A DNA stretch of 64,000 nt from Leptolyngbya sp. 'hensonii' (lineage in GTDB: Bacteria > Cyanobacteriota > Cyanobacteriia > GCF-001939115). The number at the start of each line of letters is the position of its first letter. The first letter of the stretch is position 1. Below, in pieces: positions 1 through 64,000 of the stretch. The position numbers and the translations under genes are program-made. Below the pieces are notes generated by a model. The model had not been told where the DNA came from. It worked only from the letters and a program-made list of their open reading frames with translations, and did not search any database. The stretch is taken from contig NZ_MQTZ01000041.1 in NCBI RefSeq assembly GCF_001939115.1, forward strand, positions 62,001 to 126,000. The letters run 5' to 3'.

Positions 1-1
1 G

Positions 2-718
2 AGCGGATTCCAGGCAGCCAGGGGTGACCTGTTGGTCTATGTAGATGACGACAACGTGTTGGACGCAAACTATCTGACCCAGGTGTTGCAAATTTTCACT
101 GAATTTGAGGGACTGGGAGCGATCGGGGGCAAATCCTTACCCGAATTTGAAGTGGCCCCCAAACCCTGGGTCTCAGAATTCTATAAAGTTCTGGCCTTGC
201 GAGATTTTGGGGATGAACCCTTGGTTCATATGGGTAGCTTTGGGACTTTGTCCCAGAATACCTATCCTGATTTTGCCCCGGCTGGCATTGGGCTGGCGGT
301 GAGACGGCAGGCTTTTCTCTCCTACACCCAATGGGTGACAGCCGATTGCCGTCGCCTCGCCCTGGGTCGCACTGGCAACCAGCTCACTTCTGGGGAAGAC
401 AACGACATTATTCTGACCTTGTTGAATGCGGGTTGGGGGGTGGGCTATTTTCCCCAACTGCAGCTCAAGCATCTGATTCCCGCCCGCCGATTGCAGCGAG
501 ACTACCTGGGACAACTGAATCGGGCAGCCTGCCGTTCCTGGGTTCGGGTTATGGATATTCATGGCATTCGCGTCTGGCAGAAAATCCCTTCCTCCACCCT
601 CGTTCTGCGGAAAGCGAAGGCATTTTTTGCGTATCGGGCCTGGCAGGATGCTGCTGCCTATGTTCACTGGCAGGGTGCCTGCGGCACCTTTGAAGGATTG
701 GCCAGTTTGTCGAATTAG
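2..718 (+). CDS. Family 2 glycosyltransferase, 5' end cut by window
   Basis: The reading frame is open from base 2 and begins in SGFQAARGDLLVYVDDDN, the typical GT2 stretch in which the aspartates bind the metal and nucleotide-sugar. A later SGEDNDIILTLL segment matches the acceptor/catalytic ED region of this family. The N-terminal nucleotide-binding strand lies outside the window, so only the last 239 or so residues are seen. No membrane segment is visible, so it is probably a cytoplasmic or peripheral enzyme transferring a sugar to a lipid- or glycan-linked acceptor. It heads a run of six glycosyltransferase genes on the same strand, which points to an exopolysaccharide, O-antigen-like or protein-glycan locus extending upstream. 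Substrate is unknown. Confidence 0.88.
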   Translation, partial: SGFQAARGDLLVYVDDDNVLDANYLTQVLQIFTEFEGLGAIGGKSLPEFEVAPKPWVSEFYKVLALRDFGDEPLVHMGSFGTLSQNTYPDFAPAGIGLAVRRQAFLSYTQWVTADCRRLALGRTGNQLTSGEDNDIILTLLNAGWGVGYFPQLQLKHLIPARRLQRDYLGQLNRAACRSWVRVMDIHGIRVWQKIPSSTLVLRKAKAFFAYRAWQDAAAYVHWQGACGTFEGLASLSN

Positions 719-750
719 TCATTGCCCACTTGTCATCAGCAGGAATTCCT

Positions 751-1707
751 ATGTACGCAGTCGCAAAACAATTTCATCTCGGTCGGGTGGCTTACTGGTC
801 TTTCCACTATCCCAAAGGGGTCATCCAGCGCACCTTTCGTCGTGACCCCATTCGCAGATCGTTCGATGAAAAGGCCCGCCAGCAAATGGAAGCCACCGCC
901 TATTCTCTGACTCCCATTACGCTGGCGTCTGGTCCCGATACTCCCGAAATCCATTTCCTCACCGGCGCTGGTTTCTGGTATCAAACCTGCTTCTGTGCTT
1001 ATTCCATGATGCAGCAGGCCGATCGGTATTTGCGTCCGGTGATTTACGATGACGGTTCCCTGGAACAGGTCCATCAGGCGGCGATCCAGCGTCTGTTTCC
1101 GGATGTCAGAATCCTGCAACGGCGGGAAATTGAGGCCCGCCTGAATCAGTGGCTACCGTTGCAAAAATTTCCCTGGCTGCGATCACGCCGATTAGCCTAT
1201 CCCCAACTGCGGAAGCTGACGGACATCCATGTGGGTTCCCAGGGCTGGAAGCTAGTGCTGGACTCGGACATGCTCTTCTTCCAGCCTCCTACGCTCCTGC
1301 TGGATTGGTTAGAATCCCCGCAACACCCCTGCCATATGGTTGATGTGGAAAATGCCTATGGCTACTCCGAGCAACTGATGACCGCTCTGGCCGGTAGTCC
1401 CATTCCTGATTTGGTCAATGTGGGGGTCTGCGGCTTGCAGAGCGAGGCGATCGATTGGGAAGAAATGGAATTCTGGTGCAAAACCCTGATCGAGCAAGAA
1501 GGCTCCCATTATTACCAGGAGCAGGCACTTACAGCCATGTTGATGGCCCGTTATCCCCGTAAGGTTGCCCCGGCTGCTCAGTACCAGGTGCTTCCGAGTC
1601 GTCGAGAGGTAATGCGCCCTACTGCAACCCTGCATCACTACGTGGCTGATTCCAAACCCTGGTATTTCCGGTATGGCTGGCGTCATGCCGTGGGGATGCC
1701 TGTGTAG
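751..1707 (+). CDS. Probable glycosyltransferase (GT-A-like, DxD motif)
   Basis: The protein of about 318 residues contains LVLDSDMLFF, a DxD motif placed as in GT-A glycosyltransferases that handle nucleotide sugars, followed by a segment on the nature of family 8-like enzymes. No membrane helix is seen. I chose the ATG at 751 because AGGAA lies just upstream; an in-frame TTG 21 bases earlier has no such site. It starts 32 bases after the preceding glycosyltransferase stop and is followed after 51 bases by another, so it is very likely cotranscribed. The family assignment rests on the DxD context and neighbourhood; the sugar donor and acceptor cannot be read from sequence. Confidence 0.72.
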   Translation: MYAVAKQFHLGRVAYWSFHYPKGVIQRTFRRDPIRRSFDEKARQQMEATAYSLTPITLASGPDTPEIHFLTGAGFWYQTCFCAYSMMQQADRYLRPVIYDDGSLEQVHQAAIQRLFPDVRILQRREIEARLNQWLPLQKFPWLRSRRLAYPQLRKLTDIHVGSQGWKLVLDSDMLFFQPPTLLLDWLESPQHPCHMVDVENAYGYSEQLMTALAGSPIPDLVNVGVCGLQSEAIDWEEMEFWCKTLIEQEGSHYYQEQALTAMLMARYPRKVAPAAQYQVLPSRREVMRPTATLHHYVADSKPWYFRYGWRHAVGMPV

Positions 1708-1758
1708 AACCTCTTCTCTTTGTACACCGTTACAAACTTGCTTCTCTGGAGAGTTGGT

Positions 1759-2733
1759 ATGCGTCCTCTCGTTTCTGTCCTGATTCCCTGCTATAACGCC
1801 GATCGCTGGTTAGCCCGCACCCTGAAGTCGGTCCTGGCCCAGTCCTGGAACAAACTCGAAATCATCGTCGTGGATGATGGCTCGACAGATAACAGTTTGA
1901 CGATCGCCCGATCCTTTGCGTCCTCATCGGTTGCTGTTCTCTCCCAGGTCAATCAAGGGGCCAGCGCAGCTCGTAATCGGGCCTTGCAAGTAGCTCAGGG
2001 AGACTTCATCCAGTATCTGGATGCGGATGACTTACTGAGTTCCAACAAAATTGAGGCCCAACTTTTTCTCCTGCAACACCACCCGGAAAATATGCTCGCC
2101 CTCTGCAACACGATTCACTTTTGGGATGAAACCGATCCGGAAGTGGGCACGCTGGAAACAGGAGGTCATTTCTTTGCGAATAGCGATCGACCCGTAGAAT
2201 GGCTGATTCAACTTCTGGGCGGAGACGGGGCGGGGGCGATGGTCCATCCTGCTGCCTGGCTGATTTCCCGGGCGGTAGCAGCAGGGGCTGGCCCCTGGAA
2301 TGAACAACTTTCCCTAGATGATGATGGGGAGTATTTCGCTCGGGTTGTGCTGGCTAGCGCTGGGATTCGATACACTCCGATCGGCTGTTCTTACTATCGC
2401 AAATACAAAGGGGGTAACAGTCTGAGTGGGGGCCGGTCTGATCGACATCAGTGGTCAGCACTGCAGTCGATCGCCCTGAAGGCAGACTACCTGCTCAGTC
2501 GCACCCAGGATCAACGGGCTAAACGCGCGATTGCCCGCTGCTACATGGAACGAGCTGTTCAGGCTTACCCCGGCCATCCCCATGTGACACAGACTGCTCT
2601 CCGGGAGATCAGACAACTGGGTGTAAAAGCAGATCTGCCGACCTGCGGGAGCTGGCGCGGGGAACTACTCCGCTTTCTCCTGGGCTGGAAACTGGCAAAA
2701 AGACTCAGTATGGCCTATCACCATTCCTTTTAG
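1759..2733 (+). CDS. Family 2 glycosyltransferase
   Basis: The N-terminus reads VSVLIPCYNADRWLARTLKS followed by IIVVDDGSTDNS and then ASAARNRAL and YLDADD, the canonical GT2 (GT-A fold) series that binds UDP/dTDP-sugar and metal. The remaining C-terminal third is less conserved and probably sets acceptor choice. I place the start at ATG 1759, which has GGAGAG upstream and begins directly before the first strand; an upstream in-frame TTG/ATG at 1720 would add 13 residues of poor family fit. Length of about 324 residues is normal. It is the third gene of the glycosyltransferase run. Confidence 0.9.
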   Translation: MRPLVSVLIPCYNADRWLARTLKSVLAQSWNKLEIIVVDDGSTDNSLTIARSFASSSVAVLSQVNQGASAARNRALQVAQGDFIQYLDADDLLSSNKIEAQLFLLQHHPENMLALCNTIHFWDETDPEVGTLETGGHFFANSDRPVEWLIQLLGGDGAGAMVHPAAWLISRAVAAGAGPWNEQLSLDDDGEYFARVVLASAGIRYTPIGCSYYRKYKGGNSLSGGRSDRHQWSALQSIALKADYLLSRTQDQRAKRAIARCYMERAVQAYPGHPHVTQTALREIRQLGVKADLPTCGSWRGELLRFLLGWKLAKRLSMAYHHSF

Positions 2734-2746
2734 ATCCTGCCCGCCC

Positions 2747-2766
2747 AGGCATTGCATACAACGCCT
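2747..2766. repeat. Copy a of a 20-bp dispersed palindromic repeat
   Basis: AGGCATTGCATACAACGCCT, an imperfect palindrome followed by CT. It is one of five copies recognised in this window (consensus AGGCRTTGCRYGCAACGCCT), four of them in the spacers between glycosyltransferase genes. Confidence 0.75.
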
Positions 2767-2784
2767 CTATCCCGTCGCTGAATC

Positions 2785-2823
2785 CACCCCGGCCCTGCGG
2801 GCCACCCCTCCCAAGCGGGGATT
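2785..2823. repeat. GC-rich double-hairpin intergenic element
   Basis: The element contains GGCCC-TGC-GGGCC (2791-2803) followed at once by CCCCTCCCAAGCGGGG (2805-2820), so the transcript would form two short hairpins. The wording resembles an intergenic repeat that I recall from several cyanobacterial genomes, but only this copy is seen here. It lies in the 155-base spacer between two glycosyltransferase genes, between copies a and b of the 20-bp palindrome. Confidence 0.5.
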
Positions 2824-2840
2824 TAATCTACACCCCATAC

Positions 2841-2860
2841 AGGCGTTGCCCGTAACGCCT
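2841..2860. repeat. Copy b of the 20-bp palindromic repeat
   Basis: AGGCGTTGCCCGTAACGCCT, followed by CTAAC. It lies 28 bases before the ATG of the next glycosyltransferase gene. Confidence 0.75.
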
Positions 2861-2888
2861 CTAACACCCCCCAAAATCGATACCAACT

Positions 2889-3860
2889 ATGGATGTATCA
2901 ATTATTATTCCGACTTATAACCGGCTCTGGTGTCTGCCTCAGGCGATCGAATCCTGTCGCCATACCCATTGCCGCACCGAAATCATTGTGGCTGATGATG
3001 GCAGTACTGATGGCACCTGGGAATGGTTGTTGACCCAAGCAGATGTAGTAGCCCTACACCAGTCCCATCAGGGCAAGCCCTGGGCCGTAAATCGGGCCAC
3101 CACGATCGCTCGGGGACAATATATTCGCATCCTCGACTCAGATGATTGGCTTTGCCCTGGCACGATCGATCGCCAATTCAAAGCAGCGATCGCCACAGGG
3201 GCTGACCTGGTGTACTCCCGGGTGGATGGGCTGGAGTACCACAGTGGCAAAATTATTCAGCAACCGGAACCGGGAGTCTGGGATGATTTTCTCGCAGTGC
3301 AATTGGGAGAAGGATACAGCAGCCATTTCCTGGGCATGCTGTTCCGCCGTGAGCTGATTGAGCAGGTGCCGCACCGTCCAGACTTCGCCTATCGAGACGA
3401 TCGGCTGTTTCTACTGGAAATTGGTTTGCTGCATCCCAAGCTCGCCTATGTTCCTGGCTGTGCAGGTTACTGGGTACGGCATGGACAACAATTGCAAGCT
3501 AACTATCGGGGCATGCAGTCTGTCACCGCCAATGGGCAACATCTGGAACTTTACAAACGCATTTTAGGCATTCTGGCAGAGCGGCATGAGTTGACCCCCC
3601 GACGGCGTCGGGCTGCCTGTCAGGTGCTCTGGCCCTTAGCCCATGGCATTGCCTATACCCATCCCACAGAGGCCAGAGAAGTTGCGGACTGGATTTATAC
3701 CCTTGACCCCACCTTTCACCCCCCTGAACCTGGGATGTTGGGGCGACTCTACGATCGCCTGGGCTTTCAGACCACAGAAACAATCTTGCGCTTTCGCCGC
3801 CATTTGCTTGGACTCCTGGGCCGCTATCCCTCACCTACCCTGCATCATTTTCCCTCTTAA
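2889..3860 (+). CDS. Family 2 glycosyltransferase
   Basis: The protein of 323 residues begins MDVSIIIPTYNRLWCLPQAI, continues with IIVADDGSTDGTWEW and has ILDSDDWLCPGTI near residue 80, the classic GT2 donor-binding elements. It is soluble by inspection. The ATG at 2889 begins exactly at the first strand of the fold, so the start is secure although the ribosome-binding site is weak. Position within the run of six glycosyltransferases indicates successive sugar additions on one surface glycan; donor and acceptor are unknown. Confidence 0.9.
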   Translation: MDVSIIIPTYNRLWCLPQAIESCRHTHCRTEIIVADDGSTDGTWEWLLTQADVVALHQSHQGKPWAVNRATTIARGQYIRILDSDDWLCPGTIDRQFKAAIATGADLVYSRVDGLEYHSGKIIQQPEPGVWDDFLAVQLGEGYSSHFLGMLFRRELIEQVPHRPDFAYRDDRLFLLEIGLLHPKLAYVPGCAGYWVRHGQQLQANYRGMQSVTANGQHLELYKRILGILAERHELTPRRRRAACQVLWPLAHGIAYTHPTEAREVADWIYTLDPTFHPPEPGMLGRLYDRLGFQTTETILRFRRHLLGLLGRYPSPTLHHFPS

Positions 3861-3864
3861 ACCC

Positions 3865-3894
3865 GTTAGAGGCCTTGCACGCAACGCCTCTAAC
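3865..3894. repeat. Copy c of the palindromic repeat, longest arms
   Basis: GTTAGAGGC and GCCTCTAAC form perfect 9-base arms around CTTGCACGCAAC. This is the most complete palindrome of the family. It begins 4 bases after the stop of the preceding glycosyltransferase gene and could act as a hairpin in the transcript. Confidence 0.8.
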
Positions 3895-3940
3895 CCAACG
3901 CCTCGCCTCGCCGCTCACCCCATTTTGGATACCAAATCCT

Positions 3941-4981
3941 ATGCTGCCCCTCAATCTTTTTTACGAAGAACCGGATCCCGATCGCTGGCTGCCCCTGGAT
4001 CGCTTTCCCCGCCAAGCTATCCGCCGTCTCCTCCGAGGGCCAGCGAAAATTGGTGGCCAGAAACGAGTTTTCCTGAATCTCTGCGCTGGTTTGGACCGTC
4101 TGGGAGTTCCCTACCGGATCAACAATTACCGCCACATTCGCCGTCACCCGGAGGAAGTGGCCTGCATCCTGGGCAAGACCCAACTGCTGGACAAAATTCG
4201 GTGGCAAAATCCCATTTTGCTGGGACCTGCCATTCTTTCCCACCCTTGTGATCGGCCTGACCTGATGCAACGATTACCCATCGAGAAGATCGTGGTTCCG
4301 GGTGAATGGATGCGCCAGATGTGCGAGCCAGCCTTTGGCGATCGGGTGCTGGCCTGGCCCGTGGGTATTGATACTGAACAGTGGCGTCCTGTTCCAGACA
4401 GCCTCAAAGACATCGATATTCTGCTATATGACAAGGTGCGGTGGCAGAGAGGCCATTATGGCCCAGAGCTGATTCAGCCCATTCAGGCTCTCCTTGCCCA
4501 ACGGGGGTTGAAGGTAGCCGTACTTCGATATGGGGCTTACCAGGAAGCTGAGTTCCACCATCTACTGCGTAGAAGTCGGGCCATGATCTTCCTATGTGAA
4601 CACGAAACCCAAGGAATTGCCTATCAGCAGGCTCTGGCTTGCAATGTGCCGATTTTGGCCTGGGATCGGGGTGGGTTCTGGCAAGATCCCTCCTACTATC
4701 CAAGCAAAGTCCAATACGGTCCCGTGAGTTCTGTACCCTACTGGGACGATCGTTGTGGTTTAAAGTTCGCTAGCCTGAATGAATTCCCGGCCCAGTTGGA
4801 TGCCTTTCTAGCGGGATTGTCTCAGAGACAGTTTTGCCCCAGAGAATATATTCTGGAAAACCTGACCCTGGAGTGTTGCGCCCGTCAGTATCTGGACATT
4901 GTTCAGAGCATCCAGGCCCATTTTGCGATCCAGCCCATCACTCCTCCTCCCCAACTTTCCCAATTTCCTTACCCCGCATAA
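3941..4981 (+). CDS. Glycosyltransferase, GT1/GT4-like (GT-B)
   Basis: The protein of about 346 residues shows a GT-B pattern: VVPGEWMRQMCEPAFGDRVL and WPVGIDTEQWRPVP in the middle, and FLCEHETQGIAYQQALACN near the C-terminus, an EX7E-like element for nucleotide-sugar binding in family 4/1 enzymes. I chose ATG 3941 rather than the in-frame ATG at 3875 because the earlier one lies inside palindromic repeat copy c and would add 22 residues encoded by repeat DNA. It follows the GT2 gene by 80 bases and precedes another GT-B gene. Acceptor and donor are unknown. Confidence 0.8.
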   Translation: MLPLNLFYEEPDPDRWLPLDRFPRQAIRRLLRGPAKIGGQKRVFLNLCAGLDRLGVPYRINNYRHIRRHPEEVACILGKTQLLDKIRWQNPILLGPAILSHPCDRPDLMQRLPIEKIVVPGEWMRQMCEPAFGDRVLAWPVGIDTEQWRPVPDSLKDIDILLYDKVRWQRGHYGPELIQPIQALLAQRGLKVAVLRYGAYQEAEFHHLLRRSRAMIFLCEHETQGIAYQQALACNVPILAWDRGGFWQDPSYYPSKVQYGPVSSVPYWDDRCGLKFASLNEFPAQLDAFLAGLSQRQFCPREYILENLTLECCARQYLDIVQSIQAHFAIQPITPPPQLSQFPYPA

Positions 4982-5009
4982 ATCCAGGGGCCACCCATGC
5001 CGCCTGTAC

Positions 5010-5029
5010 AGGCACTGCCTGCAACGCCT
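5010..5029. repeat. Copy d of the 20-bp palindromic repeat
   Basis: AGGCACTGCCTGCAACGCCT in the spacer between two glycosyltransferase genes. An open frame runs through it into the next gene, which can mislead start prediction. Confidence 0.7.
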
Positions 5030-5062
5030 CCTCTTGCCCCTTGCTCCCATGGAATTCTTATC

Positions 5063-6271
5063 ATGGCTAAAATTCTGATCTTGATCGGTGCCCACCTCTG
5101 CACGGCTCCTCGCCCCCAGAAAGAGGCAGCAGCCCTGGCCCAAGCAGGCCATGATGTGACCGTGGGTGGGGTGTGGTTTGACCCGACTCTGGTGGAACGA
5201 GATCGCCTCCTGATGGCTGATCTGCCCTATACCTTCACCCCCATCCTGGACTTCCGTCCAGAGCACCCGGAACGGGTGGGTGTTCGGCTACAGGCTCGAC
5301 TTGCCCGTGCAGCCTTCCGACGGTTGGGGTTGTTCTCACCGGCTCTTCTAGGTTATGGGACCCGATCGCTGTTGCGGTTTGCGCTCAAGGAACAGGCTGA
5401 CCTGACGATCGTGCACTCAGAGGCAGGGTTGTGGGTGGGAGATCGGCTCTTGCAAAAAGGATTGCAGGTGGGTGTGGATTTTGAAGATTGGTTCTCCCAT
5501 GATTTGCTCCCAGAGGCCCGCGCCACTCGGCCTATTGCTCATCTAAAAAAGTTGGAAGAACGGCTGATTCGAACTTGCAAATATTGCCTCACCACTTCCA
5601 ATGCCATGGCCACGGCCCTGGCCCAGTTCTATCAGGCTCCCCGTCCAACTGTGGTTTATAACACTTTTCCGCCAGTTCTGACCCAAATCGATCATCGCCT
5701 GGATCAACAGTCCATACCGAAAGTACACTGGTTTTCCCAGAATATTGGTCGGGGTCGGGGACTGGAAGCCCTCCTACAGGCATTGCCATTGCTGAAACGT
5801 TCTGTGGAGGTTCATCTGCGGGGAAATTGCACCGATACAACCCGACAATGGTTAGAGGAATTGACCCCACCTGACTGGCGATCGCGGCTATTCATCCATC
5901 CCACCGTACCGAACCATGAACTGCCCGTCCGCATCGCTGAAAATGATATCGGTCTGGCCCTGGAGCAGTCTGACCCCCCTAATCACGATCTGACTGTTTC
6001 CAACAAGTTATTTCAATATTTGCAGGCAGGACTGGCGGTGATTGCCACCAACACAGCCGGACAACGGGAAGTAATGGCCCAATGTCCGAAGGCTGGCCAC
6101 TTAACGCCCTGTGATGATTCAGTAGCGTTGGCCCGGGCGATCAACGCCCTGATCATGGATCCAATGGCTTTACGATCGGCTAAAATTGCAGCCTTGCAAG
6201 CAGCTCAGGAACAGTTTTGTTGGGAAAAACAGCGTGATCGGTTGCTTCAGGCTATTGATCGGGCATTGTAG
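5063..6271 (+). CDS. Glycosyltransferase family 4
   Basis: About 402 residues with a two-lobed GT-B pattern. The first strand is MAKILILIGAHLC; a linker with VHWFSQNIGRGRGLEALL precedes the donor lobe, and LALEQSDPPNHDLTVSNKLF followed by FQYLQAGLAVIATNTAGQRE is the EX7E/nucleotide-sugar region typical of GT4. The start at ATG 5063 matches the first strand; the frame is open upstream to 4997, but that part is encoded by palindromic repeat copy d. It is the last gene of the glycosyltransferase run; after it comes a spacer with a hairpin. Confidence 0.85.
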   Translation: MAKILILIGAHLCTAPRPQKEAAALAQAGHDVTVGGVWFDPTLVERDRLLMADLPYTFTPILDFRPEHPERVGVRLQARLARAAFRRLGLFSPALLGYGTRSLLRFALKEQADLTIVHSEAGLWVGDRLLQKGLQVGVDFEDWFSHDLLPEARATRPIAHLKKLEERLIRTCKYCLTTSNAMATALAQFYQAPRPTVVYNTFPPVLTQIDHRLDQQSIPKVHWFSQNIGRGRGLEALLQALPLLKRSVEVHLRGNCTDTTRQWLEELTPPDWRSRLFIHPTVPNHELPVRIAENDIGLALEQSDPPNHDLTVSNKLFQYLQAGLAVIATNTAGQREVMAQCPKAGHLTPCDDSVALARAINALIMDPMALRSAKIAALQAAQEQFCWEKQRDRLLQAIDRAL

Positions 6272-6581
6272 TCAATTCTGACATCCTCCCCGTGGCTAGA
6301 AGCCAGGGGGATCCTCTCTCAAGCAGCCGAGTTGTCTAAACCAATTGCTTGATTTCCACCGTCTCTATTGAGCTTATCCTCCCTCACCTTAAAGAGTTGT
6401 TGAAGCTTCTGGGTTTTCTGTAAACCTTCTGTAAAACGGTAGCTTTTGTTACCAAAACAGTCCTCTGCTTTTCGGATAGTGAGGTGTTGACTGATCTCCA
6501 ACTTTCTCTCTGCCCGTGGGTCTGAACAGGATTGTGCATCTTTTACTACTACCTGGCTTATTAATGCAAATAGGGTAAAAG
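6272..6581. other. 310-base spacer with a hairpin, no convincing gene
   Basis: The spacer separates the glycosyltransferase run from the chemosensory operon. Near its left end is a strong hairpin (annotated separately). A minus-strand frame at 6319-6597 is open for 92 codons, but it matches no family I know and runs into the next gene's start. The right part, ending AATAGGGTAAAAG before the ATG at 6582, is a likely leader of the chemosensory operon. No clear promoter could be named. Confidence 0.5.
6281..6312. repeat. Hairpin resembling an IS200/IS605 element end
   Basis: GACATCCTCCCC is followed by a stem of CCCC-TGGCT pairing with AGCCA-GGGG across AGA. The wording GACATCCTCCCCG...CGGGG is what I recall from the right-end hairpins next to tnpB genes of IS200/IS605-type elements in cyanobacteria. 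No recognisable tnpA or tnpB remains nearby, so this would be a relic. A simple transcription-related hairpin is the alternative. Confidence 0.4.
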
Positions 6582-7838
6582 ATGAACGAGGCTTCAAATC
6601 TTCTGCCGCATCCCATGGTCAACCGGGGAGCTGCTTCTGTCACGCGCCCGCTCAACTTCCTGGCTCAACTGATTCACGCCTCTGCCTATGGATACTTGAA
6701 GGTGTCCGATCGTAGGGTTGTCTGGTCCATCTATCTGGATGGGGGGAAGGTTGCCTATGCTTCCCACTCCATCCATCCGCTGGAACGACTGGAACTGCAA
6801 CTGCACCGTCTGGGCCATCGGGTCTCTACTTTTGTGCGGGAAACCCTGCAGCAGATCCAGCAGACGGTTGATCCCAGAATTGGGCCATCTATTGATAATT
6901 CGGATTATCGCGCGATCGCCTATCTGGTTGATCAGGGTTTCCTGACTTCGGGTGAAGCAGCGACCTTGATGGAGAATCTGATCAAAGAGGTCTTGGAATC
7001 ATTCCTGCTGCTCCAGAACGGAACCTGTGAATTTATTAACCAGGTGGAGCACCTGCCCCGATTTTGTCGTCTGGATCTGCCTCCCTTGGTGGCCTATTGC
7101 CGGACCCGGCTTCAGAACTGGCAGGCTCTGGGACCTCAGATCTGGTCTCCTTATCAGCGGCCTTACTTTTTCAGTCAGGCCCAATCTCAGCTAAAAATAT
7201 CCCTGGAACTGCAGCAAAAACTGGGTTCTTTTCTAAAAGGGTACAGCTTTCGCCAGTTGAGCGTGCTTTTGAACAAAGATGAACTGGCGATCGCCCAGGG
7301 TCTGCAAGCCTATATTCAGGACGGGGTGATTCTGCTGCGAGAACCCCATCCCCCCTTCGAACTTCTGCCCCGTATTCCTCAACAGGTCTCAGAGACATCC
7401 CGAAAATCGGTTCCGCTCCCCCCGCCTCCCCCACCTCCCATCGTGGAGGAACCCCTGCCTGCGGCGGAACAGCAAGTCTTCAAGGTTGCCTGTATTGATG
7501 ACAGCCCCAGCATCTTGAATGAAATGCGGCGATTTCTCAGCGATGACAGTTTTGAAGTCTTTGCGATTAATGACCCGCTCAAAGCTCTGATTCAGGTGGT
7601 CCGACTGAAACCTGATTTGATCCTGTTGGATATCGGCATGCCCGGAATGGATGGATATAAACTCTGTCGATTACTCCGGAATCATTCCTCCTTTAGCCAG
7701 ACCCCGATCGTCATGGTCACAGGCAACACCGGTATTATCGATCGGGCGAAAGCAAAATTTGTGGGTGCATCCGGTTATCTCACCAAACCCTTTACCAAGT
7801 CAGAATTGCTGAAAATGGTGTTTACCCATCTGGCTTGA
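6582..7838 (+). CDS. pixG: PATAN-domain response regulator, PatA/PixG (PilG) type
   Basis: The 418-residue protein has an N-terminal PATAN/DUF4388-like region (about 1-270), a proline-rich linker near 275-290, and a C-terminal receiver domain from about 300. The receiver has the acidic pair D306-D307, phospho-acceptor D350 in LLDIGMPGMDGY and the conserved lysine K402 in TKPF, so it should be phosphorylatable. PATAN-REC proteins are cyanobacterial output regulators of phototaxis and pilus motility (PixG, PatA). Here it starts a chemosensory operon in the order regulator, CheY, CheW, MCP, CheA, as in pixGHIJL. It probably receives phosphate from the hybrid CheA and acts on type IV pilus function. 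Gene name by synteny and domain order; whether the input is light is not shown. Confidence 0.85.
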   Translation: MNEASNLLPHPMVNRGAASVTRPLNFLAQLIHASAYGYLKVSDRRVVWSIYLDGGKVAYASHSIHPLERLELQLHRLGHRVSTFVRETLQQIQQTVDPRIGPSIDNSDYRAIAYLVDQGFLTSGEAATLMENLIKEVLESFLLLQNGTCEFINQVEHLPRFCRLDLPPLVAYCRTRLQNWQALGPQIWSPYQRPYFFSQAQSQLKISLELQQKLGSFLKGYSFRQLSVLLNKDELAIAQGLQAYIQDGVILLREPHPPFELLPRIPQQVSETSRKSVPLPPPPPPPIVEEPLPAAEQQVFKVACIDDSPSILNEMRRFLSDDSFEVFAINDPLKALIQVVRLKPDLILLDIGMPGMDGYKLCRLLRNHSSFSQTPIVMVTGNTGIIDRAKAKFVGASGYLTKPFTKSELLKMVFTHLA

Positions 7839-7942
7839 ACTAAGAAGCAAGGATTTTGGGTTAGGGATGACGGTCAGCTCAAGCTGCACCGAATCGATCG
7901 TGGCATTGACCCTATTGTGATGATTCAGAGGTAGAGACAAGC

Positions 7943-8305
7943 GTGAGCACAATTCTGGTTGTAGATGATACTCTTTCCCAATTGGAACTGGTCAGCGATT
8001 ACCTGCGGCAAAGTGGTTACACCGTAATTAGCGCCACAGATGCCAGGGAAGCCCTGAGCAAGGCGGTGGAACTGAAACCTGATGTGGTGGTTACGGATGT
8101 GGTAATGCCAGGAATGAGCGGATTTGAGCTGTGTCGATCCCTGAAAAAACATCCTGTAACGGAGAAGTTGCCGATCGTCATTTGTTCCTCGAAGAATCAG
8201 GAACTGGATCGCCTATGGGCCATGAAGCAGGGGGCTGATGCCTATGTGACCAAACCCTTTACTCGGGAAGAACTGGTCAGTGCGGTTCAGTCGGTGGTAG
8301 CCTGA
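7943..8305 (+). CDS. pixH: CheY-like single-domain response regulator (PixH/PilH type)
   Basis: A 120-residue stand-alone receiver domain beginning STILVVDDTLSQLELVSDYL, with acidic D8-D9, phospho-acceptor D52 in VVTDVVMPGMSGF, a serine in VICSSKN in the switch position and K104 in TKPF. No output domain follows, so it works as a diffusible or phosphate-sink receiver. The start is GTG 7943, preceded by GAGGT. It sits 104 bases after pixG and 7 bases before the CheW gene. Its partner kinase is most likely the hybrid CheA at 11119. Confidence 0.88.
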   Translation: MSTILVVDDTLSQLELVSDYLRQSGYTVISATDAREALSKAVELKPDVVVTDVVMPGMSGFELCRSLKKHPVTEKLPIVICSSKNQELDRLWAMKQGADAYVTKPFTREELVSAVQSVVA

Positions 8306-8312
8306 GTTGCCT

Positions 8313-8822
8313 ATGTCAACACCCCTGGCTTTCCTCCCACCCGATCGGCCTCAGAAGTCTAGCGGCGAGCCTTATTTGAAGGTCTACCTGAATGGTCAGA
8401 CGGCGGCTTTGATCCCCATGGCCTCTGCCCAGGAAGTTCTGGTGCTGCCGGTGCAGCAACTGACGCCGATGCCTGGTATGCCAGCCTGTGTTTTGGGGTT
8501 GATCAATCGTCGGAGTCGGGTGCTCTGGCTGATTGATCTGGCTCACTTGCTGGGCCTCTCTCCGCTGGAGGAGACCGTGCGGCAATACAATGTCGTCTTG
8601 ATTCGGGTGGCTGACGATCCCCTGGCTCTGGCTCTCTGGGCAGTTCGCCATGGGGTCCGGTTCAATCCTGAGGACTTGCAACCGGTTCAGGGGACCGTCC
8701 GATCGGAATTGCGGCCCTATCTGCAGGGCATGCTCCTGCAGGATACGGAAGTGTTGCTGGTCCTGGATCCAGCGGCGATCGTTCGGTCTCCCCTGCTCCC
8801 CGGTCGAGAATCTTTTTCCTGA
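8313..8822 (+). CDS. pixI: CheW-like coupling protein (PixI/PilI type)
   Basis: About 169 residues with a CheW fold: LKVYLNGQTAALIPMASAQE, MPGMPACVLGLINRRSRVLW and VLLVLDPAAIV are the strands that bridge receptor and kinase. I use ATG 8313, two codons downstream of a TTG, because no ribosome-binding site favours the TTG; translation is probably coupled to the receiver gene that stops 7 bases earlier. It should link the MCP at 8876 to the CheA at 11119 at the cell poles or membrane. Confidence 0.86.
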   Translation: MSTPLAFLPPDRPQKSSGEPYLKVYLNGQTAALIPMASAQEVLVLPVQQLTPMPGMPACVLGLINRRSRVLWLIDLAHLLGLSPLEETVRQYNVVLIRVADDPLALALWAVRHGVRFNPEDLQPVQGTVRSELRPYLQGMLLQDTEVLLVLDPAAIVRSPLLPGRESFS

Positions 8823-8875
8823 ACATCCCGACCACCATTCATGCTGGCTGTTAATTGGGTTGAATCCCATCAGCA

Positions 8876-11119
8876 ATGGCATCTTCAAAAGCACCTATGA
8901 ATCCAGAGAACAGGCCACAACATCCCTTGCCCACGGAGAGTTCCGATCCCATCTCCCAGGGAGAAAGCCGGGTCCGGACTGGACCGGCCCTGTTAGACCC
9001 CCAGCCGATGGATGGCCCAGTGGATCGGGTCGGTGACGGAACTGCGGAGGGAATTCTGGGAACTGGGGCATTACTGAACGGGGATTCAGAGTTGTCCACC
9101 GAAGAGGAGGCTGCCCTGCGCACCCCCAGCCTGCGATCGCGGGCTGCTGCACTGGCTGTTGCCATCAGTACCCTACCTGTTCTGGCGGTGGGCACCACGG
9201 CCTATCTGCTGGCTGATCAGGTGATGACGAGGACGCTGCTCCAGCCCCAACAGGCCAAGGTGGTGACAGCTAATCATCCGACTGTCCTGATCACCCAGGC
9301 GCGCAATGATCTGAGATCGGCCCTGGCAGGGAGTACCCTGATGCTTGCCTTGCTGGTGGGACTGCTGGCAGCAGTGCTGGCCCGTCGCCTGACCCGACCG
9401 CTCCTCTTTGTGACGGAAGGGGTCGAGCGCATCGGTCAGGGAGATCTGGAGACGCGCTTGCCGATCTCAGGAGGAGATGAACTGGCTGTTCTGGGAACCC
9501 ATATCAATCTGATGGCCGAGCAGATGCAGGATTTACTGCTGAAACAACAAACTGAGGCTGAACGGACACAATTCCTGGCCCTCCTGACCCAGCGAATTTA
9601 CCAGATTGTGGACTCTGCTGCTCTATTGAAACTGGGGGTGGCTGAAACGCAACAGGCTCTGGGGTTCGATCGGGTGGCCATCTATCGGCTCGCTACAACA
9701 CCGAGCCGTCTGGATGTGGTCGCTGAAGCGGTGGCCCGCGCTTATCCTGCGATTGAGGGAACTCACATAGACCATCCTGATGTCCTGGGCGTTTATCTCA
9801 ATGCCACGATCACCAGCCATGGACAAGCCGTGACGGATATCCATCAGGATGTGGATCTGCCCGAAGCCTGGGTCCGCCAGCTAGAGCGATTGGCTGTCCA
9901 GGCAGAACTGACCGCCCCCATCCAGGTGGGCAGCCAACTCTATGGCTTTCTGGTCATCCAGCAATGTGGTCAGCCCTACCGTTGGGAAGCAGCGGAGAGG
10001 GGGTTCTGTCAGCGACTGGCGACTCAAATCGGGCTGGGTCTGGAGCGGACAGCTTTGATCGGACAATTGGATGCGGCCCGGCGGGAGATCGATCGAGTAG
10101 CCGAGGATCAACAGGCCCAGAAGGAACGGATTCAACGCCAGTTGGTCGAACTCCTGACAGATGTGGAAGAGGCTTCCCGAGGAGATCTGACTGTGCGGGC
10201 GGATGTCACCACGGGTGAAATTGGTACGGTGGCAGATTTCTTCAATGCCATTATTGAAAGCCTGCGACAGATCGTTAGCCAGGTAAAAACTGCCGCAGGT
10301 CAGGTGAACATTTCCCTGGGTGAGAATGAGGGAGCGATTCGCCGATTGGCGGATGAAGCCCTGGAGCAGGCCGAGAACATTACCCATACGCTGGACTCTG
10401 TGGAGCAGATGACCCAATCGATTCAGTCCGTGGCCGAAAGTGCTCGCCGAGCGGCTGAAGTGGCCCGGACGGCTTCCACGACCGCTGAAGCTGGGGGAGT
10501 GGCCATGGACCGCACCGTCCAGAGTATTTTGAGCCTGCGGCAGACGGTGGCTGAAACGGCCAAAAAGGTAAAACGGCTGGGTGAGTCCTCCCAGCAGATT
10601 TCCAGGGTCGTCTCTCTGATTAACCAGATTGCCCTGCAAACGAACCTGCTGGCGATTAACGCCAGTATTGAGGCAGCCCGTGCTGGGGAAGAGGGGCGAG
10701 GGTTTGCTGTAGTTGCGGAGGAGGTGGGGCAACTGGCGGCCCAGTCGGCGGCTGCGACCCGAGAAATCGAACAAATCGTGGAAACAATTCAGTTGGAAAC
10801 CAGTGAGGTGGTTGGGGCGATGGAACTGGGTACCACTCAGGTTGTCGAAGGCACTCGCCTGGTGGAGGCAGCCAAGACCAGCCTCGGTCAGATTATGGAG
10901 GTATCCCGCCAGATTGACCAGTTGGTGCAGTTAATCTCGAATGCAACGGTCTCCCAGGCCCAAACTTCTGAGAGGGTGACTACCTTGATGAAGGAGATTG
11001 CCCAGGTCTCCGAACAAACTTCTAATTCTTCTCGCCAGGTTGCGGCAGCCCTGAAAGAAACGGTGGATGTGGCCCGCCAGTTGCAGGATTCGGTGGGTGT
11101 TTTCAAGGTGGAAACGTGA
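8876..11119 (+). CDS. Methyl-accepting chemotaxis protein with GAF domain (PixJ/PilJ type)
   Basis: The 747-residue receptor has a polar N-terminus of about 88 residues, membrane segments near 90-113 and 150-170, a HAMP domain (about 171-223), one GAF domain (about 235-390), a second HAMP-like stretch near 425-470 and a long cytoplasmic coiled coil. The signalling tip contains [20 protein letters not shown] and [15 protein letters not shown], the hallmark MCP hairpin that binds CheW and CheA. The only short periplasmic loop (about 35 residues) argues against a periplasmic ligand. The GAF domain has cysteines only at 364 and 378, in the distal QQC and FCQR contexts, not the chromophore positions known in PixJ photoreceptors. 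It overlaps the CheA gene by one base. Confidence 0.9.
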
Positions 11120-14115
11120 TGGATAAGGAACAGGAAATCCGGCAGCAGTTTCTGGAAGAGGCTCGGGAATACCTGGGCACGATCGAGGCTGCCTTTATGG
11201 ATCTCTCTGGGTTATCCACCCACAGTGCGATGGATGCGGTGCTTCGGGCAGTCCACTCGATTAAGGGTGGGGCTGCCATGATGGGGTTCGATCGCCTCAG
11301 CCAGTTGGCCCATCGATTTGAGGATTTCTTCAAAGTAATCAAAGCTCGCCGGGAAAGTCTGGTCCTGGATTCTGAGCTAGAAGGACTTCTGCTGCAGGGC
11401 GTGGATTGTCTGAACCAGGTGCTCACCCTGCATCAACGGGGCCAGCCGATTGCGGAGAGTTGGCTGCATGCCCAAACCCATACCCTGTTCGAGAGCCTGC
11501 ACGATCGCCTGGGAGACTTGCAGGCAGAAGATGAAACCGTGCTGCTTCTGGAAGAAGGCAACCATGAGGAGATCGTAACCCTGCTCTTTGAGACGGAGGT
11601 GGAAGCCAGTTTGCAGCGACTGGAAGCCCTGCTGATGGAACCAGGTCTGCCGGGAATTCGGGAAGAATTGGAGGGCGTCTGTCAGGAACTGGGGGGCTTG
11701 GGGGAAATGCTGGAACTCTATCCTTTTGTCCGCCTCTGCCAGACGATTGAGGGGATGCTCCAGGCGATGCCCGATAGCGCTTCCCTGGTGGCCCGATCGG
11801 CCCTGCAATCCTGGCGACAAGCCCAGGCTCTGATTCTGGCGGGAGAGGTCGATCGACTGCCTATGACGCTGGATCTGGCAGAATCTGATTCTGCGGCAAA
11901 AGCCCGTCCCAACCCACAGCACTCGGTCGCCGTTCTGGTGGGCCAGGGCCATTCAGCAATCCCAGATGCTGCTCCCCTACTTCCTCTGGTAGATATCAAT
12001 GACAGTCATGCCTGGCTAGACTGTGACCTGCTGGATTATTATTTTCTCTCAGAAGATCAGCCTGTGAAGTCGGTAGAGGTAGCGCCGCCGCCCCCCGATC
12101 AGACCCTACCCCGCAAGGCTGCTCCTAGTGAGCCTGCCTCTGTGGCAGGAGGGGCAGGGGATGGGGCTCTACCCAATCGGTTTGACCCCTTGGAGAACAC
12201 GGTCCGGGTTGGGGTTCGCCAGTTGGATCAGCTCAATGATCTGTTTGGGGAATTGACGATCGAGCGCAATGGTTTGGATCTCCATTTGGGCCGGTTGCGC
12301 CATCTCGTCAGTACCCTCAGCTATCGAATCCAAGCCCTGGAACGATCGAACAGCCAGCTTCGCACCGTCTATGACCAGCTCACAACCCAATCAAACCAGC
12401 AGCCGGCTCAATCCTGGAACTGGTTGGCAGTAACACCCACTCTAATGCTTACTTCAGGCAGCCAGGACCTTCCCTGGAAAGAAATGGGGAGTCGGTTCGA
12501 TAGTCTGGAACTGGACCGCTACAACAACCTGCATCTGCTGTCTCAGGAGGTGATGGAGACGATCGTCCAGGTGCAGGAAATTACCAGTGACATCGAAGTG
12601 AGCCTGAAGGATGCCGACCATACCACTCGGGATCTGAACCGCACAGCCAAACAGATGCAGATCAGTCTGACCCAGGTCCGGATGCGGCCCCTATCCGATA
12701 TTCTGAATCGCTTTCCCCGAGCTTTACGGGAAATGTGCCTGCAGTATGGCAAGCAGGTGAATCTGCAGGTTGTCGGGGGCAGTACCCTGATTGACCGGAC
12801 GATTCTGGAAGCCCTCAGCGATCCACTGATGCATCTGCTCCGCAACGCCTTTGATCATGGGATTGAAGATCCCCTGATTCGACAGGCTTATGATAAGTCG
12901 GAGCAAGGAACGATTGAGATTCGGGCTGCCTATCGGGGGAATCAAACAGTTATTATCCTCAGGGATGATGGCGGTGGAATTGATCCAGAGAAAATCCGGG
13001 CCAAGGCACAGCAGGGAGGATATGACGAGAAATTCCTGGAGTCGCTCAGTGATGCCGAACTGCTGGCGTTGATCTTTGAACCAGGATTTAGTACCGCCGA
13101 TCGGGTTACTGCTCTCTCCGGTCGGGGCATTGGTATGGATGTAGTACGGACTAACCTCCGCAAGGTACGGGGAGAGATTAAAGTTGATACCCAGCTTGGT
13201 GTAGGGACAACCTTCACGATCACGGTTCCCTTTACCCTGTCCGTGATGCGAGTGCTAATGGTGGAGAGCAGGGGGATGCTGATGGCCCTGCCCAAGGATG
13301 AGATCGAAGAGGTGTTGCTACTCAATCCAGCAGCGGTTTTCACCACTGCCGGAGCGGAAGTCTTGCAGTGGGAAGATCTGATGTTCCCTCTAATTCGCCT
13401 GGGGCACTGCCTGGAGTTCCATTGCCCCCAGCGACCGCTGGAAACTGAAGCAGTTCCCCTGATCAGCGAACCCCTGATCCTGCTGCTCAACTGGGGGAGT
13501 ACGTTGGTGGCTGTCCAGGTCGATCGCTGTTGGGGCGAACAGGAGGTGGCGATTCGGCAGGTGGAGGGAACGATCGCCCTGCCCCTGGGATTCGCGGGTT
13601 GCAGTATTCTGGGCAATGGTCGGGTAGTTCCGTTATTGGACATTCCGACCCTCCTGGAACAAATCATGGCGGATCAGAGCCGGTCTTTGCGTCAAACGGG
13701 GAAGGTCACAGATGTCCCGGAAGGGGCAGCCATCGCCCAGTCTCAACTAGACACGGTCCTGGTTGTGGATGACTCGATCGTCGTTCGGCGATATCTGGCC
13801 ATGATTCTAGAGAAAGCGGGGTACCGGGTGGAACAGGCCAGAGATGGTCAGGATGCCCTGGAAAAGTTGTGGAATGGTCTGACAGTCAGGGCCGTGGTTT
13901 GCGATATTGAAATGCCCCGTCTCGATGGCTATGGGTTCCTGAATCGCATCAAAGCTGAATCAACCCTCCGGGATTTACCCGTGGCCATACTGACCTCCCG
14001 CAGTGGGAACAAGCATCGCCAACTGGCTATGAACCTGGGAGCCGCTGCCTATTTCTCAAAACCTTTCCGAGAACAGGACCTCCTTGAAACCCTGAACCAA
14101 CTCATCCACACCTGA
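11119..14115 (+). CDS. pixL: Hybrid CheA histidine kinase with receiver (PixL/PilL type)
   Basis: A 998-residue kinase. It begins with an Hpt domain carrying phospho-histidine H46 in AVHSIKGGAAMMGF, has a long variable middle, a dimerisation and HATPase core with LLRNAFDHGIEDP (N box), RDDGGGID (G1) and GRGIGMDVVRTNL (G2), a CheW-like domain (about 715-850) and a C-terminal receiver with D929 in VVCDIEMPRLDGYG. This is the usual layout of cyanobacterial CheA used for phototaxis. The ATG shares its A with the stop of the receptor gene (TGATG, 11117-11121), so expression is coupled; the GTG three bases earlier is an unlikely start. It should autophosphorylate at H46 and pass phosphate to its own receiver, PixG and PixH. 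Confidence 0.92.
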   Translation: MDKEQEIRQQFLEEAREYLGTIEAAFMDLSGLSTHSAMDAVLRAVHSIKGGAAMMGFDRLSQLAHRFEDFFKVIKARRESLVLDSELEGLLLQGVDCLNQVLTLHQRGQPIAESWLHAQTHTLFESLHDRLGDLQAEDETVLLLEEGNHEEIVTLLFETEVEASLQRLEALLMEPGLPGIREELEGVCQELGGLGEMLELYPFVRLCQTIEGMLQAMPDSASLVARSALQSWRQAQALILAGEVDRLPMTLDLAESDSAAKARPNPQHSVAVLVGQGHSAIPDAAPLLPLVDINDSHAWLDCDLLDYYFLSEDQPVKSVEVAPPPPDQTLPRKAAPSEPASVAGGAGDGALPNRFDPLENTVRVGVRQLDQLNDLFGELTIERNGLDLHLGRLRHLVSTLSYRIQALERSNSQLRTVYDQLTTQSNQQPAQSWNWLAVTPTLMLTSGSQDLPWKEMGSRFDSLELDRYNNLHLLSQEVMETIVQVQEITSDIEVSLKDADHTTRDLNRTAKQMQISLTQVRMRPLSDILNRFPRALREMCLQYGKQVNLQVVGGSTLIDRTILEALSDPLMHLLRNAFDHGIEDPLIRQAYDKSEQGTIEIRAAYRGNQTVIILRDDGGGIDPEKIRAKAQQGGYDEKFLESLSDAELLALIFEPGFSTADRVTALSGRGIGMDVVRTNLRKVRGEIKVDTQLGVGTTFTITVPFTLSVMRVLMVESRGMLMALPKDEIEEVLLLNPAAVFTTAGAEVLQWEDLMFPLIRLGHCLEFHCPQRPLETEAVPLISEPLILLLNWGSTLVAVQVDRCWGEQEVAIRQVEGTIALPLGFAGCSILGNGRVVPLLDIPTLLEQIMADQSRSLRQTGKVTDVPEGAAIAQSQLDTVLVVDDSIVVRRYLAMILEKAGYRVEQARDGQDALEKLWNGLTVRAVVCDIEMPRLDGYGFLNRIKAESTLRDLPVAILTSRSGNKHRQLAMNLGAAAYFSKPFREQDLLETLNQLIHT

Positions 14116-14124
14116 TCAAACACC

Positions 14125-14144
14125 AGGCATTGTATGCAACGCCT
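14125..14144. repeat. Copy e of the 20-bp palindromic repeat
   Basis: AGGCATTGTATGCAACGCCT, followed by CTAGA, in the 66-base spacer between cheA and the second cheW. It is 9 kb away from the other four copies, so the repeat family is dispersed rather than local. Confidence 0.75.
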
Positions 14145-14181
14145 CTAGATCGATCCATGTTAAATTGCCATTGGAATTGTC

Positions 14182-14730
14182 ATGACCTCCTTGCGTAAAT
14201 CCCACCGGATAGCCCGACAGGCCGAAGCCACCCATCAATTGATTGTGTTTCAGATGCAACAGGACTGGTTCGCCCTCCCGATCCAGGCTGCGCAGAAAGT
14301 GATTCCCATGGGACCAACTTATGGCGATCCGGAACGAACCGGCGTCAGCCTCACCCGTTATCAGGAGCGAGAATTGGCAGTTGTGGATGTGACGCAACGC
14401 ATTTTCGGGCAATCCTCCCAGCAGCAGCCAGGTCCGTCTCCCACCTACCTGCTCCTGGTGCAGAATTCCCAGGGAGAGATCGTGGGTCTACCGATCGTAG
14501 ACCAGCCCTCCCTGCGACGGGTGGCTAAAACAGCCTTCGCTCCGCTGCCGACAACTTACCTCTCCCAGGGCAATATCCAATGTGTCAGTTCTGTAGTCGT
14601 GCAACTGGAACAGGAACCCCTGATGTTTTTGCTTGATCCAGAAGTCCTGGTGCGACCCGGCTTGCTGCCCTCCCCTGTAACCTTGCCGGTGGGGCAGTCG
14701 GCCCAGTCAGGGCTCGGGGGGAAAGGGTGA
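14182..14730 (+). CDS. Second CheW-domain protein
   Basis: The 182-residue protein has the CheW strands LIVFQMQQDWFALPIQAAQK, YQERELAVVDVTQRIFG, YLLLVQNSQGEIVGLPI and LMFLLDPEVLV. It is divergent from the first CheW gene and carries a C-terminal tail rich in proline and glycine. It lies 66 bases after cheA, separated by the palindromic repeat, and its stop overlaps the next gene. It may compete with PixI for the kinase or couple another receptor; sequence alone cannot decide. Confidence 0.82.
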   Translation: MTSLRKSHRIARQAEATHQLIVFQMQQDWFALPIQAAQKVIPMGPTYGDPERTGVSLTRYQERELAVVDVTQRIFGQSSQQQPGPSPTYLLLVQNSQGEIVGLPIVDQPSLRRVAKTAFAPLPTTYLSQGNIQCVSSVVVQLEQEPLMFLLDPEVLVRPGLLPSPVTLPVGQSAQSGLGGKG

Positions 14731-15152
14731 AGGGGGCCAATTCTGTCTGGATTGGTCTTGGCTTTCAGCAAGGGGCCTCCCGCAGGCTCCTCGAAGCTGC
14801 GATTCAGCAGGCGTTACAGTCGGTTGAACTGGCTGCAACAGCGGTAATGGGGTTGGCCACCCTCGATCGTAAAGCCCAGGACGCAGACTTGCTGGATCTA
14901 TGCCACGATCGGGGCTGGTCGCTGCAATCCTTTACGGCAGAACAATTGCAGAACGTGGTCGTTCCTTCCGCTTCCAATCGGGTAGCTTCAGCCACAGGCA
15001 CTCCCAGCGTGGCTGAAGCTGCCGCCCTGCTGGCCTGTCAGTCTCTGGCTTCCCAACTGCTGCTGCCCAAACAAGTCTTTCGTTCTTCAGATCAGCCTGG
15101 AGCGGTGACGGTGGCGATCGCCCTGGTTTTAACGCCAGGAGACCTGCCATAA
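14727..15152 (+). CDS. Stand-alone CbiG C-terminal domain / CobE-like protein
   Basis: The 141-residue protein has the CbiG-C/CobE signature: an N-terminal GLGFQQGASRRLLEAAI, LATLDRKAQDADLLDLCHDR in the middle, PSASNRVASATGTPSVAEAA near residue 90, and a C-terminal VAIALVL strand. This domain acts in ring contraction/lactone opening steps of corrin-ring synthesis for cobalamin (cobE in the aerobic, cbiG in the anaerobic route). GTG 14727 overlaps the CheW stop by 4 bases (GTGA). Its place behind chemosensory genes looks accidental. No other cobalamin gene is in the window. Confidence 0.8.
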   Translation: MKGANSVWIGLGFQQGASRRLLEAAIQQALQSVELAATAVMGLATLDRKAQDADLLDLCHDRGWSLQSFTAEQLQNVVVPSASNRVASATGTPSVAEAAALLACQSLASQLLLPKQVFRSSDQPGAVTVAIALVLTPGDLP

Positions 15153-15175
15153 AAAAGCAGCCCTCAGAAGGCTGC
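15151..15175 (-). terminator. Probable intrinsic terminator for the minus strand
   Basis: On the minus strand the sequence reads GCAGCC-TTCTGAG-GGCTGC followed by TTTTTT, a classical stem plus T-tract. It would stop transcripts of the membrane-protein gene at 15319-15627. Read on the plus strand the hairpin is preceded by A's and lacks trailing T's, so it is less convincing there. Confidence 0.72.
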
Positions 15176-15318
15176 CCTCTAGCATTAGGAGTTAAGCATG
15201 GGTTTGCTTTGGTAGTATCGTAACTAAAGTTTTTTGAGGCTTGAGTGATCCAAAATCCAGAAATGGATGATTCGATTCCGAGATTTCTGTGATTCACATC
15301 ACCATGCGAGAGCTAACC

Positions 15319-15627
15319 CTAACCTCGAACGTTGCCAAAATACTTTCGCTGGAAAATGACCAGGCCGATGGCAATGATCATCTGAATGGAGAGGGGGGCG
15401 ATCGCAAAACCGATCAGGCCACAGACACTACTGATGAGTAAAACGAGGCAGAGAATAATGTCATCAGTCAGAATATTTTTGGGATTGTAAAACGAAACCC
15501 AGATGAGTGCGCCTGCGATCGCCAGAAAAATAGTATAGGCCGGAATCACCATGGCCATAGCGCGTAAGGTTACATACAAAGGCACGCCTAAAGAAAGGGC
15601 TAGCAAAAACAAGTAGGTCGGTGCCAT
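15319..15627 (-). CDS. Small membrane protein of unknown function
   Basis: A 102-residue, very hydrophobic protein with about four membrane segments: residues 1-20 (YLFLLALSLGVPLYV), 25-48, 55-76 and 78-96. It has no motif I recognise. It is transcribed alone on the minus strand and followed by an intrinsic terminator at 15151-15175. The start ATG at 15627 is preceded by GGAGATTG on the coding strand, a good ribosome-binding site, which supports a real gene. Confidence 0.65.
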   Translation of the reverse strand: MAPTYLFLLALSLGVPLYVTLRAMAMVIPAYTIFLAIAGALIWVSFYNPKNILTDDIILCLVLLISSVCGLIGFAIAPLSIQMIIAIGLVIFQRKYFGNVRG

Positions 15628-15780
15628 TAAACAATCTCCGGATCTAGGATTGCGCTGTATCTTACTACTACTAATTATCTAAAAGTATTCCCAGAACCAG
15701 GGTGATTAGCAGCACATCCAGACCTGACAATCTCCTGGGAGGCTCGTGAGGTATAGCGATCTTGACTCACAGAGGGTTTC

Positions 15781-16014
15781 CTAGACCAGCATCCCCCAAG
15801 CCTGGGTCACCAGATCGCTGAGCCAACGGCGCTGGGCCTTATCGAGAAGACTGTCATCTTTCAAAAGTTCGGATCTCAGGTCAGCCAGGGATTGTCCCTG
15901 GGAGCGAGCCCCCTGAATCACACCGACGATCGCCGCTGCCACCAGTTCTTCACTGACAGGATTCTGCCTCAGATGAACGACTTCTTGAGGATGGTCAGGG
16001 ATAGGATCTTTCAT
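15781..16014 (-). CDS. Small conserved-looking protein of unknown function
   Basis: A 77-residue soluble, mostly helical protein: LVAAAIVGVIQGARSQGQSL, then LADLRSELLKDDSLLDKAQR and a C-terminal WLSDLVTQAW helix. Even amino-acid composition and codon use like its neighbours suggest a true gene, but I do not recognise the family. It is divergent from the lycopene-cyclase-like gene with 145 bases between. Confidence 0.62.
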   Translation of the reverse strand: MKDPIPDHPQEVVHLRQNPVSEELVAAAIVGVIQGARSQGQSLADLRSELLKDDSLLDKAQRRWLSDLVTQAWGMLV

Positions 16015-16159
16015 ATCAGCAACACCCAGGCAATCAGCGAAACAATTATGAGAATGTTGTAAAGTTTTTTAAGTAATTCTGTCTATGGCAGTTTAACCTA
16101 ATCCGTACCCTGTTTTGATCATCATTAGTCAGTAATTCGCCGGAGTTAATATCATCCCC

Positions 16160-18247
16160 ATGAAAGAAATTCTTTACCTCGAAATTCCTACGCCTGACTT
16201 GGCTGGCGTTAGAAGCTGGTTAAAAGAGGAATTTCAGCCGCACCGTGGGGAGAAGCAACTCACTCCAGAAGGATTTCGCTGGCAACCGGCAAACCAGCAA
16301 GACCATTCCGGCAAGGATTTACCGGCAGAGTTGTCGATCTTTGTTTGGTCTGTGCAAAGAACAACCTACTTGAAGGTCTTCCGCTGGGCTGAGGTTCCGC
16401 TCACTGACGAACGCATGTTTCTGCAGGAACTGGTTCGATCGGTGCGTCACCAATTTCCCCATCATTATCCCGTCCCCCCTGAGATTGACCTGTCCCAGGA
16501 AACCATCTTTACGGCCCTCGCGCCGGTTTACCCCGAAACCGTTAAGTTTTTCCAGCGCATGCCGAATGGGGAATATGACCTCACCCGCGTCTACTGGTGG
16601 GAAAAGCGATGGCGGGCCGGAGTCCGCAACCCACAACAGCCCCAGCAGGTGATCGCCCGCGTCCAAACGGAAACAGGTCGGGAAGAAGGCGAGGAGGCCG
16701 GTTCCTCCCCCTACGATCTTATTTATATCGGTGGAGCCTTGGGCGTGATCCATGCGGTGGTCATGGCCCGTCTGGGCTATCGGGTTCTGCTGGTGGAGCG
16801 CTTACCCTTTGGGCGCATGAACCGGGAGTGGAATATTTCCCGCAGTGAATTTCAAAGTCTACTGGATCTGGGCGTCTTCACCCCGACAGAGTTTGAAGAG
16901 GTGATTGCCAGGGAATATGTTGATGGGTTCCACAAGTTCTTTGATGCGAACAATCCACCCCATCTCAAAGCCCCCATCCTCCATACCCCCACGGTTTTAA
17001 ATGTGGGGCTGGATGCCGAGAAATTGCTCCGAGTTTGCGGCGAAAAGTTGAAGGCTGCTGGGGGAACGATTTGGGATGAAACGGAGTTTATTCGAGCAGA
17101 GATTGCGGACGATCGGGCTGCCGTATTTCTGACCCACCTGCCCGATCAGACCCCCCGACAGGCCCAGGGTCGCCTGCTGGTCGATGCCATGGGCACAGCC
17201 TCTCCAATCGCCTGGCAGTTGAATGGGGGGCGGGCCTTCGACAGCGTCTGCCCCACAGTTGGGGCCGTGATTGAGCGGGGCTTTGAACCTGGCGTCTGGG
17301 ATGCCAATTATGGGGATGTCCTGAACAGCCATGGGGATATTTCGCGAGGTCGGCAACTGATCTGGGAGCTCTTTCCAGCCGAACAGGAGGAACTGACCTT
17401 TTACCTGTTCCACTATCACCAGGTCCATCCAGACAATCCCGGCTCCCTCCTGGAAATGTACGAAGATTTCTTCACCATTCTGCCGGAATATCGCCGCTGC
17501 GATCTCGAAAAGCTGGTCTGGAAGAAACCGACTTTTGGGTACATTCCTGGCCATTTCAGTGTGAGTCGCCAGGATCGGCGGGTGGCCTTCGATCGGCTGA
17601 TTGCGATCGGGGATGCGGCCTCGCTCCAGTCTCCGCTGATCTTTACAGGCTTTGGCTCTCTGGTGCGTAACCTGCCTCGCCTGACCGACCTGCTCAATAT
17701 TGCGCTCCAGAATGATTTACTCACAGCCCCTTACCTGAACCAGATCCGGGCTTACCAGAGCAATGTTTCCGTCACCTGGTTATTTTCCAAAGGTATGATG
17801 GTACCCACAGGCCAGCATTTGCCGCCAGAGCGCATCAATGCCATGTTGAACACCTTTTTTGGCATCCTGGCAGATGAATCACCACAAGTGGCTGACGCCT
17901 TCATCAAAGACCGGGCCGATTGGCTTTCTTTCAACCGCATGGCTCTCAAAGCCGCCTGGAGAAATCCGGCCCTGTTGCTCTGGATCTGGCAATTGGCTGG
18001 CCCTCAGGATTTACTGCGCTGGTTGGGCAGCTACTGGAGTTTCACGATCGCAGCCCTGCTCAGTGCCCTGTTGCGAGTCTGGTTTCCGGCACTGGTACAG
18101 CGTCTCCAGCCCTGGCTGGAACCCCGATTGCCGGGCCTATGGTTTTGGCTGCGCGTTCAGAGCCACGCTTACACCTACGGCACTGGACGATCGTCCCCAA
18201 GCCATTCCAATCTTGCCAGTTCGAAATCCCACTGGCAGTCGGTGTAG
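16160..18247 (+). CDS. CruA/CruP-family lycopene cyclase-like flavoprotein
   Basis: The 695-residue protein has an N-terminal extension of about 175 residues, then an FAD/NAD(P) nucleotide-binding strand-turn-helix (YDLIYIGGALGVIHAVVMAR), LLVERLPFG and NREWNISRSEF, the last a marker I associate with CruA/CruP proteins. Further conserved parts are IAIGDAASLQSPLIFTGFGS, as in flavin-dependent cyclases and oxygenases, and a hydrophobic C-terminus. CruA converts lycopene to gamma/beta-carotene in cyanobacteria lacking CrtL; CruP is a relative with a debated, stress-linked role. I cannot separate the two by eye. It is a single-gene unit. Reaction is inferred by family only. Confidence 0.78.
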   Translation: MKEILYLEIPTPDLAGVRSWLKEEFQPHRGEKQLTPEGFRWQPANQQDHSGKDLPAELSIFVWSVQRTTYLKVFRWAEVPLTDERMFLQELVRSVRHQFPHHYPVPPEIDLSQETIFTALAPVYPETVKFFQRMPNGEYDLTRVYWWEKRWRAGVRNPQQPQQVIARVQTETGREEGEEAGSSPYDLIYIGGALGVIHAVVMARLGYRVLLVERLPFGRMNREWNISRSEFQSLLDLGVFTPTEFEEVIAREYVDGFHKFFDANNPPHLKAPILHTPTVLNVGLDAEKLLRVCGEKLKAAGGTIWDETEFIRAEIADDRAAVFLTHLPDQTPRQAQGRLLVDAMGTASPIAWQLNGGRAFDSVCPTVGAVIERGFEPGVWDANYGDVLNSHGDISRGRQLIWELFPAEQEELTFYLFHYHQVHPDNPGSLLEMYEDFFTILPEYRRCDLEKLVWKKPTFGYIPGHFSVSRQDRRVAFDRLIAIGDAASLQSPLIFTGFGSLVRNLPRLTDLLNIALQNDLLTAPYLNQIRAYQSNVSVTWLFSKGMMVPTGQHLPPERINAMLNTFFGILADESPQVADAFIKDRADWLSFNRMALKAAWRNPALLLWIWQLAGPQDLLRWLGSYWSFTIAALLSALLRVWFPALVQRLQPWLEPRLPGLWFWLRVQSHAYTYGTGRSSPSHSNLASSKSHWQSV

Positions 18248-18288
18248 TCCCTCCTGAGAGTTGACAGATCTGCGTCCTGGGAAGGAGT

Positions 18289-18324
18289 CTGCTGGGGGGG
18301 TTGAGCATAAAAAATCCCCAGTAG
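18289..18324. terminator. Possible hairpin terminator downstream of the cyclase gene
   Basis: CTGCTGGGG (18289-18297) can pair with CCCCAGTAG (18316-18324), eight of nine positions, around an 18-base loop. It lies 42 bases after the cyclase stop. There is no T-tract after it on the plus strand, so a terminator role is tentative. Confidence 0.35.
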
Positions 18325-18419
18325 GTCATCCCAACGCATGAGGATCATTCTTTGTCAAGTATGCGATCATGGATACAGAAGGCTGAAGTGTTGCTTTGGT
18401 CTTTCCCAAGGAGGGATTT

Positions 18420-18851
18420 ATGAGAAACAGAGTTCTGACTGGAGTGCTGGCACTTGCAGCAGTTTTGACCACAACGACAGTCAACGCTGCCAATCCAAAC
18501 CAGGTTCAACAGTTACTGAGAACCCGGGAATGTGCTGGGTGTGACCTGAAGGGAGCCAACCTGAAAGGAGCCTATCTGCTGGGAGCTGACTTGCGCAATG
18601 CAGATTTGCGGGGAGCTAATTTAACCGAAGCCAACCTGGAAGGAGCTGACCTGACGGGGGCTAAGTTGCAGGGCGCAAATTTAACCCGTGCATTTGTGAC
18701 GAACGCCACCTTAAATGACGCAAATTTGACCAACGCAAACCTGCAATATGCCCGAATTTATAATGCACAGACAATTGGGGCAACGTTGACCAACATCAAC
18801 ATTGCGGGAGCAGAAGTCTTTGGCAGCAGCATTAACATTGGTGGTGATTAG
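18420..18851 (+). CDS. Secreted pentapeptide-repeat protein
   Basis: The protein of 143 residues starts with a signal peptide (MRNRVLTGVLALAAVLTTTT, cleavage after VNA) and then has a short two-cysteine segment (ECAGC) and about ten A(D/N)LxX repeats such as ANLKGAYLLGADLRNADLRG, which fold into a right-handed quadrilateral beta-helix. It is probably exported to the periplasm or lumen. ATG 18420 is fixed by AAGGAGG just upstream; an ATG at 18396 in the same frame has no such site. Pentapeptide-repeat proteins are abundant in cyanobacteria and mostly without known function. A strong inverted repeat follows the gene. Confidence 0.88.
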   Translation: MRNRVLTGVLALAAVLTTTTVNAANPNQVQQLLRTRECAGCDLKGANLKGAYLLGADLRNADLRGANLTEANLEGADLTGAKLQGANLTRAFVTNATLNDANLTNANLQYARIYNAQTIGATLTNINIAGAEVFGSSINIGGD

Positions 18852-18910
18852 TAAAAATCCAAGCGTTTTTTGAGCAGGAGTCAAGACCCTGACTCAGAGA
18901 CATCGCTCAG

Positions 18911-18972
18911 AAGCATAGCAAGGGGCAGGTGATCCCTGGAATCATCTCAGATGTCTGCCCGGTGCTATGCTT
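18911..18972. terminator. Long imperfect inverted repeat, terminator or small RNA
   Basis: AAGCATAGCAAGGGGCAG (18911-18928) pairs with CTGCCCGGTGCTATGCTT (18955-18972) at 16 of 18 positions around a 26-base loop. It sits 60 bases after the pentapeptide-repeat stop and 86 bases before the TM2/SHOCT gene. The stem is long for a simple terminator and is followed by TTTGCAG rather than a clean T-tract. Confidence 0.55.
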
Positions 18973-19057
18973 TGCAGTTTAATCAGGCATTCCCCGACAT
19001 TCTTGCGATTCTTCCTCTACACTAAAATGGATCAAACAGAGGAATGGCAGGTCTTTG

Positions 19058-19459
19058 ATGTTAAGTCGGCCAAAGAATCGTCAGGTCGCTGCTTTACTTG
19101 CGCTTCTGGGGATTCTGGTACCCATCAGCGGGTTCCATAAATTTTATCTGGGGCAACCCCTTTGGGGGCTGTTTTATCTGTTGCTCTCTCTGGGAACTCC
19201 CATTGCCCGGATTGCCAGCGCGATCGAAGCCGTCTGGTATCTGATCCAACGGCAGGAAGATTTTGACCGTAACTTCAATGCCACGATCGCGAAGATAGGT
19301 TCGACTGGCAGGCCGGGTCAGGCTCCGACTTCATCCCCGGTTCAGGTGGGGGCAATCTCAGAGGCGGTGCGTCAGTTAGACCAACTCCGACAGGACGGAC
19401 TGATTACTGAGTACGAGTTCGAGCAGAAGCGAAGACAGCTCCTCGATCGCATCGGTTAA
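19058..19459 (+). CDS. TM2-domain protein with C-terminal SHOCT-like motif
   Basis: The 133-residue protein has two membrane helices with a connecting glycine-rich loop (ISGFHKFYLGQPLWGLFYLL), the pattern of TM2 domains, followed by a charged linker and a C-terminal SHOCT-like helix pair (QLDQLRQDGLITEYEFEQKR). SHOCT motifs bind partners or mark oligomerising membrane proteins; role unknown. I use the ATG at 19058, since the TTG immediately before it adds only one codon. It lies 30 bases before the HhH gene, so the pair may be cotranscribed. Confidence 0.82.
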   Translation: MLSRPKNRQVAALLALLGILVPISGFHKFYLGQPLWGLFYLLLSLGTPIARIASAIEAVWYLIQRQEDFDRNFNATIAKIGSTGRPGQAPTSSPVQVGAISEAVRQLDQLRQDGLITEYEFEQKRRQLLDRIG

Positions 19460-19489
19460 GCTAAAGAGGATTGCCCCAGGGAAGCAGGC

Positions 19490-20047
19490 ATGTCGTTACT
19501 GAACTGGTTATCTTCCATTGCCCAATCCAGCCTGAATCCAGATTTCCAGGCGATCAAAGCGCGCATTCTCAGTACACCCTACTATCGCCTGCAATCGGCA
19601 ACAGAGATCCAGGTCGCTGCAACCCTGGGGATCAGAATTGATGTCAATCGGGCTTCTGTGGATGACTGGCTGCGGATTCCAGGCATTTCTATTCACCAGG
19701 CCAGATCGCTGGTAGACCTGACCCAGACCGGTGTACAGTTCTGTGGCCCGGAGGATGTGGCTGCAGCTCTGGGACTGCCAGAGCAATGGCTGAGGCCGGC
19801 AATTCCGATTCTGCAGTTCTGTTACTACGATGCGGCCAGTCTGGAGACGATCGGGCGTGTGAACCCAAGCACAGCTCCGTTGGAAGACCTGAAGCGGATT
19901 CCTGGTCTGGCCTCCTCGTTGGCCGTTGCGATCGGGCGCGATCGGCAAATCAACGGTCCCTATCACGACCTGGCTGATCTGCAAAGACGCCTCTCGCTCC
20001 CAGGGGAACTGATTTCCCAGTTGATGCACTATCTGCGATTTCAGTGA
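19490..20047 (+). CDS. ComEA-like helix-hairpin-helix protein
   Basis: The 185-residue protein has two helix-hairpin-helix modules: VNRASVDDWLRIPGISIHQA near residues 50-70 and VNPSTAPLEDLKRIPGLASS near 125-145. HhH modules grip DNA backbone without sequence preference, as in ComEA of DNA uptake. No signal peptide or membrane anchor is visible, so this is not a normal periplasmic ComEA and may act on DNA in the cytoplasm or bind another protein. It is convergent with lepB, 11 bases apart. Confidence 0.78.
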   Translation: MSLLNWLSSIAQSSLNPDFQAIKARILSTPYYRLQSATEIQVAATLGIRIDVNRASVDDWLRIPGISIHQARSLVDLTQTGVQFCGPEDVAAALGLPEQWLRPAIPILQFCYYDAASLETIGRVNPSTAPLEDLKRIPGLASSLAVAIGRDRQINGPYHDLADLQRRLSLPGELISQLMHYLRFQ

Positions 20048-20058
20048 CCTCTGAACCC

Positions 20059-20664
20059 CTAAATCGAGCCCATTCGGGAGATGGGCCAGAAGCGAAAACT
20101 TGCGTGGCCGATCACATTTGGAATGGGCAAGAACCCCCAAACATGGGAATCGTTACTGTTATTGCGGTTATCCCCCATAACAAACAGGTGGTTCTCAGGA
20201 ACTGTCAGAAGCTTCGTCTCGTAAGCTGGAGCTTCGGCAATATAGGGTTCCTGCAGGGCAGTTCCATCCACGTACACCTTTCCCCCCTTAACCTGCACAG
20301 TTTGCCCCGGCAGAGCAATCACCCGTTTGATGAATGCTTGATCCCGATCGAACCCCTGCTTCTGTAATTGAATCGGCGGATCAAAGACGATGATATCGCC
20401 GAACTGGGGGGGATGAAATCGGTAGGAAATCTTTTCCACTACCAGACGATCTCGGACCTCCAGGGTGGGCACCATGGAATCTGAGGGGATAAACCGGGGC
20501 TCAGCAATGAAAAAGCGAATGACCAGAGCCAGGATCAGAGCGATCGCCAGAATCTGGATATTCTCCAAAAGCGCCTTCCCTACGCTTTTGGCTTCAGCGG
20601 GATGCAGGTTAGAAGGGAGTGCTTCAGGGGTTTGAGGGCTGGGAGATGGGTTTTCAGAAGTCAT
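20059..20664 (-). CDS. lepB: Signal peptidase I
   Basis: The 201-residue protein has a cytoplasmic tail (1-32), a membrane helix (about 33-53), then EPRFIPSDSMVPTLEVRDR with the catalytic serine S63 before M64 and the general-base lysine K113 in AFIKRVIALPG, and FVMGDNRNNSNDSH near the C-terminus. It removes signal peptides from exported proteins on the periplasmic or lumenal side of the membrane. Short length is typical for cyanobacteria. The gene is monocistronic or follows the membrane pair upstream of it on the same strand. Confidence 0.95.
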   Translation of the reverse strand: MTSENPSPSPQTPEALPSNLHPAEAKSVGKALLENIQILAIALILALVIRFFIAEPRFIPSDSMVPTLEVRDRLVVEKISYRFHPPQFGDIIVFDPPIQLQKQGFDRDQAFIKRVIALPGQTVQVKGGKVYVDGTALQEPYIAEAPAYETKLLTVPENHLFVMGDNRNNSNDSHVWGFLPIPNVIGHASFRFWPISRMGSI

Positions 20665-20712
20665 TCGTTTGTAACTTGTAGCAGGTTTCGGATATAGCTC
20701 TAAAATTTCATG

Positions 20713-21357
20713 TTATTGAAACTTGGGACCAAACCAAATCTCAAGGTGCTTGGCCGCAGACTTATCGGGAATAAACTGGGGAATTACTTTATCCCTGACC
20801 TCCAGGCCTGTCAGGATCTTGACCACATTTTCCGCTTTTGCCCTGTCTGTCTTACGAAAATATCTAACTTGAGAATTTGCAGGTCCCCTGGCAACCACTT
20901 CTGGTTTTGGAATAATGTACCCCTTCTCCTGAAGTTCCTTACTGATCAATTCGGCGGCCTTGAGCTGTGATGGACTCTGAATCTGAAGATAAATGAGAGG
21001 AGCTTGATTCTCCAGTCCGGGAACTGAATTATAGGCATTTTTAACATATTCCTGCGGTACCCCTACAATGACCTGATCCAGGCCAGCTTTCCGCTGTTCT
21101 AGTTGATTGATTTGCTGTTCCAGTTGATTAATCTGTTTAATTTTCTGGTCGATTTTCTGGTCTAACTTGCGTGAGTCTTCCTTCTTTTCTTCCAACTCAT
21201 TCTGTACACCAATGATTAAAAAACATGTAAATGCTAGATATAAAATCGCGGCGATCGTAGGCACAAGAATCGAAATAGTGGTTCGCCTGCGAGCCTTTTT
21301 TTGACTGGCTTCCACCCGCTCGACCAGAGATTGAATTTCATCCGGTGAAAAAGACAT
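20713..21357 (-). CDS. Membrane coiled-coil protein with LytR_C-like domain
   Basis: The 214-residue protein has a short cytoplasmic head, one membrane helix near residues 25-52 (TISILVPTIAAILYLAFTCF), a coiled coil of heptads rich in Q, L, E and K (about 55-100), and a C-terminal domain whose pattern (IYLQIQSPSQLKAAELISK, VRYFRKTDRAKAENVVKI) resembles the LytR C-terminal/SPOR-like fold. The resemblance is to the pattern only, not to a close family. I chose ATG 21357, preceded by AAGG, 4 bases after the stop of the upstream gene; 9 more residues are open upstream. It appears to form an operon with the gene at 21362. Confidence 0.66.
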   Translation of the reverse strand: MSFSPDEIQSLVERVEASQKKARRRTTISILVPTIAAILYLAFTCFLIIGVQNELEEKKEDSRKLDQKIDQKIKQINQLEQQINQLEQRKAGLDQVIVGVPQEYVKNAYNSVPGLENQAPLIYLQIQSPSQLKAAELISKELQEKGYIIPKPEVVARGPANSQVRYFRKTDRAKAENVVKILTGLEVRDKVIPQFIPDKSAAKHLEIWFGPKFQ

Positions 21358-21361
21358 GACC

Positions 21362-21724
21362 TTAACCAGAGACTGTTTTCTCAATCAGCTTCAAAAACAT
21401 TTCTTTGAGCCGCTTCTGTTCTTCTGCATCGATCGCAGTCGGATTCTGTTGAAGGGACTGTAATAGGGGACGAGCCGCTTCTAAATTTCTGGCTTTTTCT
21501 CTCCGGTCTAAGATTTCTTTGCCAGGAATAAAGCCCAATCCCCCGAAAATACTACCGCCCAGAACCCCTGCTAATTCTTTGAGATCGCCATTGATAATGA
21601 TGGGCAAACCCTTAAAAGCAGCAATTGCGAGTATGACATGCACAAGTACCGCTAGGGCCATTTCCTGAGCTGCCTTGTGGTGATTCTTAATTAACTGATT
21701 TAGAAAAGTCTCGTTGGCCAGCAT
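21362..21724 (-). CDS. Small membrane protein, unknown function
   Basis: A 120-residue protein with one or two hydrophobic segments (ALAVLVHVILAIAAFKGLPI and a glycine-rich GVLGGSIFGGLGFIPGKE) followed by a charged helical tail (LLQSLQQNPTAIDAEEQKRL). I do not recognise the family. It is 4 bases upstream of the coiled-coil protein gene, and the pair probably makes one membrane complex; nothing shows what for. Confidence 0.62.
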   Translation of the reverse strand: MLANETFLNQLIKNHHKAAQEMALAVLVHVILAIAAFKGLPIIINGDLKELAGVLGGSIFGGLGFIPGKEILDRREKARNLEAARPLLQSLQQNPTAIDAEEQKRLKEMFLKLIEKTVSG

Positions 21725-21783
21725 GTACTTCTCTAAAAAATTGCTGCGATCGTCACTTCAATCTAAACCGAGTATACCGGCAT

Positions 21784-23544
21784 CTAAAGCCTGAATTCGT
21801 CAAATTTGACCCCGGCGGATTCTGGTTTACGAGTATCGAAATAGTAGCTGCTAATTGTGCCCGTCCCGGTGTCCAAAATGCTGAAGGCTGTGATGTCATT
21901 GCTGGCGATATAGGGCAAGGATTGGCCTGCGTCCAGCAAAGGCGCGATCGTGGGGACGATCGGGTCTAGCCCGTTAGGATTACCCGTCTCCGCATAGTCC
22001 TTCCCAGCAGGCACTTTCCGCTTCAAGGTTCCCACGTAAGCCCCATAGGAGTTACCCACATTGGAGGTTTCCAGAAAGTGGGTTCCTCGGGGACTGATAA
22101 AGCGATTCCAGAGGTGGGAATGGCCATAGAAGACCAGTTGCACCCCGGCCTCCTCCAGCAGAGGGACCACATCGCGCACCAGGTAATCAGCGGACTGGGG
22201 ATATTCATACCGAATGGCATGGATATCCCCCCTATCGTCCCGATCGATCACCTGCACCGGGTCCGTATAGGCTGGAACTACATTTTCCCCCAGGGAGTGA
22301 GGGGGATGATGGAACATGACAATCCGATATTTTGCCTGCTGGAACTCAGGTCGCTGTAACTCTTGCTGCAGCCAGTTGTACTGGGCACTACCGGGTCCGA
22401 TCGCCTCAAAGATATGCTGCCCATAACCCCAATCCAGGGGATTCTCCACATCCCGTTCCCGATACTTACCGCGCACCCCCGCCGCCAGACTGGGAGAGCG
22501 CCAGATGTTCGTGGCATAGAGCACAATCAGCCGCACATCCCCAAAAGTAACGGCATAGTATTGCTTGCCACCGGGACTATCTTCCGGCAGGGTAAAGATT
22601 TCTTCGTAAGTGTCGGTGTTAAAGGAGTAGTCTTTCCAGCCCTGCGGCTTTAGGGTCAGTGTCGGGTGAGCCTGCTGTGCGGCCCATCGGGGAACCGGAT
22701 CGCCAAATTGATCATTCAGGCTGCTGTGCTCAGAAAAGCGGCCCATCACCTCATGGTTCCCGATCGCAGGAAACAACGGGGCCGATTGAATCAAATCCCC
22801 ACCCCGATAGACGGTGATTGTTCCCGCTTTCTCCAGTTTGAAACTGGCCTGGCCCTGCAGCACCGGGAAAAAGGCATTCCCCCGATCGTCGTCAAACCAT
22901 TCCGAGGCCCGATCAGGTACATTCACCAGATCCCCGGCAAAGAAAACCGCATCGACAGGACCGATCGTCTCCTTCACCTTCTGCAAGTTGGCCGCCACCA
23001 GAGGCTTCAGTTGATGATCGGAAGTTAGCAGGATCTTCAGGGGCATCCCTGGCTCTGGGGCTGCTGCCAGAGAAAACGGGTCACTCCTGGCTATTTTCCC
23101 ATCCTGCCGCTGACTCTCGACGCGATAGGGAAGACGCTGTCCCGATCGTAATCCCTCCACAATCGCTTCGTGCCGCCAGATCGAGCGGGGAGTTGTTCGT
23201 TGAATCAGGGTGGGGAGTTTAGAATGCTGGTCTTCCCGGGTGCGGCTCAGCTTTGTGGTTGTCGCTGGGACAGACTGCTCCAAATTTTCCCCATAAACCA
23301 CCCAATGTTTTGATCCCGCAAACTCGGTAAACCAGACAACCCGCACCGAAGTCGCTGAGGGTAATTGTAGAAAGGGCTGGGTTAACAACTCAGGTGGAAC
23401 TGAAGTAGCATCAGTAATCTGAGGTAAGTCATGCATAACCAGAAGGAATAAAATAACACCCACACCGATCGCAACAAGTTGAAGCGATTTAAGTACTCTG
23501 CCCATCCCTATTCTGTGCATTTTGAGGGCCAGATGATGAAACAC
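21784..23544 (-). CDS. Metallophosphoesterase of the purple-acid-phosphatase type
   Basis: The 586-residue protein has an N-terminal membrane helix (about 20-42), an Fn3-like region (SATSVRVVWFTEFAGSKHWV), then the calcineurin-like metal sites: ILLTSDHQLKPL, VFFAGDLVNVP, PAIGNHEVMG, RIVMFHHPPHSLG and LVFYGHSHLWNR. These bind a two-metal centre and hydrolyse phosphomonoesters or diesters. The first site reads SDHQ rather than the usual DxH spacing, a small oddity. Membrane anchoring suggests periplasmic action. Several ATGs cluster at the N-terminus, so the exact start is open. Substrate unknown. Confidence 0.84.
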   Translation of the reverse strand: MFHHLALKMHRIGMGRVLKSLQLVAIGVGVILFLLVMHDLPQITDATSVPPELLTQPFLQLPSATSVRVVWFTEFAGSKHWVVYGENLEQSVPATTTKLSRTREDQHSKLPTLIQRTTPRSIWRHEAIVEGLRSGQRLPYRVESQRQDGKIARSDPFSLAAAPEPGMPLKILLTSDHQLKPLVAANLQKVKETIGPVDAVFFAGDLVNVPDRASEWFDDDRGNAFFPVLQGQASFKLEKAGTITVYRGGDLIQSAPLFPAIGNHEVMGRFSEHSSLNDQFGDPVPRWAAQQAHPTLTLKPQGWKDYSFNTDTYEEIFTLPEDSPGGKQYYAVTFGDVRLIVLYATNIWRSPSLAAGVRGKYRERDVENPLDWGYGQHIFEAIGPGSAQYNWLQQELQRPEFQQAKYRIVMFHHPPHSLGENVVPAYTDPVQVIDRDDRGDIHAIRYEYPQSADYLVRDVVPLLEEAGVQLVFYGHSHLWNRFISPRGTHFLETSNVGNSYGAYVGTLKRKVPAGKDYAETGNPNGLDPIVPTIAPLLDAGQSLPYIASNDITAFSILDTGTGTISSYYFDTRKPESAGVKFDEFRL

Positions 23545-23873
23545 CAGTCTATCTGAATCTTTCTGATCTCAGATTTTATGCACTGAGATAGTTTCTATCC
23601 ATCTAATTTTGGGCCATGGGAGTCCACACAGCAACCTTGCTTCTCTGGAAGACTGGCCTGGCGCGAACAGAATTGAGAAGGTTTAAAATTGCCATTCTAA
23701 AGTTTTTTAAATAACTCATCTATATTTATTTATGAATAATTTACGCCTATTCACAAATAGCCTTTTATTGTTTAAGTTATCCTTCAAATTCCCATTTTGT
23801 TTTCTAGTACTCTTTCTCAGTTTTTAGATTGTTATAACTTTTCTTTGAATTGACTCGAAAGGCAGGAAAAGTT
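23545..23873. other. AT-rich divergent spacer
   Basis: This 329-base spacer lies between the divergent phosphoesterase and TPR genes. The right 170 bases are strongly AT-rich (around 23690-23840) compared with neighbours and probably carry promoters for the TPR gene. I see no gene, repeat or fold that stands out. Confidence 0.4.
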
Positions 23874-24164
23874 ATGAGCGTCATCGACACCGTCGTAAGT
23901 GCTGAAAATCTTCTCAAAGAAGGGGATGTAAGAGCTGAACAGGGGGACTATATTGGGGCGGTAGCAGCCTACACTCAGGCACTCCGACTCAATCCTGACT
24001 ATGCTAAAGCCTATGGCAATCGGGGATTAGTTCATACCCATATTGGGGAGCGTCGATCGGCCATTCAGGACTACCGCAAAGCCGCTGAACTTTTCATTGC
24101 CCAGGGAAGTATTGCCAATTATCAGATGATGATGGGGCTGCTGAGACGAGAGGAGCAGCAATAA
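23874..24164 (+). CDS. Small TPR protein
   Basis: The 96-residue protein carries two tetratricopeptide repeats: AEQGDYIGAVAAYTQALRLN and AYGNRGLVHTHIGERRSAIQ. Such short TPR proteins act as protein-protein adaptors; partner unknown. ATG 23874 has AGGAAAA upstream and is better than the TTG eight codons earlier. A strong terminator follows at 24195-24222. Confidence 0.85.
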   Translation: MSVIDTVVSAENLLKEGDVRAEQGDYIGAVAAYTQALRLNPDYAKAYGNRGLVHTHIGERRSAIQDYRKAAELFIAQGSIANYQMMMGLLRREEQQ

Positions 24165-24194
24165 GTACAGAATGTATCTTTTGTAACTCAAGAA

Positions 24195-24222
24195 AAACCC
24201 TCGATCCTGTGATCGAGGGTTT
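24195..24222. terminator. Bidirectional intrinsic terminator
   Basis: AAACCCTCGATC-CTGT-GATCGAGGGTTT, a perfect 12-base stem with a 4-base loop, between the convergent TPR and map genes. A- and T-rich flanks on both strands suit termination in both directions. Confidence 0.85.
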
Positions 24223-24327
24223 CATAATCAGGGTGCATCTACCATCCACTTATTCCGTACAGATGAAGCTGATCAGGAAGATTTTTAAAATTTGGCTGAA
24301 CAATTTCCGTAATTTCCGTAAAACCCA

Positions 24328-25107
24328 TCAAGCCAAAACCGTTGCTTCCAGAGAGGTCAGGATTTCGACCCCTTCTTCCGTGACAGCGATCGTATGCTCA
24401 AACTGAGCTGACAGCTTGCGATCTCGGGTGATAGCAGTCCATTTGTCTTTGAGGACCTTGACTTCATGGGTCCCCTCATTAATCATGGGTTCGATCGTGA
24501 AGACCATGCCCGGTCGCAACTTTAACCCTGTCCCTCGTTTGCCATAGTGGGGGACCTGGGGAGCGGTATGAAAGATATGGCTGATGCCATGGCCGACAAA
24601 ATCGCGCACAACCGAGAAGCCCTGGGGTTCAGCGTAGTTTTGGATGGCTGCCCCAATATCCCCAATCCTCGCTCCTGGTTTCACTTCTGCGATCCCCAAA
24701 TAGAGGCACTTTTCTGTAACTTCTACCAACCGTTGCGCCGTTGGGGAAGGCTGCCCGACCAAAAAGGTCTTTGATGTATCGCCATGGTATCCATCCAGAA
24801 TCAAGGTCACATCGACGTTGATAATGTCGCCAGTTCTGAGAATTTGCTTGGCATTCGGAATACCGTGGCAGACTACTTCGTTCACACTGGTGCAGATCGA
24901 CTTGGGGTAGCCATGATACCCGAGGGGAGCGCTTTTCGCCCCATGAGCCTGGGTCCAGCGCTCAGCTTCATCATTAATTTCTAGGGTGGAGACCCCTGGC
25001 TGTACCATGGGCTCCAGGTGATGGAGTAATTCTGCGGCGAGGCGACCCGCCCGACGCATCTTGTCCAGCTCTCGACGAGATAAAAGCGTAACAACTTCTT
25101 GTTCCAT
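24328..25107 (-). CDS. map: Methionine aminopeptidase type I
   Basis: The 259-residue protein has the type I MAP metal ligands in order: NVDVTLILDGYHGDTSKTF (two aspartates), GHGISHIFHTAPQVPHYG (histidine), TIEPMIN (glutamate) and FEHTIAVTEEG (glutamate). It removes the N-terminal methionine from nascent proteins in the cytosol. ATG 25107 is supported by GGGAA upstream; an open frame 18 codons longer is not needed. No zinc-finger extension is present. The gene is convergent with the TPR gene across a terminator. Confidence 0.93.
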   Translation of the reverse strand: MEQEVVTLLSRRELDKMRRAGRLAAELLHHLEPMVQPGVSTLEINDEAERWTQAHGAKSAPLGYHGYPKSICTSVNEVVCHGIPNAKQILRTGDIINVDVTLILDGYHGDTSKTFLVGQPSPTAQRLVEVTEKCLYLGIAEVKPGARIGDIGAAIQNYAEPQGFSVVRDFVGHGISHIFHTAPQVPHYGKRGTGLKLRPGMVFTIEPMINEGTHEVKVLKDKWTAITRDRKLSAQFEHTIAVTEEGVEILTSLEATVLA

Positions 25108-25239
25108 AAGTTCCCATTCTACCGTGGTCTTCTGACCTGGGCAGCTACATACCGTGATCAACCCGATCGTGATAGAAACATTGCACCCAACAGAGGGATG
25201 TCAGACTGGTTTCAGAGCAAGCAGACACAATCATTCAGA

Positions 25240-25908
25240 CTAACGCTGACCCGTTACAATAAAGGCAACGCGCTTACCAATATTCGTTGCATGGTCTGCC
25301 ATTCGCTCCAAATAGCGGATAACCAGAACCAATAGAACGATCGGCTCCACAGATCCTTGAATATCTGTGTGATGAACCAGCCAATTGTATAAAGCTTCGT
25401 AGTCAGAGTCTACTGCATCATCCCTATCCCTCACCTCCAGCCCAGATTTGGCATCCAGATCAGATAGGGCCTGAAGGCTCATGGCTAACATAGCCTGACA
25501 GCGATTGAGCATGAGTTGGACCCGATCGATACAACCGTGGGTCGGATAGGGGAAAAGAATAACGGCGATCTCTGCCAGATCTTCTGCATAATCTCCAATC
25601 CGCTCCAGGTCTCGCACTAATTGCATCATGGCGCTGAGCAGACGGATCTCTTGTGTATCCGGTGTTTGCATGGCCATGGCACTGATGCAATCCACCTCAA
25701 TCTGCCGATACAACTGGTCAATTTGTTTATCCTGGGGTGGAATTTGTCTGGCCGCTTCCAGATCTCGCTCAATTAAAGCCAGGGAGGCTAATCTGCAGGA
25801 TTGTTCAACAAGGGCTCCCATTCGCAAAACGTCTCGTTGAATCCGCCTCAACTTGCGGTTGAAGTCTGACCGAATAGAATCCTGACTTTCCAAAAAGGGA
25901 GTTACCAC
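25240..25908 (-). CDS. phoU: Phosphate-signalling protein PhoU
   Basis: The 222-residue protein is all helical, with two PhoU repeats; the signature acidic/His clusters DLERIGDYAEDLAEIAV and YLERMADHATNIGKRVAF mark the metal-binding sites of each repeat. PhoU damps Pst-transporter-linked phosphate signalling through the PhoR/SphS kinase. No pst or pho regulon gene is in the window, so it is an isolated copy. It is divergent from psaM. Confidence 0.93.
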   Translation of the reverse strand: MVTPFLESQDSIRSDFNRKLRRIQRDVLRMGALVEQSCRLASLALIERDLEAARQIPPQDKQIDQLYRQIEVDCISAMAMQTPDTQEIRLLSAMMQLVRDLERIGDYAEDLAEIAVILFPYPTHGCIDRVQLMLNRCQAMLAMSLQALSDLDAKSGLEVRDRDDAVDSDYEALYNWLVHHTDIQGSVEPIVLLVLVIRYLERMADHATNIGKRVAFIVTGQR

Positions 25909-26122
25909 AGTAACACAAGGAGATAGGGTGGCATATGAGGAATTTTACGGACTTCCTTCTAGCTAGTTCTCAGTATAGCGGCTCCACTCTATCGGTTTAA
26001 GGTTGAGTTGAACCTCTACTGGAGGGGCTTTGTGACAACATGTAACAACTTGTTCCGGATATCTACGATTTGGCCGAAATTATTGAACTAGCATCCTATT
26101 TGAGAAAAGGGGTTAGTTAACG

Positions 26123-26218
26123 ATGTCTTTATCAGATGGTCAGATCTACATGGCACTGGTGATAGCACTGATTCCGGGTATTCTTGCCTATCGTTTATCA
26201 ACTGAACTGTATAAGTAG
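26123..26218 (+). CDS. psaM: Photosystem I reaction centre subunit XII (PsaM)
   Basis: A 31-residue ORF, MSLSDGQIYMALVIALIPGI... ending in RLSTELYK. One membrane helix with the conserved Q-(I/V)-Y start and RLSTELYK end is diagnostic for PsaM, a small PSI subunit of the thylakoid membrane that helps stabilise trimers and carotenoid binding. It is too short for routine ORF calling. It is transcribed alone after a divergent promoter region with phoU and is followed by a hairpin at 26293-26318. Confidence 0.95.
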   Translation: MSLSDGQIYMALVIALIPGILAYRLSTELYK

Positions 26219-26292
26219 AGTCTCATCCGATATTCTATTTGTCTTTCAGCGATTCTGATAGCAGTCGGTATAGCGACTAATCGCTTTAACAG

Positions 26293-26330
26293 GCCATTCT
26301 TGATTTTTCAGGAATGGCTTCTATGTTTTT
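26293..26330 (+). terminator. Probable terminator downstream of psaM
   Basis: GCCATTCTTGA-TTTT-TCAGGAATGGC forms an 11-base stem with one T-G pair, followed by TTCTATGTTTTTT. It lies 75 bases after the psaM stop and has the stem plus T-rich tail of an intrinsic terminator. Confidence 0.75.
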
Positions 26331-26434
26331 TAGGTTGAAGTTGCGATTTTAACTGCCAGGGGCTTTTCAACTATCCTTGAGAACAGTATTCACTGGCTTC
26401 AGATCGGGTCTTAACAAAAAGAGTAGGGATAAAA

Positions 26435-26509
26435 ATGGCAAAAGGGATGGCAAAACCAACAAAAGCTGATAGCTTATCAGCTGTAAGACTTCTCCGTGTT
26501 CAGGTATGA
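26435..26509 (+). CDS. Candidate 24-codon leader ORF overlapping the next gene
   Basis: ATG 26435 with AGGGA upstream opens 24 codons (MAKGMAKPTKADSLSAVRLL...) whose stop TGA overlaps the ATG of the next gene (ATGA, 26506-26509). The arrangement is that of a translationally coupled leader peptide. It also spans an 8+8-base palindrome (26464-26482). Length is so short that chance is a real possibility. Confidence 0.35.
   Translation: MAKGMAKPTKADSLSAVRLLRVQV
26464..26482. promoter_or_regulatory. Palindrome upstream of the coiled-coil membrane protein gene
   Basis: AGCTGATA-GCT-TATCAGCT, perfect 8-base arms with a 3-base loop, 24 bases before the ATG at 26506. It could be an operator or an RNA hairpin that affects translation. 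No regulator can be named. Confidence 0.4.
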
Positions 26510-26916
26510 GTGTTTCTCCATCCAAGCTCCCACCGATCGAGGTTGCATCACCTCAGGTTCGTTCCCATCATCGTGCGCCTCGCAACCGGCGGTTACTTTA
26601 CTGGTCAGTGATTCTGGAAACAGCGCCCAAATTATTGGCTGGTATGATACTTCTTGCCGGAGCTACCTCGGCTCTCGTCAGAATGTTTCCTTACTACCAG
26701 TCCCAGCAGGAGAAACTAAGAGAATTGCAGGCAGAAGTACAAACGTTTCAGAATCGCGTGACCCAGTTGCGCGTTGATTTCGATCGATACTTTGACCCGC
26801 AACAGATGGGAACGCTGATGCAGGAGCAATCTCAAAAACTGCATCCAAAGCAACGTCGAGTCATCCTGGTAGATAAAGTCATCATTCAGATCCAGGGCTC
26901 GGCTAATTCTCCCTAG
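26506..26916 (+). CDS. Single-pass membrane protein with coiled coil, unknown
   Basis: The 136-residue protein has a basic N-terminal tail, one membrane helix near residues 32-60 (APKLLAGMILLAGATSALVR) and then a coiled coil (QQEKLRELQAEVQTFQNRVT) and a short tail. Size and layout recall the FtsB/DivIC type of division proteins, but no specific motif supports that. It is followed after 116 bases by another unknown gene and then def. Confidence 0.68.
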   Translation: MSVSPSKLPPIEVASPQVRSHHRAPRNRRLLYWSVILETAPKLLAGMILLAGATSALVRMFPYYQSQQEKLRELQAEVQTFQNRVTQLRVDFDRYFDPQQMGTLMQEQSQKLHPKQRRVILVDKVIIQIQGSANSP

Positions 26917-27032
26917 GGAACGCTGATATTCTGAATGCAACCCATCTCCTCTTTCCAATTGGTCTGCCCCTGAACGGGTATAGCCTCCTGCTATTCTGAA
27001 GAAAGACCTGCCCACTTCATCTCCCCCCATCT

Positions 27033-27500
27033 ATGACGACTGTTGTTTTCTATCCAGATGCGCCTGATTTATCTACTGAGGATTACCTGGTTCTTGGGTT
27101 AGCCACCTGCTTTATCAAGGAAGAGGGTGAAGTCCATGAACTCCAAGTTGCAGAACCCATTCCCTCAGCAGCCTTAGAGGCGATCGTCAAGGGCATTCCC
27201 ACCTCTTACCAGTGGGCAATTGGAACCAACCTGGGTAGTATATTCCCTGGGGAAAGTAGCCCCCAACTGCCCGGAGAATTTCCAGCAGGGATTCATTTGT
27301 GTGAAGAATTCCGGCAACGGGCGATCGCGGCAGCCCGGACCTATAAGAGACGCCCCTCTGCCCAGACGTTGATCCCTGCGGGAACCATGCGTCAGGATTT
27401 CAACCATTCCCTGGATCGAAAGCGAATTCTCAACTCTCAGCGTATTGTTCGCACCGAGGATAATGTGAAGCAGCATGAATATACCCACAAGGTGCTGTAA
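27033..27500 (+). CDS. Conserved-looking soluble protein, unknown
   Basis: A 155-residue soluble protein beginning MTTVVFYPDAPDLSTEDYLV. No catalytic motif is seen; the C-terminal third is rich in R, K, H and N (TYKRRPSAQTLIP). Codon use is like its neighbours and the ATG is at the N-terminal strand. I do not recognise the family. It is 97 bases upstream of def on the same strand. Confidence 0.65.
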   Translation: MTTVVFYPDAPDLSTEDYLVLGLATCFIKEEGEVHELQVAEPIPSAALEAIVKGIPTSYQWAIGTNLGSIFPGESSPQLPGEFPAGIHLCEEFRQRAIAAARTYKRRPSAQTLIPAGTMRQDFNHSLDRKRILNSQRIVRTEDNVKQHEYTHKVL

Positions 27501-27597
27501 CCAGGGGGGGGGATTCAGTAGCTTAATCTGGGCTAATCTTGTTAAGATAGGAAAAGCGGAATCATTCCGACATTGAGCTGAATTCGAGTAGGGCATC

Positions 27598-28161
27598 ATG
27601 GCAACTGAGGTCGTCGTTGAGAAGAAAAAGCTGAAAAAGCCTCCGATGGAGATTCACCATTTGGGGGATAAAGTTTTGCGGCAGCCCGCCAGGCGGATCT
27701 CCCGGGTAGATGAAGAGATTCGGTTGTTGATTCGGGACATGCTACAGACTATGTATAGTGCCGATGGTATCGGTCTGGCTGCGCCTCAAGTTGCTGTTGC
27801 CAAACAGCTGATTGTGGTGGACTGCGAACCAGACAATGCAGCGACGCCACCCCTGATTCTGATTAATCCGGAAATCAAGCAAGTGAGCCGAGATATGTGC
27901 GTTGCTCAGGAAGGATGTCTCAGCATCCCTGAAGTTTATCTAGATGTGAAGCGACCCGAAGTTATTGAAGTCTCCTATAAAGACGAGTTTGGGCGGCCTC
28001 AGCGACTCACAACAGGTGGGTTACTGGCACGGGCCATTCAGCATGAGATGGATCACCTGAACGGGATCCTGTTTGTCGATCGGGTGGAAAACAGGCTAAC
28101 GCTGAGTCAGGAATTGGCAAAGTATGGCTTTGCAATCAATGCAGTCAAGCCAGTTATTTGA
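27598..28161 (+). CDS. def: Peptide deformylase
   Basis: The 187-residue protein has all three deformylase motifs: GIGLAAPQ (57-64), EGCLS (105-109, metal ligand C107) and QHEMDH (148-153, ligands H149 and H153, catalytic E150). It removes the formyl group from nascent peptides and acts just before methionine aminopeptidase, also encoded in this window. The N-terminal extension of about 15 residues (KKKLKKPP) is basic and poorly conserved. It is transcribed with the following small membrane protein gene. Confidence 0.95.
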   Translation: MATEVVVEKKKLKKPPMEIHHLGDKVLRQPARRISRVDEEIRLLIRDMLQTMYSADGIGLAAPQVAVAKQLIVVDCEPDNAATPPLILINPEIKQVSRDMCVAQEGCLSIPEVYLDVKRPEVIEVSYKDEFGRPQRLTTGGLLARAIQHEMDHLNGILFVDRVENRLTLSQELAKYGFAINAVKPVI

Positions 28162-28181
28162 ACGTCCTCAAGGTGATATCT

Positions 28182-28379
28182 GTGACCCCTAAAAGTGGTG
28201 TATTTCTTACTGGCTCCTGCATTGCGGCGATCGCATCGGTTGGCTCCGTCTTTGAACTCTCCTCTGGCAACCCAGAATTGGGAACCCTTGCAACAGGGAT
28301 TATCCTGGCTGTCAGCATTCCTCTGACGGGTTTCTTCTTCTACGCCGCCGTTCGAGACGCTAGAGCAAACCAGCAATAA
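28182..28379 (+). CDS. Small two-helix membrane protein, unknown
   Basis: A 65-residue protein with two hydrophobic segments ([20 protein letters not shown] and [19 protein letters not shown]) and a basic end. GTG 28182 is chosen because AAGGTGAT lies 6 bases upstream; a TTG at 28158 overlapping the def stop is the alternative. It is the middle gene between def and the UPF0182 gene and probably cotranscribed. Function unknown. Confidence 0.65.
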
Positions 28380-28396
28380 CCTCTGCCAAGGCTTCT

Positions 28397-31279
28397 GTGT
28401 TCTGGAAGTGGTGCTCACGACTCCTCCTGATCTTGTTTGCACTCTGGCTTATAACCCATTTAGGGGCGAGTCTAGGGGCAGAAATCCTTTGGTTTCAAGA
28501 GGTGGACTATGCTCAGGTTTTTCAGCTTAAATTGCTGACCCAGGGCATCATTGGGGCGATCGTCCTGGGCATAACGGTTCTTTACCTCCTCGCGAACCTC
28601 GCAATAGCCCGGAAGTTTCGCCACCCCCTGCCCCTCTCCTCAACCCCTGCCCCCCAGGGCATCCCACTCTGTCGCTTTCTGCCCCTGGCTGGGGCACTGG
28701 CACTGATGCCGGGACTATTGTTGCTGCATTATGGCCAGTTTGCCCTGGCCTACTGGCATCAAGATTGGACTCAAGTTTCAGTCATCCCCCAGTTACCCTC
28801 CCAGTTCAATCTCCAGGCCTTCGTCCACCTGGGCACCCAACTGCCTGAGTCAGGATGGCTGCTCCTAGCCCTGCTTGGGCTAGCGATCGCCCTGGTCCTG
28901 GCCCCCCAGACTGGGCTATCCCTGATTGGAGCAGTTTTCAGTCTGATGTTGGGGTTAATTCTGTCGGGCAACTGGGGTCGAATTCTGCAGTCTCTTCATC
29001 CGATTCCTTTCCAGATTACGGATCCGATTTTTGCCAAAGATATTAGTTTTTATATATTCACCCTACCTGTGCTAGAGCTTCTGCAGTTCTGGTGGGTGGG
29101 CCTGACTCTGTATAGTCTGATTTCCGTCATGCTGATTTACCTCCTGTCAGGAGATAGTTTCAGCCAGGGTTTCTTTCCAGGATTTTCCCAGCCCCAACAG
29201 CGCCATCTTAAGGGTCTGGTGGGCGGGCTAATGCTGGCGATCGCAGGCAGTTACTGGCTCAGTCGCAACCAGCTCCTTTACTCGGAACAGGGGGTCAGCT
29301 ACGGAGCCAGCTATACCGATGTCACAGCCCAGTTGCCTGCTTACACCCTATTGAGTGGAACAGCGCTGGTGATCGCCCTAGTCTGTGTCTGGCAGGCACT
29401 GGGCTTCGATCGATCCAAACAGGCTTCCCGCCGTTTGTTGGTCATCCTCAGCCTTTACAGTGGCGTTGCCCTGCTGGCCTCAACCCTGCTGCCCATGGCT
29501 GTTCAACAACTGGTCGTCCGCCCCAATGAACTAGCACGGGAACAACCCTTTATCCAGCGCACGATCGCTCTGACCCGGCAAGCCTTCAACCTGAACAAGG
29601 CTGAGAGTACCATCTTTAATCCTGAAGGTAAGCTGACGGTGCGAGATCTGCAGGCGAATGACCTGACCATTCGCAATATTCGCCTCTGGGATCAGCGGCC
29701 TCTGCTGGAAACCAATCGTCAACTGCAGCAGATCCGCCTCTACTATCGCTTTCCGGATGCCGATCTCGATCGCTACACCTTTCAGCGCAATGACTTCAAA
29801 CCCACTTTGCCTAACCCTGACTTAGAGACAGAACGGCAGCAGGTGCTCATCGCAGCCAGAGAACTGGATTATAGTGCCGTTCCTGCAGAGGCCAAAACCT
29901 GGGTCAATCAGCACCTGATCTACACCCATGGCTACGGATTCACCCTCAGTCCGGTGAACCGGGTTGGAGCGGGCGGATTGCCAGAGTATTTTGTCAAGGA
30001 CATCGGGGTGGGCAGTGCTGGCAATCTGAATAGATCCAGGGAGGCCATTCGCGCCAATATCTCGACGGATAATCCCCGCATCTACTATGGGGAGCTGACC
30101 AACACCTATGTTATGACCGGAACCCAAGTTCGGGAGCTGGACTATCCCAGCGGGGAAGAGAATGTTTATAACATCTACGATGGTCGAGGAGGGATTTCCC
30201 TCAAGTCCTGGCGGCGCTGGCTCTTTGCCCGTTACCTGCAGGACTGGCAGATGCTCCTGACCCAGGACTTTCTACCAGAGACGAAACTCCTGTTCCGCCG
30301 TAATATCAACCGGCGCATCCGCGCGATCGCACCATTCCTGCGATATGACAGTGACCCATACCTGGTGGTGGCAGATGTCAGCTCTCCCCAGCAGGTAGAA
30401 CCCCCAACAACCCCCAGCCATTTGTTCTGGATTGTAGATGCCTACACCACCACCACCCATTATCCCTACTCTGATCCAGGGCAGAAAGAGCTGAACTATA
30501 TTCGCAACTCCGTGAAGGTGGTGGTGGATGCCTACAATGGTGCGATTGATTTCTATGTAGCCGATCCGACAGATCCGATCGTCCAGAGTTGGATGGCTAT
30601 TTTCCCCAGTCTGTTCAAGCCCCTCAAGGCCATGCCAGCTTCTTTACGCAGTCATATCCGCTATCCATCGGATCTGTTTGAAATTCAGGCTCAGCAGTTA
30701 ATGACGTATCACATGACCGATCCCCAGGTCTTTTACAACCGGGAGGATCAGTGGCAAATCCCCAAGGAAATTTATGGGGGACAATCCCAACTGGTGGAAC
30801 CCTACTACCTGATCACCAGCCTACCCAAAGTCCCTTTTGAGGAGTTTATCCTGCTGTCGCCCTATACCCCCAACGGACGAACCAATCTGGTGGCCTGGCT
30901 GGCCGCCCGATCGGATGGGGAAAACTATGGGAAACTACTGCTCTATGAGTTTCCCAAACAAATTTTGGTGTATGGTCCAGAGCAAATCGAAGCTCGGATT
31001 AACCAGGACCCCGTGATTTCCCAGCAAATCTCCCTCTGGAACCGGCAGGGATCTCGTGCCATTCAGGGAAATTTGCTGGTGATTCCGATCGAGGAGTCCC
31101 TACTCTACGTGGAACCCATCTATCTGGAAGCGGCGGAAAACAGCCTGCCAACTCTGGTGCGGGTCGTGGTTGCCTATGAAAATCAGATTGTGATGGCAGA
31201 GAGCCTGGAGCAAGCTTTGCAGGCTATTTTCCAACCTGTGAAGCTGAATGCTCCAGCGATCGTGCGTCCAGTCGAGTAG
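28397..31279 (+). CDS. UPF0182 family large membrane protein
   Basis: The 960-residue protein begins with about seven hydrophobic segments in the first 340 residues (e.g. [20 protein letters not shown]), then a large soluble part with conserved [20 protein letters not shown] and [19 protein letters not shown] stretches. This matches the UPF0182 family, widespread in cyanobacteria and actinobacteria and without known function. GTG 28397 follows the small membrane gene by 17 bases. It is convergent with ccmK, 6 bases apart. Confidence 0.9.
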
Positions 31280-31285
31280 GCAGAC

Positions 31286-31612
31286 CTAAAACCTGAACTG
31301 TTCTACTGCAGGCCGGAAATGAATGGGGAGGGCCACTTCCACATTCTCATGGGGACGGGGAATAACCGTTGCAGACAGAAATAGGCTCTTTTCTTTCTCG
31401 CTTTGGGGGGCTACTTTCTTAGCCGCTTCCACACCCGCCTCGACGGACCGTTGCACCTCAGACACATTACCCCGAATGATAATCGTCACCCGAGCTCCAC
31501 TGACCACTTCATAACCTACAAATGTTACCCGGGCAGCTTTCACCATCACATCAGCTACGGATAGGGCCGGTGGATGGCCCAAAACTTCTACCATACCAAC
31601 TGCAACAGGCAT
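31286..31612 (-). CDS. ccmK: Carboxysome shell protein, CcmK family
   Basis: A 108-residue BMC-domain protein: MPVAVGMVEVLGHPPALSVA at the N-terminus and IPRPHENVEVALPIHF near the end. Six copies form a flat hexamer that tiles the carboxysome shell, with a central pore for metabolites. The pore loop reads E35-V-V-S-G-A-R41, where CcmK2 has a lysine, isoleucine, glycine and serine; the pore lysine is lost and the glycine/serine order is reversed. A charged insertion (APQSEKEKS) lies before the last strands. The C-terminus resembles CcmK4. It is a lone gene, not part of a ccm operon. Which paralogue it is cannot be fixed by eye. Confidence 0.88.
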   Translation of the reverse strand: MPVAVGMVEVLGHPPALSVADVMVKAARVTFVGYEVVSGARVTIIIRGNVSEVQRSVEAGVEAAKKVAPQSEKEKSLFLSATVIPRPHENVEVALPIHFRPAVEQFRF

Positions 31613-31888
31613 TCAAAAACTCCTTATGTCGGTCCGAAACGCATACTCCTTCCTGGTTGCAACTTTACCATGGGAACAGGAAGCCCTCAGCAGAGGGAAG
31701 ACATTTAAGTTACATATATTTGCCATCAGGGATTGATCATTCCCAGGGGGTATTGGGGATCTATCCCGGATAATTACCAGAAGCAACGTCCACTCAGAGC
31801 AGTATGTGCTTCTATTCAGACGGATATCCGGCCCGATCACCGATAGGATGTTAATACTGGATTTGTCCAACTCAGTCCAATTTTTCCC

Positions 31889-32524
31889 TTGTCTTACTAC
31901 AGCCAGTATTCCCAGGTTTTTCCTCCCATTTATCTGAGTGAACTGCAGGGGCAGATTTTGACCTGTCCTTACTTTGCGGTCAATAATCTGAATCGCGATT
32001 TTGTTGGAACTAAAGGATTTTCTATCGTCTTTCGACGCTCCCATATCGGGAAGGTACAGCAGCGTTTCCCCTACCTGAATCCCTATCTGGAGCGGGTCCT
32101 GCAACCTGAATGCAATGCTTTCTACCTGAACCCTCTGCTGCTGGAACAGGGATCCCGGGTAGACCCCCACATCGATCGCTCCCTCCGCTCCTACTGCGAG
32201 GCGATCGCCCCTCCCCTGTGCGTCAGTGTGCTGTACGTCCGGATTCCTGCCGATTTAGAAGGGGGGGAACTGGTCCTGAGATCGTCCAAACGTCAGGTGG
32301 GGCAAATTCGCCCCCACCCCAACACCCTGATCTTTTTCCAGGGAGATTTGACCCATGCGGTCAATCCGGTCAAAAGTTCCGGGATGCGTCTGAGCCTCGT
32401 CTGTGAACAGTACAGTCTGGAGGAGGAGCAACTGCAGGACATTCCAGAATTTCGCCTGGAATCAAGAGCGATCAAAGCCAATTCGGAGAAACCGCAGCGC
32501 CAGAGGCGAGATCGAACCTCTTGA
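31889..32524 (+). CDS. 2-oxoglutarate/Fe(II) oxygenase
   Basis: The 211-residue protein has the double-stranded beta-helix metal site: H94 and D96 in PHIDRSL, H156 in GDLTHAVNP and R167 in MRLSLV for 2-oxoglutarate. This layout is that of prolyl-4-hydroxylase-type dioxygenases. Substrate unknown, possibly a protein side chain. The start is a TTG (31889), with no clear ribosome-binding site, and no better codon is visible. It is convergent with the dihydroorotate dehydrogenase-like gene, 9 bases apart. Confidence 0.8.
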   Translation: MSYYSQYSQVFPPIYLSELQGQILTCPYFAVNNLNRDFVGTKGFSIVFRRSHIGKVQQRFPYLNPYLERVLQPECNAFYLNPLLLEQGSRVDPHIDRSLRSYCEAIAPPLCVSVLYVRIPADLEGGELVLRSSKRQVGQIRPHPNTLIFFQGDLTHAVNPVKSSGMRLSLVCEQYSLEEEQLQDIPEFRLESRAIKANSEKPQRQRRDRTS

Positions 32525-32533
32525 TTCCAAAGC

Positions 32534-33556
32534 CTATCCCTGGGGATGGACTGGATGCCCCTCCAGGTGATAGGTCTGCACCGCCCGCATGTACTGAATT
32601 CGTTCAAACTCGCTGGGATTAGGACAGTAGAGCTGACTCATACTGCCCTGGAGTTGTTGGATCGCCGTATAGTCATTCTCCTCCAACCAGTGCCGTAACT
32701 CCCGTTCCATCTGATGCAAATGGTCGATGCCATGGCGCAACAAAGCCGCCACAATCATCGTCACCTTCGCCCCTGCCATCAACATGCGTACCACATCGAC
32801 CCCGTGTTGAATCCCGCCCGTTGCTGCCAGATCTCCTGTAATCCGGCCATAGAGAATCGCAATCCAGCGCATCGGTAATCGCATATCCTGGGCCGTACTC
32901 AAGAGAACATTGGGACGAACCTCCAGTGCCTCCACATCAATGTCAGGCTGGTAGAAGCGGTTGAACAGCACCAGCCCATCCGCCCCTTCCGTGGTCAGGC
33001 GATTGGCCATATGGGCCAGGTTTGTGAAATAGGGGCTGAGCTTGACGGCCACGGGGAGAGTTACGGCAGCCTTTACCGCCTTGAGGATGTTGACATATTC
33101 CTGCTCAATCTCCGCGCTGGATTGATGTAAGCCTGTAGGGATGGCATAAATATTGAGTTCGATCGCATCGGCCCCGGCCTGCTCGATCTGGCGGGCGTAA
33201 TCGGTCCATCCCCCCATGGTGGACCCATTCAGGCTGGCAATAATGGGAATATCCACCGCCTGTTTCGCCTGCCGAATATGTTCCAGGTACAGGGCTGGAC
33301 CGACATGGAAGATTTCCGGTTCCGGGAAATAGGTGAGCGCTTCGGCAAAGCTTTCGGTGCCATGGTGCAAGTGGTGATGCAGATCCAGTTCATCCTGCTC
33401 AATCTGCTCCTCAAATAGAGAGTGTAGGACTACGGCAGCAGCCCCCGCATCTTCCATTCGTTTGATCTGATCAATCTGCTCCGTCAGGGGAGCTGCAGCC
33501 CCGACCACCAGGGGCGATCGCAGCGTCAGTCCCAAGTAATTTGTCGTTAAATCCAT
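32534..33556 (-). CDS. Dihydroorotate dehydrogenase-like flavoprotein beside nifJ
   Basis: A 340-residue TIM-barrel flavoprotein with LTLRSPLVVGAAAPLTEQID, IPIIASLNGSTMGGWTDYAR, VAVKLSPYFTNLAHMA and GDLAATGGIQHGVDVVRMLM, all at the places of FMN-binding loops in the dihydroorotate dehydrogenase family. It is not the normal pyrD: the gene follows nifJ by 32 bases on the same strand, a pairing seen in other cyanobacteria, and its real substrate is unclear. It may pass electrons to or from ferredoxin. Confidence 0.85.
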   Translation of the reverse strand: MDLTTNYLGLTLRSPLVVGAAAPLTEQIDQIKRMEDAGAAAVVLHSLFEEQIEQDELDLHHHLHHGTESFAEALTYFPEPEIFHVGPALYLEHIRQAKQAVDIPIIASLNGSTMGGWTDYARQIEQAGADAIELNIYAIPTGLHQSSAEIEQEYVNILKAVKAAVTLPVAVKLSPYFTNLAHMANRLTTEGADGLVLFNRFYQPDIDVEALEVRPNVLLSTAQDMRLPMRWIAILYGRITGDLAATGGIQHGVDVVRMLMAGAKVTMIVAALLRHGIDHLHQMERELRHWLEENDYTAIQQLQGSMSQLYCPNPSEFERIQYMRAVQTYHLEGHPVHPQG

Positions 33557-33588
33557 GACCTGTTCTCCTCAAATTCTTGCGCCTTGGG

Positions 33589-36500
33589 TTATGGCTTGAC
33601 TGGTGCTGGCGATGAAGTGTCAACCACCTTTAGCTCTCCCTGGTGATGCCCATTCTGCATCTGGCGCGTGGCCAGATACTGATACATCTGCCAGCGGGTC
33701 GTGACATCTGCCTGGGCCAGTTGGACGAGGTGTTTGGCCTCCTCTGGCTTGCTGAGGGTGAGCATCTTAAAGCGATTCTCCCGATATAGCACGTCCTGAA
33801 CGGGCAGTTTGGGCGATCGGGAATCCAGCAGGAGCGGGTTCTCACCCAGTTCTGCTCGGCGCGGATCGTAGCGGTAGAGCAACCAGCGGCCCGACTCAAC
33901 CATCGCTTTCTGCTGTTGTAGACCTGTGGTCATGTCAATCCCATGGGCGATGCAGTGGGAATAGGCAATGATCAAGGAGGGGCCATTGTAGGATTCCGCC
34001 TCTAGGAAGGCTTTGAGAGTATGTTCATCCCTGGCTCCCATGGCTACACTGGCTACATAGACATTGCCATAGCTCATGGCCATCAGCCCTAGGTCTTTCT
34101 TGGGCGTGGGTTTTCCGCCAGCAGCAAACTTGGCCACCGCTGCCCTGGGCGTTGCCTTGGACATCTGCCCGCCGGTATTGGAGTAAACCTCCGTATCCAG
34201 CACCAGGATATTGACATTCCGCCCACTGGCCAGAACATGGTCGAGGCCCCCATAACCAATGTCATAGGCCCAGCCGTCTCCCCCGATCAGCCAGACACTC
34301 TTCTTGACCAGATAATCCGCTAGAGCCTGTAGGGTTTGCAATTTACTCCGGAGAGGATCTGTTGCTGCCAATTCAGCCAGCCACTGCTCCAGACCCTGTT
34401 TCAGGGAAGCCACCCGCTCCCGCTGGGCGACAATATCGGCCTCATCCACTTGCTCTGCCTGCAGAAGCGCGATTGCTAAATCTACAGGAATGGGAATCCC
34501 CGCGCCCCGATCGATCACCAATTCCTGCAACAATTCCCTCGCATAGTCCTGCTGCTTGTCGATCGCCACCCGGAAGCCCAGCCCAAATTCCGCGTTGTCT
34601 TCAAACAGGGAGTTGGCCCAGGCTGGACCCCGCCCTTCCCCGTTATGGGTCCAGGGGGTGGTGGGCAGGTTGCCCCCGTAGATGGAAGAACAGCCTGTGG
34701 CATTGGCAACGAGCATGCGATCGCCAAACAGTTGGGTTGCCAGCTTGATGTAGGGCGTTTCGCCACAACCGCCACAGGCTCCCGAGAACTCAAACAGGGG
34801 TTCCTGCATTTGCTGATGGGCGATCTTGTGTAGATTCAGGTGACTGCGATCGGGATTGGGCAGATTGAGGAAAAAGTCCCAGTTCTGCTGTTCCTGTTCC
34901 CGCAAAGGTAGCTGGGGAACCATATTGAGGGCCTTTTTGCGGGGTTCAGCCCGATTTTTTGCTGGACAGACATCCACGCAAACACCGCAGCCCGTGCAAT
35001 CTTCCGCTGCCACCTGAATCGTGAATTTCAGGTCGCTCCAGTCATGGTCCCTGGCAGCGGCATGTTTGAAGTGATCTGGAGCCTGAGCCAGGGACTCTGG
35101 TGCATACACCTTAGAGCGAATCACCGCATGGGGACAGACCATGACACACTTGCCACACTGCACACAGACCTCTGGATCCCATTCTGGAATATCCTGGGCA
35201 ATATTGCGCTTCTCCCATTTGGAGGTGCCACTGGGATAGGTGCCATCGATCGGCAGGGCACTGACCGGAATGCTATCCCCCTGGCGCATCATCATGGCCC
35301 CCAGCACATCTCGGACAAAGGCAGGTGCTGCATCCGAAATCGGAGACTGCAGAGCCTGCACCCCACTGGACGGAATTTCCTGATAGCTACTGTAATCCAC
35401 CTGATGTAGGTTTTCCAGGGTCTGATCAACCGCTTTCAGGTTCATGGTCACCACCGCTTCGCCCTTCTTGCCGTAGGTCTTGCGGATGGATTGTTTAATC
35501 TGCTCGATCGCCGACTTGCGGGGCAATACACCCGCCACAGCAAAGAAACAGACCTGCATCACCGTATTGATCCGGCCCCCCATGCCCGCATCTCGCGCCA
35601 CCTGGGAGGCATTGATCACATAGAATTTCAACTCCTTTTCCCGAACTTCTGCCCGGAGTAATTCGGGGAGTCGCATCCAGGTTTCTTCCGGTTCGTAGGG
35701 ACTGTTGAGCAGGAAAACCGCTCCCGGTTGGGCCGCTTCCAGCAGGTCAAATTTCTCGACAAATTCCCACTGATGGCAGGCCACAAAGTTAGCCCGACTG
35801 ATCAAATAAGTAGAGCGAATCGGTTCAGGCCCAAAGCGCAGGTGAGAAACTGTGACTGAACCAGATTTCTTGGAATCGTAAACGAAGTAGCCCTGGGCAT
35901 TGTTCTCTGTCTCTTCTCCAATAATCTTGATCGAGTTCTTATTGGCTCCCACGGTGCCATCTGAGCCTAACCCAAAGAAGATTGATCGGACGATCGCCTC
36001 CGATTCAGTTGAAAACGCGGGGTCAAAGGGCAGGGAAGTCTGGGTGACATCATCGTGAATCCCTACCGTGAAATGATTCAGGGGTTTCTCTGCGGCCAGA
36101 TTATCGAAGACCGCTTTCACCATAGCCGGGGTAAATTCCTTGGAGGATAGGCCGTAGCGACCCCCGACCACCCGAATCTGTTGCCGCTGGGCTTCTACCA
36201 GGGCACTCACCACATCCAGATACAGGGGCTCCCCGCCACTCCCCGGCTCCTTGGTGCGATCGAGGACCGCGATCTCCCTTGTGCTCTGGGGCAAGGCAGC
36301 CACAAATTGCTGCATATCCAGGGGCCTGTACAGGCGCACCTTTAACACCCCAACCTTTTCCCCCTGAGCCTTCAGGTAATCCACTGTTTCGTGGACGGTT
36401 TCGCAACCGGACCCCATCAATACGATCACGCGCTCTGCCTGAGGATCACCGTAGTACTCGTAGAGATGGTACTGGCGTCCGGTTAAGCGGGCAAATTCAT

Positions 36501-37245
36501 CCATGGCCTCCTGGACGATCGCTGGACAGGTTTCATAGAAGCGGTTCACAGACTCACGGGCCTGGAAATAAACATCCGGATTCTGGGCTGTGCCGCGAAT
36601 CACGGGTCGATCGGGGGTCAACGATCGGGCACGATGGGCCAGAATCAGGTCGTTGGGGATGAAACTCCACAAGGCTTCGTCCGGGATCAGGGTAACTTTT
36701 TGCACTTCGTGGGAGGTACGGAAGCCATCGAAGAAGTGCAGGAAGGGAATGCGGGAGGCGAGGGTGGCCCTGGTGGAAATTGCGGCAAAGTCCTGGGCTT
36801 CCTGAACCGAGGCCGAACAGAGGAGGGCACAGCCCGTCGATCGCACAGCCATGACATCACTGTGATCCCCAAAAATGGAGAGGGCTTGGGCTGCCAGCGA
36901 TCGGGCTGCAATGTGGATGACTGCAGCCGTCAGTTCTCCGGCGATCTTGTACAGGTTGGAGATCATCAGGAGCAGGCCCTGGGAGGCGGTGAAGGTCGTC
37001 GTCAGAGTCCCAGCCTGTAAAGCTCCATGGACGGTTCCGGCAGCACCTCCTTCGCTCTGCATTTCCACGATCGCAGGAATAGTGCCCCATAGGTTAGGTT
37101 GGGCTGCAGCGGCCCAGGCATCAGCCCATTCCCCCATCGGAGAAGCAGGGGTAATGGGATAAATGGCAATGACTTCACTGAGGCGATAGGCAACACGAGC
37201 GACTGCTTCGTTGGCGTCAATGGTGGCAAAATTTTTGGAGGACAT
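33589..37245 (-). CDS. nifJ: Pyruvate:ferredoxin (flavodoxin) oxidoreductase
   Basis: The 1218-residue protein has the fused PFOR domain order: domain I (NFATIDANEAVARVAYRLSE), domain II, domain III, a two-cluster ferredoxin domain (CVQCGKCVMVCPHAVI and CTGCGVCVDVCPAKN) and a C-terminal thiamine pyrophosphate domain (GACGGCGETPY and GGDGWAYDIGYGGLDHVLA). It decarboxylates pyruvate to acetyl-CoA and reduces ferredoxin or flavodoxin under dark, anoxic or nitrogen-fixing conditions. A good ribosome-binding site (AAGGAGCGG) precedes the ATG. It lies directly downstream of the hox operon, on the same strand, 249 bases away, and is followed by the dihydroorotate dehydrogenase-like gene. Confidence 0.97.
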   Translation of the reverse strand: MSSKNFATIDANEAVARVAYRLSEVIAIYPITPASPMGEWADAWAAAAQPNLWGTIPAIVEMQSEGGAAGTVHGALQAGTLTTTFTASQGLLLMISNLYKIAGELTAAVIHIAARSLAAQALSIFGDHSDVMAVRSTGCALLCSASVQEAQDFAAISTRATLASRIPFLHFFDGFRTSHEVQKVTLIPDEALWSFIPNDLILAHRARSLTPDRPVIRGTAQNPDVYFQARESVNRFYETCPAIVQEAMDEFARLTGRQYHLYEYYGDPQAERVIVLMGSGCETVHETVDYLKAQGEKVGVLKVRLYRPLDMQQFVAALPQSTREIAVLDRTKEPGSGGEPLYLDVVSALVEAQRQQIRVVGGRYGLSSKEFTPAMVKAVFDNLAAEKPLNHFTVGIHDDVTQTSLPFDPAFSTESEAIVRSIFFGLGSDGTVGANKNSIKIIGEETENNAQGYFVYDSKKSGSVTVSHLRFGPEPIRSTYLISRANFVACHQWEFVEKFDLLEAAQPGAVFLLNSPYEPEETWMRLPELLRAEVREKELKFYVINASQVARDAGMGGRINTVMQVCFFAVAGVLPRKSAIEQIKQSIRKTYGKKGEAVVTMNLKAVDQTLENLHQVDYSSYQEIPSSGVQALQSPISDAAPAFVRDVLGAMMMRQGDSIPVSALPIDGTYPSGTSKWEKRNIAQDIPEWDPEVCVQCGKCVMVCPHAVIRSKVYAPESLAQAPDHFKHAAARDHDWSDLKFTIQVAAEDCTGCGVCVDVCPAKNRAEPRKKALNMVPQLPLREQEQQNWDFFLNLPNPDRSHLNLHKIAHQQMQEPLFEFSGACGGCGETPYIKLATQLFGDRMLVANATGCSSIYGGNLPTTPWTHNGEGRGPAWANSLFEDNAEFGLGFRVAIDKQQDYARELLQELVIDRGAGIPIPVDLAIALLQAEQVDEADIVAQRERVASLKQGLEQWLAELAATDPLRSKLQTLQALADYLVKKSVWLIGGDGWAYDIGYGGLDHVLASGRNVNILVLDTEVYSNTGGQMSKATPRAAVAKFAAGGKPTPKKDLGLMAMSYGNVYVASVAMGARDEHTLKAFLEAESYNGPSLIIAYSHCIAHGIDMTTGLQQQKAMVESGRWLLYRYDPRRAELGENPLLLDSRSPKLPVQDVLYRENRFKMLTLSKPEEAKHLVQLAQADVTTRWQMYQYLATRQMQNGHHQGELKVVDTSSPAPVKP

Positions 37246-37493
37246 AGTCCGCTCCTTGTAGCAGAGTTAGAGCAGTTGAGGTCAGAAGTTTTTTAATCAG
37301 CCCAGCAGATTAGGGATAGGCTTTTGATAAAACTGCAGAAGTGCAGAACGTTTTTTGTAGAGGGTTTGATCAGAAGGGAAAACCGCAGAGACGCGGAATA
37401 CGCAGAGGTGATACCGTGCATTTGTGCTGGGGTTATCTCTTTCTAAGGCTAGAAAAAGAATATGAGGATCTTGTGAGTGTTTGGGGGCAACCT

Positions 37494-37949
37494 TTATGGA
37501 TAACCGACAAAATTCTTGATTTTTTCTAAAGCGATGTAACAACAATTTGCAGTGGTTTGGGAAAAAATTTCGCCTAACTCAAAATTGCTGGCTGGGATCA
37601 AAAGGTGATAGGCAACTGGGTTGGCTTGATAGAGGGTGGAGGCCAGGGCCAGTAGCGATCGGGGATGGGCAAAATGGGTGGTAAAGGTTACGGTTAAATC
37701 CACCTCTAGAGGTTGAAAAATGACCTCACTAGATATTGTTGTGGCATCAATAAAAATCACGGTTTCAGTCTGGGCGATCGCAAGGGCCAGATCAGGGGTT
37801 AATTGGTGTACGGCCTGCGATCTCAGCGGTGCCCAGTCCCATTGAGAAATCGTCTCTGCGACCCAGTATCCGGCTCCGTCATCGCTCCGCAGGGTGTTGC
37901 CATAGCCAATGACGAGATAGGGAATTTTGTCGGGATCAGCAGTATTCAA
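37494..37949 (-). CDS. hoxW: Hydrogenase maturation protease HoxW
   Basis: The protein of 151 residues begins MNTADPDKIPYLVIGYGNTL and has the hydrogenase-protease motif GYGNTLRSDDGAGYWVAE, VIFIDATT and a histidine in FAHPRSLL, which together bind Ni in the precursor. It cuts the C-terminal tail of HoxH once nickel is inserted. TTG 37949 (with AGAGGT upstream) overlaps the end of the phosphatase gene by 14 bases; the open frame extends 16 more codons. It is the last gene of the hox operon. Confidence 0.86.
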   Translation of the reverse strand: MNTADPDKIPYLVIGYGNTLRSDDGAGYWVAETISQWDWAPLRSQAVHQLTPDLALAIAQTETVIFIDATTISSEVIFQPLEVDLTVTFTTHFAHPRSLLALASTLYQANPVAYHLLIPASNFELGEIFSQTTANCCYIALEKIKNFVGYP

Positions 37950-39114
37950 TGGTGACCTCTCGCTGCCGACTACGCAGGAATTGCACCAGATCTTCAATTA
38001 AACTGCGGCGGATAGAAATATTTTTGGGCAACAGAGGATTTTGATAGAACTCATTGATACTTTGACCCACCAAGAAATGCACTGAATCGGCCTTCAGAAT
38101 CTCTCTGGCTAACAGATAAGCCCCATTGTTGTCAAAATGTAACCGACTCAGGTCGCCACTGGCATTTTTAATATATTCAGTGGCCTTAGAAATGGTCAGA
38201 ATCCCTTCTGTGACCAAATCGACATAACTGAGGGTTCCGATCGGGGGTAATTCTTTGCGAATTGTGGATAGATCGATCTCAATACTTTCTCCTAAATAGT
38301 TCGCCATAATATTTCCAGTAGTGCCGCCACAAATCACTTTCCGACCTTTAAAGTTGAGAAATTTTTCAACATACAAGTCGTCTCTATTGTGATCCAGGGG
38401 AGGGCCAGTAAAAATAATCAGGGGGTTGCGGCGTCGCACGTAAATCCCGACCAGAGTGGCATCATCCCCAATTTCTCCTTGATAAAGGGAGTAAGTTTTC
38501 TGCAGCACATCGCGCCCGATCGTTCGGGCCGTATGGGATTTCTGGCCTAAAATTCCTTCAACATATTCAGCAATCTGTTCCCAACCCCAACCAAAATTGA
38601 GGGTGACACCCATGCCAGCATAGAGCACCCCATCACTGACCGCACAGAGGAAATCTCCCCGGTGTAATTCTCCATGGGCCAGGGAAATTTTACGATCCAG
38701 AATTTGTTCCGTATGGGTCTCCAGTTGCACGACTTTGCCCTGATGAAAATAGAGGGGAGCAGGGTTATCAAAGTTAATCACCGTGAACCGATTCGTCTCG
38801 ACATCAACCTGAATAATGGTGAATGTAGAATAGGCGATTTTGCGAACTTTGCAGATTGGCAGGGTAGCAATAATTGTCTTCAGAACTTCTTCTAAAGAGA
38901 CATCTGCATCCAGCATTGTCAGCAGAATCTCAGTCGTTAGAGTCGCTAGAATACTGGCTTTCACCCCACTGCCCAGGCCATCAGAAAGCACGATCGTGAC
39001 TTTCTTATCCGTCTTTAGATATTTCACTTTGTCACCACAAAGCTCCTCACCTTTTTTCGTCAGGCTGGCTTCATAAATATCTAAAAAATTATCCGTGGTG
39101 ACGGTGCAATACAT
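37936..39114 (-). CDS. SpoIIE-type serine phosphatase of the hox operon
   Basis: The 392-residue protein has a PP2C/SpoIIE phosphatase domain in about 1-228, with metal-binding aspartates D28 (CGD), D45 (SDGLGSG), D161 (VSDGVLY) and D217/D218 (GDDATLVG), so it should be active. The C-terminal 160 residues (from about 230) form a second, unrecognised domain with VICGGTTGNIMANYLG. SpoIIE phosphatases normally dephosphorylate a serine on an anti-sigma antagonist. Here the gene is between the PAS gene and hoxW, which ties it to hydrogenase control. No partner kinase or anti-sigma protein is encoded nearby. Confidence 0.88.
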   Translation of the reverse strand: MYCTVTTDNFLDIYEASLTKKGEELCGDKVKYLKTDKKVTIVLSDGLGSGVKASILATLTTEILLTMLDADVSLEEVLKTIIATLPICKVRKIAYSTFTIIQVDVETNRFTVINFDNPAPLYFHQGKVVQLETHTEQILDRKISLAHGELHRGDFLCAVSDGVLYAGMGVTLNFGWGWEQIAEYVEGILGQKSHTARTIGRDVLQKTYSLYQGEIGDDATLVGIYVRRRNPLIIFTGPPLDHNRDDLYVEKFLNFKGRKVICGGTTGNIMANYLGESIEIDLSTIRKELPPIGTLSYVDLVTEGILTISKATEYIKNASGDLSRLHFDNNGAYLLAREILKADSVHFLVGQSINEFYQNPLLPKNISIRRSLIEDLVQFLRSRQREVTIEYC

Positions 39115-39123
39115 AATCCGACT

Positions 39124-39630
39124 TCAAAGCGGATGGTTTTCCAGGATTTGAATAATCTTAAACAAATTGACCTTCGTTTCAGCCGTTGTCTCACCCAGTA
39201 GCCCAGCAATTTCCTGCACCACTTTCATCTGGTTATCTACGACCTGATTGACTTTTTCGATCGTTTCACGCTTCAGTTTGTCAAATTCCCGTTTTTGCAT
39301 TAATTCATGGCTAATATCTACCAGAATTGAGGCAATCACTCCTTCACTTTCGATCGCAAAGAAAACCTGTTTCACATAGAGATTATGTTTTGGATATTCC
39401 TTGAACTTTCCTCGAATCACCAGATTCTGCTGCCAGGTTTTTTTGAAATCCTCCACATCGTCAAAAATAGCTTCTGCGGGCTGGCCGATCAGGTCTTTTA
39501 GTTCTAGTTGAAACATTTTGCAGAAAGCCGGATTGGCCAGCCGAATATACAGATCTGGATCAACGACAATTAACCCGTTCGGATCATAGTCCCACAGTAA
39601 TTTCCAGAGATGATCGGGTTCGTTGAACAT
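39124..39630 (-). CDS. PAS-domain protein with QEIAGLLGETTAETK tail
   Basis: The 168-residue protein has a PAS domain (about 10-110: WDYDPNGLIVVDPDLYIRLA, IGQPAEAIF, AIESEGVIASILVDIS), a short helix and the tail QEIAGLLGETTAETK (139-153). From memory, this tail and domain order occur at the C-terminus of PAS-containing sensory [FeFe] hydrogenases. Here the hydrogenase part is absent and there is only one cysteine (C37), so any cofactor would have to be bound by the PAS fold itself. The gene is 9 bases from the phosphatase gene. It probably senses redox or ferredoxin state; function inferred. Confidence 0.8.
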   Translation of the reverse strand: MFNEPDHLWKLLWDYDPNGLIVVDPDLYIRLANPAFCKMFQLELKDLIGQPAEAIFDDVEDFKKTWQQNLVIRGKFKEYPKHNLYVKQVFFAIESEGVIASILVDISHELMQKREFDKLKRETIEKVNQVVDNQMKVVQEIAGLLGETTAETKVNLFKIIQILENHPL

Positions 39631-39726
39631 GGTGAGAATTTGTTCGCAGCAAAGGCGCAGAGGACGGATTGACCGCAGAAGTCCAGAGGAGAGAGAGAAG
39701 AAGATCCTCCGTGTCTCTGCGATCTA

Positions 39727-39996
39727 TTAACAGGAACAGACGGTTTGAATCGCCGGGAGGATTTCTCGGACAAATATCTCGTCCAGGTTTTGAGGACTGA
39801 TATTCATAAAGTGCTGGTCTCGAAACTTCATGGTGATGCCGTTACTGCAGATTTCTAAACAAAATGATCCTTTCAGGGTGACGCTGTCTTCCAGTTGGTG
39901 CTCTCGCATCAGGGCTTGGAGTCGTGGTAACACTTCGTATACTCCCAGTTGATGACAGGCAGATCCCATACAGAGGAATAAGGGTTCTTTAGTCAT
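39727..39996 (-). CDS. [2Fe-2S] thioredoxin-like ferredoxin
   Basis: The 89-residue protein has CMGSAC (C9, C14) and CLEIC (C46, C50), the four-cysteine pattern of thioredoxin-like [2Fe-2S] proteins, related to NuoE/HoxE. Two more cysteines end the chain (C87, C89). Its start is at ATG 39996, 9 bases after the hoxH stop codon, and the 96-base gap to the PAS gene contains a CGCAGAG-type short repeat. It likely passes electrons between HoxF/HoxU and the regulatory PAS or phosphatase proteins; partner not known. Confidence 0.85.
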   Translation of the reverse strand: MTKEPLFLCMGSACHQLGVYEVLPRLQALMREHQLEDSVTLKGSFCLEICSNGITMKFRDQHFMNISPQNLDEIFVREILPAIQTVCSC

Positions 39997-40005
39997 GGTC
40001 CAGCC

Positions 40006-41442
40006 TCAATTTCGATACACTTCATCCACCACATGACCATCGGGAGCCACCAGTTGAATGTGGAGGGGCATCTGTCCGACCGCATGGGTGGAACAGGACA
40101 GGCAGGGATCAAAACATCGGATCCCGGCTTCAACTCGGTTCAGCAAGCCTTCTGGAATGGAAGCCCCACCATCTTGACCCTGAATGTAGGAGCGGGCAAT
40201 TTGAGCCACCGTCTGGTTCATGGCCAGATTATTTTGCCCGGTTGCAATAATCAGGTTCACTTTCTGGATCAAACCATCCTCATTGACCTGGTAGTGGTGA
40301 AACAGGGTTCCCCGTGGGGCTTCGCTCACGCCCACGGCCTCTAACTGGTTCACACCCCCATGGGCCCGTACCCGACTGGAAACAATATCCGGATCGTCCA
40401 TCAAGATTTGAATCTGCTCCAAGGCCGCCAGGATCTCAACCAGGCGGGCATAGTGGTACAGGAAGGATGAAGTCGGCACCCCGCCCGATCGGTCACGCAA
40501 TTCTTTGAGTTCTCGATCGGCGGCTTCTGTCCCAATGTGGCTGCACACATTCAACCGGGCCAGGGGACCGACCCGGTAGATCCCAGCAGGATAGCCCCAG
40601 GGTTTGTAGTAAGGAAATTTCAGATAGGACCAAGGCTCAACAGCTTCCCCGAGAAAATCTTCGTAATCGTCCTCAGACAGATGATCTGCCACGATGTTGC
40701 CCTGACTATCAGTGAAGCGGAGATGCCCCCCATAATGCTCCCATTCCCCTTCCGGGCCAACCAGACCCATGAACAGAGAGGGGAAAGCCCCAAAAATATT
40801 GACCTCCTCCTTAAGGGGACCGTCAATTAACTGTTTGAAAAGTCCCAGAGCCAGGTAGAGGGTGTCAAAAGATTCCGGCAAGCGATCGCAAATCCATTGC
40901 CGACCTTCCTCCGTCAGGGGCGATCGGACTCCCCCCGGTACAGTCCAGGCCGCATGAATTTTGCGGGCTCCCAGTAATTCGATCACGGTCTGGCCAAACT
41001 GCCGCAACCGAATGCCTGCCCGGGCCAGATCCGGGTCAGACTCAATTAATCCAAACACATTGCGCTTAGCCGGATCACTATCCCAGCCCAGTAGAAAATC
41101 AGGGCTGCTCAGGTGAAAAAAGGAAAGAGCATGGGACTGGGTAATCTGGGCCAGATTCATCAACCGCCGCAGTTTGTCTGCCGCCGGAGGAATCTTTACC
41201 GCCAGAATTTTGTCACCCGTTTTCGCCGATGCCAGCAAGTGGCTGACCGGACAAATGCCGCAAATCCTTGCTGTAATTCCTGCCATCTCGGTGAAGGGTC
41301 TACCTTCGCAGAACTTCTCAAAACCCCGGTATTCCACGACGTGAAACCGCGCATCAGAAACTTCCCCCCCATCATCGAGAAAAATCGAGATTTTGGCGTG
41401 TCCTTCAATCCGGGTCACTGGGTCAATGACAACAGTTCTCAT
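40006..41442 (-). CDS. hoxH: Bidirectional [NiFe] hydrogenase large subunit HoxH
   Basis: The 478-residue protein begins [20 protein letters not shown] and has [10 protein letters not shown] near the N-terminus and DPCLSCSTH near the C-terminus; these four cysteines bind the Ni-Fe centre. A 25-residue tail after the histidine ([17 protein letters not shown]...) is the part removed by HoxW. ATG 41442 has AGAGAGG upstream and matches family length; 9 more residues are open further upstream. It lies 50 bases after hoxY. The complex makes or uses H2 with NAD(P)H or ferredoxin/flavodoxin at the cytoplasmic/thylakoid side. Confidence 0.97.
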
Positions 41443-41492
41443 AATGCCTCTCTTCTGGGTGGCTGTCACTTATTGGTTATTATTTTTTGCCA

Positions 41493-42041
41493 TTAGCCAA
41501 ACTTGATCATCTCGCGCCCTTCCATAACAGGCATTTCACCGCGTAGAAGCGGTTCCAGGGTGGCTTTGATCCGATCGGCGGGTGGTGGGCATCCCGGCAT
41601 ATAGATGTCCACCGGGACAACCTGGTGGACAGGCCAGACTTGGTCGAGTAGTTCGGGAACAATGCCCGGTTCATGGGGCAACTGGCGGCTTCCGTCAGCC
41701 AGTTCCAGATAGGACCGCTTTAAGACCGCATCAGCGCTACCCAACATATTCCGCATCGCTGGAACATTGGCAGTGACGGCACAATCCCCAAAGGAGATCA
41801 GGATTTTTGTCTGCTGGCGGACTTTTTGAATCAATTCCAGGTTTTCTTCGTTGGCGATCGCCCCTTCCACTAGGCAAACATCGACATTTTCAGGATATTC
41901 CTTCAAATCCGACCCAACCGGACTGAACACCACTGTGACCTGCTGCGCCAGATCAATTAGCCACTCATCCAGATCCAGAAAAGACATGTGGCAACCAGAA
42001 CAGCCAGCCAACCAGACGGTAGCGAATCTTATCTTGTCCAT
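41493..42041 (-). CDS. hoxY: Bidirectional [NiFe] hydrogenase small subunit HoxY
   Basis: The 182-residue protein has AGCSGCHMSFLD, SFGDCAVTAN and PGCPPPADRI, the four cysteines that ligate the proximal [4Fe-4S] cluster of hydrogenase small subunits. It has no signal peptide, as expected for a cytoplasmic Hox enzyme. The ATG overlaps the hoxU stop by 13 bases. It passes electrons from HoxH to the HoxEFU diaphorase. Confidence 0.96.
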   Translation of the reverse strand: MDKIRFATVWLAGCSGCHMSFLDLDEWLIDLAQQVTVVFSPVGSDLKEYPENVDVCLVEGAIANEENLELIQKVRQQTKILISFGDCAVTANVPAMRNMLGSADAVLKRSYLELADGSRQLPHEPGIVPELLDQVWPVHQVVPVDIYMPGCPPPADRIKATLEPLLRGEMPVMEGREMIKFG

Positions 42042-42745
42042 TCGTGCTTCTCCCGTGCCTGCATCAAAAATTCCAGCTTGTTGCGATCTCTGGTTTTCTC
42101 ACCGGTCGTTTCACTCTTCCGGAAAATGGCTCCTGTAGGACAGGCATCCACACACTTGCCACAGGATGTACAGGCATCCACCTCTCCCCAGGGCTGATGC
42201 AACCCAGATACGATCATGCAGGCCGCTCCCCGCTGGGCTACATCCCAAACATGGGCTCCTTCAATCTCGTCACAAACCCGGACACAGCGCGTACAGAGAA
42301 TACAGCGGTTGTGGTCAATCCCAAACTGGGCATGGGACACATCCACTTTGCGATCGGGAAACCGGTAGGGAAAGCGCGAATGATCCATCCCCACTTGAAT
42401 CGCCACATTCTGTAATTCACAGTTGCCATTGGCCACACAGATGGCACAGACATGATTCCCTTCAGCAAACAGCAATTCCACCACCATGCGGCGATAGTCC
42501 TGCAGTTTGGGTGTGTTGGTGTGAATGTCCATGCCTTCAGCCACCTGGGTGACACAGGCTGGGAACAGTTTAGGACTCCCGGTCATTTCCACCATACAAA
42601 GGCGACAGGCTCCGATGGGTGTTACCCCTTCCAGATGGCACAGGGTAGGAATGGGTACCCCCGCCTCCCGAACTGCCTGGAGAACCGTTGCACCTTCTTC
42701 GATCGCCACATCAATTCCATCAATCTTGAGTGTTTTGACTGACAT
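42029..42745 (-). CDS. hoxU: Hydrogenase diaphorase subunit HoxU
   Basis: The 238-residue protein has an N-terminal [2Fe-2S] ferredoxin domain (CHLEGVTPIGACRLC), a His-Cys3 region (CAICVANGNCELQ) and two [4Fe-4S] sites (CILCTRCVRVC and CTSCGKCVDACPTGAIF). It is the NuoG-N-like wire between HoxF and HoxY. ATG 42745 is preceded by GAGGT; the frame is open 26 codons further upstream. It follows hoxF by 7 bases. Confidence 0.96.
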   Translation of the reverse strand: MSVKTLKIDGIDVAIEEGATVLQAVREAGVPIPTLCHLEGVTPIGACRLCMVEMTGSPKLFPACVTQVAEGMDIHTNTPKLQDYRRMVVELLFAEGNHVCAICVANGNCELQNVAIQVGMDHSRFPYRFPDRKVDVSHAQFGIDHNRCILCTRCVRVCDEIEGAHVWDVAQRGAACMIVSGLHQPWGEVDACTSCGKCVDACPTGAIFRKSETTGEKTRDRNKLEFLMQAREKHEWTR

Positions 42746-42752
42746 AGTTACC

Positions 42753-44384
42753 TCATGAAGATTGCGAAACGGAAACCTTACCGTTATCAGCAGCCGGAGC
42801 CTGAAGTAACTCCAGATACTCATGCTTGAAATACTTCAAGGTGCTAAGCACAGGGTTGGGAGCCGTCATCCCCAATCCACACAGGCTCATCTCCCGCACC
42901 ATATGGCAGAGGGACTCCATTTTCTCCAGATCAGCCTGGGTAGCTTCCCGGTTCATAATTTTGGTCAGCATGGTGAACAACTGGACGGTGCCGGTGCGAC
43001 AGGGCACACATTTGCCGCAGGTTTCGCCTCGGCAAAACTCCATATAGAACTGGGCAATTTCCACCATGCTGGTTTCGTCGTCCATGACAATCATGCCGCC
43101 CGATCCCATGATGGTGCCTAACTTTTGTAGGGATTCATATTCAACCGGTGTATCCAGCAAGTCTGCTGGGATACAGCCCCCCGACGGTCCCCCAGTTTGA
43201 ACGGCCTTGACCCGACCCCCATCAGGAACCCCACCCCCCATTTCTTCCACAATTTGCCGCAGGGTGGTCCCCATTGGGACTTCAATCAGACCTGCATTGT
43301 TCACCTTACCAGTTAAGGCAAAAACCTTCGTCCCCTTGCTTTTCTCAGTGCCAATGCCAGCGTACCAATCCCCCCCATTGCGGATAATTGGGGCAATGTT
43401 GGCATAGGTTTCCACGTTGTTGATCAGGGTGGGACAGCCCCACAGACCCGACTGGGCTGGATAGGGGGGTCGGGGTCGGGGATTGCCGCGCCCACCCTGA
43501 ATCGACTGAATCAGGGCTGTTTCTTCCCCGCAGACAAAAGCTCCAGCTCCGATGCGAATATCAATTTTGAAATCAAACTGAGATTCAAAGATCTGGCTAC
43601 CGAGAAGCTCGTATTTCTTCGCCTGCTGGATCGCCTTTTGCAGGTGTTTGATGGCCAGGGGATACTCGGCCCGCACGTAGATGAAGCCGTGGTTCGCACC
43701 CACGGCATAGCCTGCGATCGCCATCCCTTCCAGAATCCGATGGGGATCGCTCTCCAGCACACTGCGGTCCATGAAGGCACCGGGATCTCCTTCATCGGCA
43801 TTGCAAATGACATACTTCTGGCCAGGGGGCATCTTGGCCACGGTGGACCACTTCAACCCGGTAGGATAGCCCCCCCCACCCCGTCCGCGCAGGCCACTCT
43901 TCGTCACCTCTTCGATGACTTCCGCGGGCGTCATTTCCGTCAGGGCATGATGTAGTTGTTCGTACCCCCCAACCGCAATATATTCTTCAATTCGTTCCGG
44001 ATCGATCTTGCCACTGTTTTCCAGCACGATCGGCATCTGCCGCATGAAAAAGGGATGGTTGGGATCCCCTTGCATCGGGGTAGCCGTTCCTCCTTGCAGG
44101 GCCGCAATGATCGAAGGCGCATCTTCTGGGGTCACCTGCTCATAGAGGGTCTGGCTGGAGTCCACTTCTACCAGGGGGCCTCGCCCACAGAAGCGCATAC
44201 AGCCCACACTGCAAACCTCGACCTCAGCCTCTAGTTCCGCACTCTGAACGGCTGCTTCCAGACCATTGCGCACTGCTGCAGAGCCAGAAGACAAACAACC
44301 TGCCGCAGTACAGCAACGAATGCGAGTCGGTTTGCGCCGATCGCGTTCTTGCTGAGCGATTTCATGCAATTCCGTAATATCCAT
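42753..44384 (-). CDS. hoxF: Hydrogenase diaphorase subunit HoxF (NAD(P)H, FMN)
   Basis: The 543-residue protein has a short N-terminal [2Fe-2S] region ([12 protein letters not shown] and [12 protein letters not shown]), then the NuoF-like part with [16 protein letters not shown] (NAD(P)H/FMN site) and [14 protein letters not shown] ([4Fe-4S]). It oxidises or reduces NAD(P)H for the hydrogenase. The gene follows hoxE by 19 bases. Length and layout match cyanobacterial HoxF. Confidence 0.97.
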
Positions 44385-44403
44385 GCCCTTTCCCTAATGT
44401 CGA

Positions 44404-44952
44404 TTATTGCTGTTCTAAAACCCGCACCTTATCTAAAGCAGCTTCAGGCGTCTGCTTACCGCTCACAGCGCCATCAATCACAATGGCAGGCGCAATTCCA
44501 CAGGCTCCTAAACACCGGGCGGCCATCAAGGACACCTGGCCATCCTGAGTCGTTTCTCCCACTTTGATCCCCAGTTCCGCCTCCAGGAGGGCAAGCAATT
44601 TACTGGCTCCCTTAACATGGCAGGCTGTGCCCAAACAGACGACACAGGTATGGGTACCATTGGGCTTCAGGGAAAACAGATGGTAAAACGTAGCCACCCC
44701 ATAGACCCGACTGAGGGGCAATCTCAGCCCTCTGGCGATATAGAGCAGCACGTCTTCTTCCAGGAATCCAAACGCCTCTTGAGCCTTGTGCAACACTTCA
44801 ATCAGGGCATCTGGTTGATGCTGATGCCGTTTCATCGTCATATCCAATGATTTGAAGCGGCGATCGACCGTTGCACCATTGACGGTGGATTGAGGACGCG
44901 AGTTTTTTGCAGTAGCCTGGGGAGATTGGTTTTGCAGCGATGAAGAAGGCAT
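44404..44952 (-). CDS. hoxE: Hydrogenase subunit HoxE
   Basis: The 182-residue protein has the NuoE-like thioredoxin fold with [2Fe-2S] ligands in CLGTAC and CLGACG. The first 40 residues (SSSLQNQSPQATAKNSRPQS) are polar and variable; a start at the second methionine group is possible. HoxE links the diaphorase to the complex and to ferredoxin. It is the first gene of the operon, with the promoter in the upstream spacer. Confidence 0.95.
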   Translation of the reverse strand: MPSSSLQNQSPQATAKNSRPQSTVNGATVDRRFKSLDMTMKRHQHQPDALIEVLHKAQEAFGFLEEDVLLYIARGLRLPLSRVYGVATFYHLFSLKPNGTHTCVVCLGTACHVKGASKLLALLEAELGIKVGETTQDGQVSLMAARCLGACGIAPAIVIDGAVSGKQTPEAALDKVRVLEQQ

Positions 44953-45519
44953 AGGGATTCAGTCTCAAATCACAACAGATCGGACCCTTAGATCAGGAGT
45001 TACATGAATGCTCTGAAATCAATACCGTGGTGACTCGATCACAGCAAATCTCTCCCTATTTCACGCAAATAAACTTAATCTGCCACAAATAAGGAGAGAT
45101 ATTAGCCTTTGCTTCATGGTTGAAAGAGTCACAATTTCAGGTATGAGTTGAGCTAAAACTTTTCTACCGGTGATAACAAGATTGAACAAGGATGTTCAAT
45201 AAATACTCCATCAGTATCTATCCAATAGGTTGAACAATTCAGGCACTACTTCAAGCACCATTCCAAGCATAGTAAGGCTGAAATAGTAAGACCGAAATAT
45301 TGCCTGACCCGCCTTCTTACAAACCTTAGAGTTATTAATTAAGGTTCTTGAAAGACAGATCCTTGGAAGATACTGGAAATTATAGATCTTGAAGTTTTCC
45401 TAAAAAATGCACTCCTATTTGGATGTTTGGTGCACTTACTTTCGCAATTGACGTGTTGTTTAAGTCAGTTTTTTTTGAACCTGACAGCTATATCTTAGTT
45501 GCTATAAAAACAATGATCG
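44953..45519. other. hoxE upstream region
   Basis: This spacer upstream of hoxE is AT-rich and should contain the hox promoter. It holds one clear inverted repeat (45181-45200, annotated separately). I could not see a convincing NtcA box (GTA-N8-TAC) or a LexA box by eye. The remaining sequence shows no gene. Confidence 0.45.
45181..45200. promoter_or_regulatory. Dyad in the hox upstream region, possible operator
   Basis: ATTGAACA-AGGA-TGTTCAAT, perfect 8-base arms. A further TTGAACA half-site lies at 45230-45236. It is 229 bases upstream of the hoxE start. No named regulator is assigned. Confidence 0.45.
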
Positions 45520-45642
45520 ATGAGCAAACAAAATTCTTCACATGAAGAGCCAGGAGGTATAACCGTAGCCATACAAAGCTTAGTGAAAGCGAGTCAGAAG
45601 GCCTACCTGGACCCGGCAATTGAGCCGTCGGAATTGCCCTAA
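45520..45642 (+). CDS. Candidate 40-residue protein, unknown
   Basis: ATG 45520 opens a frame of 40 codons (MSKQNSSHEEPGGITVAIQS then LVKASQKAYLDPAIEPSELP). GC content and codon choice in the last 25 codons look coding and contrast with the AT-rich flanks, but no ribosome-binding site is clear and the same DNA folds strongly as RNA (45576-45646). No family is recognised. It may be a small protein, an RNA, or both. Confidence 0.35.
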   Translation: MSKQNSSHEEPGGITVAIQSLVKASQKAYLDPAIEPSELP

Positions 45643-45646
45643 GCTT
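45576..45646. ncRNA. Candidate structured RNA
   Basis: AAGCTTAG (45576-45583) pairs with CTAAGCTT (45639-45646), and directly inside it GGCAATT (45615-45621) pairs with AATTGCC (45632-45638) around GAGCCGTCGG. The nested stems are perfect and would fold on either strand. It matches no RNA family I know. It lies in the spacer between hoxE and the P-type ATPase, in a patch of higher GC. Confidence 0.4.
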
Positions 45647-45778
45647 GCTGAACAAAGCTATATTTGCACTCCTGAATCTATGGCAGTCAATCCACTGTAA
45701 AAAATGGCATAATCCAACTTGCTCGATGCAGAATTGGTTGTTTTTCTATACAGAATTTTCAAGATTAAAACGCTGAAT

Positions 45779-48673
45779 TCAGACAATCTGTCGGTTGCCC
45801 AGGAATTTTCTCAGTTCTTCTAATCCCAGAATAATGGGAGGACAAATCAGTAGACAAAGCCATTGCCAGGGGGCCAGAGGAGCAGTGGAGAAAATTTGCC
45901 TGAGGGGTAGGAAATCAATAATGGCCAGAACTAGCATCCATTCCATGGCAATGCCAAGCCAGATCAGGGGATTGGAGAAGAAGCCCAGACGGAAGATCGA
46001 CGATCGCTCCGAGCGACAGGCAAAGACATTGCCATCCTGACAGGCCACGATCGTGGCCAGGGTCATGGTGGTAGCCTGGGCATAAATGGCTGTGGTGGTG
46101 GCATCCGCAGTATGGGCCAGAATCGCTGGGGTGACCGCTTGCAACTCCGCCAGACCATACCCATAACTCCACCAGACCAGGAAAAAGCCAGCCATCCCCA
46201 GGGCCGCTTCAAACAAACCCAGAAAGCAGTAAGCCCGCAACAGCAGAGATCGATCCAGTAGGGGTTGGCGCTTAGACCGGGGAGGCTGGGTCATCAACCC
46301 AACTTCAGCCCGTTCTGCCCCCAGAGCCAGGGCAGGCACCATATCAGTCCCCAAATCAACGGCCAGAATCTGCATGATAATCAAGGCCGGAGGAATCTTC
46401 AGGGCAACCATGGCCAGGAATGGGACTAGTTCAGCCACATTGGAGGCCAGAATATAGGTCATAAACTTGCGAATATTCTGGTAAACCGATCGGCCCTGCT
46501 CAATCGCACTGACGATCGTGGCAAAGTTATCATCCGTCAGCACGATGTCCGCTGCTTCCCGGGCCACATCTGTCCCATTCAGCCCCATGGCAATGCCAAT
46601 ATTGGCGGCCCGCAGGGCCGGGGCATCATTCACCCCATCCCCCGTCACCGCCACCACATCTCCCATATCTTTATAAGCCTGCACCAGCCTCAACTTATGT
46701 TCAGGAGACATGCGGGCAAACACCAGTCCCGATCGATATTTCAGAATTTGCCGCAGTTGGGCATCAGAAAGGTGCCCCATCCCTTCCCCTGTCACCACCC
46801 GCGCCCGCTCGCCGATCAGACCGATCTGGCGGGCGATCGCCTCTGCCGTGAGGCCATAGTCCCCCGTCACCATCGTCACCCGGATGGCTGCCCCGTGACA
46901 TTGGGCGATCGCCTCCTTCACCTCGGGTCGAGGGGGATCGAACATGGCCACCAGCCCGATGAACACCAGGTTCTGTTCCAGATCCTGAGCCCGCAGATCC
47001 AACAACTCCTGCCCGCCTTGACGAGCCGCCACCCCCAGCACCCGGAAGCCCTGGCGGGCCAGATCATCGTTCGCTGCAACGACCTGATCCCAGTCAGCCT
47101 GAGTTAAATCTTGGATGACGCCATCCCGTAGCATCGAATGACAATGGCGCAACACTTCTAGGGGAGCCCCTTTAGTAAAGGCTAGATAAGGGAAGTCACT
47201 GGGCCAGAAATGGGAATCCTGCCAGTTCAGGATCACACTCATCATGCGACGACGCGAATCAAAGGGGATCTCGCGCAACCGGGAAAATTGGCGTTGTAAC
47301 TGTTCTAAATTCAGCCCTGCCTTAGCAGCGGCGACCAGCAGAGCCGCTTCCGTCGGGTCCCCAATCTCCTGCCAGCGACTGGGAGCCGTGAGGTGAATCA
47401 ACCGGGCATTGGAGCAGAGGGCAGCCCCCGTCAACAAGAGATGAACCTTCCAGGTATCCGCAAAATCAGGCGGCAGCACCACCTCGCCCGTTGTGGGATC
47501 GTACCCCGCTCCAGTGACTTCAAGCCGGGAGGCCAAACTGGATTGGGCTACCAGGGGCAACCAGAGATAACGGACGGTCATTTCATTCTTGGTCAGGGTG
47601 CCGGTTTTGTCTGTGCAGATCACAGTGACAGCACTCAGGGTTTCTACAGCGGACAGCCGACGTACCAGAGCATTGCGGCGGGCCATCCGCTGCACCCCCA
47701 GGGCCAGGGCCAGGGTTACGGTCGGGAGCAGCCCTTCTGGCACTAATGCGACAATAATCCCGATCGCGAAAATAAAGCTCTCTTTCACCTCCATCCCCAC
47801 CAGCAGGGAGGTGAGCAGGAAGACCAGCACTCCCATGCTGACGGCGATCGCCGTGATGATGCGGACAATGCGGGCCACCTGCACCTCTAGGGTACTGGGC
47901 TCCCGCTTCACCACCGCCGTCAGGTGGGCTACCTGGCCGAACTCAGTCTGAGCCCCCGTAGCGTAGACGATCGCCACTGCCCGTCCTGCTGCTACTGTGG
48001 AGCCTGCCAGCACCAGATTGGCAATCTCAGATGGATTCACCCGCTCCTGCAGGGGCTGTTCACCGGGGCGCAGGAGGGTTTTCCCCCCTCGAATCGATAC
48101 GGCTTCCCGTAAACGCACAGGATAGGCACTCCGCGCCACGGGTAATGATTCTCCCGTCAGCACCGAGACATCAACATACAGGTTATCGGCAGAGACAAGA
48201 CGGGCATCGGCAGAAATGCGATCGCCCTCTTCCAATTGCATGACATCCCCCCGGACCAGTTCGCGAGCGGTAATCTGCTGCAATTCCCCATTCCGATAGA
48301 CCCGCACCTGCAGGGGCAACACCTTCTTCAAGGCAGCCAGGGCCTGTTCAGCCTGGTACTCCTGCCAGAAGCTGAAAATGCCATTAATCCAGATCACGGC
48401 CCAAATAGCCCACCCCAGGGCCGGAGTCCGGGACACGAAAGCCAGAATGCCAGCGACCCAGAGCAGGAGGGCCATAAAGTGGGTGAGCTGATCCGTAAAT
48501 CGGAGCCAGAGGGGACGATGGGCAGGCTCTGGCAACTCGTTCGCGCCAAACTGCTCCAACCGCTGGAGAGCCTCCTGGTCAGACAGGCCCCCGACCGTTG
48601 TCTCCAAAGATTCGTAAACAGTCTCAACGGGTAAAGCCCAAATGGGCTGATGAAATGACACTGGACGTACCAC
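45779..48673 (-). CDS. P-type cation-transporting ATPase (P2 type)
   Basis: The 964-residue protein has the P-ATPase series: TGES (173-176, actuator), PEGL (312-315, cation site in helix 4), DKTGT with phosphorylated D355 and GDGVNDAPAL (hinge). There are pairs of N-terminal membrane helices (about 60-105), helices 3-4 (about 275-325) and about six C-terminal ones. No heavy-metal-binding domain is present. PEGL and overall length put it with Ca2+ or Na+/K+-type P2 pumps; the transported ion is not decided by sequence alone. The start is a GTG. It is transcribed alone. Confidence 0.92.
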   Translation of the reverse strand: MVRPVSFHQPIWALPVETVYESLETTVGGLSDQEALQRLEQFGANELPEPAHRPLWLRFTDQLTHFMALLLWVAGILAFVSRTPALGWAIWAVIWINGIFSFWQEYQAEQALAALKKVLPLQVRVYRNGELQQITARELVRGDVMQLEEGDRISADARLVSADNLYVDVSVLTGESLPVARSAYPVRLREAVSIRGGKTLLRPGEQPLQERVNPSEIANLVLAGSTVAAGRAVAIVYATGAQTEFGQVAHLTAVVKREPSTLEVQVARIVRIITAIAVSMGVLVFLLTSLLVGMEVKESFIFAIGIIVALVPEGLLPTVTLALALGVQRMARRNALVRRLSAVETLSAVTVICTDKTGTLTKNEMTVRYLWLPLVAQSSLASRLEVTGAGYDPTTGEVVLPPDFADTWKVHLLLTGAALCSNARLIHLTAPSRWQEIGDPTEAALLVAAAKAGLNLEQLQRQFSRLREIPFDSRRRMMSVILNWQDSHFWPSDFPYLAFTKGAPLEVLRHCHSMLRDGVIQDLTQADWDQVVAANDDLARQGFRVLGVAARQGGQELLDLRAQDLEQNLVFIGLVAMFDPPRPEVKEAIAQCHGAAIRVTMVTGDYGLTAEAIARQIGLIGERARVVTGEGMGHLSDAQLRQILKYRSGLVFARMSPEHKLRLVQAYKDMGDVVAVTGDGVNDAPALRAANIGIAMGLNGTDVAREAADIVLTDDNFATIVSAIEQGRSVYQNIRKFMTYILASNVAELVPFLAMVALKIPPALIIMQILAVDLGTDMVPALALGAERAEVGLMTQPPRSKRQPLLDRSLLLRAYCFLGLFEAALGMAGFFLVWWSYGYGLAELQAVTPAILAHTADATTTAIYAQATTMTLATIVACQDGNVFACRSERSSIFRLGFFSNPLIWLGIAMEWMLVLAIIDFLPLRQIFSTAPLAPWQWLCLLICPPIILGLEELRKFLGNRQIV

Positions 48674-48824
48674 AGTTCCTGAAACCGTTGTCTCATGATT
48701 TCCAGGACAAAGAGACTTCCTTTAGCCTTTCTTCCTACCTGAGAGGATGCTTGGAAGTTGGCTGGTGGTTCAAGCAGTAACTTAAACCTTTGAAATATCC
48801 TGTTAAAAAAGATAGGAAACGGGT

Positions 48825-48854
48825 CATAAACTCCCCTTTTTAGGGAGATTTATG
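48825..48854. promoter_or_regulatory. 11-bp hairpin in the divergent spacer
   Basis: CATAAACTCCC-CTTTTTA-GGGAG-A-TTTATG: all 11 positions pair with one bulged A. It may be an operator, a transcript hairpin or part of a small RNA. Confidence 0.45.
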
Positions 48855-48985
48855 AGAATCTTGCCTGCTTTTCTCCAGGAAATTAACCTTTTTAAACATT
48901 CCCTGAGAATGCAGACTTTTTGATTGAGTTAAATTACTTATTTCTAAGGATTGATCGGGGAAATTTCATCTAGATTCGATCGATT

Positions 48986-49006
48986 TATGGAGATTCCATC
49001 TCCATA
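48986..49006. promoter_or_regulatory. Perfect 9-bp palindrome with 3-base loop
   Basis: TATGGAGAT-TCC-ATCTCCATA, perfectly paired, about 280 bases before the Mo-nitrogenase C-domain gene. No family is recognised. Confidence 0.45.
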
Positions 49007-49287
49007 CAGGAAGTATACTCAACGACTCTCTCATCCCCGATCTGCCTGAGTATCGCTCCATCTCTCAATGAGAAGTTTTACTGGCTTTAAACAAACGAAA
49101 AGTTTCTTAATTAGAGGTATTTTTTGTATTTTTAATCACTATTTCTAAAATTAATTAGAGATTTACTTGAGAAGTCGATTTTTTAACCGTTCCTTTACTG
49201 AATACGGTAATAGCATTTGTATTCTAGATTTGGGATTAATTAATAACGTTGGTTACTCCCCCAAATGTCCGTCATCTTTGCCTGTGT

Positions 49288-49665
49288 ATGAACTGGAAAT
49301 ACTTTCACCGTTTCGCGTCAACTCCTTCTGTTGAATTTGCCGAAACAGCCCAACAGTCAACCTACCCTAAGAAATTTGGAAAGTATCCCCCACTTTTGCC
49401 CCATCAAATAGATTTCCTGCAGCCCCTACGTTATTGGATTAATCGCATCGAAGTTCAGGATCGAAAGCTGGCCCACTTTTTCTCCAAATTAATTCCGGCC
49501 CACTGCCCCTTCGAGCGGGACATCAATTTTTTTGGACGTAAGATTGCCCACATCCCTCCTCTGTGCAAGCTGAATCCACTGTATGATGAGCTGATTGCTT
49601 TGAGATTCCGGGCACTTTGCTACCTGGTTGATCAGTGCGGCGAGGATATTCAATCCTATTGCTAG
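49288..49665 (+). CDS. Mo-dependent nitrogenase C-terminal-domain protein
   Basis: The 125-residue protein has the conserved block FLQPLRYWINRIEVQDRKLA, LIPAHCPFERDINFFGRKIA and HIPPLCKLNPLYDELIALRF, ending in CYLVDQCGEDI. This matches the small family named after a C-terminal domain of Mo-dependent nitrogenase-related proteins, common as a stand-alone gene in cyanobacteria. It is not itself a nitrogenase subunit and its role is unknown. ATG 49288 is used because the frame further upstream is poor. It precedes tlyA by 27 bases. Confidence 0.82.
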   Translation: MNWKYFHRFASTPSVEFAETAQQSTYPKKFGKYPPLLPHQIDFLQPLRYWINRIEVQDRKLAHFFSKLIPAHCPFERDINFFGRKIAHIPPLCKLNPLYDELIALRFRALCYLVDQCGEDIQSYC

Positions 49666-49692
49666 GTCATTTGCATTGGATTTTCTGAACCT

Positions 49693-50541
49693 GTGGCCAA
49701 ACGGCGACTCGATACCCTTCTTGTAGAACTCAGCCTTTGTGATTCCAGACAGCAGGCCCAGCGCCTGATTCAAGCTGGGGAAGTGACGGTTAACCGACAA
49801 GTGATCGACAAGCCAGGGACAGAGGTTGACCTGTCCGCTGATATTCAGATCAAGCAGAAGTCACCCTATGTGTCCCGTGGGGGCGAGAAGCTGGCCAAGG
49901 CTCTGACTGGCTTTGCAATCTCAGTTCACGATCGGGTCTGTCTGGATGGTGGGATCTCAACAGGAGGGTTTACGGACTGTCTGTTACAGGCTGGAGCCAA
50001 ACAGGTCTACGGCATTGATGTCGGGTATGGGCAGGTTGCCTGGAGTCTGCGGCAAGATCCTCGCGTGATCTTGCATGAGCGGACGAATCTGCGCTACCTG
50101 GACCCGGAGGTGCTGTATGAAACGGCTGAAATCCGACCCGATCTGGCTGTGGTCGATGTCTCGTTTATCTCTTTAACTAAAGTGCTCCCCGCCCTCTGGA
50201 AACTCCTGTCTTCTCCCCGAGAAATGGTTCTGCTGGTGAAGCCCCAATTTGAAGTGGGGCGGGCCAAAGTAGGGAAGAATGGCGTGGTGAGAGAGGCCAG
50301 GGATCAGGCTGAAGCAATCTGGCAGGTTTTACAGGCTGCCCAGGGCCTGGGTTGGGGATATCATGGATTGACCTGGTCCCCCTTACTGGGGCCAGCCGGT
50401 AACATTGAGTATCTACTTTGGTTGCGGGACAATACAGCGCCAATGCTCGATCGGCCAGAAGAGAGGTCCGATCCGCCTGATCTGGCTGCACTTCACCGCC
50501 TTACCCGATCGGCCCAAACAGAACTCCATGCTCCGCCCTGA
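49693..50541 (+). CDS. tlyA: TlyA-family rRNA methyltransferase
   Basis: The 282-residue protein has an N-terminal S4 RNA-binding domain (MAKRRLDTLLVELSLCDSRQ, SRGGEKLAKAL) and a Rossmann-fold methyltransferase domain (VCLDGGISTGGFTDCLLQAG, YGIDVGYGQ, DLAVVDVSFISLTKVL, LLVKPQFEVGR). TlyA 2'-O-methylates cytidines in 16S and 23S rRNA and is often annotated as hemolysin. The start is GTG 49693. It may be cotranscribed with the preceding gene. Confidence 0.92.
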   Translation: MAKRRLDTLLVELSLCDSRQQAQRLIQAGEVTVNRQVIDKPGTEVDLSADIQIKQKSPYVSRGGEKLAKALTGFAISVHDRVCLDGGISTGGFTDCLLQAGAKQVYGIDVGYGQVAWSLRQDPRVILHERTNLRYLDPEVLYETAEIRPDLAVVDVSFISLTKVLPALWKLLSSPREMVLLVKPQFEVGRAKVGKNGVVREARDQAEAIWQVLQAAQGLGWGYHGLTWSPLLGPAGNIEYLLWLRDNTAPMLDRPEERSDPPDLAALHRLTRSAQTELHAPP

Positions 50542-50866
50542 GAATCTGCAATCAGGTTGCTAACTTTAGTTAACTTCTGTTTGAAACAGGTTCAGGTTGT
50601 TATACATAAGGTGGGAATTGGTCAAGCTCTCTGGTACGGCTTCTCGACCCCATTGTTGTTCCCAAGGCATTGAAGACTTTGCTTCTTACGATGTCGTTTG
50701 TTCCTGATTGGACTAGAAACAGGGAGAAAACGACGTAAAGACCTCTGTAAAGGCAACAAGGGTGTTGGTTATTGTTGTCGGGAGCTACTTCTTTCCAGTG
50801 GGTTTCCTGGTTTGGCTAGGCTGATCAAAGGTCTTGTCCTCCTTCTTGTCAGGTACGGTTACTGTT
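50542..50866. other. 325-base spacer with a hairpin
   Basis: This spacer between tlyA and the next gene holds a 12-base-pair hairpin (50694-50733). A short plus-strand frame at 50698-50892 has no family support and overlaps the hairpin. The rest shows nothing clear. Confidence 0.4.
50694..50733. ncRNA. Hairpin, possible leader RNA
   Basis: TCGTTT-G-TTCCTG pairs with CAGGGA-GA-AAACGA around a 13-base loop; one T-G pair. It is 134 bases before the ATG of the unknown gene at 50867 and may be part of its 5' leader. No riboswitch class is recognised. Confidence 0.3.
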
Positions 50867-51556
50867 ATGACTCACTATTCAGTTCAGATTGATCCCCTCG
50901 ATAGCCCCCACCCAATTCCCTGGAACTGGGTTTTAGCAAACATCTCGGAAGTTCCTCCTGACAATAGAAGTGGCACCCGCTGCTATCGTTCCCAGTCCCT
51001 GATCTCCCCTGATGGGCTCTATGCAGCGTACAGTCGGATTCAAGTCCAGGTCCAGCCTGACTTCCTGCAGAGTCGAGTCAGCAGTGTGCTGTTTATTGAA
51101 AACCTGCACAGTGGAGATTTGCAGGTCATTACAGCCAACTCTCCCCTTTCCGACAACCCTTTCAGTGCAGTTCGTGCCTCTGAGACAGGGGGGACGATTG
51201 CCATCCTGATTCCGATTGCCTGGTCAGAACTGGGTGATCGGATTTTGGCCAGAGAGTTTGAGTCTCTGATGGGGTCTGATATTGCATCAGACTATGCAGT
51301 GGTCTGGGATCAGCGACTGAACCGGACCAGCACCATCGCCCCTAGCCGCATTCACTACACTAATGCAGTGCTTCTCGGTTGGAGTCAGAATTATCCCGAT
51401 CGGGCTTTGTTTCGAGCTGGGATCATTGGGGATGAATATTGGCCGTTATGGACGGTTGATCTGAGTGGGCAGACAATGGCTGCCCCGGAAGGAGACCACC
51501 CGATCGGATTTGGCCGGATGGTCAGTAGCATCTGGGCAGGCCCTCAGGCCTCCTAG
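50867..51556 (+). CDS. Conserved-looking soluble protein, unknown
   Basis: The 229-residue protein begins MTHYSVQIDPLDSPHPIPWN and has no signal peptide, membrane helix or known motif; beta-strand-rich segments such as VSSVLFIENLHSGDLQVITA suggest a compact soluble fold. ATG 50867 is a better fit than a TTG 33 bases earlier, although the ribosome-binding site is weak. It is convergent with lpxB, 20 bases apart. Confidence 0.68.
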   Translation: MTHYSVQIDPLDSPHPIPWNWVLANISEVPPDNRSGTRCYRSQSLISPDGLYAAYSRIQVQVQPDFLQSRVSSVLFIENLHSGDLQVITANSPLSDNPFSAVRASETGGTIAILIPIAWSELGDRILAREFESLMGSDIASDYAVVWDQRLNRTSTIAPSRIHYTNAVLLGWSQNYPDRALFRAGIIGDEYWPLWTVDLSGQTMAAPEGDHPIGFGRMVSSIWAGPQAS

Positions 51557-51576
51557 AGAGGGTGCAGAAAACGCCT

Positions 51577-52851
51577 CTACAATCGGGGTAACATGCGGAA
51601 AATTTCCTGGGCCGCCCGATCGCAAACCCCAGGTTCACCCAAATCTTGCCGCATTTCTTGATAGTTCTGTTGCATCTTCTGGCGGCTATCTGCATGCAGT
51701 AGAAGATCCAGAGCTGCTTGCAGGACATTCTCCACAGTTGCCCGATCCTGAACGAACTCGGGCACAATCTCACGCATGACCACGAGGTTGGGGGGGGAGG
51801 CGAAAGGAATCGAGAATTTTAAGAATGTCTGCCCTAGCCAGTATGTCAGGGCACTGACCCGGTATAGAACCACCTGAGGCACACCCAGGAGGGCAATCTC
51901 CAGGTTGACGGTGCCGGTCTTGGCGATCGCCAGATCGGCAGCTGCGATCGCCAGCAGGGGCGCAGAAATTTCAGTCTGAGGTTGGTGGGGGAGAGGCTGA
52001 TCCGGGGGGACGTAGCTGGTGACCAACCGGGCATTCAGGCCATAGCGTTGAATGGCCTGCTCCAGGGGCTGCCGGTAGGTTTCCAGGGACAGGGGAATGA
52101 GAAATTGTACGGCTCCCAGTTTTTCCTGAATCTGGCGTGCAACTTCAAAGATGATCGGCAGGAGATACTTCAACTCCTGAAATCGGGAGACGGGCAACAG
52201 CGCGATCGTGGTTTCAGCCTCCTGCAAACCTAGGAGTGATCTGGCAGTGCCCCGGTCCGGAGGATTTTGCATCCGATCGAGGAGGGGATGCCCCACCCAC
52301 TTGACCTGGGCTCCTTTAGCCTGGAAATAACGGGCCTCTTCCGGGAACACAGCCAGTAGCAGGTCCGTAATGTGAACAATACTGGTAGTATGGTTCGGGC
52401 CTATAGACCAGACCCATTCTTGCGGGGCAATGTAGTAGACAATTGGGATCTGGGGCAGATATTTCCGCAGGTAATTGCCGATAGTGACATTGGGACCCAT
52501 GTAGTCAATCAGGACTACCAAATCCGGGGGATTCTGTCGCAAATAGCGTTTCGCTTTTTGCTGCATCAGCAGAGTAGGCAACACAAAAGGTAAGGCTTCC
52601 AGGAGGCCAATCGAGCCCGTAGCACTGGTGTGACCCAGCAGCGTCGCACCTGCTTGAGCCATGCGATCGCCTCCCAGAGCCAGGATCTCCAGGTCAATGC
52701 CCAGTTCTTGGGCTTGCCGGTACAGGGCTGTGATCAGCAGTGCACCTTGCAAATCCCCAGAGACTTCCCCAGTACTGATAAAGATGCGAACTTTCCGAGG
52801 ATTGGAAACAGACGAGGGCAGGGAAGCGTCAGGAGTTGCTTCGTCCTTCAT
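51577..52851 (-). CDS. lpxB: Lipid-A-disaccharide synthase
   Basis: The 424-residue protein has the LpxB series RIFISTGEVSGDLQGALLIT, ALGGDRMAQAGATLLGHT, VVLIDYMGPN and YYIAPQEWVWS, the last a signature near the active site. It joins two acylated glucosamines to form the lipid A disaccharide at the inner membrane. The ATG overlaps the lpxA stop by 4 bases (ATGA). It is the last gene of the lipid A operon. Confidence 0.95.
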   Translation of the reverse strand: MKDEATPDASLPSSVSNPRKVRIFISTGEVSGDLQGALLITALYRQAQELGIDLEILALGGDRMAQAGATLLGHTSATGSIGLLEALPFVLPTLLMQQKAKRYLRQNPPDLVVLIDYMGPNVTIGNYLRKYLPQIPIVYYIAPQEWVWSIGPNHTTSIVHITDLLLAVFPEEARYFQAKGAQVKWVGHPLLDRMQNPPDRGTARSLLGLQEAETTIALLPVSRFQELKYLLPIIFEVARQIQEKLGAVQFLIPLSLETYRQPLEQAIQRYGLNARLVTSYVPPDQPLPHQPQTEISAPLLAIAAADLAIAKTGTVNLEIALLGVPQVVLYRVSALTYWLGQTFLKFSIPFASPPNLVVMREIVPEFVQDRATVENVLQAALDLLLHADSRQKMQQNYQEMRQDLGEPGVCDRAAQEIFRMLPRL

Positions 52852-53675
52852 CCTTCCTCCTCCTCCTTCTCTTTAGCACTGGGAATGGGACCCCGTCTTT
52901 CTGGTAATTGGGAAAGTTGCATAAACCGACGCAGGTGTTGCAACTGTTCATTGTCTGGGAGGAGTTCCAGTTGTTCTAGGGATTCTTTGAACGTGAGGTC
53001 CGATCGATAAAGCAGGCGAAACGCTTTCTTCAATGCAGCATAGACCTGCCCCTCTGCGAGTTCAGTTAACCCAGCCCGCTGCAACCCAACCAGGTTCAGG
53101 GAACGCACCCTGGCCGGATTTCCCTCTACCAGAATAAAGGGGGGGACATCCCGTTCAATTCGGCTCATGCCCCCCACAAAGGACAATCGACCGATGTGCA
53201 CAAATTGGTGGACCCCTACCAACCCACCAATTCTGGCCTGAGATTCCACATGAATATGTCCGGCTAGGGCAACGGAATTGGCAATAATGACCTGATCTTC
53301 AATCGTGCAATTGTGGGCAATGTGGGCATAGGCCATGACCAGGTTGCGATTCCCAATCACGGTCATTTCATCAGCACGGGTAGCCCGATTAATCGTGACA
53401 TACTCCCGAATCAGGTTGTCGTCGCCAATTTTGACCAGGTTGAGAGAGCCGTCATATTTCAAATCTTGCGGCTCTAGGCCGATCGCGGCCCCTGGAAAAA
53501 TACGATTACGGGCCCCGATTTCGGTACAGCCATCTAGCACCACATGGGGACCAATTACCGTGTCAGGGCCAACTTTGACCTTTTCCCCGATTACGGCATA
53601 GGGTCCTACTTTAACGGTAGGGTGCAGTTCAGCATTGGGGTGTATCACTGCAGTCGGATGAATCAGACTAGTCAA
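52848..53675 (-). CDS. lpxA: UDP-N-acetylglucosamine acyltransferase
   Basis: The 275-residue protein is a left-handed beta-helix of hexapeptide repeats (IHPTAVIHPNAELHPTVKVG) with NLVMAYAHIAHNCTIEDQVI carrying the active-site histidine, and the helical C-terminal tail of LpxA. It adds the first acyl chain in lipid A synthesis. TTG 53675 with GGAGG six bases upstream is chosen; the frame is open 22 codons further. It lies between fabZ and lpxB. Confidence 0.93.
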   Translation of the reverse strand: MTSLIHPTAVIHPNAELHPTVKVGPYAVIGEKVKVGPDTVIGPHVVLDGCTEIGARNRIFPGAAIGLEPQDLKYDGSLNLVKIGDDNLIREYVTINRATRADEMTVIGNRNLVMAYAHIAHNCTIEDQVIIANSVALAGHIHVESQARIGGLVGVHQFVHIGRLSFVGGMSRIERDVPPFILVEGNPARVRSLNLVGLQRAGLTELAEGQVYAALKKAFRLLYRSDLTFKESLEQLELLPDNEQLQHLRRFMQLSQLPERRGPIPSAKEKEEEEG

Positions 53676-53752
53676 AGGGGAGCCTCCAGAGGCATGAATT
53701 AGAAGTTTCGAGCCATAACTTGAATCCAACTCAAAACTCAAAACTCAAAACT

Positions 53753-54301
53753 TCAATCAACTAACGAAAACATTAATTCGCCCTCTGCAGCAAGCTGTCC
53801 ATCAACCTCAGCCTGTGCCTGCATCTTACCAAAGCGACGTTTCTTAACCCAGAGCAGTTCCACTCGCATCACCAGTTGATCGCCAGGGACCACCTGACGA
53901 CGAAACCGGACTTTATCGATACCAGCAAAAACGAATAGACCTCCCCGCATTTCCTCCATTTGGGTCAACACAATCCCCCCAACCTGGGCCATGGCTTCAA
54001 CAATGAGCACACCCGGCATAATGGGACGATCGGGAAAGTGTCCCTGGAAATGGGGTTCGTTGAAGGTCACGTTTTTAATCCCGACAGCCCGGACCCCAGG
54101 GACATACTCAATAATTCTATCGACTAGGGCAAAAGGGTAACGATGGGGAAGGAGACGATGGATTTCATCAATCGTCATGGTGGACGGAGCAGGGTTGGGG
54201 GTAGATTGATTGACCTCTGAGACTGCGATCGAATTGGAGTGCAGAGCGGTTTCGTTCGTTGTGCTGGTGCCTGGAGCCACTACTTTACCTATCGTAAGCA
54301 A
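53753..54301 (-). CDS. fabZ: 3-hydroxyacyl-ACP dehydratase FabZ
   Basis: The 182-residue frame contains [20 protein letters not shown] and [20 protein letters not shown], the hot-dog fold with catalytic histidine and glutamate. It dehydrates hydroxyacyl-ACP in fatty acid synthesis and supplies the lipid A pathway. The first 40 residues do not fit the family, which usually starts near [16 protein letters not shown]; the real start may be further in. It lies 125 bases after lpxC. Confidence 0.92.
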
Positions 54302-54426
54302 TTAATAATGAAGACATTCTTTATCATCTCAGATTCTGGTCCCCAGCAGGTGCTCCCGTGGGGGAGAGATCCCTGATTGGATCCAGGATGCTTCAAGTAA
54401 AGCCCCTGGTCCCTGGATGATGGCCA

Positions 54427-55314
54427 TCAAGACATCATCTGGCGCACCAACTGGACATGTAAGGAGTGGCTGGCCTTATAAGCCAGGAAATGAGCGATTG
54501 GAAAGGTTCCCAGTAAACTCAAATCCCCAATCAAATCCAGAAGCTTGTGACGGACCGGCTCATTGGGAAATCTCAAGGGAGGATTCACCCAGCCGGTATC
54601 ACTACAAACCAGGGCGTTGTCCAAACTGCCACCCTTAATCAAACCAGCCGCTCTCAGGTGTTCAATCTGATGCAGGAGGCCAAAGGTGCGGGCTGGAGCA
54701 ATTTCTGCCTGGAAGTCAGAGGTGGAGGCTGTGCCCTGAGCAGGGGGAGCCCAACTGTGCCACTGGTTCCCGATCGCTGGAAGTTCAAAATCGATCCCGT
54801 AAGTAAACCGTAGCTCCGGTGAGGGTAGAGCTGCCACAAAAATGTCATCCTGACGAACCCAGACCGGCTCGTTCAAGACCCAGATCGGGCGGGTGGCAGA
54901 TTGGGGTAGCAATCCAACCCGGTCGATGGCCTCGGCCCAAGGGTGGGCCGAGCCATCCAGCAGGGGCACCTCTGGACCATCAATCTCAATACAGGCGTTA
55001 TCAACCCCCATCGCGGCCAGGGTGGCCAGCAAATGTTCTACGGTGCGAACTTTAGCGTCGCTAGCCGTTAGCTCCGTAGAGAGGGCAGTTTGACTGACCG
55101 ATTCGATCTGGGCTGCTATCCGAGCATTGTGAGGCAGGTCCACCCGCACGAAGTAGCGCCCTGTATCGGGTGGAGCTGGCAAGACCCGCACCCGTGTTAA
55201 CGCTCCTGTATGCAAGCCGACTCCGGAAAGCTCAAACTCACCCTGCAGTGTTTTTTGAACTCTAGATTCTGACGTTTGAACTGAATGAACAGCCTGCAAA
55301 TCCGTTGAAACCAT
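54427..55314 (-). CDS. lpxC: UDP-3-O-acyl-N-acetylglucosamine deacetylase
   Basis: The 295-residue protein has [25 protein letters not shown] (Zn-binding histidine), [16 protein letters not shown] and [14 protein letters not shown] (second histidine and aspartate). This zinc enzyme makes the first committed step of lipid A synthesis. The gene starts 5 bases after the bamA stop, so the two are coupled. Normal length. Confidence 0.94.
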
Positions 55315-55319
55315 ACTGC

Positions 55320-57491
55320 TTAGAACCGTTCTCCAATCCCAAATTGAAAGCGGCTACCGCCCTGGTCATTAATCCCGTAGTCGATGCGGATGGGTCCGAG
55401 GGGAGACTGAATTCTAATCCCTAACCCATAGCCAAATCCGCTGCCTGGTTTTCCTCTCACCCCTGCTGGATTACCAATGACGCTATTTCCAGTGCCCAAA
55501 TCGGTGGCAGCATCAAAAAATAGCGCCGCACCAATAATTGAGAAGACGGGAAAGCGATATTCTGCTGTGGCCTGGACAAAACTACGGCCACTACCCAGTG
55601 CCCCCTCTTCATATCCCCGGACGGAGTTGACACCCCCCAGGGCAAAGGCCTCGTAGGGAGGCAAATCACCAAAGGCGGTGCCTGCCTGGATATTAAAAGC
55701 TAAAGCCTGGGGACCTTCAGAGAGATTGAGGTAGCTAACTGGGATGTAATAGCTGTAACTTCCCCGCACCCGGTTCAGCAGAATATTTCCGGAGCCAATG
55801 GGGATCGACTGTTCTGTTCCGATCCTGAACAGAGAACCACTGGTAGGACGCAGGGGATCATTCCGCAAGTCTCGCACAGCGCCAAATTGAACTGAGAAGA
55901 GATCATCGGTGCCTGTGCCGCTGAAACTGAGAGGATTACCCAGCTGATCCACCGTAACAATGTTGCGGGCCGCATCTCGAACCGTCACTTGCTGATATTG
56001 CAACCCGAGGGAGGCAATCCAACCGTCATTCAACGGTCGGGTAAAGTTGACGCCTCCCCCCAGACGATCGATCCGGGGAATGTCCCCATTCGCCAAGCGG
56101 ACGAGGGGGTTACCTGTATCAAATACCAGAGAGATCGTTCTTCGGTTAAACAGGTTCACGGTATAGGAGGTGCGGAACGGATCTCCTGCAATCCAGGGGT
56201 CCGTAAAGCTAAGGTCAAACAAAAGTTCCCGTTCGCCGAGCTGGAATTCTGCTCCCAGCTTCTGGTTATTCCCACCCAGATTCTGTTCCTGGTAACTGAG
56301 GGTACCAAATAATCCACTGGCAGAACTAAAACCGACCCCGGCGGCCAGGGAGCCAGAGTTACGTTCGATGACATTGGCAACAATGACAACCTTACGCGGA
56401 TCCTGACCGGGACTGAGGGAGAGACGAACATCTTCAAAGATCCCGAGAGAAAAGACTCGCTGCAGATCCTTCTCGATCTGAGCCCGATTAAACACATCTC
56501 CCGGCTTGACTGTAAACTCCCGGGTGATGATGAAATCACGGGTACGCCCACTAATGGGTTGTCCTTTCTCGTCCGTATCTTCCCCTTCTTTCTTCAGGAA
56601 GCGGACCTGGATCCCTTCAACAACCCCCTCAGCGACCTGCAAGGTTACGATGCCATCCTCGGAGACTTTCGGGACATCAAGGACCTGGGCCAGAACATAG
56701 CCTTTGTCCTGATACCATTTATTAACCTGCTTGACGCCATCCTGGAATTGGCGCAGGTTCAATGTTTTACCGTATTGAGGCCGGAAAATATCATCCACAA
56801 CGGTTTGAGGAAGGACTTGATTTCCTTCAATGCGGACAGATTGTAAGACCGGGTTCGTCTTGACCTCAAAGGTGACCCGAACCCCGAGTGGGGTATCTTC
56901 AGGAACCGCCCGAACATTGGAAAAGTAGCCTGTCGCAAAAATGGCGTTGATATCTTCTTGTAATTCAGTTCGAGTGGAAGCCCGTCCAGCCCGAGTCCGA
57001 ATAACGCTGTAGACAATATTCTCCAGCTCTGGTGTGGCACCGCTGACAACCACTTCAGCCACCAGTACTCTGGGTTCTGCTTCAGCGGGCTGGGGTTGAG
57101 ACGAAGGCAGGTCTAAAGTCGGTCCAGGAGTAGGTTGACTGGGCTCAGGGGCTGTGGGTTCTGGTGCTGCCGATCCGGGTTGAGCCTGACTCAGGGAGGT
57201 TGGCAAGGATGGAGCAATAGCAGAAACAGGCTTTTCAGGCGCGATCGGAACTACAACCTGGGACGTAATCAGCGGTGAAGAAAACTCCCTCTGCGCCAGC
57301 GGTATTTCAGGCTGGGAGGTATCAGGTTGGGGCAAAACCACACCGGGTGTTGGCTCCGGAGGGACTTCTGGCTTAGCAGAAGTCCCCTTGTCTACAGGTG
57401 CATAATACAGGGTTTGCCCCTGAGCAGGGTTGGACAAACCGATCGTTGCAGAAGTCGCAACCAGAGCTATTAAAACTGGAGATAAGCGCAT
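55320..57491 (-). CDS. bamA: Outer membrane assembly protein BamA/Omp85
   Basis: The 723-residue protein has a signal peptide ([20 protein letters not shown]), a proline-rich linker (about 30-130), three POTRA domains, and a C-terminal 16-strand barrel ending in [29 protein letters not shown] opens the POTRA region. It folds and inserts outer membrane beta-barrels in the cyanobacterial envelope. The start is set at M 57491, where the signal peptide begins; 11 residues are open further upstream. It is followed by lpxC, fabZ, lpxA and lpxB, the usual cyanobacterial envelope cluster. Confidence 0.93.
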
Positions 57492-57563
57492 TGGATTCAG
57501 GTTAACTTTGCACATCCACACCACACTTGCTGCAAACCGAAGTCGGAATTGACGAATCTGAAC

Positions 57564-57597
57564 CTTGTCACCAGGGAAGACTTGTCACCAGGGAAGA
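57564..57597. repeat. 17-bp perfect tandem duplication
   Basis: CTTGTCACCAGGGAAGA occurs twice in direct succession (57564-57580 and 57581-57597), in the spacer between purC and bamA. It looks like a recent slippage duplication and may alter the spacing of a promoter or leader. Confidence 0.8.
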
Positions 57598-57633
57598 TTA
57601 GTTTGCGGAATCTTAAGGATTTTACCCCATCCG

Positions 57634-58374
57634 TTACACTCCCCGATGAGCAGATTGGGAGAGTACCCGCTCCAGAACCTGGCGATAGGCAGTTTCCACC
57701 TCTCCCAGATCTCGTCGGAAACGGTCTTTATCTAGCACTCGACGATCAGGATCTGTTTCCGCCTGATTCCAGAGACGGCAGGTGTCGGGGCTGATCTCAT
57801 CGGCTAGCAACAAGCGCTGTTGGTGATCAATACCAAACTCCAACTTGAAGTCTACCAGGGTAATTCCACACGCTTGAAAAAAAGCTGACAGAACTTGATT
57901 AACTTGTAAGGCCAGATGTCGCAACTGTTCAATCTGCTCTGAGGTAGCCAATTCCAGAAGCAGAATTCGATCGGGGGTCAACAGGGGATCGCCCAGGGCA
58001 TCATTCTTATAGTAATAGTCCACTAGGGGAAATTTGAGGACCGTGCCCAATTCCATCCCAGTTTGTAGACAGAGACTACCGGCTGCGATGTTCCTGACCA
58101 CCACTTCCAGGGGCAAAATTTTGACCGCCCACACTTTCATTTCATTCCCTGACACCTGATCAATAAAGTGCGTGGCAACCCCATGCTGTTCCAGGAGGCG
58201 GAACAAATGGCTGGAGATGGCACAATTGATTTCCCCTTTACCGGCAATTTGACCCCGCTTTTTTGCGTTGAACGCGGTGGCGTCATCTTTAAAGTAGGAG
58301 ATCAAGACCTGCGGATCATCTGTGCTGTAGACAATCTTGGCCTTGCCTTCATAGAGCTGCTGACGATCGGGCAT
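57634..58374 (-). CDS. purC: SAICAR synthetase
   Basis: The 246-residue protein has the PurC series YEGKAKIVYSTDDPQVLISY, FKDDATAFNAKKRGQIAGKG and FKLEFGIDHQQRLLLADEIS. It joins aspartate to CAIR in purine synthesis. The ATG at 58374 starts directly at the conserved N-terminus. It is upstream of bamA on the same strand with a 142-base spacer. Confidence 0.96.
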   Translation of the reverse strand: MPDRQQLYEGKAKIVYSTDDPQVLISYFKDDATAFNAKKRGQIAGKGEINCAISSHLFRLLEQHGVATHFIDQVSGNEMKVWAVKILPLEVVVRNIAAGSLCLQTGMELGTVLKFPLVDYYYKNDALGDPLLTPDRILLLELATSEQIEQLRHLALQVNQVLSAFFQACGITLVDFKLEFGIDHQQRLLLADEISPDTCRLWNQAETDPDRRVLDKDRFRRDLGEVETAYRQVLERVLSQSAHRGV

Positions 58375-58473
58375 GGGCGTATTGGATGGAACTGAACCAC
58401 TCCAGGGGTTATCCTGTAAGTGCCTACCAATTCTACCGTTGCTGGTTGATTTGGCAATGGGGCAAAGGACGCT

Positions 58474-58956
58474 CTAGCAACCTGTCCCTGAAACTGCGGC
58501 AGATGCAGCCAGTTGTGAGAAAATCTTTGCCAGTTCAAAGTCCTGGTCAGTTAACCCCCCTGCATCGTGGGTAGTCAGGCTGAGGGTGACTTTGTTATAG
58601 GTGATTTGAATATCTGGATGGTGAGCGGCTTTCTCCGCTGGTTCCACCAGACGGTTGACAAAGTTAATCGCCTCCACAAAATCTTTCACCTGACGGGTAC
58701 AGTAGAGCTGCTTGCCGTTCGTTTTCCAGCCTGGCAGGTCTTTCATCCGGCGAGAAATTTCTAGCAGGGTCAACCGTTTCAGCTTAGGTGCTGGATTGGG
58801 GAGTTGCCCGATCGTCGGAATCGGTGCTGGTTGTGCAGAGGCAATCGGGCTAGGGGCCAGGGGAACTCCTATCAGAGGGCTCAGGATACCCAGGGCCACC
58901 AGGAAAGGCCGGATTGTGCAGCGAACAGGTTGAACAGCGGCAGGTTCAGGGAGCAC
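58474..58956 (-). CDS. Exported pterin-4a-carbinolamine dehydratase-like protein
   Basis: The 160-residue protein has a hydrophobic N-terminal segment (FLVALGILSPLIGVPLAPSP) ending near ASAQ, then a proline-rich linker and the PCD domain with LPGWKTNGKQLYCTRQ, EKAAHHPDIQITYNKVTLSL (H112, H113) and H130 in THDAGG. The dehydratase recycles pterins; a relative in plants and some bacteria assists Rubisco assembly. Cytoplasmic PCDs have no signal peptide, so the predicted export is unusual. GTG 58956 is fixed by AGGAGG eight bases upstream. Confidence 0.83.
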   Translation of the reverse strand: MLPEPAAVQPVRCTIRPFLVALGILSPLIGVPLAPSPIASAQPAPIPTIGQLPNPAPKLKRLTLLEISRRMKDLPGWKTNGKQLYCTRQVKDFVEAINFVNRLVEPAEKAAHHPDIQITYNKVTLSLTTHDAGGLTDQDFELAKIFSQLAASAAVSGTGC

Positions 58957-59045
58957 CGGATCCACCTCCTAAAGGTGACATCAATTTAATTGCGACTTAT
59001 GAACTTAAATTGTGACCGCAACCCATTCTGACCGCAAGGGCGGAT

Positions 59046-60227
59046 CTACTCCAGACCAATACGAGCCCCCCACACATCCTGGGGTAGGAAGGTGCGATCA
59101 CCGGGCAGGGGGGCGATTGGTTCTGTTAACAAAAACCTCCCCTCTCGAATCCACTGTTTCAGCTCTTCCGCCACCCGGCGCGACAGGTAGATGCTGGCCA
59201 GGGGAGCAACCCGAACCAGGGTGCCATCGATCGTGATTCGGCCTGATTTCAACTGGGCATAACTGATGAGACCAAAGGTGGGGCGGACCCGGCGGGGAAT
59301 CGAGAAATCTACGATCGGAGCCACCAGTTCCTGGTCAGTCACTGCGCAACGGGCCACCACCGCCTCCGAAAGGACGGGCAGGGGAATCCCCACGCCCAGC
59401 ATCAGGGAGGGGCCATAGCTTCGGAAGTAACAGCCCCGAACCCAGGCAGGGTCCATCTGCTTGGCATCTCCGATCAGGGCCAGGGTGGCTGCAGGGCCGA
59501 TCGGAGTCCGGTTGGGGAGCCGCTTTTGCATCGGGAAGTGCTGGGTGCCCTCCCAGGCCACATAGCCAACACCCCCTCCCAGAAAAATACGGGTGCCAAT
59601 GCCGATTGCCTGCAGGTCCGGGTCATTGAGCAGAGGGGAAATCGCGCCGGGATTGGAATAAACGGCATTGCCCAGGCGGGGCTGCAGAGGGCCTAGGTAA
59701 GTGAAGAGGGGACGATCACCCCCGTTCACACCCACAATAAAATTCTGGTAAACGTTGCGGGGATTGAACAGATAAAACTGGTTGATCGTATCGCGGGTAA
59801 TCGTGGTTTCAAAGGATGCCCGGGGATAGCAGTCGGTCACTTGGCCCAGAGCTCTCAGGGTAATGGCCTTACCGGCAATCAGGTCGGCAATCACATGGCC
59901 ACCACCCCGTTCTCGAACTTCTTCCCCTTCCCCAGACTCACTCACCTGGGTAGCCCCAATGTAAAGATCCACGGCACCAAAACCAGAGTAGGCCGCAACG
60001 CCATCCAGCCAGCACTGGCGGATTTTAATCGGGGGGTCGGTATGGCCCAGGTTGAGAATGGCTCCGGAGGATTCCATCGGCTCAAAAGTGCCGGTGGTGA
60101 TGACATCCACTTCTTTGGCCACCTGGGAGATGCCAACCTCTGCGACCCTGGCCTTGAGTTCTTCGACGGTTAAAACGACAGCCTGGTGATGGTTGATTTT
60201 ATCGTTGATATCGGCGATCGTGCGCAT
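59046..60227 (-). CDS. DUF39 / homocysteine biosynthesis-type protein
   Basis: The 393-residue protein has VDVITTGTFEPMESSGAILN, LGHTDPPIKIRQCWLDGVAA, YSGFGAVDLYIGATQ and GGGVGYVAWEGTQHFP. This pattern fits DUF39, whose archaeal members take part in converting aspartate semialdehyde to homocysteine. In a cyanobacterium the reaction is uncertain. A cysteine in RQCWLDG and one in RGCYFRSYG may be active-site residues. ATG 60227 starts the coding strand; it is 119 bases after the permease gene. Confidence 0.84.
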   Translation of the reverse strand: MRTIADINDKINHHQAVVLTVEELKARVAEVGISQVAKEVDVITTGTFEPMESSGAILNLGHTDPPIKIRQCWLDGVAAYSGFGAVDLYIGATQVSESGEGEEVRERGGGHVIADLIAGKAITLRALGQVTDCYPRASFETTITRDTINQFYLFNPRNVYQNFIVGVNGGDRPLFTYLGPLQPRLGNAVYSNPGAISPLLNDPDLQAIGIGTRIFLGGGVGYVAWEGTQHFPMQKRLPNRTPIGPAATLALIGDAKQMDPAWVRGCYFRSYGPSLMLGVGIPLPVLSEAVVARCAVTDQELVAPIVDFSIPRRVRPTFGLISYAQLKSGRITIDGTLVRVAPLASIYLSRRVAEELKQWIREGRFLLTEPIAPLPGDRTFLPQDVWGARIGLE

Positions 60228-60346
60228 GGATGAAGCCCCACAAATTCTGGTTAGGCAGGCAAGACGTTTGGGCGGGCAATGATTGGGGACGATCGTCTGT
60301 AGGAGTAAGAGCAGTTTCCAGGACTCTGGTGGTTCAGGAACACTCT

Positions 60347-61504
60347 TTAAGGTGTGGGTTCCGATGCGGTGGAACTGGCGGAGCTATCAGCAGGAGGATC
60401 TGGAATCGCTTCAGCTAAGACCAACGTCGGATCAGCTAAGGCTAACGTCGGACTGTCTGCCCCTGTCTCCTGAATGGATCTCGTCGATCGCCAGGGATCC
60501 AGGACATCTTTAACCAGGATTTCCTGAATCATAACCTGTCCTACAACGGTTAAGGGAATGGCCAGAAACAAGCCCAGGAAACCGAAGAAACTGGCAAAGA
60601 ATACCTGCGACATCAGCGTTACTGCCGGGAGCAGATGCACCTGTTGAGCCATAATTCGGGGAGTGAGGACATTGCTCTCAAACTGTTGAATCGCAAAATA
60701 AAGCCCAAACACAGCCAGGGGCTTCCAGGCTGAGTCTAACAGGCTGATGGACATGGGCAAAATGACACTGATGGTGGGACCAAGGTTAGGAATTAAGTTC
60801 AGCAAACCGGCAACGATCGCGTTCGCCAAAGCAGCCCTGACCCCTAACATCGTCAGACCCATCCAGCTCAACAAGCCAATAATTAACATCCCCAGGAGGG
60901 CTCCGATCACCCATTTCCCCAATTTGATTTCAATCAGCCCCAGCACCTCATCCATGCGGCGGCGATAGAAAGAGGGAAACAGGCGAATGAATCCCTGGCG
61001 ATAGGCCAGGGGTTCTGCCAGAAACATTAGGGTGATGACAAACACCAGCAGAAAGTTAAGTAATGCCCCCAGGGAGTTGGAAAAAATACTGAAGGAGCGC
61101 TGCACCAGTTGGTTGGCCAGGGGCTGAACTTGCTTAATGACATCCTCCACGTCGGGCAGGTAAGGGATAGCCCAGGTGGGAACGCTAGTTCGCATGTAAT
61201 CAACCTGCCGATTCAGAACCTGGATACCCTTAGGTAACAGATAGGATAGCTCCTGAAACTGGTGAGCAAATGCCGGTACGATCAGCAGGAAAATCCCAAT
61301 GAGCACCAGGATTAACAGTAAGGTGGAGAGGACAACCGCGATACTGCGCTTAATTCCAAACCGTTGAAATCGGTAAGCCAGTCGGTTGAGGGCGATCGCC
61401 AGCACTACGGCTGCAAAAATGAGCAGTAGAACCTGCCGAATTTCCCACAGGATATAGAAGGTACTGATGATAGCAAGCAGACCAATCCACTGACCCAGGC
61501 TCAA
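60347..61504 (-). CDS. AI-2E family permease
   Basis: The 385-residue protein has about eight membrane segments (e.g. LLIFAAVVLAIALNRLAYRF, FLLVFVITLMFLA, AVVLSTLLLILVLIGIFLLI). The pattern GLLNLIPNLGPTISVILPMS fits the AI-2E/YdiK/PerM transporter family. The last 40 residues are a low-complexity tail (ALADPTLVLAEAIPDPP) with a tandem repeat. Substrate unknown. A small two-helix protein gene lies upstream. Confidence 0.88.
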   Translation of the reverse strand: MSLGQWIGLLAIISTFYILWEIRQVLLLIFAAVVLAIALNRLAYRFQRFGIKRSIAVVLSTLLLILVLIGIFLLIVPAFAHQFQELSYLLPKGIQVLNRQVDYMRTSVPTWAIPYLPDVEDVIKQVQPLANQLVQRSFSIFSNSLGALLNFLLVFVITLMFLAEPLAYRQGFIRLFPSFYRRRMDEVLGLIEIKLGKWVIGALLGMLIIGLLSWMGLTMLGVRAALANAIVAGLLNLIPNLGPTISVILPMSISLLDSAWKPLAVFGLYFAIQQFESNVLTPRIMAQQVHLLPAVTLMSQVFFASFFGFLGLFLAIPLTVVGQVMIQEILVKDVLDPWRSTRSIQETGADSPTLALADPTLVLAEAIPDPPADSSASSTASEPTP

Positions 61505-61570
61505 GGTTCTACTCCAGTTAAGGCTAAGGGGGGGTATACGGTGTATGACGATTCCATCACACCTTACACC

Positions 61571-61756
61571 TTATACCCTCTTTGCCCTTAGACCCAACAA
61601 TAAGGCCATGATGGTAGAAGGAAGTAGAATTGCCACCACAGCAATGGTGGGGCTGGGAGAAATAGGCAGCATGGGACCAAGGTACCGGATCCCACAGGAA
61701 ATGATCACTGAAAGAGCCAGAATTTTCAGGATATAGGTGAAGGGAGTATCGGTCAT
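61571..61756 (-). CDS. Small two-helix membrane protein, unknown
   Basis: A 61-residue protein with two hydrophobic stretches (ILALSVIISCGIRYLGPMLP and TIAVVAILLPSTIMALLLGL) and an arginine/lysine end. No family is recognised. It lies between the AI-2E permease and a lipoprotein gene on the same strand; spacing suggests independent or loosely coupled transcription. Confidence 0.6.
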   Translation of the reverse strand: MTDTPFTYILKILALSVIISCGIRYLGPMLPISPSPTIAVVAILLPSTIMALLLGLRAKRV

Positions 61757-61790
61757 GATGACAAAATGCCAGGAAGCATCAGATTAAAAA

Positions 61791-62066
61791 TCACTTTTGG
61801 GGATTCGCCTGACTTAAGGTCACGGGCTTTGTCATTTTGGCACAAAGCGCATCATCTACAATTTCAGCCTTGACATCTGATGACCTTGTCTTAAACCGAT
61901 AGATGTCAACCTCTACTTTTTTGCAGACAAAGGTGCTGTTGCTACCATTAATGGAGGCTACGCCCCAGGTATAGCTCTGGGCCTTACTGATGGGGCGATC
62001 GACTCGACTGCAACCAACCATCAGTAACGAGAGAGCGAAGAATGCAGTGACGATGATTCTTAACAT
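61791..62066 (-). CDS. Small lipoprotein, unknown
   Basis: A 91-residue protein with a lipobox, LLMVGCSRVD, after a short hydrophobic start, so it should be lipid-anchored to the outer or inner membrane. The mature part has no known domain and two further cysteines (C48 in TFVCKKVEV and C75 in DDALCAKMT) that may form a disulfide. Codon use is like its neighbours. Confidence 0.7.
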   Translation of the reverse strand: MLRIIVTAFFALSLLMVGCSRVDRPISKAQSYTWGVASINGSNSTFVCKKVEVDIYRFKTRSSDVKAEIVDDALCAKMTKPVTLSQANPQK

Positions 62067-62184
62067 AGGTCTCTCTAAAAGCAGGGGGGATAGTGTTTTA
62101 TAGCTTGGATTCCCCCAGTTTATTAAGGGTGATATGAATTGTAATTGTTTCAGATCACAGTCAGCGGTTGTAGAGCCCTGCAGG

Positions 62185-62952
62185 TTAACCCGTCACCCCA
62201 AAGACCACTTCTGGCTTGATCAGGAAATCACCCAAAACACTCCAGGTCATAAACAGACCACTGACCGTCATGGTAGCCAGCACCAGATGGCGGAATTGAC
62301 GATCGCTCATCCGGTCTAAAAAGTACTGACTGGCCCAGTTAGCCGGAATAGCAGCCACCCCAATCAACAGGCCATAACCCAAATATTGGGGATGCAAAAC
62401 TCCCAGAACCCCGTAGGCAACCAGCTTAACAATGTGTACCCCCACCACATGGGCAGCCTTGGTGGCAATCATCGGTTCCTTCAGCAGACCATAATTGAGA
62501 TAGAAGGGATTCATCAGGGGGCCACTACTGCCCACTAGACCAGAAATGAGCGCATACAGGAAACCCAAGGGGAGAAAATGCCACGGGGAAACAGGGAAAA
62601 TGCGATCTTTCCGACTGACCAGAAAAGTGACTACCGTGACCAGCAGAAAGACTCCCATCAACAGTTGCAGCCAATCCAGATGGATTTGGGTAAACAGGTA
62701 AGCTCCCAGGACAGCCCCGATCACTGCTCCTGGCAAATACCAGCGAGTCAGGGGCCAATCGACATGCCGCCAGAAATGAAGCACGCGCTGGGAATTACCC
62801 AGCAACATCCCTGTGGTCACGGCTGGGGCGATCGCCCGGGCATCAAGGATAAACCCAACAGCAGGCAGAACGACCAGCGCACTACCCCCACCTGCCAGGG
62901 CACTGATTAGCCACGCGACAAAACTGACGGCAAAGAGAAAGAACAGATGCAT
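62185..62952 (-). CDS. TauE/SafE family sulfite exporter-like permease
   Basis: The 255-residue protein has eight or so membrane segments with FAVSFVAWLISALAGGGSAL near the N-terminus and GLVGSSGPLMNPFYLNYGLL in the middle, both typical of TauE/SafE (DUF81) permeases. Substrates are sulfite, sulfoacetate or similar anions. ATG 62952 is preceded by GTAGAG and follows the stop of the metal-dependent hydrolase gene by two bases, so the two genes are coupled. Confidence 0.86.
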   Translation of the reverse strand: MHLFFLFAVSFVAWLISALAGGGSALVVLPAVGFILDARAIAPAVTTGMLLGNSQRVLHFWRHVDWPLTRWYLPGAVIGAVLGAYLFTQIHLDWLQLLMGVFLLVTVVTFLVSRKDRIFPVSPWHFLPLGFLYALISGLVGSSGPLMNPFYLNYGLLKEPMIATKAAHVVGVHIVKLVAYGVLGVLHPQYLGYGLLIGVAAIPANWASQYFLDRMSDRQFRHLVLATMTVSGLFMTWSVLGDFLIKPEVVFGVTG

Positions 62953-62954
62953 CT

Positions 62955-63701
62955 CTACAGATGGGACTCTACCCAGAGGGGGACGTAGCAACAGGAGTTA
63001 TGCAGTTCCTGATCAAGCTGTCTGTAGTCCGGTTCTTTTTCCCTCACCAGCTCCCAAAACTTCTGGGAGTGATTAAGATGAACAGTGTGACAGAGTTCAT
63101 GGATAAATACATAGCGGACCAGATGAGGGGGCAAAAACATCAGCTTGTAATTCAAACTAATGGTTTTGCGCCTGGAACAACTGCCCCAACGGGTCCGCTG
63201 TCCTCGGATCGTTGCTTTTACAAATTGTAACTCCATATCCTGACTCAAGATCTCCAGCCAGGGAATTAAATTCATCCGGGCCAGATCGGCCAGCCATTGC
63301 CGCAGAGCAACCCGACAGACCTCCGCCTGATCGGTGCTGCCAGAGAGGATCAGGCTAGAGGGGGTTCCCTGACGCAAAATCACCCTGGGATCAGCAGTCT
63401 GGTCATAATGAACCTGCCAGTCCTGGGCGATCGCCCGCAGGAAAATGTTGGTGGGTAGGGGGGCCGCCAGATCAAACCCTAGGGTCGTTCGTTGTTCCTG
63501 CAAGCGCTTCTGGACCTTTTCGATCCAATGCCGCTTTTTATGCACAATTTCCGGAATGCGATCATGGCTGAATCCCGGTGGCACAATCACCTGCAGACTA
63601 CCCGAGGGCAAAATTTTTAGATGCACATTGCGGGCACGCCGGTTTTCTTGGACATCGTAACTGGGCAGGTTCAGCAGTTGGAGGTCAGGAGAGGGTTGCA
63701 T
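62955..63701 (-). CDS. YgjP/M48-like metal-dependent hydrolase
   Basis: The 248-residue protein has the zinc-binding FIHELCHTVHLNHSQKFWEL with HExxH (the HELCH form), preceded by RTRWGSCSRRKTISLNYKLM, the pattern of YgjP/SprT-like metal-dependent hydrolases (DUF45). No signal peptide. It is likely a cytosolic protease or nuclease-associated factor; partner unknown. The ATG overlaps the preceding NUDIX gene's end by 17 bases. Confidence 0.86.
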   Translation of the reverse strand: MQPSPDLQLLNLPSYDVQENRRARNVHLKILPSGSLQVIVPPGFSHDRIPEIVHKKRHWIEKVQKRLQEQRTTLGFDLAAPLPTNIFLRAIAQDWQVHYDQTADPRVILRQGTPSSLILSGSTDQAEVCRVALRQWLADLARMNLIPWLEILSQDMELQFVKATIRGQRTRWGSCSRRKTISLNYKLMFLPPHLVRYVFIHELCHTVHLNHSQKFWELVREKEPDYRQLDQELHNSCCYVPLWVESHL

Positions 63702-63999
63702 CGGCTCTATTTTGCCTCTCGATGAAATCTAAAAGAATTTGATGGTGCGGCAGACCGATCGCCTTTACCTGTTGAATCTGGTGAGAATAACAGGTATTGC
63801 GATGAATCTCGGTTGGGGTAAACCAGCCCATATCACACCCCTCCCCTAAAATCAGGCTTTCCGGAGCAACACTCACTTCACCGTAATAAACATGTCGGAT
63901 CACACCCGTGCCACGGTAACAGCCAAATTTGGTCAAAATTGGGGGCACATGGCCAATCTCTTCCTGTAATTCTCGCCGGACTGCAACATCGGCAGACTC
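63685..63999 (-). CDS. NUDIX hydrolase, 5' part outside window
   Basis: The frame reads from the right edge in ESADVAVRRELQEEIGHVPP, the NUDIX box (RELQEEIG metal site), so the gene is cut at its 5' end. The visible 104 residues end in HHQILLDFIERQNRADATLS. NUDIX enzymes cleave nucleoside diphosphates linked to another moiety, such as ADP-ribose or dNTPs; substrate unknown. It overlaps the hydrolase gene by 17 bases. Confidence 0.85.
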   Translation of the reverse strand, partial: ESADVAVRRELQEEIGHVPPILTKFGCYRGTGVIRHVYYGEVSVAPESLILGEGCDMGWFTPTEIHRNTCYSHQIQQVKAIGLPHHQILLDFIERQNRADATLS

Positions 64000-64000
64000 T

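Follow-up and report, generated by a model that had tools for sequence, protein, structure and literature searches.

In the hfsABCD operon of Thermoanaerobacterium saccharolyticum, HfsB is a HydS-type protein, HfsC a serine phosphatase and HfsD a hydrogenase (PMC5707799, PMC11837493). Deletion of hfsB raises hydrogenase activity and deletion of the whole operon lowers it, from which the authors infer a role in regulation; hfs mutants show altered adhE and rex transcripts along with the altered hydrogenase activity, and the genetic data that we found on regulation by hfs/hydS sets concern only Thermoanaerobacterium species, T. mathranii and Clostridium thermocellum (PMC5707799). In Ruminococcus albus, a sensory hydrogenase and a putative phosphatase are co-transcribed with hydrogenase and AdhE-type genes (PMC6776011). 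A further point of comparison is offered by RsbU and RsbP, in which a linker helix attached to the catalytic domain gates the phosphatase, RsbP being a PAS-helix-PPM protein in one chain (PMC12143880). Four papers on cyanobacterial hydrogenases make no mention of a phosphatase in hox clusters (PMC5186783, PMC4463661, PMC2674450, PMC3858816), and a text search of the open-licence literature returned no description of the cyanobacterial gene trio characterized here.

We analyzed a window of 64,000 nt from Leptolyngbya sp. 'hensonii' (contig NZ_MQTZ01000041.1, positions 62,001 to 126,000). A sequence-only reading had placed a four-cysteine [2Fe-2S] protein, a PAS protein carrying QEIAGLLGETTAETK and a SpoIIE phosphatase with intact metal aspartates between hoxH and hoxW, and all three genes were found there with the features described (Table 1). 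Read along the minus strand, the order is hoxE-F-U-Y-H, [2Fe-2S] protein, PAS protein, phosphatase and hoxW, with nifJ and a dihydroorotate-dehydrogenase-like gene further on; nifJ is also found near hox loci that have no trio. The gaps are short (9 nt from the hoxH stop to the ferredoxin gene, 96 nt from there to the PAS gene, and 9 nt from PAS to phosphatase), hoxW probably starts with a TTG at about 37949 that overlaps the phosphatase stop, and a search for minus-strand terminator-like sites between hoxH and hoxW returned none. On these grounds co-transcription of the trio with the hox genes is plausible. As in the hfs/hydS gene set, a ferredoxin, a PAS protein and a SpoIIE phosphatase are encoded together with a hydrogenase. 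Two CTCTGCG-rich intergenic stretches (window 39640-39720 and 37360-37440) resemble dispersed short repeats, and the first falls within the trio, between the ferredoxin and PAS genes. Elsewhere in the window, a single-copy Rfam match to NsiR1 (nitrogen stress-induced RNA 1) lies at 24189-24244 on the minus strand (52.7 bits, cut-off 39).

Table 1. Features of the hox locus, in window coordinates.
Feature	Coordinates	Strand	Remarks
[2Fe-2S] protein, 89 aa, thioredoxin-like	39727..39996	-	ligands C9, C14, C46, C50; Pfam 2Fe-2S_thioredx below cut-off
PAS protein, 168 aa	39124..39630	-	PAS (about 15-107) and 59-residue helix (107-165), QEIAGLLGETTAETK at 139-153
SpoIIE-type PP2C phosphatase, 392 aa	37936..39114	-	PP2C 8-228; alpha/beta domain 229-392
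hoxH, [NiFe] large subunit	40006..41469	-	
hoxY	41493..42041	-	
hoxU	42029..42823	-	PRK07569 over cut-off
hoxF	42753..44384	-	
hoxE	44404..44952	-	PRK07571 over cut-off
hoxW, hydrogenase maturation protease	37494..37949	-	TIGR00072 over cut-off; start overlaps phosphatase stop
nifJ, pyruvate:ferredoxin oxidoreductase, context neighbour	33589..37245	-	named from own sequence

The four cysteines of the small protein are invariant across 23 relatives and form the CX4C...CX3C ligand pattern of thioredoxin-like [2Fe-2S] ferredoxins; judged from this alignment, the cluster ligands are retained. Since PF01257 (2Fe-2S_thioredx) scored 21.1 bits against a curated cut-off of 24.8 (E = 3e-4), the label 'thioredoxin-like' is drawn from the ligands and a weak profile match only. 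The phosphatase matched SpoIIE (PF07228) well above cut-off (E = 6.6e-19, 69 bits vs 25), and its metal-binding aspartates D28, D45, D161 and D218 are invariant in 44 relatives. PP2C was recognized both by sequence (E = 4.9e-18) and by fold (E = 2e-15; 5mqh, 3t91, 3pu9, 3w40), and the structural model (mean pLDDT 90) adopts the PP2C fold from its very start, with no N-terminal linker. On sequence evidence the phosphatase retains its metal site and is devoid of a regulatory N-terminus. It shares PP2C with stage II sporulation protein E, RsbX and other SpoIIE-fold phosphatases, but the sequence match to these spans only residues of about 6-225, and the stage II sporulation protein E equivalog TIGR02865 scored 52 bits against a cut-off of 490.8. 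The remaining 164 residues (229-392; window 37936-38430, minus strand) are confidently modelled as an alpha/beta domain in which GPP, CGGTT and TEG motifs are conserved. This domain has no Pfam match and no PDB sequence match, and a Foldseek search with the whole phosphatase model gave only PP2C among the 50 matches listed; it may serve to bind a ligand and be peculiar to SpoIIE proteins linked to hydrogenases.

The PAS protein carries PAS_9 over cut-off (Pfam, E = 1.5e-7), and in its model residues 107 to 165 form a single helix. Across 29 sequences from many phyla, mean column identity rises from 0.61 for the PAS core to 0.85 for the output helix, and the helix motif, at 0.96, is the most conserved stretch of the protein. 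The 168 residues align end to end with the C-termini of HydS, QEIA-x-LLGE being common to both, and the alignment covers the HydS PAS domain and helix only. PF02906, the H-cluster domain, is missing from the protein itself and from all 17 trio-bearing cyanobacteria searched (the source genome and 16 others), as expected from the earlier claim that no [FeFe] gene accompanies the trio. By these comparisons the cyanobacterial protein corresponds to the PAS domain and output helix of HydS minus the H-cluster domain. In the non-photosynthetic sister lineage, as in Firmicutes, the phosphatase homologue follows a protein of about 570 aa made up of ferredoxin clusters, an [FeFe] H domain (PF02906 E = 8e-47 in the HydS-type protein of L043), an FeS motif and then PAS plus helix. 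The proposed relationship of the trio to the ferredoxin/HydS/SpoIIE set of [FeFe]-hydrogenase operons is therefore borne out by alignment and annotated loci. A third arrangement occurs in two Deltaproteobacteria, where Cache, HAMP and receiver domains precede the PAS-helix in one fused protein and the same ferredoxin and phosphatase adjoin (L179, 5671-7971, by domain scan; L191, from 1736, by length and similarity); no [FeFe] gene was found in either genome. As the helix motif stays constant with three different inputs (H-cluster domain, Cache-HAMP-receiver, or none), the simplest reading of the alignments is that the PAS helix is the shared output to the phosphatase. A threonine phosphosite within the motif (T148/T149) was also considered and is not favoured; both residues are not kept in gut-lineage HydS.

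A HoxH match at E <= 1e-50 was present in 127 of the 390 Cyanobacteriia genomes drawn, and a phosphatase match at E <= 1e-20 in 26. Every carrier has HoxH (hypergeometric 3e-14, computed over genomes that shared ancestry makes non-independent), and about 80% of Hox cyanobacteria are without the trio. It adjoins hoxH in 17 carriers, is intact elsewhere in five (G402, G554, G564, G599, G617) and is dispersed in four members of one family (G109, G119, G151, G187). No ferredoxin or PAS orthologue was seen near 14 trio-less hox loci. In whole-genome profile searches, PAS (E < 1e-60) and ferredoxin (E < 1e-36) orthologues were present in each of the four genomes with a dispersed trio and in two with an intact one, and neither was found in seven Hox genomes lacking the phosphatase, where the best scores belonged to HoxE/HoxF-like or general PAS proteins. 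The three genes are hence retained or lost together whatever their linkage, and in the tested genomes the trio behaves, on profile evidence, as an all-or-none companion of Hox. Its recurrence in dozens of genomes shows that the arrangement is not due to chance. AdhE precedes the trio in Pleurocapsales LEGE 06147 (Pfam-verified) and, by sequence resemblance, in Spirulina subsalsa.

Presence in most hox operons together with a tree like that of HoxH had been named as the outcome that would speak against a transferred regulator. The first part did not hold, only 26 of the 127 HoxH genomes carrying the trio; the second largely did, since SpoIIE distances track those of HoxH (r = 0.85, slope about 1.0, reached by 0 of 2000 permutations; 37 carriers), which makes the trio an old, co-inherited companion and no recent import. 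On the HoxH tree, trio-bearing and trio-less genomes are interspersed (10 changes vs a shuffled mean of 12.5), as would be seen after a single early acquisition followed by many losses, or if the trio had been transferred jointly with hox.

The possible transfer from anaerobes, read as descent from clostridial sets, found no support. A tree built from 98 phosphatases places the cyanobacteria in a single clade (100*), itself within a starred clade of 47 composed solely of cyanobacterial and other short-PAS sets, and a careful tree of 36 phosphatases agrees (cyanobacteria 100/99*; with short-PAS sets 98/96*); the root of these trees, and hence the direction of transfer, is not fixed. Grouping with clostridial/Firmicutes HydS sets, as direct descent from them would have it, was rejected (AU p = 2e-5), and the cyanobacterial clade is instead nested among hydrogenase-less sets of about a dozen phyla. 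Vertical descent from the non-photosynthetic gut sister lineage, most sampled genomes of which have HydS sets, was likewise rejected (AU p = 0.011, weaker because of a long branch). Transfer from a widespread Chloroflexota set was not supported either, a close homologue being detected in only 2 of 350 Chloroflexota genomes. On the sequence comparisons, then, the clostridial donor fails and kinship with the sets of the [FeFe]-hydrogenase family holds.

A GTDB contig scan with annotation located the hydrogenase-less 'short PAS' set in Chloroflexota, Armatimonadota, Thermodesulfobacteriota, Verrucomicrobiota, Planctomycetota, Omnitrophota, KSB3, Thermotogota, Fusobacteriota, Fibrobacterota and Cloacimonadota. 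Because the Fibrobacterota and Cloacimonadota sets fall outside the main short-PAS clade in the 98-phosphatase tree, this form arose or was lost more than once. In L135 (Aggregatilineales) the set comes immediately after HydC-HydB-HydA, the genes of an [FeFe] enzyme (PF02906 E = 2e-98), a position equivalent to that after hoxEFUYH. A Hox-like [NiFe] large subunit, with [FeFe] not detected, was found in Longilinea (56%), Ornatilinea (52%), a Verrucomicrobia MAG (68%) and a Desulfobacteraceae MAG (60%), several of these genomes being incomplete MAGs; attachment to a [NiFe] enzyme need therefore not be a cyanobacterial novelty. Non-cyanobacterial neighbours include Rex-like genes at 12 loci (L142 Pfam-verified) and AdhE-like genes at 10. 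In Anaerolineaceae, Rex lies directly upstream of the set (L142, 6528-7226; L158, 6811-7452, the latter by resemblance) with nfnAB-like genes divergent, which suggests a redox regulon. Of the two divergent phosphatase sets on one deltaproteobacterial contig (L181), one is found with HydS and the other with a HydABC-type operon. No conserved kinase or anti-sigma partner was seen among the neighbours of 67 loci.

We are practically certain of the identity and family assignment of the trio, and consider it highly probable that it is a regulatory unit tied to Hox; we also regard a regulatory role linked to phosphorylation as likely. The explanation we prefer, and regard as somewhat probable, is a three-protein signalling module that accompanies Hox and whose signal reflects the electron or H2 state of fermentative metabolism. 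The ferredoxin would exchange electrons with the Hox diaphorase (HoxE/HoxF) or with the cellular pool, and its redox state, or a ligand, would alter the PAS domain; redox sensing by the trio is putative. The long C-terminal helix of the PAS dimer would then dock on the PP2C domain and gate the phosphatase in trans, taking the role of the RsbU/RsbP coiled-coil linker. This gating step, in the form stated, seems to us just on the probable side. The phosphatase would in turn dephosphorylate a Ser/Thr-phosphorylated regulator, a STAS-like antagonist or other, which would adjust expression of hydrogenase and fermentation genes. The source genome does have several HATPase_c_2 and STAS genes (RsbW/STAS-like), none linked to the trio locus, and we did not adopt them as partners as they are not specific.

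It is also conceivable, though we think it unlikely, that control is directly post-translational, the phosphatase acting on a Hox subunit (or PFOR) and switching activity instead of expression. The clustering with enzyme genes in 17 of the 26 carriers and the unit slope against HoxH would suit such an arrangement, but the phosphatase family serves catalytic subunits that are unrelated to one another ([FeFe] and [NiFe]) and other inputs as well, dispersed and remote trios are kept, and adhE and rex transcript levels change in hfs mutants (PMC5707799).

A more specific version of the preferred signalling module, to which we give equally low credence, makes the Hox complex itself the sensor: the ferredoxin would draw electrons from HoxEF and relay their redox state to PAS, replacing the HydS H-cluster. 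The H domain is missing where the signal could come from an adjacent enzyme, the ferredoxin is retained in every case, and the diaphorase subunits preceding the L135 trio are homologous to HoxEF; against this, the trio persists far from hox too, and the ferredoxin accompanies HydS as well, so it need not be a replacement part. We regard as equally doubtful the proposal that the metabolic Hox enzyme, by way of a dedicated [2Fe-2S] protein, controls a stand-alone PAS-helix protein, which would gate a serine phosphatase in trans. It would apply to cyanobacteria and perhaps also to other phyla that have Hox-like [NiFe] enzymes but no [FeFe] gene. We know of no description of such a signalling mode for [NiFe] hydrogenases; if true, it would amount to the HydS pathway in a split and hydrogenase-less form.

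The location between hoxH and the protease gene hoxW, and the hypA/hypB-like genes that follow in L121 and L124, could point to a set of hydrogenase assembly factors, yet most Hox cyanobacteria do without the trio and the set also serves [FeFe] enzymes, whose maturation differs, making this a very improbable role. That the trio is a functionless hitch-hiking remnant of a lost [FeFe] system, as the absence of an [FeFe] gene from the carriers searched might imply, is scarcely credible given the invariant catalytic and cluster residues, the strict co-retention even in dispersed genomes, and the commonness of the hydrogenase-less form across phyla.

To our knowledge, the HydS signalling route is not settled and Hox regulation is little known outside a few cyanobacterial model strains. 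The trio makes both testable: culturable cyanobacteria (Arthrospira, Planktothrix, Spirulina) have the output side of HydS signalling, PAS helix and phosphatase, on its own, and a single helix motif stands out as what probably passes the signal to the phosphatase. Its genes are candidates for H2 yield in biotechnology species, and altogether the results suggest a means of tuning hydrogen metabolism that has not been described before.

Compared with known systems, the trio resembles RsbP/RsbU of the general stress response in combining PAS and a helical linker that would, by analogy, control a PP2C-type phosphatase. It differs in that sensor-helix and phosphatase are separate proteins from separate genes, whereas PAS, linker and PPM share one chain in RsbP, and in the extra C-terminal domain of its phosphatase. 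HydS (group C; Thermotoga maritima, PMC10055695; Ruminococcus albus, PMC6776011) has PAS with the same C-terminal helix motif, and in the HydS loci aligned here ferredoxin and SpoIIE phosphatase genes are adjacent, as in the cyanobacterial trio; HydS additionally has an H-cluster domain, two [4Fe-4S] clusters and an FeS motif, all three of which the cyanobacterial PAS protein is without. The closest functional precedent is the hfsABCD operon of Thermoanaerobacterium, which likewise encodes a PAS-bearing protein and a serine phosphatase with a hydrogenase; there the PAS protein has an [FeFe] domain and its partner enzyme is [FeFe], whereas here the H domain is absent and the enzyme is the [NiFe] hydrogenase Hox.
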